DNA of 48,618 bases from the NCBI RefSeq assembly GCF_001696715.1, contig NZ_MBFM01000001.1, positions 162,073 through 210,690 on the forward strand, in the 5' to 3' direction. The notes under the pieces are model-generated. The model was not told the origin of the DNA, made no database searches, and saw only the letters and a list, made by a program, of their open reading frames with translations. This DNA is from Thauera phenolivorans. GTDB taxonomy: Bacteria; Pseudomonadota; Gammaproteobacteria; Burkholderiales; Rhodocyclaceae. This document shows, in pieces, positions 1 to 48,618 of this stretch (position 1 is its first letter; each line of letters starts with the position of its first letter). The translations under genes were made by a program, and so were the position numbers.

Positions 1-2
1 TG

Positions 3-425
<423 letters not shown>

Positions 426-446
426 TCCTCGACCCAAGGCCTCGAA

Positions 447-481
447 AGCCGGGAGCCGCAATCGCGGCCCCGGCTTTTTTT
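447..481 (+). terminator. Rho-independent terminator after ilvC
   Basis: Stem AGCCGGG (447-453) pairs with CCCGGCT (469-475), and a run of seven T follows. It sits 22 bases past the ilvC stop and separates ilvC from pssA. Confidence 0.85.
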
Positions 482-570
482 GCGCATGCAGCAGCACGCA
501 CCACCCCCCGCACGCGGGCAATCGCGGGCATGCGCTAGAATCAGAATCCTTCCCGCCTGATGGAGCCACA

Positions 571-1389
571 GTGGACCAGCCCGATTTCCCGACCGGGATG
601 GCGCCCGAAAAGCGTCGTCGCGGCATCTACATCCTGCCAAACCTGTTCACCACCGCCGCGCTGTTCGCAGGCTTCTACGCGATCGTACAGGCGATGAACC
701 TCAACTTCGAGGCGTCCGCGATGGCGATCTTCGTCGCCATGGTGCTCGACGGCCTCGACGGCCGCGTCGCGCGCCTGACCGACTCGCAGAGCGAGTTCGG
801 CGCCGAATACGATTCGCTCTCCGACATGGTGTCGTTCGGCGTCGCCCCCGCGCTGGTGATGTACGAGTGGGCGCTGAAGGACCTCGGCAAGCTGGGCTGG
901 GTCGCCGCCTTCATCTATTGCGCCGGCGCCGCGCTGCGACTGGCGCGCTTCAACACCAACATCGAGGTGGTCGACAAGCGCTTCTTCCAGGGTCTGCCGA
1001 GTCCGGCCGCCGCGGCCCTGATCGCCGGTCTGGTGTGGGTCATGCTCGACAACGGCGTCGCCGGCCACGACATGCGCTGGTACGCCTGCGTGCTGACGGT
1101 CTTCGCGGGCATCTCGATGGTGAGCAACGTGCTGTTCTGGAGCGGCAAGGACATCAACCTGCGCAAGAGCGTGCCCTTCATCGTACTGATCGCGCTGGTG
1201 CTCGCCTTCGCCCTGGTGTCGAGCTATCCGCCGGGAGTGCTGTTCGCCCTCTTCCTCGTCTATGCCGCATCGGGCTACGTGATCTACGTATGGCGGCTCC
1301 TCCGTCGCCGCAAGCGTCGCCAGGAGGCCGCGTCGCAGGAAGCGGCGCAGGTGCCCGGCGAACCGGACGACGACCGCCCAGCCTCCTGA
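571..1389 (+). CDS. pssA: CDP-diacylglycerol-serine O-phosphatidyltransferase
   Basis: This membrane enzyme joins CDP-diacylglycerol and L-serine to make phosphatidylserine, the precursor of phosphatidylethanolamine. The 272-residue protein carries the complete CDP-alcohol phosphatidyltransferase motif: D60, D63, G64, A67, R68, G77, D81 and D85 with the canonical spacing. Hydrophobic segments follow up to about residue 245, then a basic and acidic cytoplasmic tail. The start is a GTG at 571 with GGAG a few bases upstream; a TAGAAT -10-like box lies at 536-541 without a clear -35. leuA begins 47 bases after the stop. The length fits the short Gram-positive-like (type II) PssA class, not the E. 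coli type I enzyme. Confidence 0.95.
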
Positions 1390-1436
1390 AACCCAGTACC
1401 CCAGAACCCGCCGCATCCGACTTCCAGGAGCCGACC

Positions 1437-2972
1437 ATGAAAGATCAGCTGATCATCTTCGATACCACCCTGCGCGACGGCGAACAGAGCCCGGGCGCCT
1501 CGATGACCCGCGACGAGAAGGTGCGCATCGCGCGCCAGCTCGAGCGCATGCGGGTCGACGTCATCGAGGCGGGCTTCGCCGCCGCCTCCAACGGCGACTT
1601 CGAGGCGGTGCGCAGCGTCGCCGAGGCGATCAAGGAGTCGACCGTATGCTCGCTCGCGCGCGCGAACGAGGTCGACATCCGGCGTTCCGGCGAGGCGATC
1701 CGCCCCGCCGCGCGCAGTCGCATCCACACCTTCATCGCGACCAGCCCGATCCACATGGAGAAGAAGCTGCGCATGAGCCCCGAGCAGGTCGTCGAGCAGG
1801 CGGTGAAGGCGGTGCACTGGGCGCGCGAATACACCGACGACGTCGAGTTCTCCGCCGAGGACGCTGGCCGTTCCGAGCTCGATTTCCTCTGCCGCATCTT
1901 CGAGGAGGTGATCAAGGCCGGGGCCACCACCCTCAACGTGCCCGACACGGTGGGCTACAACGTGCCGGAGCAGTACGCGGCAACCCTCCGCCAGCTGATC
2001 GAACGGGTGCCGAACTCCGACAAGGTCGTATGGTCGGTGCATTGCCACAACGACCTCGGCCTCGCGGTGGCGAATTCGCTCGCTGCGGTGATGTCGGGCG
2101 CGCGCCAGGTCGAATGCACGATCAACGGCCTCGGCGAGCGCGCGGGCAACGCCTCGCTCGAGGAGATCGTCATGGCGGTGCACACTCGCGGCGACGTCTT
2201 CCCGGTCGAGACCCGGATCGATACCACCCAGATCGTGCCCGCCTCCAAGCTGGTCTCGCAGGTCACCGGCTACACGGTGCAGCCGAACAAGGCGATCGTC
2301 GGCGCCAACGCCTTCGCGCACGAGTCCGGCATTCACCAGGACGGCGTGCTCAAGCATCGCGAGACCTACGAGATCATGCGCGCCGAAGACGTCGGCTGGG
2401 GCGCGAACAAGCTCGTGCTCGGCAAGCACTCGGGACGCAACGCCTTCCGCGCGCGCCTGCAGGACCTCGGCATCGAGATCGGCAGCGAGGAGCACCTCAA
2501 CGTCGCCTTCGCCCGCTTCAAGGAGCTCGCCGACAAGAAGCACGAGATCTTCGACGAGGACCTGAACGCGCTGATGCGCGACGAGTCGGTGACGCCCGAG
2601 GCCGAGCATTTCCGCCTCGTCGCCACCCGCTTCCACTCGGAAACCGGCGAAACCCCGCAGGCGGAGATCACGTTGACGATCGGCGGCCGCGAGGAGAGCA
2701 CTTGCGCCGAGGGCTCGGGCCCGGTCGACGCCGCATTCAAGGCCATCGAAGCCATCGTCGACAGCGGCAGCGAGCTGCTGCTGTTCTCGGTGAACGCGAT
2801 CACTACCGGCACCGACGCCCAGGGTGAAGTGACGGTGCGCCTGTCTCGCGATGGTCGCGTGATGGACGGCCAGGGCGCCGACACCGACATCATCGTCGCC
2901 TCGGCGAAGGCCTACCTCAACGCGCTCAACAAGCTGCAGAGCACCGCCACCCGACTCAACCCGCAGGTCTGA
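1437..2972 (+). CDS. leuA: 2-isopropylmalate synthase
   Basis: LeuA condenses acetyl-CoA with 2-oxoisovalerate in the first committed step of leucine synthesis. The 511-residue protein begins at the ATG at 1437, preceded by AGGAG at 1426-1430. The catalytic TIM barrel opens with DTTLRDGEQ (residues 9-17) and includes the metal-binding HCHNDLG segment; the C-terminal third is the LeuA allosteric domain that binds leucine, so feedback inhibition is expected. The length is normal for the family. The open frame extends upstream to 867, but that part overlaps pssA in another frame and is not coding. It stands next to ilvC, a branched-chain amino acid neighbourhood. Confidence 0.97.
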
Positions 2973-2996
2973 GTCAGGACGCCGGCGCCGGGCCGC

Positions 2997-5280
<2,284 letters not shown>

Positions 5281-5287
5281 GTCCGCC

Positions 5288-5316
5288 TTGTCCGGAACAG
5301 CGAAAGGCTTTATAAT
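5288..5316 (+). promoter_or_regulatory. Sigma-70 promoter of the rpsP operon
   Basis: TTGTCC (5288-5293) and TATAAT (5311-5316) are separated by 17 bases, close to the consensus, 37 bases before the rpsP start. This is the strongest-looking promoter in the window, as expected for ribosomal protein genes. Confidence 0.8.
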
Positions 5317-5352
5317 TGCGCGCTTTTCGCATCCACACATCAGGACTACGAT

Positions 5353-5604
5353 ATGGTCGTCATTCGCCTTGCCCGTGGTGGCGCCAAGAAGCGCCCGTTC
5401 TACAACATCGTTGCGGCCGATTCCCGCAACCGTCGCGACGGTCGCTTCATTGAGCGCGTAGGTTTCTACAACCCGGTGGCTTCCGGCAATGCCCAGAGCC
5501 TGGTCGTCAATACCGAGCGCCTGGCCTACTGGCAGCAGAACGGCGCCCAGCTGTCGCCGACCGTTGCCCGCCTGGTGAAGCAGGCCGCCAAGTCCGCCGC
5601 CTGA
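5353..5604 (+). CDS. rpsP: 30S ribosomal protein S16
   Basis: S16 binds 16S rRNA in the 5' domain and is needed for 30S assembly. The 83-residue sequence starts [20 protein letters not shown], the family hallmark, and has the usual length. It is the first gene of the rpsP-rimM-trmD-rplS operon, directly behind a near-consensus promoter. Confidence 0.98.
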
Positions 5605-5633
5605 GCGACGCGGCACCGCACGGGATCGCCGGA

Positions 5634-6140
5634 ATGATCGTACTGGGGCGCATCGTCGCCCCTTTCGGCGTTCAGGGCTGGGTCAAGATCCATCCCTTCG
5701 GGGATGATCCGCTGTCCTGGCGCGAGATGCCGCACTGGTGGCTCGCCGCCGCGGACGATGCGCCCGAGGGCACATGGAAGCAATACACGCTGAAAACCTG
5801 CCGCGCGCACGGCAAGGGACTGGTGGCGTGCTTCGACGAGATTGCCGATCGCAACGCTGCGGAGGCGATCTCGGGGCAGTTCATCGGCGCGCCGCGCGAG
5901 GCGATGCCGGAACCGGAAAAGGACGAGTACTACTGGGGCGACCTGGTCGGACTCACGGTGACGAACGAGGGCGGTGAAGCGCTCGGCACCGTCAGCGGCC
6001 TGATCTCGACCGGCGCGCACGACGTACTGCAGGTGCAGGAAGGCGAGACCGAGCGGCTGATCCCCTTCGTCGCCGCCTACGTGCTCGAGGTGGACCTCGC
6101 CGCGAGGACGATCCGGGTGGCGTGGGAAAGGGATTGGTAG
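5634..6140 (+). CDS. rimM: Ribosome maturation factor RimM
   Basis: RimM binds S19 and helps mature the 3' domain of the 30S head. The 168-residue protein has the N-terminal RimM barrel ([19 protein letters not shown]) and the C-terminal PRC-barrel with the [11 protein letters not shown] motif and the [13 protein letters not shown] end. It lies 29 bases after rpsP and overlaps the trmD start, a conserved operon order. Confidence 0.97.
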
Positions 6141-6946
6141 CCGGCGACGCCTTGGCACTGCCCGCGGGCAGACGCCGTTACGACGTGATCACGCTCTTTC
6201 CCGAGATGTTCGCAGCTCTCAGCGGCAGCGGCATCACGCGAAGAGCACTGGAACGCGGGCTCTACGAGCTCGCTTTCCATAACCCGCGCGACTTCGCGAC
6301 CGACGCGCATCGCACGGTGGATGACCGTCCCTACGGGGGCGGACCCGGAATGGTCATGCTGGCCGAACCGCTGCGGCAGTCGATCGTCGAAGCGCGCGCG
6401 GCGCAGGAAGCCGCGCTCGGGGTGAGCGGCAGCGTGATCTACCTGTCGCCGCAGGGTCGCCGCCTCGACCATGCGAGGGTGCTGGAACTGGCGCACGAGC
6501 CGGGCCTGGTGCTGTTGTGCGGACGCTACGAAGGTGTCGACCAGCGCCTGCTCGACCGCGAGATCGACGAGGAGCTCTCGCTTGGCGATTTCGTCCTCTC
6601 CGGCGGCGAGCTGCCGGCGATGGTGCTGCTCGACGCGATCGTTCGGCAACTGCCGGGCGCATTGAATACCGCCGGATCGGCGCAGGAGGATTCCTTCTTC
6701 GACGGTCTGCTGGACTGCCCGCACTACACCCGCCCCGAGGTGTATGAGGGCGAACGGGTGCCCGAGGTGCTGCTCTCGGGCAACCATGCGGCGATCCGCC
6801 GCTGGCGCCTGAAGCAGGCGCTGGGCAACAGCTGGCTCAGGCGGCCGGACCTGCTCGCAGGCCGTAAGCTGAGCAAGACAGAATTGAGCCTGCTTGAGGA
6901 ATTCAAGCGGGAACAAGCCGGGGTCGACGGCGGCAAGGCCGACTGA
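6122..6946 (+). CDS. trmD: tRNA (guanine-N1)-methyltransferase
   Basis: TrmD methylates G37 of tRNAs with a G at position 36, using SAM, and prevents +1 frameshifting. The protein shows the deep-trefoil SPOUT features: [11 protein letters not shown] near the N-terminus, [26 protein letters not shown] and [14 protein letters not shown]. The start used is GTG at 6122, which overlaps rimM by 19 bases; in-frame TTG codons at 6134 and 6152 are alternatives, and none has a clear ribosome site. With GTG 6122 the protein is 274 residues, slightly longer at the N-terminus than usual. Confidence 0.95.
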
Positions 6947-7027
6947 CGACCCTTATATAAACGGCACGCATCAGGTGGCGACCTGCTCTGCTGCCAGGCC
7001 AAGTGCCGACTAGATGGAGTCTATCCA

Positions 7028-7435
7028 ATGAACCTGATTCAGCAACTCGAACAGGAAGAAATCGCCCGCCTGACCCAGGGCAAGGCCGTCCCGTCGTTCG
7101 CCCCCGGCGACACCGTGATCGTCCAGGTCAAGGTCAAGGAAGGTAACCGCGAACGTCTGCAGGCGTACGAAGGCGTGGTGATCGCCAAGCGCAATCGCGG
7201 CCTGAACTCCTCCTTCATCGTCCGCAAGATCTCGTCCGGCGAAGGCGTGGAACGTACGTTCCAGACCTATTCGCCGCTGGTGGCCGGCATCGAGGTTAAG
7301 CGCCGCGGTGACGTCCGTCGCGCCAAGCTCTACTACCTGCGTCAGCGCTCGGGCAAGTCGGCGCGGATCAAGGAAAAGCTGGACTACAAGGCTGCCGCCG
7401 CCAAGCGTGCCGCCCAGCAACAGCAGCAGGGCTGA
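7028..7435 (+). CDS. rplS: 50S ribosomal protein L19
   Basis: L19 lies at the 30S-50S interface. The 135-residue protein has the typical [20 protein letters not shown] and [11 protein letters not shown] segments, and a basic tail ending in [14 protein letters not shown] that is longer than in E. coli. It is the last gene of the rpsP operon. The 81-base gap after trmD contains a TATATAA stretch that could be an internal promoter, without further support. Confidence 0.98.
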
Positions 7436-7461
7436 TCCCGGTCGCGCTCCGCGTGAACGGC

Positions 7462-7489
7462 AAAAAACGGGCTTCGGCCCGTTTTTTTT
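7462..7489. terminator. Bidirectional terminator between rplS and lptG
   Basis: Stem AACGGGC (7466-7472), loop TTCG, stem GCCCGTT (7477-7483), with a T run on the right and an A run on the left. It can therefore end both the rplS transcript and the convergent lptFG transcript. Confidence 0.88.
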
Positions 7490-7532
7490 CGCCTTCCGCT
7501 CGACCCCGCGATCCCGCAGCCCGGCCCGCCGC

Positions 7533-8606
7533 TCAGCGGCGATCGACGAGATGGAGCATCACCGCCGCCGCGGCGAGGAAGATCAGGCTGGGGGTCAAGG
7601 CCGCGAGTGGCGGCGCCCAGGCGTTGATCACGCCGAGACTGGAGAACAGGCCGTTGAGCAGATGGAAGCCGACGCCGAGCATGACGCCGACGAACACCTT
7701 CACGCTGACGCCGCCCATGCGGTCGTGGGTGAAGGAGAAGGGCAGCGCGAGCGCAAGCATCACCAGCGCGGCGAACGGATAGCTAAGCTTCTTCCACAGC
7801 GCGATCTCGTAGCGATCGGCGTTCTGCTTATTCTCGCGCAAATGCTCGCTGTACGCCCACAGGTTGCCGACCGACATCCGCTCGGGCACGACCATCAGCA
7901 CGCTCAACACCTCGGGCGTGAGCTCCGAGCGCCATTCGATCTCATCGAGCCGCTCGACCTCCGTGCGCTCGCCGAGGAAGTTGGTACGCGACACCTCGAG
8001 GAGGCGCCAGCGCCCGTCGGCGTCGTATACGCCGCGCTTCGCTTCGGCGAGCGACACCAGGGCGTAGTTCTCGTCGAAGGTGTACACACGGGCCCGCTCC
8101 AGGGTGCGGTCCGGATGCATCGTGCGGACGTTGATGACCTGGTCGCCCTCCTTCACCCACAGGCCGGAACGCAGCTGCTGGGAGACCGCCGACTGGGTCG
8201 CGGTCAGCTTCCACTGCTGGGCGGCACTCTCGGCCGGCGGTGCGACGTACTCGCCCATCACGAAGGTCAGCACGACGAAGACCGAGCCGATCAGCCCGAG
8301 CATGCGCAGCATCCGCGCGGTCGACAGGCCCGAGGCGCGCATCACGGTGATCTCGGAATGGCGGGCAAGCGAGGTCAGACCGTAGAGCGAGCCGATCAGC
8401 ACCGCCACCGGCAGCAGCTCGTAGACCCGGCCCGGCAGGATCAGCAGCACATAGACCGCCGCCTGCGCGACCCCGTAGCCGCCCTTGCCGACGTCCTCGA
8501 GCTCGTTGATGAAGTCGAAGAACATGAACAGGCCGAGGAAGGCCACCAGCACCAGCGCGGTGGCACCGTAGATCTCGCGCGCAAGGTAACGGAACAGGAC
8601 CGGCAT
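7533..8606 (-). CDS. lptG: LPS export ABC transporter permease LptG
   Basis: LptG is one of two inner-membrane permeases of the LptB2FG transporter that extracts lipopolysaccharide from the membrane and passes it to LptC-LptA. From the ATG at 8606 the protein has 357 residues with the YjgP/YjgQ layout: three transmembrane segments at each end and a periplasmic beta-jellyroll between. The cytoplasmic coupling region is visible as SLARHSEITVMRASGLS. It overlaps the lptF stop by one base (TGATG), so translation is coupled. Confidence 0.95.
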   Translation of the reverse strand: MPVLFRYLAREIYGATALVLVAFLGLFMFFDFINELEDVGKGGYGVAQAAVYVLLILPGRVYELLPVAVLIGSLYGLTSLARHSEITVMRASGLSTARMLRMLGLIGSVFVVLTFVMGEYVAPPAESAAQQWKLTATQSAVSQQLRSGLWVKEGDQVINVRTMHPDRTLERARVYTFDENYALVSLAEAKRGVYDADGRWRLLEVSRTNFLGERTEVERLDEIEWRSELTPEVLSVLMVVPERMSVGNLWAYSEHLRENKQNADRYEIALWKKLSYPFAALVMLALALPFSFTHDRMGGVSVKVFVGVMLGVGFHLLNGLFSSLGVINAWAPPLAALTPSLIFLAAAAVMLHLVDRR

Positions 8607-9685
8607 CACGCCCTCGCCCGCCAGAACGGCGACACCGCCAGGCGCTTGTAGAACATCAGCGCCAGCACCACCAGCACCGCGAGATGGGGGAGCACCACGC
8701 CTACCGTGAAGCCGATCCGGCCCTGCGCGATCCAGGCCTGGCACACCGACATCGCGTTGCTGTAGATCAGATAGGTCAGCACCGCCACCAGCAGGCTGTT
8801 CGAACGGCCGGCGCGCGGGTTCACGAAGGAAAAGGGGATCGCCAGCAGTGCGAGCAGCAGCGCCGTGACCGGGGCCCCGATGCGGGCGGCGAGCTCGCCG
8901 AGGTGGCGCTCGGTGGGCGCTGCCAGCAAGGCCGCGGTACTCATGCCGCGGATCCGGGTCGGCGGCGACACGGCGCGCTGCTGGTCGATCGCCACCGTGT
9001 AGCGTTCGAACTCCATGATGCGAAACTCCGGTGTGCCTGGCTGGCCGTCGTAGCGCCTGCCGCTCTCGAGCACCACCAGGCGGCGCCCCTCCTCGTCCGT
9101 CTTCAGCAGGCCCTCGGCGGCGACGATCAGGCTCAGCTTGCCCTTCGTCTCGTCGCTGACGAAAACGTTGCGGACCCGGCCGTCGGCACCGGCGCCGATC
9201 TCGACGAAAAACACCCGCTGGGCGCCGGACGACTCGCGGAACACGCCGGGCGCCACCCGCTGGGTGTCGTCGCGCATCTCGAGGCGCTCGCGGTATTCGG
9301 CGCTCTTGTACTGCGCCCACGGGCTCAGGTAGAGCGTGGCGGCGCCGATCACCAGCACCACCGGCAGCGCAAACCACAGCACCGGCCGGATCCACGCGGT
9401 CAGCGGCACGCCGGACGCGAACCAGACCACCATCTCGGAGTCCCGATAGCTGCGCGACAGCGACATCAGGATCGCCATGAACAGGGTCAGGGTCAGCACC
9501 ACGGGCAGGTTCGACAGCGCGCCGAAGCCGATCAGGGTGAGCACCGCGTCCGCAGGCACGCTGCCACCGGCCGCTTGGCCGAGCAGACGGATCAGCACGG
9601 TGGTGATCAGGATCGCGAACAGGGCCACGAAGACGCCGACGGCGGTCTGGGCGAATTCACGCTGTAGGGCGCGGCGGAAGATCAT
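8606..9685 (-). CDS. lptF: LPS export ABC transporter permease LptF
   Basis: The partner permease of LptG, 359 residues, with the same six-helix plus jellyroll plan. It begins MIFRRALQREFAQTAVGVF and has the coupling-helix region LSRSYRDSEMVVWFASGVPL. It is transcribed divergently from pepA across 120 bases, an arrangement conserved in beta- and gammaproteobacteria, where lptFG often faces pepA. lptB and lptC are not in this window. Confidence 0.95.
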   Translation of the reverse strand: MIFRRALQREFAQTAVGVFVALFAILITTVLIRLLGQAAGGSVPADAVLTLIGFGALSNLPVVLTLTLFMAILMSLSRSYRDSEMVVWFASGVPLTAWIRPVLWFALPVVLVIGAATLYLSPWAQYKSAEYRERLEMRDDTQRVAPGVFRESSGAQRVFFVEIGAGADGRVRNVFVSDETKGKLSLIVAAEGLLKTDEEGRRLVVLESGRRYDGQPGTPEFRIMEFERYTVAIDQQRAVSPPTRIRGMSTAALLAAPTERHLGELAARIGAPVTALLLALLAIPFSFVNPRAGRSNSLLVAVLTYLIYSNAMSVCQAWIAQGRIGFTVGVVLPHLAVLVVLALMFYKRLAVSPFWRARA

Positions 9686-9734
9686 CGCGCGATAGAGGCG
9701 TCGGGGGGAATGGACGTGGAAATGGGAAGGCGTT

Positions 9735-9764
9735 TTGACGGTTTCCTTGCGGACGGGCCATAAT
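9735..9764 (+). promoter_or_regulatory. Promoter of pepA
   Basis: TTGACG (9735-9740) and CATAAT (9759-9764), separated by 18 bases, lie 41 bases before the pepA ATG in the pepA/lptF divergent region. The following GC-rich discriminator resembles those after the rpsP and valS -10 boxes. Confidence 0.7.
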
Positions 9765-9805
9765 CGGCGGCACTTTGCATGCCCCGTCTTTCAAGGAACA
9801 AGTCG

Positions 9806-11305
9806 ATGGAATTTACCATAAAGGCCGCCCATCCGGAGAAGTTCAAGACCGGTCTCCTCGTTGCCGGCGCCTTCGCCGACGGCCCGCTGCCGGCTGCGAG
9901 CGACGCCCTCGACGCGGCCAGCGGCGGTCGCCTCGCCCACCTGCTCAAGCGCGGTGACCTCGAGGCCAAGGCGGGTTCCACCCTGCTCATCGCCGACCCG
10001 CAGGGCATCGCGGCCGAGCGCCTGCTGCTGGTCAGCCTCGGCAAGCGCGAGGAGTTCGGCGACAAGGCATTCCGCGACGCGCTCGCCGCCGCCGCGAAGG
10101 CGATCGCCGCCGGCCCCGCGAGGGAGGCGGCGGTCACGCTCGCCGACGTCGAGGTCGCCGGACGCACACACGAGTGGCGGCTGCAGCAGGCTGCGCGCAT
10201 CCTCGCCGACGGCGCCTACCGCTTCGATGCGATGAAGTCCGACAAGGAGGCGAAGAAGGACCGCGGCGCGAAGAAGCTCAGCCTGCTGCTCGCCGACAAG
10301 CCGGGCGTGCGCGAGGAGACCGCGGTCCGCCGCGGCAGCGCGATCGCCGCCGGCATGGCGCTGGCGAAGGACCTCGGCAACGCGCCTGCGAACGTGTGCA
10401 CTCCGACCCAGCTCGGCGACACCGCACGCGCGCTCGGCAAGCAGTACAAGTTCGAGGTCGAGGTGCTCGATCGCGACGACATGGAGAAGCTCGGGATGGG
10501 CGCCCTGCTGTCGGTGGCGCGCGGCTCGCATCAGCCGCCCCGCTTCATCGTCCTGCAGTACAAGGGTGGCAAGGGCAAGACGAAGCCGGTGGCGCTGGTG
10601 GGCAAGGGCGTCACCTTCGACACCGGCGGCATCTCGCTCAAGCCGGCAGCCGAGATGGACGAGATGAAGTACGACATGTGCGGCGCGGCGAGCGTGCTCG
10701 GCACCTTCAAGGCCGTCGCCGAGATGGGGCTGCCGATCAACCTGGTAGGCATCGTCCCCGCCACCGAGAACATGCCGGGTGGCGGCGCCACCAAACCGGG
10801 CGACGTCGTCACCTCGATGTCCGGCCAGACGATCGAGGTGCTCAACACCGACGCCGAGGGCCGCCTGATCCTGTGCGACGCCCTCAGCTACGCCGAGCGT
10901 TTCAAGCCCGCCTGCGTGATCGACATCGCGACCCTGACCGGCGCCTGCGTGGTCGCGCTCGGCAAGATCCCGAGCGGCCTGCTCGCCAACGATGACGAGC
11001 TCGCCGCCGAGCTGACCCGCCGCGGCACCGACTCGGGCGACCGCGTCTGGCAGCTGCCGCTGTGGGAGGAGTACCAGGAGCTGCTCAAGAGCAACTTCGC
11101 CGACATGGGCAACATCGGCGGCCGCTTCGCCGGCACCATCACCGCGGCCTGCTTCCTCTCCCGCTTCACCAAGGCCTACAAGTGGGCGCACCTCGACATC
11201 GCCGGTACCGCCTGGGTGTCGGGCGACGCCAAGGGCGCGACCGGCCGGCCGGTGCCGCTGCTGGCCGAGTTCCTGATCGGCCGCGCAGAGGCCGGCGTCG
11301 TCTGA
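9806..11305 (+). CDS. pepA: Leucyl aminopeptidase (cytosol aminopeptidase)
   Basis: A di-zinc M17 family exopeptidase removing N-terminal residues, which in some bacteria also binds DNA (XerCD cofactor and repressor). The ATG at 9806, with AAGGA eight bases upstream, gives 499 residues, the standard length; an ATG at 9779 in frame would add nine residues and is not needed. The signature NTDAEGRL is at residues 347-354, and the metal-site segments VGKGVTFDTGGISLKPA and MKYDMCGAASVLG precede it. holC begins two bases after the stop. Confidence 0.96.
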   Translation: MEFTIKAAHPEKFKTGLLVAGAFADGPLPAASDALDAASGGRLAHLLKRGDLEAKAGSTLLIADPQGIAAERLLLVSLGKREEFGDKAFRDALAAAAKAIAAGPAREAAVTLADVEVAGRTHEWRLQQAARILADGAYRFDAMKSDKEAKKDRGAKKLSLLLADKPGVREETAVRRGSAIAAGMALAKDLGNAPANVCTPTQLGDTARALGKQYKFEVEVLDRDDMEKLGMGALLSVARGSHQPPRFIVLQYKGGKGKTKPVALVGKGVTFDTGGISLKPAAEMDEMKYDMCGAASVLGTFKAVAEMGLPINLVGIVPATENMPGGGATKPGDVVTSMSGQTIEVLNTDAEGRLILCDALSYAERFKPACVIDIATLTGACVVALGKIPSGLLANDDELAAELTRRGTDSGDRVWQLPLWEEYQELLKSNFADMGNIGGRFAGTITAACFLSRFTKAYKWAHLDIAGTAWVSGDAKGATGRPVPLLAEFLIGRAEAGVV

Positions 11306-11306
11306 G

Positions 11307-11750
11307 ATGACCGCCGCCACGCGGGTGCAGTTCTACCACAACACGCCCGACCGCCTCGTGCTCGCCTGCGAGATGGTCGGCCGCGCCTACGCCAGCGGGC
11401 GCAAGGTCGCACTGCGCCTGCCCGACGCCGACAGCGCGCGCCGCCTCGATCGCCAGCTGTGGACCGCGGATCCCACCGCCTTCATCCCCCACGTCGCCGC
11501 CGACTCGCCGCTCGCCGCGGAAACGCCGGTGGTGCTCGCGGTCGCCGGCGGTGAGGCCTGGCCGCACACCGACCTGCTGTTCAATCTCGCCGACGACCTG
11601 CCACCCGGTTTCGAGCGCTTCCGCATGGTGATCGAGATCGTCGGCCAGAGCGAGGCGGAAAAGCTGCCGGCGCGCACGCGCTGGACCCACTACAAGAAGC
11701 GCGGCCTCGCCCTGCAGGCCTTCGACGCCGAGCGCAGGGTCGCCCTATGA
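11307..11750 (+). CDS. holC: DNA polymerase III chi subunit
   Basis: Chi joins psi in the clamp-loader complex and contacts SSB, linking the replicase to single-stranded DNA. The 147-residue protein has the family start VQFYHNTPDRLVLACEMVGRAY and the internal DLLFNLADDLPPGFERF. It is immediately downstream of pepA and overlaps the next gene by ATGA, so pepA-holC and the next gene form one transcription unit. Confidence 0.94.
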   Translation: MTAATRVQFYHNTPDRLVLACEMVGRAYASGRKVALRLPDADSARRLDRQLWTADPTAFIPHVAADSPLAAETPVVLAVAGGEAWPHTDLLFNLADDLPPGFERFRMVIEIVGQSEAEKLPARTRWTHYKKRGLALQAFDAERRVAL

Positions 11751-12244
11751 ACCGCCCACCCCACGACGATGACATCGAGCGTGCCGATGCCCTGCTCGAC
11801 CAGGCCGACGCGCTGCTGAATCGACATCGCGATGACGAGCCGGCGGACACGCCGGCGCCGCCTTTCGGCGGCAAGGCGGTGGCCTCCGGCGGCGACGACG
11901 ACCTGCCGATTCTCACCGAGGTCGTCGAAGCTCGGGCTCGACCCGGACTGGCGGCGCTCGAACCGGCCGCCGCCGCCGAGCCGCCGCCCGCAACCCCCGA
12001 ACTGCCGCCGGCCCTGCCCTCCGCCTTGTCCCCCGCCCTGCGCGCCGCGCTCGAGCGCGAGATCGCCGCCGCGGTGGAGGACTGGCTGGTCGACCAGCTG
12101 CCGCTCATCGTCGATCGTCAGATCGACCTGCTCGTCGAGCGCCTGCGCGCCGAGACGCTCGACGAGTTGCGCCGCGGGCTTGCGCCCGCGATCGCCGAAC
12201 GCGTCCTGCACCGGCTCGACCCCGCGCGACCGGGGCAAGCGTAG
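11747..12244 (+). CDS. Conserved hypothetical, DUF2486-like, between holC and valS
   Basis: A 165-residue protein of unknown function. The N-terminal half is acidic and rich in Ala and Pro, probably disordered, with [13 protein letters not shown] at about residues 51-63. The C-terminal half (about 90-165) is predicted helical and amphipathic ([20 protein letters not shown] and onward). The LPILTEVV motif and the position between holC and valS resemble the DUF2486 proteins of Burkholderia-like genomes; this family link is my recollection, not a search. It overlaps holC by four bases. Confidence 0.7.
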
Positions 12245-12365
12245 GCGCGGCGAACGCCATGAACCGGCCTCGTCGCGGCCTTCGCCGCGCCCGCACGCGT
12301 GCGGAACGAGGCGGCGGAGCGCATCCGCTATAATCGACGCCTTTGCCCCGACACGCGCTCAAACC

Positions 12366-15350
12366 ATGGAACTGGCCAAAAGCTTCGAACCGGCGGACAT
12401 CGAGCGCCGCTGGTACCCCGAGTGGGAATCCCGCGGCTATTTCGACGCCGGCCTCGACACCTCGAACGACAACGCCTTCTGCATCCTGCTGCCGCCGCCC
12501 AACGTCACCGGCACGCTGCACATGGGTCACGGCTTCAACCAGACGCTCATGGATGCGCTCACGCGCTACCACCGCATGCGCGGCGACAACACGCTGTGGC
12601 AGCCGGGCACCGACCATGCCGGCATCGCCACCCAGATCGTCGTCGAACGCCAGCTCGATGCCCAGGGCGTGAGCCGACACGAGCTCGGTCGTGAGAAGTT
12701 CCTCGAGAAGGTGTGGGAGTGGAAGGAATACTCCGGCGGCACCATCACCCGGCAGATGCGCCGCCTCGGCACCAGTCCCGACTGGAAGCGCGAGCGCTTC
12801 ACGATGGACGAGGGCCTGTCGAAGACGGTCACCGAGACCTTCGTGCGCCTCTACAATGAGGGCCTGATCTACCGCGGCAAGCGCCTGGTGAACTGGGACC
12901 CGAAGCTCGGCACCGCGGTGTCCGACCTGGAAGTGGTGTCCGAGGAAGAGGACGGCAAGCTCTACCACATTCTCTACCCCTTCTCTGAGGGCCCGTTCGG
13001 CGAGCTGCGCGGCCTGACCGTGGCCACCACCCGCCCCGAGACCCTGCTCGGCGACGTCGCGGTGATGGTCCATCCCGAGGACGAGCGCTATGCGGGGCTG
13101 ATCGGCAAGACCGTCGCCCTGCCGCTCACCGGCCGCCACATCCCGATCATCGCCGACGACTACGTCGATCGCGAGTTCGGCACCGGCTGCGTCAAGGTCA
13201 CGCCGGCGCACGACTTCAACGACTACGCCGTCGGCCAGCGCCACGGACTCGAGATGATCGTCGTGCTCAGGCTCGACGGCAGCGTGCCCGCAGTCGCCGA
13301 GCGCTACACGACCGACGGCCAGCCGCTCGACGGCGTGCCGATGCCGGCCAGCGTCGCCGGCCTCGATCGCGTCCCCGCACGCGACAAGGTGGTTGCCGAG
13401 CTCGAGGCCGAGGGGCTGCTGGTGGAGGTGAAGGCGCACAAGATGCAGGTGCCGCGTGGCGACCGCACCGGGGTCGTCATCGAGCCGATGCTGACCGACC
13501 AATGGTTCGTCGCCATGAGCAAGCCGGGCGCGGACGGCAAGTCAATCACGCAGAAGGCGCTCGAGGTGGTGGCCTCGGGCGAGATCCGCTTCTACCCGGA
13601 GAACTGGGTCAACACCTACAACCAGTGGCTCAACAACATCCAGGACTGGTGCATCTCGCGCCAGCTGTGGTGGGGCCACCGCATCCCCGCCTGGTACGAC
13701 GAGGAAGGCAAGATCTACGTCGCCAGCTGCGAGGAAGAGGCGATCGCCGCCTGGAAGGCCGATCTCGAGACCGAGATCGCCCGGCTGCAGGCCGAGGTGG
13801 CGGGCCGCCAGCGCGAGGGTCAGACCGCCGAGCACTACCCGGATCTGGCCGAGCGCCTGTCGGTGCTGCACGCGCGCCACGAGGCCGGCGAGCTTCGCCG
13901 GGAGGAGGACGTGCTCGACACCTGGTACTCGTCGGCGCTGTGGCCCTTCTCCACGCTCGACTGGACCGCCGAATGGCCGGAGAAGAGCAACGACGCGCTC
14001 GATCTCTACCTGCCCTCGACCGTGCTCGTCACCGGCTTCGACATCATCTTCTTCTGGGTGGCGCGCATGGTGATGATGACCAAACACATCACCGGCAAGA
14101 TCCCCTTCAAGCACGTCTATGTGCACGGCCTGATCCGCGACGCGGAGGGCCAGAAGATGAGCAAGTCCAAGGGCAACGTGCTCGACCCGATCGACCTCAT
14201 CGACGGCATCGGCATCGACGAGCTGGTCAAGAAGCGCACCTTCGGCCTGATGAACCCGAAGCAGGCGCAGAGCATCGAGAAGAAGACGCGCAAGGAATTC
14301 CCCGAGGGCATCCCCGCCTTCGGCACCGACGCGCTGCGCTTCACCTTCGCCAGCCTCGCCAGCCCGGGCCGCGACATCAAGTTCGACCTCGCGCGCTGCG
14401 AGGGCTATCGCAACTTCTGCAACAAGCTGTGGAACGCCACCCGCTTCGTGCTGATGAACTGCGAAGGCCAGGACTGCGGCATCGGTGACAACGTCGCCTG
14501 CGCCACCGAGGTGCTCGACTTCTCCTTCGCCGACCGCTGGATCGTGTCGCGACTGCAGCGCACCGAGGCCGAAGTCGCCGCGCAGTTCGAGGCCTACCGC
14601 TTCGACCTCGTCGCGCGTGCGGTGTATGAGTTCGTGTGGGACGAGTACTGCGACTGGTACCTCGAGCTCGCCAAGGTGCAGATCCAGTCCGGCACCCCGG
14701 CGCAGCAGCGCGCCACCCGCCGCACCCTGCTGCGCGTGCTCGAGACCGTGCTGCGTATGGCCCACCCGCTGATCCCCTTCATCACGGAGGAACTGTGGCA
14801 GACGGTGGCGCCGCTCGCCGGCCGCAAGGACACCGACAGCCTGATGCAGGCACGCTACCCGCAGGCCGATCTCAAGCGCATCGACGAGGCCGCCGAGGCG
14901 AGGGTCGCCGAGCTCAAGGCGATGATCTACGCCTGCCGCAACCTGCGCGGCGAGATGGGCATCTCGCCTGCCCAGCGCCTGCCGCTGGTAGCCGCCGGCG
15001 ACGAGGCGGCGCTCCGCCTCTACGCGCCCTACCTGGCCGGTCTCGCCAAGCTGTCCGAAGTGCAGGTCGTCGCCGAGATCGGTGCCGACGAGCTCGCGCC
15101 GGTGGCGGTGGCGGGCGATACCCGGCTGATGCTGAAGGTCGAGATCGACATCGAGGCCGAGCGTGAGCGGGTGAAGAAGGAGATCGCCCGCCTCGAGGGC
15201 GAGGTGGCGAAGGCCGAGGGCAAGCTCGGCAACGCGAGCTTCGTCGAGCGCGCTCCCGCCGCGGTCGTCGGCCAGGAGCGGGAACGGCTCGCCGGCTTCC
15301 GCGCCACGCTGGAAAAGCTGCGTCCGCAGCTGGCGAAGCTGGGCGGCTGA
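12366..15350 (+). CDS. valS: Valyl-tRNA synthetase
   Basis: A class I aminoacyl-tRNA synthetase charging tRNA-Val, with an editing domain against threonine. The 994-residue protein carries the HIGH-type motif HMGH (residues 52-55) and KMSKS (597-601), the CP1 editing domain between them, the anticodon-binding domain, and the C-terminal coiled coil. It is some 40 residues longer than E. coli ValS; an extra charged helical stretch (about residues 460-510) before [11 protein letters not shown] accounts for much of this. A TATAAT box at 12329-12334 lies 31 bases before the start, though no good -35 is seen. Confidence 0.97.
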
Positions 15351-15369
15351 TCCCGCCCGTGCCATGCAA

Positions 15370-15395
15370 AACGGGCTGCCTTCAGGCAGCCCGTT
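15370..15395. terminator. Hairpin between valS and the tusA-like gene
   Basis: AACGGGCTGCC (15370-15380) pairs perfectly with GGCAGCCCGTT (15385-15395) around a TTCA loop. The T tracts on either side are short, so it may serve both convergent genes but weakly. Confidence 0.75.
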
Positions 15396-15433
15396 CTTCG
15401 TCGACCCCGCCCGCGCGGGGACGGTGGCGAAGC

Positions 15434-15664
15434 CTACTTGCGGCGCAGGAAGAACTCGAAGGCCTTGTCTTCGGTCTCGCCCTGCCTGAGCAGCTCGTTG
15501 CCGGTCTGCTTGGCGAACGCCTGGAAGTCCTTCACCGAGCCGGGATCGGTCGCGACCACCCGCACCACCTGCCCCGCCTTCAGCTCGGCGAGCGCCTTCT
15601 TGGCGCGCAGGATGGGCAGCGGGCAATTCAGGCCGCGAGCGTCAACTTCCTTGTCGAATTCCAT
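15434..15664 (-). CDS. TusA/SirA family sulfurtransferase
   Basis: A 76-residue sulfur carrier protein of the TusA family (SirA-like fold). The catalytic cysteine is C14 in the signature NCPLPI (residues 13-18), which carries persulfide sulfur. In E. coli TusA feeds tRNA 2-thiouridine synthesis and also influences molybdenum cofactor formation; whether this paralogue is TusA itself cannot be decided from sequence. It stands alone, convergent to valS. Confidence 0.9.
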   Translation of the reverse strand: MEFDKEVDARGLNCPLPILRAKKALAELKAGQVVRVVATDPGSVKDFQAFAKQTGNELLRQGETEDKAFEFFLRRK

Positions 15665-15749
15665 CGTCCAGTCCTCTGTCGTTTCTTGTGCTTGTGGGCA
15701 AAGCGTTCGAGTTTAAAGGATGCGGCACGTCATCGGAAGGCGCGTCCGC

Positions 15750-17183
15750 TCAGTTCCGTTCCGCCTCGCGGTCCTCGCGCAGCCGGGTCTTGAGTTCGCG
15801 CAGCCGCGCGTCGACCGCTGACAACTCGTAGAAGTCGCCATCGCCGGCCTTGCGCGCGATCTCGAGCTGCTCGATCGCCGCCGGCACGCTGCCGCGCAGC
15901 ACATAGACTTCGGCCTGGGCGCGGTGCTGGGCGGTGCGCCGGCCGAGCTCGGCATTGGCGCGCGACAGCAGCAACCACAGCCGGGCGTCACCGCCGCGCT
16001 GCGTCAACGCCTTGCGCATCCCGACCACCGCCGCGGCGGGCTTGCCGGCTTGGATCTGCGCCTCGGCGAGCGCGTACTCCAGGCTGCGATATCCCCGATG
16101 GCGCTGACGCGCGGCCTCGAGCAGCGCCAGCGCGCCGACGCCGTCCTTGCGCGCCAGCCGGATCTCGGCGGCGAGCGTATCGACCCAGGGCGAGGACGCA
16201 ACGTCGGCGCGCAGTTCGTCCACCACCGCGGCCGCCTCGTCGAAGCGCGCCGCCCGCAGCAGGGCGCGCCCGAGGCCATAGCGCGCCGCCGCGTCGTCGG
16301 GATGGCGCTCGACGCCTTCCTGCATCTGCCTGACGGCATCGGCGGCGGCCCCTGCCTGCGCACGCAACTTGGCGCGCACGTAGCCGAATTCCGGTGAATC
16401 GAGCACCTGACGGTAGGGCATCGAGGAAGCCCGATTCTCCATGTCGGCGATGCGCTCGGTGGTCAACGGGTGGGTGCGCAGGTAGGCCGGCGCGTTGTTC
16501 TCGTAAAGCCGGCTGTCGCGCTGCAGGCGCTCGAAGAAGCCGGGCATGCCGCGCACATCGAAGCCGGCCTGCTCGAGGGTTTGCAGGCCGACGCGGTCGG
16601 CCTCGCGCTCGAAGCCGCGCGTGTAGCCGAGCTGGGACTGGATCGCCCCGGCCTGGCCGGCGGCGATCGCCGCCTGGCTCACCTGCGAATTGCTGCGCGC
16701 GGCCAGCACCGCGACCAGCAACGAAGCCAGCATCACCATCGAGGTCTGACTCTGCTTGCCGAACAACTGGGCGATGTGGCGCTGGGTGACGTGGGCGATC
16801 TCGTGGCCGAGCACCGAGGCGAGCTCCGACTCGCTGCGCGCCGCGAGGATGAGCCCGCTGTGCACCCCGATGTAGCCGCCCGGCAGGGCGAACGCGTTGA
16901 GGGTGGAGTCGCGCACGACGAAGAAGTCGAACTCGCGCAGCGGATCCTCGCTCGCCGCCACCAGCCGGTGTCCGAGCCGATTGACGTATTCCTCGACCTC
17001 CGGATCGTCGAGATAGGCCGCGTCGCGCCAGCGGATCTGCTGGATGATCTGCTCGCCGATGCGGCGCTCCGCCGCCGGCGAAAGTTCGGACGCCGCGACG
17101 TCCCCCAGGTCGGGCAGGTCCAGGGCCTGGACGGGAAGGGCCAGCGCGAGGCTGAGCAGCAGGGCGAGCGGTCGGCGCATCAT
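15750..17183 (-). CDS. BepA-like periplasmic M48 metalloprotease with TPR domain
   Basis: A 477-residue secreted zinc protease resembling BepA (YfgC), which degrades or helps assemble outer-membrane beta-barrel proteins such as LptD. It has a signal peptide (residues 1-20), the HEIAH zinc motif (H127, E128, H131) with a third ligand near E194 in FEREADRVG, and tetratricopeptide-like helices from about residue 285. Two adjacent ATG codons (17183 and 17180) are both possible starts. It is divergent from moaC. Assignment to the M48/BepA group is firm; substrate is inferred. Confidence 0.9.
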   Translation of the reverse strand: MMRRPLALLLSLALALPVQALDLPDLGDVAASELSPAAERRIGEQIIQQIRWRDAAYLDDPEVEEYVNRLGHRLVAASEDPLREFDFFVVRDSTLNAFALPGGYIGVHSGLILAARSESELASVLGHEIAHVTQRHIAQLFGKQSQTSMVMLASLLVAVLAARSNSQVSQAAIAAGQAGAIQSQLGYTRGFEREADRVGLQTLEQAGFDVRGMPGFFERLQRDSRLYENNAPAYLRTHPLTTERIADMENRASSMPYRQVLDSPEFGYVRAKLRAQAGAAADAVRQMQEGVERHPDDAAARYGLGRALLRAARFDEAAAVVDELRADVASSPWVDTLAAEIRLARKDGVGALALLEAARQRHRGYRSLEYALAEAQIQAGKPAAAVVGMRKALTQRGGDARLWLLLSRANAELGRRTAQHRAQAEVYVLRGSVPAAIEQLEIARKAGDGDFYELSAVDARLRELKTRLREDREAERN

Positions 17184-17297
17184 CGGGTGCTATGATACCC
17201 GCCCGCACCGAAGCGTTCCCCGCCGCATGTGTCGGTGTGTGGCAATCCCGTTCTCCTTTTTTCCCCAGCCCCCTGGCGGCGCGCCCGCCCCTCCGAG

Positions 17298-17786
17298 ATG
17301 AGCGAAGATACCGCCTCCCGCCTGACCCACTTCGACGCCGACGGCCAGGCCCACATGGTCGACGTCGGCGCCAAGGCCGAGACCCGCCGGGTGGCGGTCG
17401 CCACCGGCCGCATCCTGATGCAGCCGGCGACCTTCGAGATGATCGCCGGCGGACATGCGAAGAAGGGCGACGTGATCGGCATCGCGCGCATCGCCGCGAT
17501 CCAGGCCTCGAAGCGAACCGGCGAGTTGATCCCGCTGTGCCACCCGATCCCGCTCACCCGGGTCGCGGCCGAGTTCGCGCTCGACGCCGCCGCCCATGCG
17601 GTCGAGTGCACCGTCACCGCGGAGACGGTCGGCCGCACCGGGGTCGAGATGGAGGCGCTCACCGCGGTCAGCACCGGGCTGCTCACCATTTACGACATGT
17701 GCAAGGCGGTCGATCGCGGCATGCGCATCGAGGGCATCCGCCTGCTCGTGAAGAAAGGCGGCAAGTCGGGGCACTGGAAGGCCTGA
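17298..17786 (+). CDS. moaC: Cyclic pyranopterin monophosphate synthase, 3' end replaced by element
   Basis: MoaC makes cyclic pyranopterin monophosphate from the MoaA product in molybdopterin synthesis, which serves both Mo and W enzymes. From the ATG at 17298 ([13 protein letters not shown]) it has 162 residues, with [11 protein letters not shown] and [11 protein letters not shown], and the [11 protein letters not shown] segment that holds the catalytic Asp and Lys. The last 27 codons lie in the attL repeat, and the final residues GHWKA are element-encoded; the displaced host end at 26892 would give GHWLAAD. The active-site residues are all retained, so the protein is probably functional. 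Confidence 0.95.
17696..17777 (+). repeat. attL, 82-bp direct repeat in moaC
   Basis: This stretch is identical base for base to 26796-26877. It encodes the end of MoaC from MCKAVDRG to GHW. Sequence to its left is host moaC; sequence to its right is element. Confidence 0.93.
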
Positions 17787-17919
17787 GCGTAACCGCTTGA
17801 ATTTGCAGGCGGTGCCCGGCTCTTTCTTGGCGTAGCGCTCGACCCTTCGGAAGCGTCCCTGAGGTTCTGCAGGGTTCGGTTATCGGTTCTGTCCATCGTT
17901 TGTCCAAGTGGGGGCTACG
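17787..17919. other. attL arm region with TGTCCAA motifs
   Basis: The 133 bases between moaC and the integrase hold TGTCCAT (17890-17896) and TGTCCAA (17901-17907). The same heptamer occurs four times at the other end of the element, so these are candidate integrase arm-binding or directionality-factor sites. No gene is seen. Confidence 0.5.
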
Positions 17920-18912
17920 ATGGCATCAATTAGGCGGCGTGGGGATCGTTGGCAGTGTCGTGTAACGCGGCACGGTTTCCCGCCAGAAACCAAGTCCTTC
18001 GCAACGAAGGCGGAAGCGGAAACATGGGCACGGTCCATCGAAGTCGAGATGGACAAGGGCAGGCACCAGAACCGCGCCTCAGTCGAGCGAACAACGCTTG
18101 CAGACATCCTGCTGCGGTACGCGGAAGAGGTCACGCCCTGTAAGAAGGGGGCGAAGGAAGAAGCCATCCGCCTGAACGCCCTACGGGCGAACAAAGTCGG
18201 CAAGTATGCCTTGGCGAACCTCAGTGCCGCAGCAGTGGCGAAGTTCCGCGACGAGCGATCGAAGACGGTCTCGGCGGGCACCGTGTTGCGGGATCTCGCC
18301 CTGCTCTCGTCCGTGCTGAATCATGCTCGCAGGGAATGGGGCTTTCCTGTCGAGAACGCCGTTCAAGCGATCCGGAAGCCACGACAGCCCCAAGGGCGGG
18401 AGCGCGTGCTATCGCACGATGAAGAAGCCCGCCTGCTGACCGCATCGGCCCCTTTAGGGCGTCGCAGTCCCTGGCTGCAGCCGATCATCATCCTTGCACT
18501 GGAAACGGCCATGCGGCGCGGCGAACTGCTTGCGCTGAGATGGGAGCATGTCTGCCTCGACAAGCGCACCGCCCTACTGCCCGACACCAAGAACGGCACG
18601 AGGCGCCTCGTGCCGCTGTCACCTCGCGCACTGGAAACCCTGAAGCACATGCCGCGCTCCATTGACGGGCGCGTGTTCCCGATCTCCGAGCCCGCCCTGC
18701 ACCTGCGGTTCAAGATGGCGTGCGACCGCGCGGGAATCGACGGGCTCCACTTCCACGACCTAAGGCACACGGCGACCACCAGACTTGCCGAGAAGCTGAC
18801 CAACTTGGCGGAGTTGTCCGCCGTAACCGGACACAAGTCGCTCCAGATGCTAAAGCGGTACTACCACCCCAACGCCGAAGCACTCGCGGAAAAGCTGGCG
18901 AAGACGGCGTGA
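17920..18912 (+). CDS. int: Tyrosine recombinase/integrase
   Basis: A 330-residue phage-type site-specific recombinase. It has an N-terminal Arm-type domain (about 1-50), a SAM-like core-binding domain (about 55-150) and the catalytic domain. Catalytic residues are R199 (in TAMRRGELLAL), K224, H279 and R282 (in HDLRHTATT), H305 (TGHKS) and the nucleophile Y314 (KRYYHP). All are present, so the enzyme should be active. The ATG at 17920 has GGGGGC upstream; an in-frame GTG at 17908 abuts the TGTCCAA site and is less likely. It lies next to attL, reading into the element. Confidence 0.95.
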   Translation: MASIRRRGDRWQCRVTRHGFPPETKSFATKAEAETWARSIEVEMDKGRHQNRASVERTTLADILLRYAEEVTPCKKGAKEEAIRLNALRANKVGKYALANLSAAAVAKFRDERSKTVSAGTVLRDLALLSSVLNHARREWGFPVENAVQAIRKPRQPQGRERVLSHDEEARLLTASAPLGRRSPWLQPIIILALETAMRRGELLALRWEHVCLDKRTALLPDTKNGTRRLVPLSPRALETLKHMPRSIDGRVFPISEPALHLRFKMACDRAGIDGLHFHDLRHTATTRLAEKLTNLAELSAVTGHKSLQMLKRYYHPNAEALAEKLAKTA

Positions 18913-18966
18913 CACAGCGCCAGCAACCCAAAACCATTACCTGAATCGAAACCCAAGGACAAAATC

Positions 18967-19359
18967 ATGACCACGATTGTTTGCGGAATCATCACTAACG
19001 ACCCGATCAACCTTGATGTGATCAAAAACGCTTATTCCAAGCTCGCTGAGGTCCCGTCTGTCTGGATCGATGTTGATGCTGACATAAAGCGCCCAGCGAT
19101 GCAGCGACAAGGGTATAACCGGGCAAAATGGTTTGACGATTTGCTGCCGCGATGCCTGCAAGGCCTGCAGGGGCGTCCCGGCGCCCTGGACCTGTTCGTG
19201 ACTGTCGAGAACGGGGCAGAAGCGGCGCAGGTGCTGGCGCTGGGCGGCGTGGTCGCCCGAGTGGGCGGGGACAACGGCGCGGGCGTGGATGGCGCCCTAG
19301 ACCTGCGCGGGATGGCGCCGAAGACTGCGGCGCGAGAGCTGGCGCGAACGGTGGGGTGA
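18967..19359 (+). CDS. Hypothetical protein of the element
   Basis: A 130-residue protein I do not recognise. AAGGA at 18955-18959 precedes the ATG by seven bases. The N-terminal half (MTTIVCGIITNDPINLDVIK and on) comes from comparatively AT-rich DNA; the C-terminal half, from about residue 58, is Gly- and Ala-rich and encoded by GC-rich DNA, which may mark a junction. There is no signal peptide or membrane segment. It sits 54 bases after the integrase and is followed by a strong terminator, so it may be co-transcribed with int; a recombination accessory role is only a guess. Confidence 0.6.
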   Translation: MTTIVCGIITNDPINLDVIKNAYSKLAEVPSVWIDVDADIKRPAMQRQGYNRAKWFDDLLPRCLQGLQGRPGALDLFVTVENGAEAAQVLALGGVVARVGGDNGAGVDGALDLRGMAPKTAARELARTVG

Positions 19360-19370
19360 TTCTCGCGCAG

Positions 19371-19411
19371 AAAAGCCAACGGCAGATCCTTGGATCTGCC
19401 GTTGGCTTTTT
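19371..19411 (+). terminator. Strong rho-independent terminator after the int unit
   Basis: AAAAGCCAACGGCAGATCC (19371-19389) pairs perfectly with 19392-19410 around a tiny loop, ending in TTTTT. The stem is 18-19 bp and flanked by A and T runs, so it could work in both directions. Confidence 0.88.
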
Positions 19412-19811
19412 GTCACCGGACAGTTGGGGCCTTGGCCGGTTTGGCGGGGACGGATCGAATATAAACAAATGGCCTCAATTCGGCAAGTTGATATAACCTT
19501 AAAGCGCTTCCTCGTACGATAAAACCGGCTTATATTCTCACGGCACGATGGGCGTTCCGCATCACGGAGTGCTCGCCCGGACACCAGCCTGAAATCACTG
19601 CCCTAGGCGGGGACGTGACCTAGGGAAATGGAGCCCCGCTGACTGGCGGAACGCCAGCGGCAAACCTTGCTCTGATTCACCGTACAGGGACGGTTGCTTT
19701 CCCACCCGCCAAACCACCTTCAAAAAAAGGGGTTTGGCGTTGTTGTTTGTGGGGCTCACCCTGGACGGTGGCCCCACTCGCCAAACCCGATAACCATAGG
19801 AGTTTGGCGAA
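19412..19811. promoter_or_regulatory. Control region with five GTTTGGCG motifs
   Basis: This 400-base gap holds no gene I can support. It contains GTTTGGCG at 19439-19446, 19732-19739 and 19802-19809, and its complement CGCCAAAC at 19707-19714 and 19779-19786. The copies form two inverted pairs (19707/19732 and 19779/19802); the second pair brackets the AGGAG ribosome site of the HTH gene. TGGGGC (19750-19755) and GCCCCA (19771-19776) form another stem, and two CCTAGG palindromes lie near 19600-19625. It looks like an operator region for the replication genes, possibly bound by the HTH protein itself. Confidence 0.5.
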
Positions 19812-20066
19812 ATGGACAGTCACATCATACAAGATGCGCCGCAGGACGGCGCACGGCAACGCGCCTGCATTTTGCAGCACCTCACCCTGTACGGACAAAT
19901 CTCAACGACCGAAGCCCGAGAGCGGTACGGGATCATGTCCCCGGCTTCCCGTGTGCTTGAACTGCGGCGTGCTGGACACCAGATCGACACGGTTCGGCTT
20001 CGTGCGCCCGATGCGAACGGGCAATTCCACAATCAGGCCAAGTACGTGATGCGGGGTGTGAAATGA
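19812..20066 (+). CDS. Small helix-turn-helix protein (HTH_39-like)
   Basis: An 84-residue basic protein with a helix-turn-helix over about residues 15-58: ACILQHLTLYGQISTTEARE then YGIMSPASRVLELRRAGH. This is the pattern of the HTH_39 family common in phages and integrative elements, used as regulators or origin-binding factors. AGGAG (19798-19802) precedes the start and is inside an inverted repeat. The stop overlaps the primase-helicase start (ATGA), so the two are coupled. A role in regulating replication is inferred. Confidence 0.75.
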   Translation: MDSHIIQDAPQDGARQRACILQHLTLYGQISTTEARERYGIMSPASRVLELRRAGHQIDTVRLRAPDANGQFHNQAKYVMRGVK

Positions 20067-22738
20067 CCACACACTTCGATAACGACATCGGCCTATGTGA
20101 TGCCGGGATCTACTCGACTGGATCGGGAATGGACGCATGGCAGGACGTTACCCCTGCTGAGTTGCGGGAAATGCTTGAGGGCACGTCCCCGACTGCGTTC
20201 CGCACGATCCTTAGCAGGACGGGCGAGGACGCTTATCAAGGTCCCTTCCACATCGATGTTGATGCAGGCGACATTGAAGAGGCCATCGAAGCAATGCGCG
20301 AGGTGCTCGATAAGCTGGAAGCGCTTGGACTGGACCTCAACGCCGTGCGCCTGTTCGCAACGGGGGGCAAGGGCTTTCATGCAGAAGTGCCGGAAGCCTG
20401 CTTCATGTCGAAGCCTGGGCCCGTCGAAGGGTTACCGCGCATCTATCGGCAAATGGCTTATGCAGAATATGTCGATTGCTGGGACCTTCGAGTCTATAGC
20501 GGCAGGCGCGGCAGGCTTTGGAGGGTGCCGAACGTAAAGCGGGAGAACGGCGCATATAAGGTGCCGGTGATCGCCAGTGAAATCAGGTCGATGACCCCTG
20601 AAACCTATGCACAACTGTGCAGCGAGCCTCGCCCCTTCCCCGCGCTGGCTGCACCTGTGCTGTGTCCTGGGCTTGCTGCTTTGTTCGTAGAGGCGCGCGA
20701 TAAGGTGGCGTCGAAGGTGAGCCGAGTTCGTAAATGGTCGGCGGCTGAGACGGAACTACGCCAGCGCTTTAGCGGCAATTGTCCGCCGTCCCTGCACGCC
20801 GTGATGAGTGGTCAGGTTCAATCCCCGGCCGGGTTCAATGAATTGGCCCTTCAAGTGTGCTTGCTTGCTCATGCCCTGGGCTGGGACGAGGACAGGCTTA
20901 TCGCTGAGTGCAAGGGCTTGATTGCTAATCACGATAGCGACGGACACCGATATAACACCCCTCGCAAGCGGGAGAACGAGTTGCGGCGGATGTTCGATTA
21001 CACAGGGGGTAACGTTGCCTATGAATTTTCGGTCGGCGGGCTTCGCTCGGTATTGCCGAAGGGTTCAAGGTGCCCGGACCTTCAAGGGCTGGAGGCTGAC
21101 AAGGACGAGGGCTCGCCCGATTACGTGGAACTGCTCGATGCGGCTGATGGAGACGTGGGCGAAATCGTTGCCGTAGCCCGCAAAGCTGTTGTTGATCCTT
21201 CTCTATCGAAGACGGAAGCCGAGGCGCTGATTAAGCGTGCTGCGAAAACGGCGGGCGTCGCTGTGAAGGTGCTGAGAACGGACCTTTATCAGCCCGAGGA
21301 CCATGATAAGCGAGCCGTTATCGATGTTCGCCGGAACGACTACAGCGCCAGCGTTGATAGCTGCATGGCTGTGTTGCCATCGGTTCCCGCGCTGCGCGTC
21401 CGTGGTGGCGAGTTGGTCGAGATGGTTCATGGTGTCGGCGGGGCGTCGGTTACCGCTGTCGCATTGCCGCGCTTGGGCTACCTTGTGTCGCAGACTGCCC
21501 GCTGGAATTATGGCGATTCGTTTGGCTCGCCTGATACGATGGTCCTGCAAGGTTGTTTGGCTGCTGGCGCGTGGCCTGGGGTTCCCGAGCTTGTCGGGTT
21601 GCTGCACCAGCCGACGATCGATGCCGATGGAAACATCATTGCCAGCGCGGGGAATCATGCCGGCATGGAAGCCTGCTTTGACCCTGATGCATTTCCCGAA
21701 TATGCGGGGACCGCGGCTGAGGCGTTGGCAGAGTTGCGGGGGCTGATACGTGAGTTCCCGTTCGCAACTGAGTTGGACGAGTCGGCGGCACTGTCGGCGA
21801 TCATCACTGCGGTTGCGCGCCCGATGCTATCGACTGCGCCCGCCTACTTGATTGCGGCACATGACTTGGGGACCGGGAAATCTTTCCTTGCTGGATTGGT
21901 CGCCTTGTTCGCGGGCGAAGATGAGACGATGCGACGGTGGGCGCAGCGAGGCGAGGAACAGGACAAGTCTTTGCTTGCTGCGCTTATGGAGGCTAAGCCG
22001 TCCTGTGTATTTGACAACCTGATGCACCATTGGCAGTCGCCGACACTTGCGGCAATTCTGACCGCACCTATTTACAGTGATCGGATATTAGGTCAGTCGG
22101 CAAGTGCAAGCGTTTCGACTCGCTGCCTTTTCATTGCGACCGGGAACAACATCAAGCCCGTAAAGGACTTGTCGCGTAGAGTGGTCACGATTGAACTTGA
22201 TGCCAAATGCGAAAACCCCTTGCTGCGCGAGTTCTCGGGTGATCCTGTTGCCGAGGTTCGCGCTAATCGGGGTCGCTGGGTAATGTGTGCACTGCGGGTC
22301 CTGCAAGGGTATTTGCAGGGTCCGGGGGTGTCGGGGCTGCAGCCCGTCGCCAGCTTCGGCGAGTGGTCGCGGGTTGTCCGGGGCGCCCTCGTCGCTGCAG
22401 GCCTTCCCGATCCTGGTCGAGCGCTGGTGCGCAACGTCGAGGGCGACGATGACCGCGACTTGCTCGGGCATGTGCTGCAAGTGTGGTGGGAGTGCTTCGG
22501 GGACGAGCCGTTGACCTTGCGCGACGTGCTGCAGGCGACGGCGGCGGCGGCGGCGTCCTCGCCCTTAGGCGAGCTGCGGGCACTGCTGATCGAGGTCGCG
22601 GGCGAGCGTGGCGAGATCAGCGCCCAGAAGCTCGGGAACTGGGTCGGCTCCCGCGCGGGCCGAGTGGTCGAGGGTCTGCGGTTCGTCGGCTTACCTCGCA
22701 CGAGAACCGGCGTCCCGTGGTCCGTGGCGAAGGTCTGA
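20063..22738 (+). CDS. Fused archaeo-eukaryotic-type primase and AAA+ helicase
   Basis: An 891-residue replication protein. The N-terminal part looks like a PrimPol-type primase: FHIDVD with D65 and D67 as metal ligands, then TGGKGFHAEVP (H106 motif), then DLRVYSGRRGRLWRVPN (about 141-157). The C-terminal part is an AAA+ ATPase: Walker A GTGKS (603-607), Walker B-like VFDN (649-652), sensor IATGNN (691-696) and candidate arginine finger R705/R706. Such fusions initiate and unwind at origins of satellites and plasmids. The last 150 or so codons are much richer in GC than the rest, suggesting a recombined end. An iteron region follows directly. Confidence 0.85.
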   Translation: MTTHFDNDIGLCDAGIYSTGSGMDAWQDVTPAELREMLEGTSPTAFRTILSRTGEDAYQGPFHIDVDAGDIEEAIEAMREVLDKLEALGLDLNAVRLFATGGKGFHAEVPEACFMSKPGPVEGLPRIYRQMAYAEYVDCWDLRVYSGRRGRLWRVPNVKRENGAYKVPVIASEIRSMTPETYAQLCSEPRPFPALAAPVLCPGLAALFVEARDKVASKVSRVRKWSAAETELRQRFSGNCPPSLHAVMSGQVQSPAGFNELALQVCLLAHALGWDEDRLIAECKGLIANHDSDGHRYNTPRKRENELRRMFDYTGGNVAYEFSVGGLRSVLPKGSRCPDLQGLEADKDEGSPDYVELLDAADGDVGEIVAVARKAVVDPSLSKTEAEALIKRAAKTAGVAVKVLRTDLYQPEDHDKRAVIDVRRNDYSASVDSCMAVLPSVPALRVRGGELVEMVHGVGGASVTAVALPRLGYLVSQTARWNYGDSFGSPDTMVLQGCLAAGAWPGVPELVGLLHQPTIDADGNIIASAGNHAGMEACFDPDAFPEYAGTAAEALAELRGLIREFPFATELDESAALSAIITAVARPMLSTAPAYLIAAHDLGTGKSFLAGLVALFAGEDETMRRWAQRGEEQDKSLLAALMEAKPSCVFDNLMHHWQSPTLAAILTAPIYSDRILGQSASASVSTRCLFIATGNNIKPVKDLSRRVVTIELDAKCENPLLREFSGDPVAEVRANRGRWVMCALRVLQGYLQGPGVSGLQPVASFGEWSRVVRGALVAAGLPDPGRALVRNVEGDDDRDLLGHVLQVWWECFGDEPLTLRDVLQATAAAAASSPLGELRALLIEVAGERGEISAQKLGNWVGSRAGRVVEGLRFVGLPRTRTGVPWSVAKV

Positions 22739-23142
22739 CCCCTGCAAGTGTGATCCCTCGCGTGATCCTGAATCGAGGGATCACGCAGGATCACGCTTAG
22801 GATCACAGGCTAGAAGCCGCGCCGTTACTGGGTTTCAGGGCTTTCTGTGATCCTGTGATCCTACTTGGTTATGCTTGCGTATAAGAAACTGCATATAGGG
22901 ATATAGGCCCACTTGCAGACATATGCGTTCTACGGCGGCGACGCGTACATTCCGGGATCACAGGATCACACTTGCAGGTCCCGTGCCCTTGAAACCCGCG
23001 CCGTTACTGGGTTTCAGCGTTCCCGCTGGGCGTGATCCCGGGATCACGGAGGGATCACACAGGGATCACAGGGTGCCGCCGCCGCTGTTACTGCGTTACA
23101 ATGTGACGCAGTAACGGAACTTGAAGGGGGCGGGGGGGGGCA
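22739..23142. other. Candidate replication origin with GGATCAC iterons
   Basis: This 404-base gap holds no gene but thirteen copies of GGATCAC or its complement between 22750 and 23069, plus one inside the next gene (23196-23202). Many are spaced 8 or 10-12 bases apart. There are also an 11-bp inverted repeat (22750-22760 and 22774-22784), a 22-bp direct repeat (22817-22838 and 22996-23017) and an AT-rich stretch at about 22862-22912. Iterons plus an AT-rich unwinding-like segment next to a primase-helicase is the usual layout of a plasmid or satellite origin; function is inferred. Confidence 0.6.
23087..23115. promoter_or_regulatory. Palindromic operator candidate
   Basis: GTTACTGCGT (23087-23096) and ACGCAGTAAC (23106-23115) form a perfect 10-bp inverted repeat with a 9-base centre, 28 bases before the GTG of the next gene. 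The GTTACTG half also appears in the two 22-bp direct repeats upstream, so one protein could bind all four places. Confidence 0.45.
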
Positions 23143-23400
23143 GTGGCGAAGACAGCGGCAGAACGACAGAAGGCCTACCGGGAGCGACGGGGGCAGGATC
23201 ACAGGCTGAACCTCTACATCGCCGCCGACGCTGGCGCCGCCCTCGCCCGACTCTGCAAGCTCTGCCGCCTCCCGCAGCGGGAGATGCTCGAGCGGCTGAT
23301 CCTGACCGCGGAGGCCGACCACCTGCAGACCCTGACGCCCGACAGCCCGGAATGGCTCGAATATCACGGGCAGATTGAAGCCTGGGAGCCAGAACCATGA
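23143..23400 (+). CDS. Small basic protein, possible DNA-binding (RHH-like)
   Basis: An 85-residue protein starting at GTG 23143 behind a long G-rich ribosome site. The N-terminus MAKTAAERQKAYRERRG is basic, then RLNLYIAADAGAALARLCKL and a helix with LPQREMLERLI resemble a ribbon-helix-helix strand and helices seen in small plasmid or phage regulators. It could be the origin or copy-control protein because it follows the iterons and a palindrome, but I cannot prove this. Its stop overlaps the next start by ATGA. Confidence 0.65.
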   Translation: MAKTAAERQKAYRERRGQDHRLNLYIAADAGAALARLCKLCRLPQREMLERLILTAEADHLQTLTPDSPEWLEYHGQIEAWEPEP

Positions 23401-23807
23401 ACAACCTTCACACCTTGCAGGGGCGCCGCAACGGGGGCGCCAGCGTCGACCGTGGCGCCGTCCTCGATCACCGGCAAGCCAAAGCCCGAGCGCTTGCCGT
23501 CCTGGGCGGCGGTGACCCTCTGATCGCTTCCCGTGATGCCTTCGACGCCCTTGCCGCGCGGAATCGTGAGCTTCTGGACGGGGGCGGGGACGCCATCCGC
23601 GAAGCCCTCGCCGATCAGGTCGCCATCCTGGAAGCCGTGGTCACAGGGTTCAGCTACCAAGCCGCGGTGGCCCGCCACAAGGACGACGCCCGACAACTTG
23701 CCGGCGTGGCGATCCGGGCAAGCTCGACGCTTGTGCAGGTGCTGGGGGCGCTTCACCGCATGAGCGAGGACCGGCGAAATGGAAACGCCATCGACGCCGC
23801 TCCGTAA
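23397..23807 (+). CDS. Hypothetical protein of the element
   Basis: A 136-residue, mostly helical, Ala- and Arg-rich soluble protein without a recognised domain. It overlaps the preceding gene by four bases and the following gene by 29, which supports real translation. There is no membrane segment or cysteine. Its central part (ALAARNRELLDGGGDAIREA and on, about 49-90) could be a helical bundle. Function unknown. Confidence 0.55.
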   Translation: MNNLHTLQGRRNGGASVDRGAVLDHRQAKARALAVLGGGDPLIASRDAFDALAARNRELLDGGGDAIREALADQVAILEAVVTGFSYQAAVARHKDDARQLAGVAIRASSTLVQVLGALHRMSEDRRNGNAIDAAP

Positions 23808-24018
23808 GGTCTCGTATCGAAGCCTGGAGGCTCGCCGAGAATGGAAGGCTCAAGCCGCTATGGCTGTGAGGCGTCGAGAGCTTGCAGAGCGATACCCCGA
23901 CATCAACCCTCAGGCGTGGTCGAACCTGGGGCCTGAGGGTTACGGGTCGATGTCGGGGGCGGGAGCACGGGCTTTGCGTGAGTGGCTGAAGAGTGTTGGC
24001 GACCTATTTGGAGCGTGA
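23779..24018 (+). CDS. Hypothetical small protein of the element
   Basis: A 79-residue basic protein starting at ATG 23779, with GAGGA about ten bases upstream, inside the end of the previous gene. Residues 10-40 are rich in Arg and Ala (SLEARREWKAQAAMAVRRRE). No domain recognised. It is the last gene on this strand before the convergent cargo gene. A packaging or replication accessory role is possible in a satellite but not shown. Confidence 0.5.
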   Translation: METPSTPLRKVSYRSLEARREWKAQAAMAVRRRELAERYPDINPQAWSNLGPEGYGSMSGAGARALREWLKSVGDLFGA

Positions 24019-24055
24019 CACCACAGGCAACAGGCCTTGAGAGTGTGGATCGGTA

Positions 24056-24834
24056 CTAGCTGGTAACCTTGGACTTATAATATTCGGCCACTTTCCTGTA
24101 CTGAGGGTATATTGAACCCCCGCTACCCTCGCCACTAATAGCGAAATCAGTGCATTCCTTAGCAATCCTTGACGCTAAAGAATCAAAGAAATCCAATATG
24201 TCATTTGGAATTTCGTACCAGTTGTCGAATTTTGAGTGAAGATAATAAGAGCCTGCCGAAAGTGCAACAGAATTAAGTTGATTATTGTCAACATAACCTC
24301 TGCTCGTGGTGTCGCGCTCCTTAAAGCTCTTTATAAATAGCCTCATGCACTTAATTCCATTTTCGTGGCCAGATTGACCGGAGTGCATAAAAAGCCTACC
24401 CATTTCCCAATAGCAATATAATGAGCCCTTTCGCGCACCTTCTTTGTAATATTCAAGCGCTTTTTCCTTATTTTCAGGAACCCCTTCATCCCCGAAGGCA
24501 TACAATCCCCCCAACCTTGCGTATGCTTCCAAGCACCCAAGCCTTGCGGCCTGCTTGTACAGTTCGATCGCCTGACGGCAATCCTGGATGAAGTCACCAA
24601 GGCCGTAGTGGTGGCACGTCGCTTCTTCAAAAATGGCTGTCCAAGGTTCTCTTGCTGGAAGACTCAACGCGTCCAACTCATCCCCAACTGGCGAGTCCGA
24701 GAGCAGGTCGTCATCTTCCGCTTCTTCCTCTGCGCCATTCCAGTCCCCATCAATGGCCCCTGGAGCCAGTGCAATGGCACGAATCACCTCGTTGGCAGGG
24801 GCGCTGAAAAACTCGCGGTTATCGGCAACCCTAA
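24056..24834 (-). pseudogene. C-terminal part of IS-split T5orf172-Sel1 gene
   Basis: This carries the larger part of a cargo gene: after the junction it reads through NREFFSAPANEVIRAIA, an acidic linker (EEEAEDDD), and then Sel1-type repeats such as AIELYKQAARLGCLEAYARL and KALEYYKEGARKGSLYCYWE, with a tail to VTS. The DNA over 24056-24600 is strikingly AT-rich beside its surroundings. It is separated from its N-terminal part by the IS at 24835-26222. Joining the parts with one copy of the CTAA duplication gives an uninterrupted frame of 331 codons. Confidence 0.85.
24831..24834. repeat. CTAA target duplication, left of IS
   Basis: The bases CTAA here match CTAA at 26223-26226 directly outside the other IS end, a 4-bp duplication of the YTAR type used by IS5-group elements. 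Confidence 0.8.
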
Positions 24835-26222
24835 CAGGGTGTTGATTTAATACGTTTCCCAGTAAGTGCAAGGGTTTTAGATCTGCTATAATGCTTGTTG
24901 CATTAACGGTCTGACAATTCCGATGCGCGGCACCGATCATAAACAGAACGCCTTGTTCAGCTACGTGAATATCGAGGAGCGAATTCCTCAGGATCATCCA
25001 TTGCGGCGGGTGAAGGTGCTGGCCGATCTGGTTCTGCGTGCGATGTCGCCCACTTTCGATTCGCTCTATGCCGAAGGCGGCCGTCCCTCGATTGCCCCGG
25101 AGCGGCTGCTGCGCGCGTCGTTGCTGCAATGCCTGTTTTCGATTCGCTCGGAGCGCGTACTGGTCGAGCATATCGACTTCAACATGATGTATCGCTGGTT
25201 CGTGGGCCTGACGCTGGACGAGGCGGTGTGGGATCACTCGACGTTCTCGGCCAATCGCGAGCGCTTGCTCAAGGAAAGCGTGATGCGCGAGTTCTTCGGT
25301 GGCGTGGTGGCGATTGCCGAGTGGGCCGATCTGGTCTCGGACGAGCACTTCAGCGTCGACGGCTCGCTGCTGCGGGCGTGGGCTTCGCACAAGAGCCTGG
25401 CCGCACGCGACGGTTCGGACGAGCCCCCGGGGCCGGATCAGGGACGCAACCCCGAGGTGGACTTCCGGGGGCAGAAACGTTCGAACGCGACGCACGTCTC
25501 GCGCACCGACCCGGACGCCTTGCTCGCCAGCAAGGGCGGCGCAGGCGCCTACCTGAGCTTCACAACCCATGCGCTGGCGGAGAACCGCAACGGGCTGATC
25601 GTCGATGTGCACACCACCCAGGCTACCGGCACTGCCGAGCGCGAGGCCGCGCTGGTGATGGTCAAGCGCACCGTGAAGCCGGCCGACGCGACGCATCAGC
25701 CGACGTTGGCGGCCGACCGGGGTTACGACACGGCCGAGTTCATCGCTGCGCTCACGCCGCTGGGCGTGCTGGCGCACGTTGCCGCCAAGACCAAGGGCAG
25801 CGCCGTGCCCGTGGCGGTCAAGGCTACCGAAGGCTATGCGGTGAGCCTGCGTCGTCGCAAGATGATCGAAGAGGCGTTTGGCTGGGCCAAGGACATCGGC
25901 ACGCTGCGCCGCCTGATGGCGCGCGGGCTGGACACGATTCGCGCGCATGCGCTGCTCAATTTCGCCGCCTACAACCTGACGCGGCTGGGTAATTTGCTGG
26001 CGCCGTAACCCGATGGCGCTATCGCGCCACTTGCGTTGCGGCATTTGACGGTTGAATACGTTGTCTTTGCAGCGACGGGAGCGCTGCTCGATTGCGGTTG
26101 CACAATCGGCTGGGAAAACGGCTGGAATCGTCATCAGGGCGGCTCGGGTCGGCTCTTTTCTGCGTCGATTTTTTTCCAGGCGGCTGGGAACCGAAGGTGA
26201 AGCGAGAATTTTCAACACCCTG
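24835..26222 (+). mobile_element. IS5-family insertion sequence, 1,388 bp
   Basis: The element is bounded by perfect 11-bp inverted repeats, CAGGGTGTTGA (24835-24845) and TCAACACCCTG (26212-26222), with CTAA duplicated on both sides. It encodes one complete transposase and has a 214-base right tail after it (26009-26222) in which I see no gene. It is inserted in the minus-strand T5orf172-Sel1 gene. Intact ends, clean duplication and an intact transposase suggest recent insertion. Confidence 0.92.
24923..26008 (+). CDS. IS5-family DDE transposase
   Basis: A 361-residue transposase. The N-terminal region is the DUF772-type domain (LFSYVNIEERIPQDHPLRRV and on). The catalytic residues fit a DDE set: Asp in FSVDGSLLRAW, Asp in LAADRGYDTAEF and Glu in MIEEAFGWAKD. 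It ends with the usual RAHALLNFAAYNLTRL helix. It is full length with no frameshift, so the IS is probably active. A close IS1182-type assignment is possible; the 4-bp CTAA duplication favours IS5. Confidence 0.93.
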   Translation: MRGTDHKQNALFSYVNIEERIPQDHPLRRVKVLADLVLRAMSPTFDSLYAEGGRPSIAPERLLRASLLQCLFSIRSERVLVEHIDFNMMYRWFVGLTLDEAVWDHSTFSANRERLLKESVMREFFGGVVAIAEWADLVSDEHFSVDGSLLRAWASHKSLAARDGSDEPPGPDQGRNPEVDFRGQKRSNATHVSRTDPDALLASKGGAGAYLSFTTHALAENRNGLIVDVHTTQATGTAEREAALVMVKRTVKPADATHQPTLAADRGYDTAEFIAALTPLGVLAHVAAKTKGSAVPVAVKATEGYAVSLRRRKMIEEAFGWAKDIGTLRRLMARGLDTIRAHALLNFAAYNLTRLGNLLAP

Positions 26223-26440
26223 CTAAAGCCTTTGCTTGCAAGAAGGGTGTGAACAAATGTCTCCGCTTCCGTGCAGTCTTCGAACAACTGTTCGTAGACA
26301 ACGATGAACGGGGTCGGCAGCCCTGTTGCGGCTGAAAGCTCTGCCGCACGCTCTGCAGGGCTACGGGTAGTTTTCCCTACCTTGACCATCCCTTGCATTG
26401 CGCTGTTCGCTAGTACATACAGAAAACCTACATCACGCAT
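26223..26440 (-). pseudogene. N-terminal part of IS-split T5orf172-Sel1 gene
   Basis: This piece starts at ATG 26440 (MRDVGFLYVLANSAM), with GGGGG upstream on the minus strand; a GTG at 26473 is an alternative. It encodes a T5orf172/GIY-YIG-like domain: GFLYVLANS, VKVGKTTRSPAERAAELS and TEAETFVHTLLASKG. This domain is known from phage and defence-associated proteins. Past the CTAA the frame enters the IS, so the natural product is lost. Rejoined to the downstream piece, the sequence reads HTLLASKGFRVADNREFF, a natural-looking junction. Confidence 0.85.
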
Positions 26441-26795
26441 AGCCAACCCCCAAGTGTCATAGTCACCTGACACATCCTAGCTGAAGGAAGCCTGCCGGAA
26501 GAGACTAGATCGAAAAGTTTCAAAAACCCGCCCGCATCTCGAAGAGGGGTGTCTGCACGACCATTAAATATGCCGGAGAAAAAGCTACCCCGTCTTAGCC
26601 TGAGCCTATCGATAGGGTATTAGTGATGGCTGCACACGCCCCGCGTTCTCGGTAGGATTATGCATAGTGCGATGTCGCACCAACGGTGCTTGGACAAGTA
26701 GTGATGTCCAAGCTGTGTCCAAGTGAAGTTGGACAGAACACATAGTCCGAACCTTCGTCCCATTTCTTTTCAAGGGGTTAGCGCTGGGTAAACTG
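26441..26795. other. Right end region of the element with TTGGACA/TGTCCAA motifs
   Basis: About 355 bases without a supported gene. Four copies of one heptamer occur in alternating orientation: TTGGACA (26690-26696), TGTCCAA (26705-26711), TGTCCAA (26716-26722) and TTGGACA (26729-26735). The same heptamer lies beside attL. They sit 60-105 bases from the att repeat, the position expected for integrase arm sites. No convincing promoter toward tag is seen. Confidence 0.55.
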
Positions 26796-26877
26796 CATGT
26801 GCAAGGCGGTCGATCGCGGCATGCGCATCGAGGGCATCCGCCTGCTCGTGAAGAAAGGCGGCAAGTCGGGGCACTGG
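26796..26877 (+). repeat. attR, 82-bp direct repeat
   Basis: Identical to 17696-17777. The bases left of it are element sequence and those right of it are the original moaC end. Confidence 0.93.
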
Positions 26878-26892
26878 CTGGCGGCCGACTGA
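26797..26892 (+). pseudogene. Displaced 3' end of host moaC
   Basis: The reading frame from ATG 26797 gives 31 codons, MCKAVDRG through GHWLAAD then stop. This is the original chromosomal end of moaC, left behind when the element inserted. It lacks the rest of the enzyme and is not expected to be functional. tag follows 37 bases later, as it must have followed moaC before insertion. Confidence 0.88.
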
Positions 26893-26929
26893 AAAGCGCC
26901 GAAAGGGCCGGGCGGGAGGAGAGCTGACG

Positions 26930-27529
26930 ATGAGCGACGCAGCCGGAACGAAGGATAGCGCGGCCTGCGTGCGCTGCGCCTGGGCGGGCGAGGACCCGCT
27001 CTACATCGCCTACCACGACGAGGAATGGGGCGTGCCGCAGCGCGACGAGCGCGCGCTGTTCGAGTTGCTCCTGCTCGAGGGCGCGCAGGCCGGATTGTCG
27101 TGGATCACCGTGCTGCGCAAGCGCGCCCGCTATCGCGAACTCTTCGACGGCTTCGAGCCGGAGCGGATCGCGATGTGGGACGCCGGACGCCATGCAGCCC
27201 TGCTCGCCGAGCCGGGCATCATCCGCAACCGGGCCAAGATCGAGGCGGCGAGCGCCAACGCGCGCGCCTGGCTCGACCTGCGCGCGGCGGGGATCTCGCC
27301 GGTGGATTTCCTGTGGGGATTCGTCGGCGGGTCGCCGCGCCACAACCGCTTCCGCCACCCCGCCGAGGTGCCCGCCCTGACGCCCGAGTCGCAGGCGATG
27401 AGCAAGGCGCTGAAGGCGCGCGGGTTCAAGTTCGTCGGCCCGACGATCTGCTACGCCTTCATGCAGGCGAGCGGGATGGTCAACGATCACACGCTCGGCT
27501 GCTTCCGCCACCGCGAGCTGGCGGGCTGA
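26930..27529 (+). CDS. tag: DNA-3-methyladenine glycosylase I
   Basis: Tag removes 3-methyladenine from alkylated DNA in base-excision repair. The 199-residue protein has the zinc site expected of the family: C16 and H29 (spaced 13 as in the E. coli enzyme), and H187 and C191 near the C-terminus. The DPLYIAYHDEEWGVP and GLSWITVLRKR segments carry the base pocket. GGAGGAG precedes the ATG. Before integration of the element it lay directly after moaC, so its transcription may have been uncoupled from moaC. Confidence 0.95.
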   Translation: MSDAAGTKDSAACVRCAWAGEDPLYIAYHDEEWGVPQRDERALFELLLLEGAQAGLSWITVLRKRARYRELFDGFEPERIAMWDAGRHAALLAEPGIIRNRAKIEAASANARAWLDLRAAGISPVDFLWGFVGGSPRHNRFRHPAEVPALTPESQAMSKALKARGFKFVGPTICYAFMQASGMVNDHTLGCFRHRELAG

Positions 27530-27547
27530 GCCCGCCGCTCGTCCGCC

Positions 27548-28366
27548 TCAGCGCGGCGTCGGGTAGAACAGCTGCTCGCCACCCAGCTTGTAGGAGGCGA
27601 TCGCCTCACGGCCCGCGTCCGAGGTGATCCAGTCGATGAACTGCTCCGCCGCCGCCTTCTTCACATGCGGATGCTTGTCGGGATTGACCAGGATCACGCC
27701 GTAGGGATTGAACAGCTTGGGGTCGCCCTCGTACACGATCGCCAGGCTCTGGCGGTTCTTGAAGTTCGCCCAGGTGCCGCGGTCGGACAGGGTGTAGGCA
27801 TCGACGCCGGCCGCCATGTTGAGGGTCGGCCCCATGCCGGCGCCCGCCTCCTTGTACCAGTCCTGGCCCACCGGCTCGACCCCGGCCGCCTTCCAGAAGC
27901 GCAGCTCGGCGGCGTGGGTGCCGCTCTTGTCGGCGCGCGAGATGAAGGTCGCCGCCTTGCCGGCGATGCGGCCGAAGGCGTCGGGCGTGTCGCTCGCACC
28001 CTTCACCGCGGCCGGGTCGGCGCCCGGGCCGATGACCACGAAGTCGTTGTACATGACGTCGCGACGATAGCGCCCATAGCCCTCGGCGACGAACGCGTCC
28101 TCCGCCACCCGGTCGTGCACCAGCAGCGCATCGGCGTCGCCGCGGCGGCCGACGTCGAGCGCCTGGCCGGTACCGAGCGCGACCACCTTCACCGTGATCC
28201 CCGTCGCCTTCTCGAACACCGGCAGGATGTGGCCGAACAGGCCCGACTGCTCGGTCGAGGTGGTGGAGGCGAGGACGATGGATTCGGCAGCGCCGGCCGC
28301 TGGCGCGGCGGCGACCAGCATCGCCGCGGTGAACACTCGGAGTCGATTCAGAAGCGCATGTGCCAT
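27548..28366 (-). CDS. tupA: Tungstate ABC transporter substrate-binding protein
   Basis: A 272-residue periplasmic protein with a signal peptide (about residues 1-26). The oxyanion-binding signature TTST (35-38) in STTSTEQSGLF is that of TupA, which binds tungstate far more tightly than molybdate. Start is ATG 28366 behind AGGGGGA; the open frame upstream is inside tupC. It overlaps the tupC stop by 19 bases. The neighbouring AOR operon encodes a tungsten enzyme, which supports tungstate over molybdate as the substrate. Confidence 0.9.
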   Translation of the reverse strand: MAHALLNRLRVFTAAMLVAAAPAAGAAESIVLASTTSTEQSGLFGHILPVFEKATGITVKVVALGTGQALDVGRRGDADALLVHDRVAEDAFVAEGYGRYRRDVMYNDFVVIGPGADPAAVKGASDTPDAFGRIAGKAATFISRADKSGTHAAELRFWKAAGVEPVGQDWYKEAGAGMGPTLNMAAGVDAYTLSDRGTWANFKNRQSLAIVYEGDPKLFNPYGVILVNPDKHPHVKKAAAEQFIDWITSDAGREAIASYKLGGEQLFYPTPR

Positions 28367-29088
28367 GGCAGTTCCCCCTGGATGAAGAGCCGCGCCTCTT
28401 CGGACTGCGGCCGTGAAAAGAAGCGTTGCACCGGCGTATGCTCGCACACCCGGCCGGCCGCCATGAAGATAACATCATCGCCGAGGCGGGTGGCCTGGCC
28501 GAGGTTGTGGGTCACCATGACGATGCGGGTGCCGTCGGTACGGATCTCGCGCACGATGCGCTCGACCTCGGCGGTCGCCGAGGGGTCGAGGCTCGCCGTC
28601 GGCTCGTCGAGCAGCAGCAGGCGCGGCCCGGTGAGCCAGGCGCGCGCGAGCGCGAGGCGCTGCTGCTCGCCGCCGGAGAGCTGGCGCGCGCTGTCTCCGG
28701 CGCGATCGGCGAGGCCGATGCGCTCGAGCATCGCCATCGCCCGTCGCCGCCGCTCGGGCGCCGGCACGCCGAGCGGCCGCAGGCCGAGCGCCACGTTGTC
28801 GAGCACCGAGCTGCGCAGCATCATCGGATGCTGGAACAGCATCATCACGCCGGCCCGCGGTCGCCCGCCCTCACCCGCCGGCCCCCACTCGATGCGACCC
28901 GCACTCGGTTCGATCAGACCGCAGATCGCGCGCAGCAGCATGGTCTTGCCCGAGCCATTGGCGCCCAGCACGAGGGTGATGCCCTCGATGCCGAGTTCGA
29001 GCTCGAGCCCAGCGAGCACCGCCCGGCCATTGGGGCGGTAGGACAGGCCGCGGATGCGCAGCGGCAGGATGGCGTCGTCGATGTGCAT
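28348..29088 (-). CDS. tupC: Tungstate ABC transporter ATP-binding protein
   Basis: A 246-residue ABC ATPase with Walker A GANGSGKT (42-49), signature LSGGE (137-141), Walker B in LLLLDEPT (157-164), and an H-loop in VTHN. It powers import through the TupB permease. It starts three bases after the tupB stop and overlaps tupA by 19 bases, so tupBCA is one operon. Confidence 0.92.
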   Translation of the reverse strand: MHIDDAILPLRIRGLSYRPNGRAVLAGLELELGIEGITLVLGANGSGKTMLLRAICGLIEPSAGRIEWGPAGEGGRPRAGVMMLFQHPMMLRSSVLDNVALGLRPLGVPAPERRRRAMAMLERIGLADRAGDSARQLSGGEQQRLALARAWLTGPRLLLLDEPTASLDPSATAEVERIVREIRTDGTRIVMVTHNLGQATRLGDDVIFMAAGRVCEHTPVQRFFSRPQSEEARLFIQGELPWHMRF

Positions 29089-29091
29089 GGC

Positions 29092-29796
29092 TCAGCCGAA
29101 GCGACGGATCGCCCAGTGGCGCAGGCCGAAGGCGAGTGCGTTGAGGGCGAGGATGAGGAAGATCAGCACGATGCCGAGCGCGATCGCCAGCGCGAGGTCG
29201 CCCTTGCTGGTCTCGAGCGCGATCGCGGTCGTCATGACGCGGGTGGCACGATCGATGTTTCCGCCCACGATCATCACCGCGCCGACCTCGCTCATCGCCC
29301 GGCCGAGGCCGGCGAGCAGCGCGACCAGCAACGAATGGCGGCAATCGTGCAGCAGCGTGGTGACGCTCCGCCACCAAGAGAAGCGCAGCATGCGCAGCTC
29401 TTCCTCATAGCGCTGCCAGGCGTCGTCGACCACCTGGCGCGCGATCGCCGCCATCAACGGCACCACGAGCAGGGTCTGGGCGACCACCATGGCCGGCGGC
29501 GTGTACAGCAGGCCGAACTCGCCGAGCGGACCGGAGCGCGACAGGAACAGATAGACGACCACGCCGACCACCACCGAGGGCAGGCCCATGAGGCCGTTCA
29601 CCAGTACGGTCAGCACGCTCTTGCCCGGGAAACGGGCGACCGCCAGACAGGCGCCGAGCGGCAGGCCGATGAGGGCGCCGAGCACCACCGCAGCGCCGCT
29701 GACGCGCAGCGACAGGCCCACGATCTCCGCCACCCGGTGGTCGAAGGTGACGAGCAGCGACACTGCGTCGGTGAAGGTGGCGGCGAAGGCGGACAT
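29092..29796 (-). CDS. tupB: Tungstate ABC transporter permease
   Basis: A 234-residue inner-membrane permease of the binding-protein-dependent type with about five to six transmembrane segments and the EAA-like loop near SWWRSVTTLLHDCRHSLLVA. The gene order permease, ATPase, binding protein matches known tup operons. It is the first of the three genes; 115 bases separate it from the DUF1330 gene upstream, and I see no clear promoter there. Confidence 0.92.
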   Translation of the reverse strand: MSAFAATFTDAVSLLVTFDHRVAEIVGLSLRVSGAAVVLGALIGLPLGACLAVARFPGKSVLTVLVNGLMGLPSVVVGVVVYLFLSRSGPLGEFGLLYTPPAMVVAQTLLVVPLMAAIARQVVDDAWQRYEEELRMLRFSWWRSVTTLLHDCRHSLLVALLAGLGRAMSEVGAVMIVGGNIDRATRVMTTAIALETSKGDLALAIALGIVLIFLILALNALAFGLRHWAIRRFG

Positions 29797-29911
29797 CGGA
29801 CGGGAGCATACCCGAAAGCCCGCGCCGGTCGAAATGCGGCGAGCGGGTCAGACCGCGGCGCCGGATCCACGCGCATTCGCGTTGGAGGCCAGCTCGAAAA
29901 GCGCCCCGCGG

Positions 29912-30199
29912 CTAGCTTTCGTAGGCCAGCAGGAGCACATCGGCGGCCTGTTCCCGGAGCGGAATCAGCGACTGATAGGCTGGCGACGAGAACCAGTCGT
30001 GCACTGCCGTTACGCTCGGAAAGCGGATCACGACGATGTCCGGGTGAGGGCTTTCGCCCGCGAGCGCAGCCGCCTGCTGGCCCCGAAACACCAGTTCCGC
30101 ACCCCAGGGCGCCAATGTCTGCGGCACCTTGCTCCGATATTCGGCCCACATCGCCGCGTTCTTGACCGTGATGTGGCCGACGACGTATGCGTCACTCAT
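29912..30199 (-). CDS. DUF1330 family protein
   Basis: A 95-residue ferredoxin-like (dimeric alpha-beta barrel) fold protein starting MSDAYVVGHITVKNAAMWAEY and containing HPDIVVIRFPSVTAVHDWFSSPAYQSL, typical of DUF1330. The role of this family is not established. It follows the AOR operon with a 33-base gap and may be transcribed with it. Confidence 0.85.
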   Translation of the reverse strand: MSDAYVVGHITVKNAAMWAEYRSKVPQTLAPWGAELVFRGQQAAALAGESPHPDIVVIRFPSVTAVHDWFSSPAYQSLIPLREQAADVLLLAYES

Positions 30200-30232
30200 G
30201 GACAGGACTCCAGAAATCGATTGTGCTGAACA

Positions 30233-30541
30233 TCAACCGCCGCCTTTCTGCATCGCACGAGCGAGCCGCGTCAGCAGCGCACGGCGCGCGACCTCGTCGC
30301 CGGGGGCGAAACGGTAGCGCACGATCAGTTGCGGCAGCGTGAACGCGCCGACCCGGCGCACGCCGTCGGCTTCGATTTCGATCACGAGCGCCTGGCGGCC
30401 ATCCTGCAGGTTGAAACGCTGCAGTTCGGTGCCGGCCTGCACCGCCGGCCAGGCCTGGCGCAGGTCGCGCGCGAATTCGCGCGGGGTTGCCGTGACCCGG
30501 CGCTCGAAGGACTCCGGCACCGGGCCGCAGGCGAAGGCCAT
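30233..30541 (-). CDS. Unknown protein of the AOR operon
   Basis: A 102-residue protein that I do not recognise. It starts three bases after the MoaD-like stop, so it belongs to the same transcription unit. Visible features are a beta-rich centre (ALVIEIEADGVRRVGAFTLPQL, about 49-72) and a helical C-terminus; one cysteine (C5) and no membrane segment. A maturation or assembly role for the tungsten enzyme is inferred only from its place. Confidence 0.65.
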   Translation of the reverse strand: MAFACGPVPESFERRVTATPREFARDLRQAWPAVQAGTELQRFNLQDGRQALVIEIEADGVRRVGAFTLPQLIVRYRFAPGDEVARRALLTRLARAMQKGGG

Positions 30542-30544
30542 CGC

Positions 30545-30796
30545 TCAGCCGCCGGCGATCGGCGGCCAGATGGCGAGTTCGTCGCCCTCCTGCAGGCGGC
30601 GTTGCAGGCGCTCCGCCGGTGGCACGAAGAGGCCGTTGACCAGCACCAGATGAGCGCTGCGCTCGGGCACATTGAAGCGGCGGATCATGTCCGCCACCGT
30701 CGTCCCCTCCTCGACCTCGAGCTCCAGACGGTTGCCGCGGTGGCCGCCGGGCAGGTGCTCGGACAGGGAGGCGAACAGCTTGAACGCCACCTTCAT
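30545..30796 (-). CDS. MoaD/ThiS-like sulfur-carrier protein
   Basis: An 83-residue beta-grasp protein ending in the C-terminal Gly-Gly (PPIAGG) that is adenylated and thiocarboxylated in the MoaD family. MoaD is the small subunit of molybdopterin synthase. The start is ATG 30796, overlapping the aorC stop by four bases. Its place inside the AOR operon suggests a dedicated pterin-synthesis or cofactor role for the tungsten enzyme; the general MoaD could be elsewhere. Confidence 0.85.
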   Translation of the reverse strand: MKVAFKLFASLSEHLPGGHRGNRLELEVEEGTTVADMIRRFNVPERSAHLVLVNGLFVPPAERLQRRLQEGDELAIWPPIAGG

Positions 30797-32106
30797 GCCA
30801 ACGTCACCGCCTCGCGCGCGAGGGCCATCGGCTGCTGGCTGCGTGCGACATAGGCGTCCACGAAGGCGAGCGGCGCCTGCAGCAGGCGCTCCTTCCACTC
30901 GCCCAGCCTGACCCGTCCGTGGATCAGGCCGCGCAGCGCGCCCACATGCTCGGTGAGACCGATCGAGGTCGCGCCGATCAGCACGTCGTCCTTGAACTGC
31001 AGGCTCAGATAGCGATAGCGCGCATCATCCACCAGTTCGACGCCGCTGCCGCCGGCCTCGGGCTTTTCGCCCCACCACTGGCCGAAGGAGGAGGAGATCA
31101 GGCCGAGGGTGTCGAGCACGTTGATCGCGAGCACACCGTTCAGCCGGGTGTCGCGTGCCGCCGCGCCGCGGGCCATGTTCATCGCCGCGATGCGTGCCTG
31201 GTCGGCGGCATTGGGCTGGATCGCGGCAACGAGGTGGGCACCGGTGAAGAGATCGGGCGCCTCGGCCACATCGCCGGCCGCGAAGATGCCGGGCACGCTG
31301 GTTTGCATGCGGTCGTCGACCAGCACGCCCTTGGCGACATGCACCGGGGTCTCATCGAGAAAGCCGACGTTGGGCGCGACCCCGGCGGCGACGATGACGA
31401 GATCGCAGTGCAGCCGGTCCCCGGTCGACAGCGTCACCGTCAGCGGCGCGCCGTCAGCGTCCCCGTCGCCACCGCGGTCGATGCGCTGCACGCCCGCCGA
31501 GGTCAGCACGCGCACCCCCTTCTCTTCCACCCAGCGCTTGATCATGCCGCCCGCCGTGGGCGTCATCATGCGCGGCACCATGCGGTCGCCCATCTCGACC
31601 ACGGTGAGCTCGACCCCGCGCTTGGCGAGCGCCTCCATGATGATGCAGCCGATGAAGCCGGCACCGAGCTGCAGCACGCGCGCGCCCGGCTGCGCCAGCG
31701 CGGCGATCGCGCGCGCGTCGGCGAGCGTCCAGCAGGTCTGCACCTCGGGCAGATCGACGCCGGGAATCGGCGGCCGCACCGCGTGCGAGCCGGTGGCGAT
31801 GAGCAGGCGGTCGTAACCCTCGAAGTGGCCGTCGTCGAACAGCACCGTGCGCTTCGCAGTGTCGAGCGCCACCGCCCGCCCGCGCCGCAGGCCGATGCGC
31901 AGGCGCTCGAAATGGCCCGCGTCCTTGCGCAGCCAGGTCCCCGACTCGTCGATGTTGCCCTCGAGCAGGTAGGGGATCGCCATGCGCGAGTAAGGCGGCG
32001 CATCCTCGTGGCCGACCATCAGGATGTCGTCGCCGGGCGCGGCCTTGCGCAGGGTTTCGGCGGCGACGACCCCGGCGGGACCGTTGCCCAGAATCAGGTG
32101 CTTCAT
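30793..32106 (-). CDS. aorC: FAD/NAD(P)-dependent oxidoreductase subunit of AOR
   Basis: A 437-residue two-dinucleotide-fold flavoprotein. The FAD-binding motif GNGPAG (residues 7-12) and NAD(P)-binding LGAGFIG near residue 147 are present. In the Aromatoleum enzyme the corresponding subunit reduces NAD with electrons from the Fe-S subunits. The start at ATG 32106 lies one base after the aorB stop. Its C-terminal part (about 310-437) is less conserved. Confidence 0.88.
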   Translation of the reverse strand: MKHLILGNGPAGVVAAETLRKAAPGDDILMVGHEDAPPYSRMAIPYLLEGNIDESGTWLRKDAGHFERLRIGLRRGRAVALDTAKRTVLFDDGHFEGYDRLLIATGSHAVRPPIPGVDLPEVQTCWTLADARAIAALAQPGARVLQLGAGFIGCIIMEALAKRGVELTVVEMGDRMVPRMMTPTAGGMIKRWVEEKGVRVLTSAGVQRIDRGGDGDADGAPLTVTLSTGDRLHCDLVIVAAGVAPNVGFLDETPVHVAKGVLVDDRMQTSVPGIFAAGDVAEAPDLFTGAHLVAAIQPNAADQARIAAMNMARGAAARDTRLNGVLAINVLDTLGLISSSFGQWWGEKPEAGGSGVELVDDARYRYLSLQFKDDVLIGATSIGLTEHVGALRGLIHGRVRLGEWKERLLQAPLAFVDAYVARSQQPMALAREAVTLA

Positions 32107-32107
32107 G

Positions 32108-33955
32108 TCACAGGCCCAGGCGTGTGAGGGTTTCCGCGGTCGGCGCCCCCTCCGGGGTCCAGCCACGAACCTGGTAGTACTGCGGCAGCATCTCGCCGAG
32201 ACGATTGACCATGCCTTTTGCGGGGCCGGTCTTCGCCGCCTCCTGGGTCAGGCGCGGCGGCAGGGTGTCGTCCGTGGCGGTGAAGCCGGCGGCGTTGTTG
32301 AACATGCGCTCCATGTTCCAGATGCGCTCGCCCACCTCGTTGAGCTTGTCCATGCTCCAGTCGCCTTCGCAGGCGGCGGCGAGCTGGGGCTGAACGTCGG
32401 CGAGGGTCCACGCGAAGCTGGTGAACACGCAGATGCCGGCCGAATCGAAGATCGCGGTGGCGTCCTGGAAGGCCTTCACCAGCTCCGGCTTGCCCTCGGT
32501 GACGTGCGGATCGGTCTTGACGGGGATGCCGAGCACCTCGGAGGCGACCGTGTAGCCGCGCAGGTGGCAGGCGCCGCGGTTGGAGGTCGCGTAGGCCAGG
32601 CCCATGCCCTGGATGGCGCGCGAATCGTAGGCGGGGAATTCCTGCCCCTTGACGCTCATCGACAGCTCGGGACGGCCGTATTTCTCGCACAGGCGCTTGC
32701 TGCCCAGGCCCAGCTCCTTGCCGAAGCCCTCGCCCACCGCGGTCATCTCGACCAGCTTCGCCAGCGCCTCGGCCGAGCCGAAGGGGGCAGGCATGCCGAT
32801 CGCCCCGTCGTCGAGGATGCCCAGCTCGTAGAGCTCCATCGCCGCACCGACGGTGGCGCCGAAGGAGATCGGATCCATGCCCTGCTCGTTGCAGAGCAGG
32901 TTGGCGTACTGCAGCGCCTCGAGGTCGCCGACACCGTTGGCCGCGCCGAGCGCCCATGCCGCCTCGTACTCGAGCCCGCCCGAGGCACCCCAGTACTGCG
33001 GGCTGTTCCTGACCGTGAAGTGGCCCTTGTCGATCTCCGAGATGCGGCCGCAGGCGATCGTGCAGCCGAAGCAGGCGGCGTTCGTCACCAGATGGGGCTT
33101 GCCGTCGGACTCGCGCCGCTCGTGCATCGCCTCGGCCGAAATCTTGCCCGCGTCCTCGAACTGGACGTCGCGATGGTTGCGCGTCGGCAGCGCCCCCATC
33201 TCGTTGATCACGTTCATCAGCACCTGGGTACCGTATTTCGGCAGACCCTGGCCGGTGACCGCGTTGTCGGCGAGCACCTTCTTGGCCTCGGTGGTCGCCT
33301 TCAGGAAGGCTCCGAAGTCCTTGATGCCCGAAACGCCCTTCGTGCCGCGGATCGCCACCGCCTTCAGATTCTTCGAGCCCATCACCGCCCCTACCCCGGA
33401 ACGCCCGGCGGCGCGATGCAGGTCATTGACGATGCAGGCGTAGAGCACCTGGTTCTCGCCCGCCTTGCCGATCGAGGAGATGCGCACCAGCGGGTCCTGC
33501 AGCTCGGTCTTGATACGCTCCTCGGTCTCCCAGCAGCTGCTTCCCCAAAGGCCGGCGGCGTCGCGCAACTCGGCGCGGTCGTTCTCGATGTGGAGCCACA
33601 CCGGCGTGGGCGAGCGGCCCTCGAAGATCACCATGTCCCAGCCGGCGAACTTCATCTCGGCGCCGAAGAAACCACCCGAGTTCGAGCACGCGATCGCGCC
33701 GGTGAGCGGGCCCTTGGTGACCACCGTGTAGCGCCCGCCGGTCGAGGCCATGGTGCCGGTGAGCGGGCCGGTGGCCATGATCATCTTGTTGTCGGGCGAC
33801 AGCGGATCGACCCGGGGGTCGATCTCGGAGACCAGATACTTGGTGGCCAGCCCGCGCGAGCCGAGGTATTCGGCCGCCCACTGCATGTTGAGGGGCTCTT
33901 CCGAGCAGGTGCCTGCCGAGAGGTTCACCCGCAGGATCTTGCGATTCCATCCCAT
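32108..33955 (-). CDS. aorB: Tungsten-dependent aldehyde:ferredoxin oxidoreductase, catalytic subunit
   Basis: A 615-residue AOR-family enzyme that oxidises aldehydes to acids with a bis-pterin tungsten cofactor. Four cysteines for the [4Fe-4S] cluster are C295, C298, C302 (CFGCTIAC) and C509, spaced as in archaeal AOR. The GMGLAYATSNRGACHLRGY stretch (450-468) is the pterin-binding signature, and the N-terminal YLGSRGLATKYL and ATGPLTGT segments match. Metal choice is inferred from the family and the nearby tungstate importer. It lies in the operon aorA-aorB-aorC-moaD-like-unknown. Confidence 0.93.
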   Translation of the reverse strand: MGWNRKILRVNLSAGTCSEEPLNMQWAAEYLGSRGLATKYLVSEIDPRVDPLSPDNKMIMATGPLTGTMASTGGRYTVVTKGPLTGAIACSNSGGFFGAEMKFAGWDMVIFEGRSPTPVWLHIENDRAELRDAAGLWGSSCWETEERIKTELQDPLVRISSIGKAGENQVLYACIVNDLHRAAGRSGVGAVMGSKNLKAVAIRGTKGVSGIKDFGAFLKATTEAKKVLADNAVTGQGLPKYGTQVLMNVINEMGALPTRNHRDVQFEDAGKISAEAMHERRESDGKPHLVTNAACFGCTIACGRISEIDKGHFTVRNSPQYWGASGGLEYEAAWALGAANGVGDLEALQYANLLCNEQGMDPISFGATVGAAMELYELGILDDGAIGMPAPFGSAEALAKLVEMTAVGEGFGKELGLGSKRLCEKYGRPELSMSVKGQEFPAYDSRAIQGMGLAYATSNRGACHLRGYTVASEVLGIPVKTDPHVTEGKPELVKAFQDATAIFDSAGICVFTSFAWTLADVQPQLAAACEGDWSMDKLNEVGERIWNMERMFNNAAGFTATDDTLPPRLTQEAAKTGPAKGMVNRLGEMLPQYYQVRGWTPEGAPTAETLTRLGL

Positions 33956-33967
33956 GGTTCTTCCTCC

Positions 33968-34447
33968 TCAGGCGGCGGCCGAAGCCGGGGTGTTGGCCTT
34001 CGCGGCCCAGGCACGCATCCTGTCGATGCCGGTCCAGTCGGCGTCGACATACGTGATGGCGCCGGTCGGGCAGGCGCTGGCGCAGGCGGGGTCGCCCTCG
34101 CACAGGTCGCACTTCTGCACCTTGCCGGTGTCCTGGTTGTAGTTGATGGTGCCGAAGGGGCAGGCGATGGTGCACACCTTGCAGCCGACGCAGGTGTCCT
34201 CGAACACCATCTTCGCGCCAGTGGAAAGGTCGATGCGGATCGCATCGACCGGGCAGGCGTTCAGGCACCAGGCCTCGGTGCATTGGGTGCAGGTGTAGGG
34301 CACCTTGCGGCCCTCGTGTTCGAAGTTGAACACCTTGATGCGCGACTTGCTCGGATTGATGACCCCGGTGTGCTCATAGGAACAGGCCATCTCGCATTGC
34401 AGGCAGCCTGTGCACTTGGCGGGGTCGATGTGCAGCGCTTTCCACAT
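33968..34447 (-). CDS. aorA: Polyferredoxin subunit of AOR
   Basis: A 159-residue electron-transfer protein with four groups of cysteines (CTGCLQCEMAC, CTQCTEAWCLNACP, CVGCKVCTIACP, CDLCEGDPACASACP), which should hold four [4Fe-4S] clusters. It passes electrons from AorB to AorC. The start is ATG 34447 with GAGGAG upstream; longer open frame upstream includes the leader hairpin and is unlikely. First gene of the AOR operon. Confidence 0.92.
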   Translation of the reverse strand: MWKALHIDPAKCTGCLQCEMACSYEHTGVINPSKSRIKVFNFEHEGRKVPYTCTQCTEAWCLNACPVDAIRIDLSTGAKMVFEDTCVGCKVCTIACPFGTINYNQDTGKVQKCDLCEGDPACASACPTGAITYVDADWTGIDRMRAWAAKANTPASAAA

Positions 34448-34506
34448 CGTCTTGTCTCCTCGTCCCTTTATGGCGCTCCGCTGGTTCGCGGCCGCTTCTT
34501 GCGTGT

Positions 34507-34540
34507 CGCCATTGCCGCCTCCCATGAGGCGGCAATGGCG
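34507..34540. promoter_or_regulatory. Perfect 15-bp hairpin in the aorA leader
   Basis: CGCCATTGCCGCCTC (34507-34521) is followed by CCAT and its exact complement (34526-34540), 60 bases upstream of aorA. No T run follows on the minus strand, so it is not a standard terminator. It may be an operator palindrome or a leader RNA structure controlling the AOR operon. Confidence 0.55.
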
Positions 34541-34613
34541 TGGCACTCATGAGAACCCTAGTTGAGCCGCGCTGCCGCGGTCAAGAAGGGTTTCCGGCAA
34601 GGATCCGTGGACG

Positions 34614-34642
34614 AAAAAAAAGGGTGCGTTGCACACGCACCC
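34614..34642 (-). terminator. Terminator of the ccoI-ccoS operon
   Basis: On the minus strand GGGTGCGT pairs with ACGCACCC (bases 34622-34629 and 34635-34642) and eight T follow (complement of 34614-34621). It separates ccoS from the AOR operon. Confidence 0.85.
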
Positions 34643-34759
34643 CCAACCCCAACAGAGAGACAAAACACCTGCTGCCTGCATCGCCGGCGGAGACTTTGCC
34701 CGCGAGCAGAAACCATGGCTGCATTATGAAGCCGCGCCGGAAATCGGCATTGATGCACA

Positions 34760-34987
34760 TCAAAGCTCGCTGACTTTGTCGCCCGCCTTCCCTGCCTCAC
34801 CCGAGGCCGCAGCCTTCAGGTCTTCCACCGGTCGCTCGGGCATTTCGTCGCGGTCGTCCATCAGCAGTCGATAGGCCGGGCCCTCCAGATCGTCGTACTG
34901 CCCGCTGCGCAGCGACCACCAGAAGATCGCGCCGATGATGAAGACGAGCACCAGCGAAAGCGGGATCAGCAGAAAAAGGATTTCCAT
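34760..34987 (-). CDS. ccoS: cbb3-type oxidase assembly protein CcoS
   Basis: A 75-residue protein with one N-terminal transmembrane helix (about 3-24), followed by WWSLRSGQYDDLEGPAYRLLMDDR, the CcoS signature. It is needed for insertion of cofactors into cbb3 oxidase. It lies nine bases after ccoI; the C-terminal tail is variable. The ccoNOQP structural genes are not in the window. Confidence 0.93.
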   Translation of the reverse strand: MEILFLLIPLSLVLVFIIGAIFWWSLRSGQYDDLEGPAYRLLMDDRDEMPERPVEDLKAAASGEAGKAGDKVSEL

Positions 34988-34996
34988 CTCTCGTCC

Positions 34997-37486
34997 TCAG
35001 GACCGGCCGCGGCGCCGCTGCAGCCGCATCGCGTTGAGCACCACCAGCAGCGAGCTGCCGGCCATGCCGATGCCGGCCATCCAGGGCGTCACCAGCCCGG
35101 CCATCGCCAGCGGCACCGATACGAAGTTGTAGCCGAACGACCACCACAGGTTCTGGCGGATGACGCGCAACGTCTTGCGCGACAGCGCGATGCCCTCGCC
35201 GAGGCTGGCGAGGTTCTCGTTGAGCAGCACGATGTCGGCCTGGTTGCGCGCGAGGTCGGTCCCGCCGCCCATCGCCACCGAGACGTGGGCCTGGGCGAGC
35301 ACAGGGGCGTCGTTCACGCCGTCGCCCACCATCGCCACCACCGCGCCCTCCTCGGCCTGCATGCGCGCGATCGCCTCCTGCTTGCCCTGCGGCGTGAGCC
35401 CGCCGTGCGCATCGGGGATGCCGAGCGTCGCCGCGACCTGCGCCACCACCGACGGCGTGTCCCCCGAGAGCACCGACAGCTGCACGCCTGCGCCGGCGAG
35501 ATGCGTCGTGAGCGCCGCCGCCTCCTCGCGCAGGCCGTCGGCGAGGCGGAACAGCGCGACCCAGCCGCGATCGCCGCCGAGGGCGATGACGCTGCCGCCC
35601 TTGGCGGCGAAGGCGTCCAGTTCGGCCGGCAGCGCGTGGCCGCTGCGCGCGGCGACGTAGTCCGGCCGGCCGATCCACAGGGTCTGGTCGCCGACACGGC
35701 CGCGCATGCCCTGGCCGGTCTCGGCGGCGAGTTCGCCCACCGCCGGCAGCGCCATGTCCTGCGCCGCGGCGCACAGGCCGGCGGCCATCGCATGCTCGGA
35801 GCCCTGCTCGAGCGCCGCCGCCAGCGCCAGCGCCTCGGCCTCGCCGTGCCCGCCGAACGGCAGCACTTCCTCGAGCTGCATCCGGCCGTGGGTCAGGGTG
35901 CCGGTCTTGTCGAAAACGTAATGGTTGGCGTGCGCCAGGGTCTCGATCGCATGGCCCCGGGTGATCAGCACGCCGATTCGCGCCATTGCGTCGGTGGCGA
36001 CGGTGAGCGCGGTGGGTGTCGCCAGCGACAGCGCGCACGGGCAGGCCACCACCAGCACCGACACGAACACCCACAGCGCACGCTGCGGATCGATGAAGTA
36101 CCAGGCCACGCCGGTGGCCGAGGCGAGCACCAGCAGGGTGCTGATGAAATAGACCGCGACCCGGTCCGACATCGCCGCGACTCGCGGCTTCTCGGTGGCA
36201 GCGCGCTCCATCAGGCGGCGGATCGCGGCCAGCCGCGTGCCCTCGCCCACCTGCTCGACCTGGAACAGCAGCGGACTGGAGACGTTGATGCTGCCGCCGG
36301 TGAGCTGGGCGCCGACCGCCTTGGACACCGGCCGGCTCTCGCCGGTGAGGAGTGACTCGTTGACCTCGCCGCTGCCCTCCACCACCACGCCGTCGGCCGG
36401 AATCACCTCGCCCGGGCGCACCCGCAGCACGTCGCCCGCCAGAAGCTGCGCGCTCGGCACGCGCTCGCCGTCCTGGCGCGCCGGCCAGCCCGCGATGCGC
36501 TCGGCGAAGGACGGCAGCGCCTTGCCGAGCTCCTCGACCCCGCGCACCGTCTTCTGGCGCGCGATCATTTCGAGGTAGCGGCCACCGAGCAGGAAGAAGA
36601 CGAACATCGTCACCGAGTCGAAGTACACCTCCGGCCCATCGGTGAGCGTCGCCCACAGGCTGGCGAGGAAGGCACTGCCGACGCCGATGGCGACCGGCAC
36701 GTCCATGCCGAGCCGGCGCAGGCGCACGTCGCGCCAGGCGCGCTGGAAGAAGGGCGCCGCCGAGTACAGCACCACCGGCAGAGTCAGCACCAGGCTCGCC
36801 CAGCGCAGCAGCTGCTCGATGTCCCAGGTCATGTCGCCCTCGCCGGCGACATACACCGGGAAGGCGTACATCATCACCTGCATCATGCCGAAGCCGGCGA
36901 CGAAGACCCGCCACAGCATCGAACGCCGCTCGCGGTTGGCGACCTGCTCGGAACGCTCGGCGTCGTAGGGATAGGCGCGATAGCCGATCGCCTGGATCGC
37001 CGCGAGGATGTCCGAGAGCTTGATGCGCTGCTCGTCCCAGCGCACCCGTGCGCGGCGGTTGGCGTAGTTGATCTCGATCGCCGACACCCCCGGCAGGCGG
37101 GCGACGTGGTTCTCGTTGAGCCACACGCAGGCGGCGCAGGTGATGCCCTCGAGGATCAGGGAGGCTTCGCGTTCGTGCTCGCCGACGGGGCGCACGAAGC
37201 TCTTCTGGAAGTCGGGATGGTCGAACAGGCCGAGTTCCTGCAGCTCGACGGGCAGCGCCTCGCGTCGCGTCTCCGGCATCGCGTCGCGGTGACGGTAGTA
37301 ATCGACCAGGCCGTTGTCGACGATGGACTGCGCCACCGCCTCGCAGCCCACGCAGCACATGCGGCGCTGGCGACCGTCGATGTTCACGTAGTGCCGGGTG
37401 TCGCTCGGGTTCGGCAGCCCGCAATGATAGCAGTCGGTTTCTTCCGTCGCGGCCGCGGCGGTGGAAGGCAGTTCGGCAGAGGTCAT
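34997..37486 (-). CDS. ccoI: Copper-translocating P-type ATPase for cbb3 oxidase (CcoI/FixI)
   Basis: A P1B-type ATPase of 829 residues that supplies copper for assembly of cytochrome cbb3 oxidase. It has an N-terminal metal-binding segment (CYHC 19-22 and CCVGC 44-48), an HMA domain with GITCAACV, eight expected transmembrane helices, the CPC motif in VVACPCALSLATPTAL, the phosphorylation motif DKTGTLT, and the TGD/hinge MVGDGVNDAP. The start at ATG 37486 (MTSAELPST) is preferred over an upstream ATG at 37588 whose extra 34 residues are unlike the family. Confidence 0.93.
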   Translation of the reverse strand: MTSAELPSTAAAATEETDCYHCGLPNPSDTRHYVNIDGRQRRMCCVGCEAVAQSIVDNGLVDYYRHRDAMPETRREALPVELQELGLFDHPDFQKSFVRPVGEHEREASLILEGITCAACVWLNENHVARLPGVSAIEINYANRRARVRWDEQRIKLSDILAAIQAIGYRAYPYDAERSEQVANRERRSMLWRVFVAGFGMMQVMMYAFPVYVAGEGDMTWDIEQLLRWASLVLTLPVVLYSAAPFFQRAWRDVRLRRLGMDVPVAIGVGSAFLASLWATLTDGPEVYFDSVTMFVFFLLGGRYLEMIARQKTVRGVEELGKALPSFAERIAGWPARQDGERVPSAQLLAGDVLRVRPGEVIPADGVVVEGSGEVNESLLTGESRPVSKAVGAQLTGGSINVSSPLLFQVEQVGEGTRLAAIRRLMERAATEKPRVAAMSDRVAVYFISTLLVLASATGVAWYFIDPQRALWVFVSVLVVACPCALSLATPTALTVATDAMARIGVLITRGHAIETLAHANHYVFDKTGTLTHGRMQLEEVLPFGGHGEAEALALAAALEQGSEHAMAAGLCAAAQDMALPAVGELAAETGQGMRGRVGDQTLWIGRPDYVAARSGHALPAELDAFAAKGGSVIALGGDRGWVALFRLADGLREEAAALTTHLAGAGVQLSVLSGDTPSVVAQVAATLGIPDAHGGLTPQGKQEAIARMQAEEGAVVAMVGDGVNDAPVLAQAHVSVAMGGGTDLARNQADIVLLNENLASLGEGIALSRKTLRVIRQNLWWSFGYNFVSVPLAMAGLVTPWMAGIGMAGSSLLVVLNAMRLQRRRGRS

Positions 37487-37640
37487 TGGCGGCGGGAAAT
37501 GCGCAGCCGCCCCGGCTGGCCAGGCCACCCGGGGCGGTCGAATAGGATGCGCTCTTTTAGCACATTTCCCCGCGGCCGGCCATTGCACTGCAACATGGTG
37601 CGACAGGCTGTCGCAGGCGCGGCCGGCGGTGGTAGCGGGC

Positions 37641-38408
37641 TTACTTCGGCGCCATGCGGATCGCGCCGTCGAAGCGGATCACCTCGCCGTTGAGATAGGG
37701 GTTCTCGATGATGTGGCGCACCAGGGCGGCGAACTCCGCCGGCTTGCCCAGGCGCGAGGGGAAGGGGACCATCTGGCCGAGGGAATCCTGCACTTCCTGC
37801 GGCATGCCGGTGAGCATCGGGGTTTCCATGATGCCGGGGGCGACCGCCATGACGCGGATGCCGTAGCGCGCCAGTTCGCGCGCCACCGGCAGGGTCAGGC
37901 CGACCACGCCGGCCTTGGACGAGGCGTAGCCCGCCTGTCCGATCTGGCCGTCGAAGGCGGCGACCGAGGCGGTGTTGACGATCACGCCGCGCTCGCCGCC
38001 CGCATTCGGCTGGGCCTTGCTCATGACGTCGGCGGCGAGCCGCATCATGTTGAAGGTGCCGATCAGGTTGATGCCGACGGTGCGCGCGAAGGTCTCGAGC
38101 CGGTGCGGCCCCTCGCGCCCGACCACCTTCTCCGCCGGCGCGACGCCGGCACAGCTCACCAGGCCGTTGAGGCCGCCGAAGCGCGACACCGCGAGCTCGA
38201 TCGCGGCCTGCCCGCTGGCGCCGTCGGTGACGTCGGTGCGCGCGAACACCGCGGCCGCACCGAGCTCGGCGGCGAGTGCCTCGCCCGCCTCGACGTTGAC
38301 GTCGGCAAGCACCACCTTGCCTCCGGCCTCGACCAGCATGCGGGCGGTGGCCGCCCCCAGGCCGGAACCGCCCCCGGTGACCACGAAAACGCCATTCTCG
38401 ATATTCAT
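37641..38408 (-). CDS. Short-chain dehydrogenase, 3-hydroxyacyl-CoA dehydrogenase type II-like
   Basis: A 255-residue SDR with the NAD-binding TGGGSGLG (11-18), an acidic residue after strand 2 favouring NAD, catalytic S148, Y161 and K165 (YASSK), and the [11 protein letters not shown] segment. Overall it resembles HSD17B10-type 3-hydroxyacyl-CoA dehydrogenases, so oxidation of a hydroxyacyl-CoA is likely but not certain. ATG 38408 has AAGGAG upstream. It has its own promoter with an overlapping palindrome (38464-38492) and is divergent from adhC. Confidence 0.88.
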
Positions 38409-38463
38409 TGCGCTGCTCCTTGTACGTTCGTTATCGGCACCCGTATTCGGGCCTGCGGCACGA

Positions 38464-39673
<1,210 letters not shown>

Positions 39674-39692
39674 GCCCCGGGAGGCCGCGCCG

Positions 39693-40541
39693 ATGACCGC
39701 TTCCCTCGAGCAGATCGCCGCCAACCGCAGCTTCGGCGGCTGGCACAAGCGCTTCCGCCACCGTTCGCAGGCGCTGTCCTGCGACATGGTGTTCGCCATC
39801 TACCTGCCGCCGCAGGCCGAATCCGGCCCGGTGCCGGTGCTCTACTGGTTGTCCGGGCTGACCTGCACCGACGAGAACTTCATGCAGAAGGCCGGTGCGC
39901 AGCGCGTGGCGGCCGAGCTCGGTATCGCAATCGTCGCCCCCGACACCAGCCCGCGCGGCACCGGCGTGCCGGGCGACCCGGACGGCGCCTGGGACCTCGG
40001 TCTCGGCGCCGGCTTCTACGTGAACGCCAGCGAGGAGCCGTGGCAGCGCCACTACCGCATGTACGACTACGTGGTGGAGGAGCTGCCGGCGCTGGTCGAG
40101 GCGAGCTTTCCGGTCGACGACCGGCGCGGCATCAGCGGCCACTCGATGGGCGGCCACGGTGCGCTGGTTTGCGCACTGCGGAATCCCGGCCGCTACCGCT
40201 CGCTGTCCGCGTTCGCGCCGATCGCCAACCCGATCGACTGCCCCTGGGGGCAGAAGGCCTTCACCGCCTACCTCGGCGCAGAGCGCGAACGCTGGCGCGA
40301 GTGGGACGCCTGTGCGCTGATTGCCGGCGCTGGCGAGCGGCTGCCGATCCTGGTCGACCAGGGCGAAGCCGACGGCTTCCTCGAGTCGCAGCTGCGCCCG
40401 CAGGCACTGCGCGCCGCCTGTGAGGCCGCCGGCCATCCGCTGACGCTGCGCATGCAGCCCGGCTACGACCACAGCTACTTCTTCATCGCCAGCTTCATCG
40501 AGGATCACCTGCGGCATCACGCCGCCGCCCTCCTCGCCTGA
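39693..40541 (+). CDS. fghA: S-formylglutathione hydrolase
   Basis: Hydrolyses S-formylglutathione to formate and glutathione, the second step of formaldehyde detoxification. The 282-residue alpha/beta hydrolase of the esterase D family has nucleophile S151 in [10 protein letters not shown], and Asp and His in [12 protein letters not shown] and GYDHSYFF. It is in the same operon as adhC, whose product it uses. Confidence 0.96.
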
Positions 40542-40599
40542 AGCCCGAACCACCGGCCGCGGCGCCCGGCGCGCGCGGCCGGTTCGCGGGAATGACGCC

Positions 40600-41379
40600 A
40601 TGCCCAAGTTCGACGCCAACCTGACCCTGCTCTTCAACGAGGTACCCTTCCTCGACCGCTTCGAGGCGGCGGCGGCGGCCGGCTTCGAGGGGGTCGAGTT
40701 CCTCTTCCCCTACGCCTTCGACAAGGACGAGATCGCCGAGCGCCTCGATCGCCACGGCCTGGTGCAGGTGCTGCACAATCTGCCGGCGGGCGACTGGGAG
40801 GGCGGCGAGCGCGGCATCGCCTGCCATCCGGAGCGCGTCGGCGAGTTCCAGGACGGCGTCGGCCGGGCAATCGAGTACGCCACCGTCCTCGGCTGCCGCC
40901 AGCTCAACTGCCTCGCCGGCATCGCGCCCGCCGGGGTCGATGCCGAGCGGCTGCACGAGACCTTCGTCGCCAACCTGCGCTTCGCCGCGGGCGAGCTCGA
41001 GAAGGCCGGCATCCGCCTGCTCGTCGAGCCGATCAACACCTTCGACATCCCCGGCTTCTACCTCAACCGCACCGCGCAGGCGATCGCGCTGATCGACGAG
41101 GTCGGGTCGGACAACCTCTTCCTGCAGCACGACGTCTATCACATGCAGCGCATGGAGGGCGAACTGGCCAACACCATCGCCCGCCACCTGCCGCGCATCG
41201 CCCACATGCAGATCGCCGACACCCCCGGCCGCCACGAGCCCGGCACCGGCGAGATCAACTACGCCTGGCTGTTCCCCTTCATCGACGGGCTCGGCTACAC
41301 GGGCTGGATCGGCTGCGAGTACCGCCCGCTCGCCGGCACCCGCGAGGGCCTCGGCTGGCGCCAGGCCCTGGCGGGCTGA
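40600..41379 (+). CDS. hyi: Hydroxypyruvate isomerase
   Basis: Interconverts hydroxypyruvate and tartronate semialdehyde in glyoxylate/glycerate metabolism. The 259-residue TIM-barrel protein (xylose isomerase-like family) has the metal-binding segments LLVEPINTFDIPGFYL, LQHDVYHMQ and HMQIADTPGRHEPGTGEINY. The following gene makes glycerate phosphate, so the two are consistent with glyoxylate or tartronate semialdehyde use. It could be a 2-oxo-tetronate isomerase (OtnI), the closest paralogue. Confidence 0.85.
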   Translation: MPKFDANLTLLFNEVPFLDRFEAAAAAGFEGVEFLFPYAFDKDEIAERLDRHGLVQVLHNLPAGDWEGGERGIACHPERVGEFQDGVGRAIEYATVLGCRQLNCLAGIAPAGVDAERLHETFVANLRFAAGELEKAGIRLLVEPINTFDIPGFYLNRTAQAIALIDEVGSDNLFLQHDVYHMQRMEGELANTIARHLPRIAHMQIADTPGRHEPGTGEINYAWLFPFIDGLGYTGWIGCEYRPLAGTREGLGWRQALAG

Positions 41380-41443
41380 ACGCCGCCTCGCACCCCGCAG
41401 CGCACCCGCTTCCGCTTCCCCGCCTCCACTCGACGCGCCCCGC

Positions 41444-42706
41444 ATGAACCCGACCCCACGAGAACTGCTCGCGAAGATGTTCGCCGCCGCGGTGCATGCC
41501 GCTCAGCCCGAACACTGCGTCCCGCGCTTCCTGCCCCCGCCGCCCACCGGTCGCACGATCGTGATCGGCGCCGGCAAGGCCTCCGCCGCGATGGCGCAGG
41601 CGCTCGAACGCCACTGGGCGGCCCCGCTCGAAGGTCTCGTCGTCACCCGCTACGGCTACGCCGTGCCCTGCGAGCGCATCGAGATCGTCGAAGCCGCTCA
41701 TCCGGTACCCGACGCCGCCGGCTGTGAGGCCGCAAGACGCATGCTCGAGCGGGTGCGCGGCCTCTCCGCCGACGATCTCGTCATCTGCCTGGTCTCGGGC
41801 GGCGGCTCGGCGCTGCTGCCGCTGCCGGGTGAGGGGGTGAGTCTGGGGGACAAGCAGGCGATCAATCGCGCGCTGCTGAAGTCGGGGGCGACGATCACCG
41901 AGATGAACTGCGTGCGCCGCCACCTTTCCGCGATCAAGGGCGGCCGCCTCGCCGCCGCCTGCCATCCGGCGCGGGTGGTGAACCTGCTGATCTCGGACGT
42001 GCCCGGCGACAGGCCGATCGACATCGCCTCCGGCCCCACCGTGGCCGACCCCACGAGCTGCGCCGACGCGCGCGAGATCGTGCGCCGCTACCGCATCGCC
42101 CTGCCCGAGGGCGCCCGTAGCCTGCTCGAAAGCGGCGCGGGCGAGACGCCGAAGCCGGGCGATCCCCGCCTCGCCGGGGTCAGCACGCAGCTGATCGCGA
42201 CCCCGCAGCTGGCGCTAGAGGCCGCGGCCAGGCTGGCTGCGGAGGCCGGCTTCGCCACCGCGATCCTCGGCGACCGCATCGAGGGCGAGGCGCGCGAGCT
42301 GGGCAAGGTAATGGCGGGGATCGCGCTGCAGGTGCGCCAACATCGCCAGCCGCTCGCGGCGCCCTGCGTGCTGCTGTCCGGCGGCGAAGCCACCGTTACC
42401 GTGCGCGGGGCCGGCCGCGGCGGGCCCAACGTCGAGTTCCTGCTCGCGCTCGCGCTCGCACTCGACGGCGTTGACGGCGTGCATGCGGTGGCCGGCGACA
42501 CCGACGGCGTCGATGGCCTGGAGGAAATCGCCGGCGCCTTCCTCGCGCCCGACACCCTGGCCCGCGCCTGGGCGCAAGGAATGCGCCCGCGCGATCGGCT
42601 CGACGCGAACGACGGCCACGGCTTCTTCGAGGCGCTCGGGGATTCGCTGGTCACCGGACCCACGCTGACCAACGTCAATGATTTCCGCGCGATCCTGATC
42701 CAGTGA
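41444..42706 (+). CDS. ttuD: Glycerate kinase (MOFRL family)
   Basis: A 420-residue glycerate 2-kinase type protein with the DUF4147 N-terminal domain (VIGAGKASAAMAQALE, LVSGGGSALLPLP, VRRHLSAIKGGRLA) and the MOFRL domain (GGEATVTVRGAGRGGPNVEF, AGDTDGVDGLEEIAGAF). It phosphorylates glycerate to 2-phosphoglycerate and channels carbon to central metabolism. It is 64 bases after hyi. The older name hydroxypyruvate reductase (TtuD) is used for these proteins in many annotations but does not fit the kinase domains. Confidence 0.9.
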   Translation: MNPTPRELLAKMFAAAVHAAQPEHCVPRFLPPPPTGRTIVIGAGKASAAMAQALERHWAAPLEGLVVTRYGYAVPCERIEIVEAAHPVPDAAGCEAARRMLERVRGLSADDLVICLVSGGGSALLPLPGEGVSLGDKQAINRALLKSGATITEMNCVRRHLSAIKGGRLAAACHPARVVNLLISDVPGDRPIDIASGPTVADPTSCADAREIVRRYRIALPEGARSLLESGAGETPKPGDPRLAGVSTQLIATPQLALEAAARLAAEAGFATAILGDRIEGEARELGKVMAGIALQVRQHRQPLAAPCVLLSGGEATVTVRGAGRGGPNVEFLLALALALDGVDGVHAVAGDTDGVDGLEEIAGAFLAPDTLARAWAQGMRPRDRLDANDGHGFFEALGDSLVTGPTLTNVNDFRAILIQ

Positions 42707-42794
42707 TCGGTCGATCGAACGCCGGGCATCGCTACCCGGTCCGGTTCGCGCGGCACGGCCGGAAGCGCCCCACCCCCTGAGCGGCCGTTTCCGC

Positions 42795-43280
42795 ATGCGC
42801 CCGAGCAACTACTACGAACTCACCACCGTCTGGCAATTCGATGCGCCGATCGAGGCGGTGTGGGCGGCGCTCGTCGATGCCGAGAACTGGCCACGCTGGT
42901 GGCCGGGCATCGAGCAGGTCGCCGTCCTCGACCGCGGCGACGCCGACGGCGTCGGCGCCCGCCGGTGCTACACCTGCCGCAGCCTGCTGCCCTACCGGTT
43001 GCGCTTCGTCTCGCGCGTGACGCGGGTCGAGCCGCTGCAGCTGCTCGAGGGCCGGGTGGAAGGCGAGCTCGAAGGCCGGGGCTGCTGCCGCCTGACGCAC
43101 AGCGACGGCCACGTTTTCGTCCGCTACGACTGGCAGGTGCGCACCACGCGGCGCTGGATGAACCTCCTCGCCCCGCTGGCGAAGCCGCTGTTCCGCTGGA
43201 ACCATGACAAGCTGATGGAGGCCGGCGGCAGTGGCCTCGCCCGCCATCTGAAGGCGGACACCGACGCGCGAACCGTATGA
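42795..43280 (+). CDS. SRPBCC (START/Bet v1-fold) protein
   Basis: A 161-residue protein of the SRPBCC superfamily, with the characteristic start (VWQFDAPIEAVWAALVDAENWPRWWPG) and the C-terminal long helix around LLAPLAKPLFRWNHDKLMEAG that covers a hydrophobic cavity. A lipid or polyketide-like ligand is expected for the family; the actual ligand is unknown. It is on the plus strand, 88 bases after the glycerate kinase, probably transcribed separately. Confidence 0.8.
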   Translation: MRPSNYYELTTVWQFDAPIEAVWAALVDAENWPRWWPGIEQVAVLDRGDADGVGARRCYTCRSLLPYRLRFVSRVTRVEPLQLLEGRVEGELEGRGCCRLTHSDGHVFVRYDWQVRTTRRWMNLLAPLAKPLFRWNHDKLMEAGGSGLARHLKADTDARTV

Positions 43281-43340
43281 AGATTCCGCGCCGCGCGCGC
43301 GCTCAGTTCAGCGTCAGGGCAGGTCGTGCCCCCGGGGAGC

Positions 43341-43616
43341 TCAGCGCCTGCGCAAGCGCCCCTTGACGCGGGCGATGCGGGCCAGGTGCAGGCGCATCTG
43401 CTTGCCGGCACGCTCGGCGTGCGTGTCCAGCGCCTTTTGCACCAGCTCGCCGAACGCGACCGGATCCTGCCGCGGGTACGCATCCATGACGCCGCTGTCC
43501 TGAAAATAGGCGGCGATCCAGCGCGCGTCGAGCTCGACCCGGCCGCTCTCGAGGTAGTACTCGGCGGCGGCCAGTTCGACGAAATCCGACAGCTTGGGGA
43601 AGGCGCCGGGGCTCAT
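43341..43616 (-). CDS. Small hypothetical protein coupled to yfcF
   Basis: A 91-residue protein with no recognised domain, rich in helical segments (FPKLSDFVELAAAEYYL, then ARWIAAYFQDSGVMDAYP), ending in a basic tail (ARVKGRLRRR). Its ATG at 43616 overlaps the GST stop by four bases, showing translation coupling. Function unknown. Confidence 0.6.
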   Translation of the reverse strand: MSPGAFPKLSDFVELAAAEYYLESGRVELDARWIAAYFQDSGVMDAYPRQDPVAFGELVQKALDTHAERAGKQMRLHLARIARVKGRLRRR

Positions 43617-44245
43617 GCCGTCTCCCGCGCCCGCGCGATCCACTGCCGCACTGCGGGCCGCTCCCACTCGCCGCGGGCGTAGTCCGCCAGCCGCGCCGGC
43701 ACCTCGTCGCCGTTCGCCAACAGGCGCTGGAGGGCAAGGGCGAGGTCGACGTCGGCCACCGACCAGACGCCGAAGAGATGCGCCTCGCCCGCCGGCAGTA
43801 GCGCTTCTGCCACCCTGAACAGCCGCGCCGCCGCCGCATGCGCCTGCGCCGACAAGGGCACGGCCACCGGCGCGCGGAACACCCCCTCGGTCGAACGCTC
43901 GGCCTTCAGGGCATCGAGGTCGCTGCGCAGCCAGGCCTGCAGCTGACGCGCCCGCGCCCGCGCACGAGGCTCGGCCGGATACAGCCGTACACCGCCGAAG
44001 ACGTCGTCGAGGTACTCGGTGATTGCCGAAGACTCGGACAGCGCGAATCCCGCGTGGACCAGGGTCGGCACCCTCCCGGTCAGCGACAGCGCGGCGTAGG
44101 CCGGCGCGTGCTGTGCGCCGCCCTCGAGATCGACGGTTTCGAGCCGGAACGGCAGCGACTTCTCCTCCAGCCCGACGAAGACCGACATCGCATAGGGGCT
44201 GAGAAAACGTGCATCGACGTAGAGCAGCAGATCGGAATCGGGCAT
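43613..44245 (-). CDS. yfcF: Glutathione S-transferase, YfcF-like
   Basis: A 210-residue GST closely following E. coli YfcF in its motifs: LYVDARFLSPYAMSVFVGLEEK, the GSH-binding SLTGRVPTLVHAGFALSESSAI, then RARARARQLQAWLRSDL in the helical domain, and the WSVADVDLALALQRLL segment. YfcF-type enzymes reduce peroxides with glutathione. The start is ATG 44245 (MPDSDLLLY). Catalytic residue not certain; the S11 region of typical GSTs is replaced here by F/S positions. Confidence 0.88.
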   Translation of the reverse strand: MPDSDLLLYVDARFLSPYAMSVFVGLEEKSLPFRLETVDLEGGAQHAPAYAALSLTGRVPTLVHAGFALSESSAITEYLDDVFGGVRLYPAEPRARARARQLQAWLRSDLDALKAERSTEGVFRAPVAVPLSAQAHAAAARLFRVAEALLPAGEAHLFGVWSVADVDLALALQRLLANGDEVPARLADYARGEWERPAVRQWIARARETA

Positions 44246-44405
44246 GGGAATCTCCTTGCGATCCGGACATCGCGACGAGCGGGCGCGCGAAATCACGTCG
44301 GCGCGGCCCGCGTGGCGGGCGTTGCCGCTTCTCCAGCCTACTCGATGAAAGCGCTGTGCGCTGCGCGATGTGCCGGTTGCGCCGGGAGGGCGCGCCAGGT
44401 CGGGT

Positions 44406-45743
44406 TCAGCCGGCCTTCCCGGTGCCGTGGGGCGCCTGCAGGATCTCGTCCTGCTGGCGTGCCACCTCCGCCCGCAGTCGGGAATAGCGGCTGACGCACC
44501 AGGCGGCGAACAACGCCAGCACCACCCCCTCCGCGAGCATCGCCGCCTGTACCCCGATGCGTGCGGCCAGCAGGCCGGCGACCAGGCCGCCGATCGCATC
44601 GAAGCCGAAGCGGGTCGCGCTGACGAAGGACACCACCCGGCCGCGCAGGTGGTCCGGTGCGTTGCTCTGCACAAGGGTGTTGACCGACACGTTGCCGACC
44701 GAGATACCGAAACCTATCAGCGCCATCGCGGCGAGCGCGAGCGCGAGTTCGCGGTTGTAGGCGAAGGCGAGCAGGCCGAACGCGCACACCGCCCCCGCGC
44801 CCACCACCGCCTTGACCAGGCTCAGGACGCGCCTGCGGGTGGCGAGGAACACCGTGCCCAGCACGGCCCCGGCCCCGGCCGCGCCCCACAGCCAGCCGAG
44901 CATGCGCGCATCGCCGGCGAACACGTCCTTGGCGAACACCGGCAGCAACACCGCGTAACTCGACGCGGTGAGGTTCACCACCGCGAGGATCAGAATCAGC
45001 GTACGCACCGGATACTCGTCGAGCACGTAGCGCAGCCCCTCGCGGAAGACCGCCGCGGTCGAGCCGCTCGCACGCGCCGAAGTCGGTACCCGCACCCGCC
45101 ACACGCCGATCGCCAGCGCCGAGAACGACAGCGCGTTGAGCGCGAAGCAGGCCGCCTCCGAACTCAGTCCGAGGAGCAGGCCCGCCACCGGCGGGCCGAT
45201 GAAGCGGCCCGCGTTGAAGGCCATCGCGTTGAGGGCGAGCGCATTCGGAAGGTCGGCGCGATCGCCGACGAACTGACCGATCTGCGACTGGCGCAGCGGC
45301 GTATCGAAGGCGTTCAGCACGCCGAGCAGCGCCGACATCGTGACGATCAGCGTCGGCCCGATCGCCTCCAGCGCGGTCAGCACGGCCAGCGCGGCGGCCT
45401 GCAGCGCGAGCAGGCCCTGAACGAGGATCAGCAGCCGCCGCTTGTCATGGCGGTCGATCCAGGCCCCGGCGAGCGGGCCGAGGAACAGGATCGGCAGCAG
45501 CGCGGCGAAGGTGGCGACACCGAGCAGGGCCACCGATCCGGTGAGGCGGTAAATCAGCCAGGACAGCGCGACCTGTTGGATCCAGGTGCCGAGAATGGAA
45601 ATCGCTTGCCCGGCGAAATAGGAGCGGAAGTTGCGGTGCCGCAGGGCACGCATCGGACCCGGCAGGGTGCGCCCGGCGGCGGGGGAAGTCTTGGGCACTC
45701 TTGCCTCGCATGCAGTGGGGGGTCGTCCGAAGCGCCCGATCAC
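44406..45743 (-). CDS. MFS exporter (EntS/MFS_3-like)
   Basis: A 445-residue major facilitator protein with about 12 transmembrane segments. The N-terminal HRNFRSYFAGQAISILGTWIQQVALSWLIYRLTG is typical of the MFS_3 group including enterobactin exporter EntS, and AWIDRHDKRRLLI is the loop 2-3 motif. The substrate cannot be told. The 445-residue start is the longest choice; a start at residue 31 (MRALRHRNFRSY) is equally possible and nearer the family length. Confidence 0.85.
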   Translation of the reverse strand: MIGRFGRPPTACEARVPKTSPAAGRTLPGPMRALRHRNFRSYFAGQAISILGTWIQQVALSWLIYRLTGSVALLGVATFAALLPILFLGPLAGAWIDRHDKRRLLILVQGLLALQAAALAVLTALEAIGPTLIVTMSALLGVLNAFDTPLRQSQIGQFVGDRADLPNALALNAMAFNAGRFIGPPVAGLLLGLSSEAACFALNALSFSALAIGVWRVRVPTSARASGSTAAVFREGLRYVLDEYPVRTLILILAVVNLTASSYAVLLPVFAKDVFAGDARMLGWLWGAAGAGAVLGTVFLATRRRVLSLVKAVVGAGAVCAFGLLAFAYNRELALALAAMALIGFGISVGNVSVNTLVQSNAPDHLRGRVVSFVSATRFGFDAIGGLVAGLLAARIGVQAAMLAEGVVLALFAAWCVSRYSRLRAEVARQQDEILQAPHGTGKAG

Positions 45744-45993
45744 GCAAGGGAGCGGCCCGCGAATGCTCCGATTCTAGCGCCCCGCCGGCTGCCGCACGGA
45801 TCGAGGACGCACCGCCGCTGCCGGCTGGCCTTCACGTCATATGCATTTCGACACAGATTATGGAAACGGTAGATGGAATAATCGGTCTCATCGCTGATGC
45901 GCGACCGAGCACGAGCCGCCCGACCGGGCGGCCCCGACCACCAGAATCGGGCCGGAGCGTCGTCGGCACCCCGTGATCGAGGAGGGTCACTCC

Positions 45994-46188
45994 ATGCAGC
46001 TGAAAACACACACGCGCCGCTTCGTCGGCTGGTTCACCAACATTCGCCGTCCGTCCCCCGATACCGGCAAGGACAACCACCGGACCTGCTCCCGTTGCGC
46101 CGAGTACGACTGGCTCACCCGGCGCTGCCGCACCTTCGGCAGCACACGGCCGGGCGCGAGCTGCAACTTCTGGGAGTACGCCTCCTGA
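45994..46188 (+). CDS. Small cysteine-rich protein
   Basis: A 64-residue protein from ATG 45994 (MQLKTHTRRFVGWFTNI), preceded by GAGGAGGG; a GTG at 45973 would add seven residues but overlaps the ribosome site. The C-terminal half is cysteine-rich: TCSRCAEYDWLTRRCRTFGS, then SCNFWEYAS, a C-x2-C-x9-C-x12-C spacing that could bind a metal such as zinc. It is followed by a terminator. No family is recognised. Confidence 0.7.
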   Translation: MQLKTHTRRFVGWFTNIRRPSPDTGKDNHRTCSRCAEYDWLTRRCRTFGSTRPGASCNFWEYAS

Positions 46189-46278
46189 GCGCCTGCCGAC
46201 CCGGCTTGCCGCCGGGAAGACGAGCATGCTCCCGCAAGGACTGGACCGCTCGGCAGCGCTGACGGCCCGAAAAACAAC

Positions 46279-46311
46279 AATGCCGTCCGGCGCGAACCGG
46301 ACGGCATTTTC
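46279..46311. terminator. Terminator between the Cys-rich gene and the phasin gene
   Basis: AATGCCGTCCGG (46279-46290), a CGCGAA loop, and CCGGACGGCATT (46297-46308), a perfect 12-bp stem. T-rich stretches lie on both sides, so it can serve both convergent genes. Confidence 0.88.
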
Positions 46312-46348
46312 TTGCGGGGCGCGACCGTGGGGCCGCGCCGAAGGTCGA

Positions 46349-46894
46349 TCAGGCGACCTTCTTGGTGCTGCGAACGGCCTTCTCGGTCGCCTCGGTGGCG
46401 GCTTCGAGGTTGTTCTGGGCGATATCGGAAGCCTGCTTGGCGACCTTGCTGACATTCTCGTACGCGCTGTTGGCGGCGGCCAGCGCCGACTTCACGGCGG
46501 CGACGGCGAAGTCCGAACCAGCCGGGGCCGACTCGGCAGCCTTCTCAAGCACCTCGTTGAGCTGCTTGTTGAACTCGGCGACCTGGGCTTCGAACACCTT
46601 GGCGACTTCTTCCTGCCCCTGCGCGGCGATCTCGAACGCACTGCGGGCGTACTCGGTGGCCGTGCCGACGAGCGGCTGCGTCAGGCCGGCTTGCAGCTTG
46701 ATCATTTCCTGCACGTCCTTCGCTTCGAGCAGCGTCCTGGCGTTGGCCACGGTCTCGTCGAGCAGCGCGCGCGAGGTGCTCAGATTCAGCGCGGCCAGAC
46801 GCTCGCTGCTGCCGAAAGCGGCGTTGACAAGGGAGAGCACGAAATCTGCACCGGCCTTGCTGGCGGCGGCGAGGGTTTGGGTTGCGTCGGTCAT
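46349..46894 (-). CDS. Phasin family protein
   Basis: A 181-residue protein of the phasin family, coating polyhydroxyalkanoate granules. It is Ala-rich and largely helical, with MTDATQTLAAASKAGADFVLS at the start and the heptad-like region AAQGQEEVAKVFEAQVAEFNKQLNEVLEKA, then an Ala/Lys-rich tail (TEKAVRSTKKVA). The start is ATG 46894 with AGGAG upstream. A promoter (46971-46998) precedes it. Its presence suggests the organism stores PHA. Confidence 0.88.
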   Translation of the reverse strand: MTDATQTLAAASKAGADFVLSLVNAAFGSSERLAALNLSTSRALLDETVANARTLLEAKDVQEMIKLQAGLTQPLVGTATEYARSAFEIAAQGQEEVAKVFEAQVAEFNKQLNEVLEKAAESAPAGSDFAVAAVKSALAAANSAYENVSKVAKQASDIAQNNLEAATEATEKAVRSTKKVA

Positions 46895-46909
46895 GAAAAA
46901 CTCCTGAGA

Positions 46910-46952
46910 CAATTCGGTTGGCATGCGTCTTGATGCTATGCAATTCGGTTGG
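46910..46952. repeat. Direct repeat CAATTCGGTTGG in the phasin leader
   Basis: The 12-bp sequence occurs at 46910-46921 and 46941-46952, 31 bases apart (about three helical turns), between the phasin promoter and start. It is a candidate pair of regulator sites or a leader duplication. Confidence 0.5.
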
Positions 46953-46970
46953 TGCCTTGCAGCAAAACCA

Positions 46971-46998
46971 AGTATAGACGGCGATTCCGATTTTGCAA
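46971..46998 (-). promoter_or_regulatory. Promoter of the phasin gene
   Basis: On the minus strand TTGCAA (46993-46998) and TATACT (46971-46976) are 16 bases apart. TTTTGCTGCAA lies just after the -10, a TGC-rich stretch that might be a PhaR-type site. No gene is seen in the remaining bases up to 47193. Confidence 0.6.
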
Positions 46999-47193
46999 AA
47001 ATCAAATGATGAATAAGCCTTGGCGCTTGTTTCCTCATGTTTCAGGGATGTTGCGCTGCGATAGCAGACCCCGCAAATGACGGCGCCGAACGGCCGCTGC
47101 AGATCGTTTCAATGTGCAATCTTTGCAAGAATCGCTGGCCGATTGCGGCGGGGTGGTGTTTCATGGACGTGGGGCCTGCGGAATCTTGCGCAT

Positions 47194-47775
47194 ATGGATG
47201 AGGTACTGATCGAGGCAAGGAAGCGCTTCCTCGCGCTGCGCACCTACCGCGCCGATCTGCGCGTGCAGGCCGGCGATGGCGTCCAGCTGCTGCACTACGC
47301 CTACCGCCGGCCGGGCTGGGTGCGGATGGAATTGGTGCAGCCCCACCATGGGGTGGTGCTCGTCTTCGATCCGCTCGAGCGACGGGTCAGGCTGTGGCCA
47401 TTCGGCCTGGCCCATGGCCCCTCCCTGAGCCTGAGCCCCGACCACCGCCTGGTGCGCGGTCCGCGTGGTCATCGGATCGACCGTTCGGACGTCGGTGCCC
47501 TGTTCGACAACCTGATCGCGCTGGGCGCTCGCGGCAGTGTCGGTACGGTGGAGGAAGGCGGCGAAGACGCGCAGGCTTCACGGGTACTCGAGGTGATCGG
47601 CGACGCGGGCGCCGCGGTCGCCGGCGTTCACCGCTACCGTCTGCGGCTCGCCACCGACAGTCTCTTCCCGCAGCGGGTACAGAGCTTCGCCACCAGCGGC
47701 AGACCGATCGAAACGGTCGACTTCGAGGCGGTCGAACTCGACGTCGAGCTGCCCGATCACCTTTTCCGGGCCTGA
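47194..47775 (+). CDS. LolA-fold (outer-membrane lipoprotein-sorting-like) protein
   Basis: A 193-residue beta-rich protein resembling LolA/LolB-like folds or DUF1571: ARKRFLALRTYRADLRVQAG, LLHYAYRRPGWVRMELVQPH and the VLVFDPLERRVRLWPF strand. No signal peptide is evident from ATG 47194; an alternative upstream start exists within the open frame from 47077 but has no support. Function is not known. A glycoside hydrolase gene follows after 31 bases, perhaps in one operon. Confidence 0.7.
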   Translation: MDEVLIEARKRFLALRTYRADLRVQAGDGVQLLHYAYRRPGWVRMELVQPHHGVVLVFDPLERRVRLWPFGLAHGPSLSLSPDHRLVRGPRGHRIDRSDVGALFDNLIALGARGSVGTVEEGGEDAQASRVLEVIGDAGAAVAGVHRYRLRLATDSLFPQRVQSFATSGRPIETVDFEAVELDVELPDHLFRA

Positions 47776-47806
47776 GCATCGCGCCGGCCCTTACCGGAGA
47801 CCCCTC

Positions 47807-48618
47807 TTGCCGAAGCATCCGCTCCGCCAGTTCACCGCCGCGCTGTTCGCCGCCGTCCTGTGCACCGCGCCGGCGGCTGCGCCCCCCTCCCAATGGCAGG
47901 GTGCGGCTTTCGCCGGCGACCGCGCCACGCTCGAAAAGCTAGCCGCCGCCGGCGGCCGGGTTGTGCGCGTCTATCACCACGACACCGACGCCTGGGTGCT
48001 CGACGAGGCGGCGCGCCTCGGCCTGAAGGTGGTGATGGGGCTGTGGGTCGCACATCCGCGCCACGGCTTCCGCATCGACGACGCCGCGGCGGTGGCGGCG
48101 CAGGAGCGCGACCTCCGCGCCTTCGTCGAGCGCCACCGCAATCATCCGGCCCTGCTCGCCTGGGGCGTGGGCAACGAGGTCGAGATCGGCGAACGCGATC
48201 CGCTGCCGATGTGGCGCGAGATCGACCGCCTGGCCGGCATCGTCAAGCGACTCGACCCGGCGCATCCGACCCTGATGTCGGTGGCCGACACCGGCGACGA
48301 GCAACTGCGCCTGCTCGCGGACTGCTGCGCCAGCGTCGACCTGCTGGGCATCAACCTCTACGGCGGCGCGGTGTTCGCCCTGCCCGGCCGGCTGCGTGCA
48401 GCAGCGATCACCAAGCCGGTGGTGGTCACCGAGTTCGGGCCGCTCGGCCAGTGGCAGGCGGGGCGCAAGCCGTGGGGGGCGCCGGTCGAGCCCACCAGCA
48501 CCGAGAAGGCCGCCTTTTACCGCGAGGCACTTGCCTTCCTCGCCCGCCAGCCGCAGGTGACGGGCAGCTTTCCATTCCTGTGGGGCGCGAAGCAGGAACA
48601 GACCGGGACCTGGCACGG
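47807..48618 (+). CDS. Glycoside hydrolase (TIM barrel, GH2-like), 5' part
   Basis: The frame is open from a TTG at 47807 (GGAGA about eight bases upstream) to the end of the window, 270 codons, and is cut by the window edge. Residues 1-26 look like a signal peptide. Family features are WGVGNEV with acid/base E124 after N123, and VVTEFGP with candidate nucleophile E209, as in GH2/GH5-type (clan GH-A) beta-glycosidases. The substrate is unknown. No ATG or GTG near the start fits better than TTG. Confidence 0.8.
   Translation, partial: MPKHPLRQFTAALFAAVLCTAPAAAPPSQWQGAAFAGDRATLEKLAAAGGRVVRVYHHDTDAWVLDEAARLGLKVVMGLWVAHPRHGFRIDDAAAVAAQERDLRAFVERHRNHPALLAWGVGNEVEIGERDPLPMWREIDRLAGIVKRLDPAHPTLMSVADTGDEQLRLLADCCASVDLLGINLYGGAVFALPGRLRAAAITKPVVVTEFGPLGQWQAGRKPWGAPVEPTSTEKAAFYREALAFLARQPQVTGSFPFLWGAKQEQTGTWH

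Follow-up and report, generated by a model that had tools for sequence, protein, structure and literature searches.

A 9.1-kb unit of the Thauera phenolivorans genome is an integrated element that occupies the 3′ end of moaC and provides the gene with a new end. The element carries a tyrosine integrase, a winged-helix regulator, a primase-helicase and an array of iterons, and it is probably a replicon that integrates site-specifically and behaves like a phage-inducible chromosomal island (PICI). It lies within a stretch of 48,618 nucleotides (contig NZ_MBFM01000001.1, positions 162,073–210,690, forward strand), referred to here as the window, in whose coordinates the following features are given; genomes and loci used for comparison are denoted by G and L numbers, respectively, G000 being the genome of the window itself.

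15,750–17,183, minus strand: left flank, M48-type metalloprotease-like gene, named by eye (neighbour conservation in the genus)
17,298–17,786, plus strand: moaC, complete, its 3′ end presumably element-supplied (TIGR00581/NF006870, above cutoff)
17,696–17,777, plus strand: left att repeat, 82 bp (repeat comparison)
17,908–18,912, plus strand: tyrosine integrase, 334 aa, alternative start ATG at 17,920 (PF00589, E 1.3e-26; phrog_1 integrase, E 2.2e-64)
18,967–19,359, plus strand: ORF, 130 aa, without a family match (G535 counterpart 72% identical)
19,371–19,410, no strand: perfect 19-bp inverted repeat, terminator-like (repeat search)
19,812–20,066, plus strand: winged-helix regulator, HTH_39 (PF14090, E 1.4e-14)
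20,063–22,738, plus strand: primase-helicase, 891 aa (phrog_16345 primase, E 3.4e-29; aligned motifs)
22,750–23,069, no strand: iteron array, 13 GGATCAC sites in two sets, putative origin (word counts, layout comparison)
23,143–23,400, plus strand: ORF, 85 aa, weakly similar to regulators of the RepB type (counterparts in G511 and G535; PF10723 at E 0.0025, under the cutoff)
23,397–23,807, plus strand: core ORF, 136 aa, predicted helical (matches in G511, G129, G535, G507 and G412)
23,779–24,018, plus strand: core ORF, 79 aa (matches in G129, G535, G507 and G412)
24,056–24,834, minus strand: Sel1-repeat part of split cargo gene (PF08238, E 2e-13, query 24,056–24,850)
24,835–26,222, plus strand: IS5-family insertion, transposase at 24,923–26,008 (NF033581, 217 bits, cutoff 140; ends by eye)
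26,223–26,473, minus strand: T5orf172 (GIY-YIG-like) part of split cargo gene (PF10544, E 7.3e-10, query 26,200–26,473)
26,796–26,877, plus strand: right att repeat, 82 bp (repeat comparison)
26,796–26,892, plus strand: displaced original moaC end (sequence; second moaC match in G000)
26,930–27,529, plus strand: right flank, tag, DNA-3-methyladenine glycosylase I (TIGR00624, 252.9 bits, cutoff 232.5)
27,548–28,447, minus strand: right flank, substrate-binding-protein-like gene, named by eye (81–84% to the gene after unoccupied moaC)

Borders of the element and its unoccupied sites

The original prediction, made from the sequence of the window, had placed two perfect 82-bp direct repeats around a unit of 9,100 bp, and both the coordinates (17,696–17,777 and 26,796–26,877, start-to-start distance 9,100 bp) and the identity of the copies were reproduced; the next longest direct repeat listed between 15 and 30 kb is only 33 nt long at 73% identity. 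Each copy contains the moaC codons for 27 residues. The gene interrupted is indeed protein-coding, as had been proposed, rather than a tRNA gene: the product of 17,298–17,786 is recognised as a MoaC equivalog by TIGR00581 (199.7 bits, cutoff 141.5), and ARAGORN finds no tRNA gene in the whole window. The complete moaC terminates in ..GHWKA*, and the ending that lies 3′ of the right repeat copy reads ..GHWLAAD* (read by eye). In steps of 1 kb, the G+C fraction is 0.48–0.67 at 18.0–27.0 kb, against 0.65–0.73 at 10–17.5 kb and 0.68–0.71 at 27–32 kb, and thus stays below that of the flanks for most of the element. Family searches recovered the integrase, regulator (the winged-helix gene), primase-helicase and cargo that had been read from the sequence; two features had been missed, namely the IS5-family insertion, which makes up 1,388 bp of the unit, and the iteron array behind the primase-helicase gene.

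A moaC match is found in 27 of 29 genomes of the genus, and the M48-type metalloprotease-like gene adjoins it in 26 of these 27 loci, the remaining one being cut by a contig end. Relatives of the integrase adjoin moaC in five of the 27 (G000, G493, G511, G512 and G532); none is seen beside moaC in 21, where up to 1.5 kb was inspected, and one further locus is cut by a contig end. In three relatives (G524, G527 and G522), moaC is directly followed by the substrate-binding-protein-like gene (81–84%), so that empty sites exist and the two flanks are contiguous where the element is lacking. The tag gene lies between moaC and the substrate-binding-protein-like gene in the window and does not do so in these three genomes; the right border is therefore not base-for-base equal to their unoccupied sites.

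That the 82-bp repeat might have arisen from moaC by chance or by tandem duplication, independently of the integrase, has a negligible probability. The same arrangement recurs in six other complete elements, and a second match to the moaC end was found in exactly those five genomes of the genus that carry a moaC-adjacent integrase and in no others. Nothing was found in favour of such a duplication, which is rejected on the repeat data and on this genus-wide distribution.

The repeats of the complete moaC elements overlap from about CATGTGCAAGGC onward. In G512, the right repeat carries a variant shared with the unoccupied relatives G441 and G516, and the left repeat carries another; the crossover would thus have fallen within the first 44 bp of the G512 repeat, with the moaC tail supplied by the element. 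The repeat copies of the window and those of Thauera aminoaromatica are identical within each genome, yet the two genomes differ in this stretch, which suggests either long-standing movement of the element inside a single lineage or homogenisation of the copies.

Integrases sharing the moaC site

In the window, the integrase is situated directly 3′ of moaC and the moaC end is repeated, and relatives of this integrase adjoin moaC in other genomes as well. Relatives were present in 72 of 300 genomes of the order, with the insertion site inspected at the 30 loci returned. A scan of genome contigs gave 37 loci, 12 of them beside moaC or its end (L033–L040, L060, L062, L063 and L067), and genome searches contributed further moaC-adjacent integrases from G131, G252, G511, G512 and G532; G493 and L033 (T. 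aminoaromatica S2) have identical moaC and integrase matches. The group is represented in many Betaproteobacteria and is related to integrases beside tRNA genes and coaD. A close relative of the window integrase was not confirmed in the viral-contig scan, and the 550 phage records matched were all below 60% identity (10 of the 550 among the matches listed).

An integrase tree of 62 rows was built, from which repeat copies of one locus, integrases shorter than 280 aa and L062, whose moaC-adjacent integrase is in two pieces, were excluded; G532, where the contig ends 27 aa into the moaC-adjacent integrase, is likewise outside it. Sixteen moaC rows, three coaD rows (gene named by eye) and one tRNA-Pro row form a set of 20 with support of 96/97, the inner branch that excludes the tRNA-Pro row being weaker (94/63). 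The remaining rows comprise 13 integrases beside tRNA-Val, five beside tRNA-Arg, one beside tRNA-Met and 23 without an assigned target. A single moaC clade, set apart from the coaD-site integrases, is neither recovered by the tree nor rejected (AU p 0.512). Just upstream of position 10001 of L051, L052 and L053, integrases near the moaC group lie downstream of a coaD-like gene (by eye) in Burkholderia, Paraburkholderia and Caballeronia. Sequence comparison supports the view that these related integrases (16 of the 62 rows) use moaC as their attB.

Seven moaC elements are complete and measure 9,100, 11,176, 10,437, 19,517, 9,069, 9,464 and 7,900 bp. Their att repeats span 82–133 bp (89–133 bp and in some cases imperfect in the six elements other than that of the window), the two copies being identical in three and differing by a few mismatches in four.

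The replication core and its putative origin

The core of the window element consists of the winged-helix gene, the primase-helicase gene, the iteron array and two or three small genes. Alignments of the primase-helicase display D-x-D, GGxGFH and Walker A/B motifs, the first two of which we take to mark the archaeo-eukaryotic primase type. No family in Pfam, NCBIfam or the PDB scores meaningfully against the protein; of two PDB searches, one returned nothing and the other listed only matches near the Walker A segment, with E values of 0.16 or higher. Likewise, the 136-aa protein gains no meaningful assignment from Pfam, PHROG, NCBIfam or PADLOC, the best family-library listings for it or its relatives (E 0.016 to 0.22) being too weak for use; it has no PDB relative (three listings, E 0.6–1.2), and its single-sequence structure model is of low confidence (pLDDT 62.7). 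Its family is present in five of 199 genomes of the taxonomic family; one of the five is that of the window, and two give weak matches (E 7.8e-6 and 9.1e-4). A class-wide search found it in one of 369 genomes, again the window's own. Scans of viral contigs with the primase-helicase and the 136-aa family confirmed no relative.

Six members share this core. The moaC element of G511 matches the winged-helix, primase-helicase, 85-aa and 136-aa genes of the window; its primase-helicase gene is parted by about 2.4 kb (L147, 5537–7961). The DNA of G535 is 91–92% identical to the window over the primase-helicase and following genes, while its winged-helix protein is 43% and its integrase 38–42% identical. 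The site of the G535 element is guaA, a name given by eye, and 81 of the 88 positions of its repeat are identical; no integrase adjoins the moaC of that genome, and the element is spread over two contigs with a break inside the primase-helicase gene, its continuity being presumed. The integrase of G129 comes after tRNA-Pro, and the tRNA end is repeated over 67 bp behind the 79-aa gene on a second contig; a separate frame encodes the N-terminal primase, which belongs to another type (PF09250). The element of G507 is contained in a single contig: 50-bp repeats at tRNA-Met enclose 8,646 bp, and the integrase, which carries a PF13356 arm domain, is of a different type. In G412, one contig carries the integrase with a piece of the primase-helicase, and another the 136-aa and 79-aa genes together with a tRNA-Pro gene; a tRNA-Pro-like fragment was seen by eye beside the integrase, and this element is probably also situated at tRNA-Pro.

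A family of satellites or integrative plasmids that use moaC as attB had been envisaged in the original prediction. Related integrases do share the site; a single family tied to moaC was not recovered. Only the window and G511 match the core among the seven complete moaC elements, five being without a core match (tblastn, E 1e-3 or 1e-4), and the same core is found elsewhere at guaA, tRNA-Pro and tRNA-Met. One element family bound to moaC is accordingly rejected. Two Thauera genomes carry near-identical bodies, one at moaC and the other at guaA, with integrases that differ; this points to separate inheritance of integrase and replicon, and the integrase-att module and the replication core thus seem to be exchanged separately between elements. 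The ORFs of the other moaC elements were listed, and four elements were inspected by eye. The moaC element of T. aminoaromatica S2 (L033, 9390–20400) has an integrase 92% identical to that of the window and no match to the window core, and by eye it carries a different primase/helicase pair and an ankyrin-like gene. In the element of L060 (8367–13711), a serine-recombinase-like gene, a GHKL-ATPase-like ORF and two genes recalling DUF3037/HipA-like pairs were noted, also by eye.

The word GGATCAC occurs 13 times in the 404 bp 3′ of the primase-helicase gene; in 200 shuffles, no 7-mer occurred more than five times. Among 239 segments of 404 bp along the sequence, the top two overlap the array (9 copies of one 7-mer each, the array being cut by the steps); a segment at 11,717 reaches 8 copies of one 7-mer, so that moderate counts also occur outside the array. 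All six core members have an iteron array whose count was reached in none of 200 shuffles. The word is shared by the window and G535 and is otherwise AGTCACC (G129), CTGAACA (G511), ACTCACA (G507) or ACTCGCA (G412). Layouts were compared with free shift and a tolerance of 3 bp against 500 random layouts. The sites that match the window layout number 13 of 13 in G535, 9 of 9 in G507, 9 of 11 in G129, 7 of 8 in G412 and 4 of 11 in G511, matches equalled by 0, 0, 0, 1 and 264 of the 500 random layouts, respectively; that of G535 accompanies nearly the same sequence. Spacing and strand order thus agree with the window in three of the four members with a different word (G129, G507 and G412), the exception being G511, for which no comparison with the other members stands out. 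Pairs among the other members behave similarly, with 1 (G507–G129), 2 (G412–G507) and 5 (G412–G129) of 500 random layouts as good.

The shared layout may in part be explained by conserved surrounding sequence. A GGGTTTCAG box lies at 22,830 and 23,009 of the window, 179 bp apart; it recurs at the same two places in G535 and at one in G507, is also present in the region of G511, and does not occur in G129 or G412. In the origin region of the window, the 50 bp of highest A+T content (22,856–22,905, a modest 0.64) are located between the inner iteron pairs, as they are in G535 (0.64), and behind the second iteron pair in G129, G507 and G412. PICI origins, as described in the available excerpts of PMC6092414, lie 3′ of the initiator gene and comprise an A+T-rich region with a set of iterons on either side, and this layout is found in the window and in G535.

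Mode of spread and relation to known elements

The element appears to combine an integrase and a specific attachment site with its own replication functions, and its excision, replication and route of spread may be pictured as follows. The tyrosine integrase would insert the circular form of the element into the 3′ end of moaC by recombination, presumably near the left end of the 82-bp repeat; since attP carries the moaC tail, the gene would be rebuilt with the end that the element supplies. Upon induction the element would excise, and its layout suggests that the primase-helicase would start replication at the iteron array just downstream. Spread would probably be by helper-phage packaging, and comparison of the elements suggests that the integrase-att module and the core are traded separately along the way.

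As the original prediction had stated, the ORFs scanned against family libraries include no recognised capsid, large terminase or mating gene, and the same holds for portal and tail genes (hence no complete prophage), for terS, interference, capsid-remodelling and other terminase or packaging genes, and for relaxase or transfer genes. The regulator found is HTH_39, and no AlpA family hit was obtained among the ORFs scanned. The anatomy is largely that of a PICI; because AlpA was not found and packaging can only be surmised, the element is called PICI-like and is not filed as a PICI. The unlike iteron spacing in G511 and the position of the A+T-richest 50 bp in G129, G507 and G412 also speak against this reading. 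In a search of the own genome with 17,787–24,830, which leaves out the cargo end, only one 40-bp stretch at 85% was found besides the element itself and its own palindrome, so that no helper is pointed to.

An integrative plasmid-like element, which would replicate from its iterons after excision and be moved via its own oriT by a conjugative helper, or by DNA uptake, and not by phages, is a rather unlikely reading that nonetheless has to be weighed. Iterons are equally typical of plasmids. No packaging gene was recognised, and distant relatives of the helicase part are encoded on small Psychrobacter plasmids of 17.7 kb (31%) and 6.5 kb (28%). SGI1, in the literature excerpts available, is an integrated island that is moved by helper plasmids. 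Against this, the ORFs scanned include no relaxase or transfer gene, and an array 3′ of the primase-helicase gene that is followed by small genes and defence-like cargo resembles PICIs as excerpted in PMC6092414.

The cargo gene bears on another alternative, an element that has decayed and become immobile and is retained since moaC now needs its tail. The gene is split by the IS5-family insertion, which is flanked by a 4-bp CTAA target duplication (24,831–24,834 and 26,223–26,226, by eye), and it is presumably inactive in the window. G535 carries an uninterrupted counterpart (T5orf172 part 95% and Sel1 part 43% identical) that matches the PADLOC candidate defence gene PDC-S57 over its first part (E 9.8e-24), and the cargo accordingly resembles a candidate anti-phage gene at the sequence level. 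Apart from the split gene, little favours decay, which is considered improbable: both the integrase and the primase-helicase retain open, conserved reading frames, the two att copies do not differ, and close relatives reside at other sites.

Under the preferred PICI-like reading, Gram-negative PICIs are the nearest comparison. Like such PICIs, of which EcCICFT073 is an example, the element has its integrase at the left end, a primase-initiator (here fused with a helicase) that is closely followed by an A+T-richer segment between iteron sets, core genes in one direction, no structural genes and a possible phage-resistance accessory gene; unlike them, as far as the excerpts extend, it has HTH_39 instead of AlpA, no recognised terS or capsid gene, small core ORFs without a family, moaC as target, and an induction and packaging that are putative (PMC6092414). 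Vibrionaceae PICMIs are similarly small, with an integrase, a regulator and a primase and without terS, sid or ppi homologs, but lie next to fis and carry AlpA, a comparison made with their excerpted description (PMC10803314).

Iteron plasmids and primase-polymerase plasmids have an initiator with an iteron array, as does the element; unlike them, the element is integrated and has its own integrase, and the plasmid relatives of its primase-helicase are below 37% identity with only a part matched. SGI1-related islands are moved by conjugative plasmids and have a gene content other than that of this element. Their site-specific integration at a protein-coding gene, trmE or dusA, is similar to that of the element (PMC8409611). 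Among the matches listed from the open-licence literature, the excerpts contain no report of moaC as an integration site or attB: moaC is listed as a border gene of a Cupriavidus island (PMC7019866) and mentioned in cofactor synthesis (PMC5406005), and it is absent from the excerpted main text of PMC12884075, though it may well be listed in the tables of that article.

It is possible, if somewhat doubtful, that these elements constitute a separate satellite family in Thauera and related Betaproteobacteria, with a core of HTH_39, primase-helicase, iteron array and 136-aa and 79-aa proteins, which keeps its origin geometry while the iteron word changes with each lineage and which moves among moaC, guaA, tRNA-Pro and tRNA-Met by exchange of integrase modules, the moaC integrases being aimed at the MCKAVDRG codons. 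This conserved segment of MoaC is one that we take to have an active-site role. If the proposal is true, its codons would be a protein-coding counterpart of the conserved tRNA targets, and changing iteron words within one satellite family would give many mutually compatible replicons. The moaC integrases represent a ready set for a conserved protein-coding target, and the combination of a shared iteron layout with changing words makes the specificity between initiator and origin directly testable on natural pairs.
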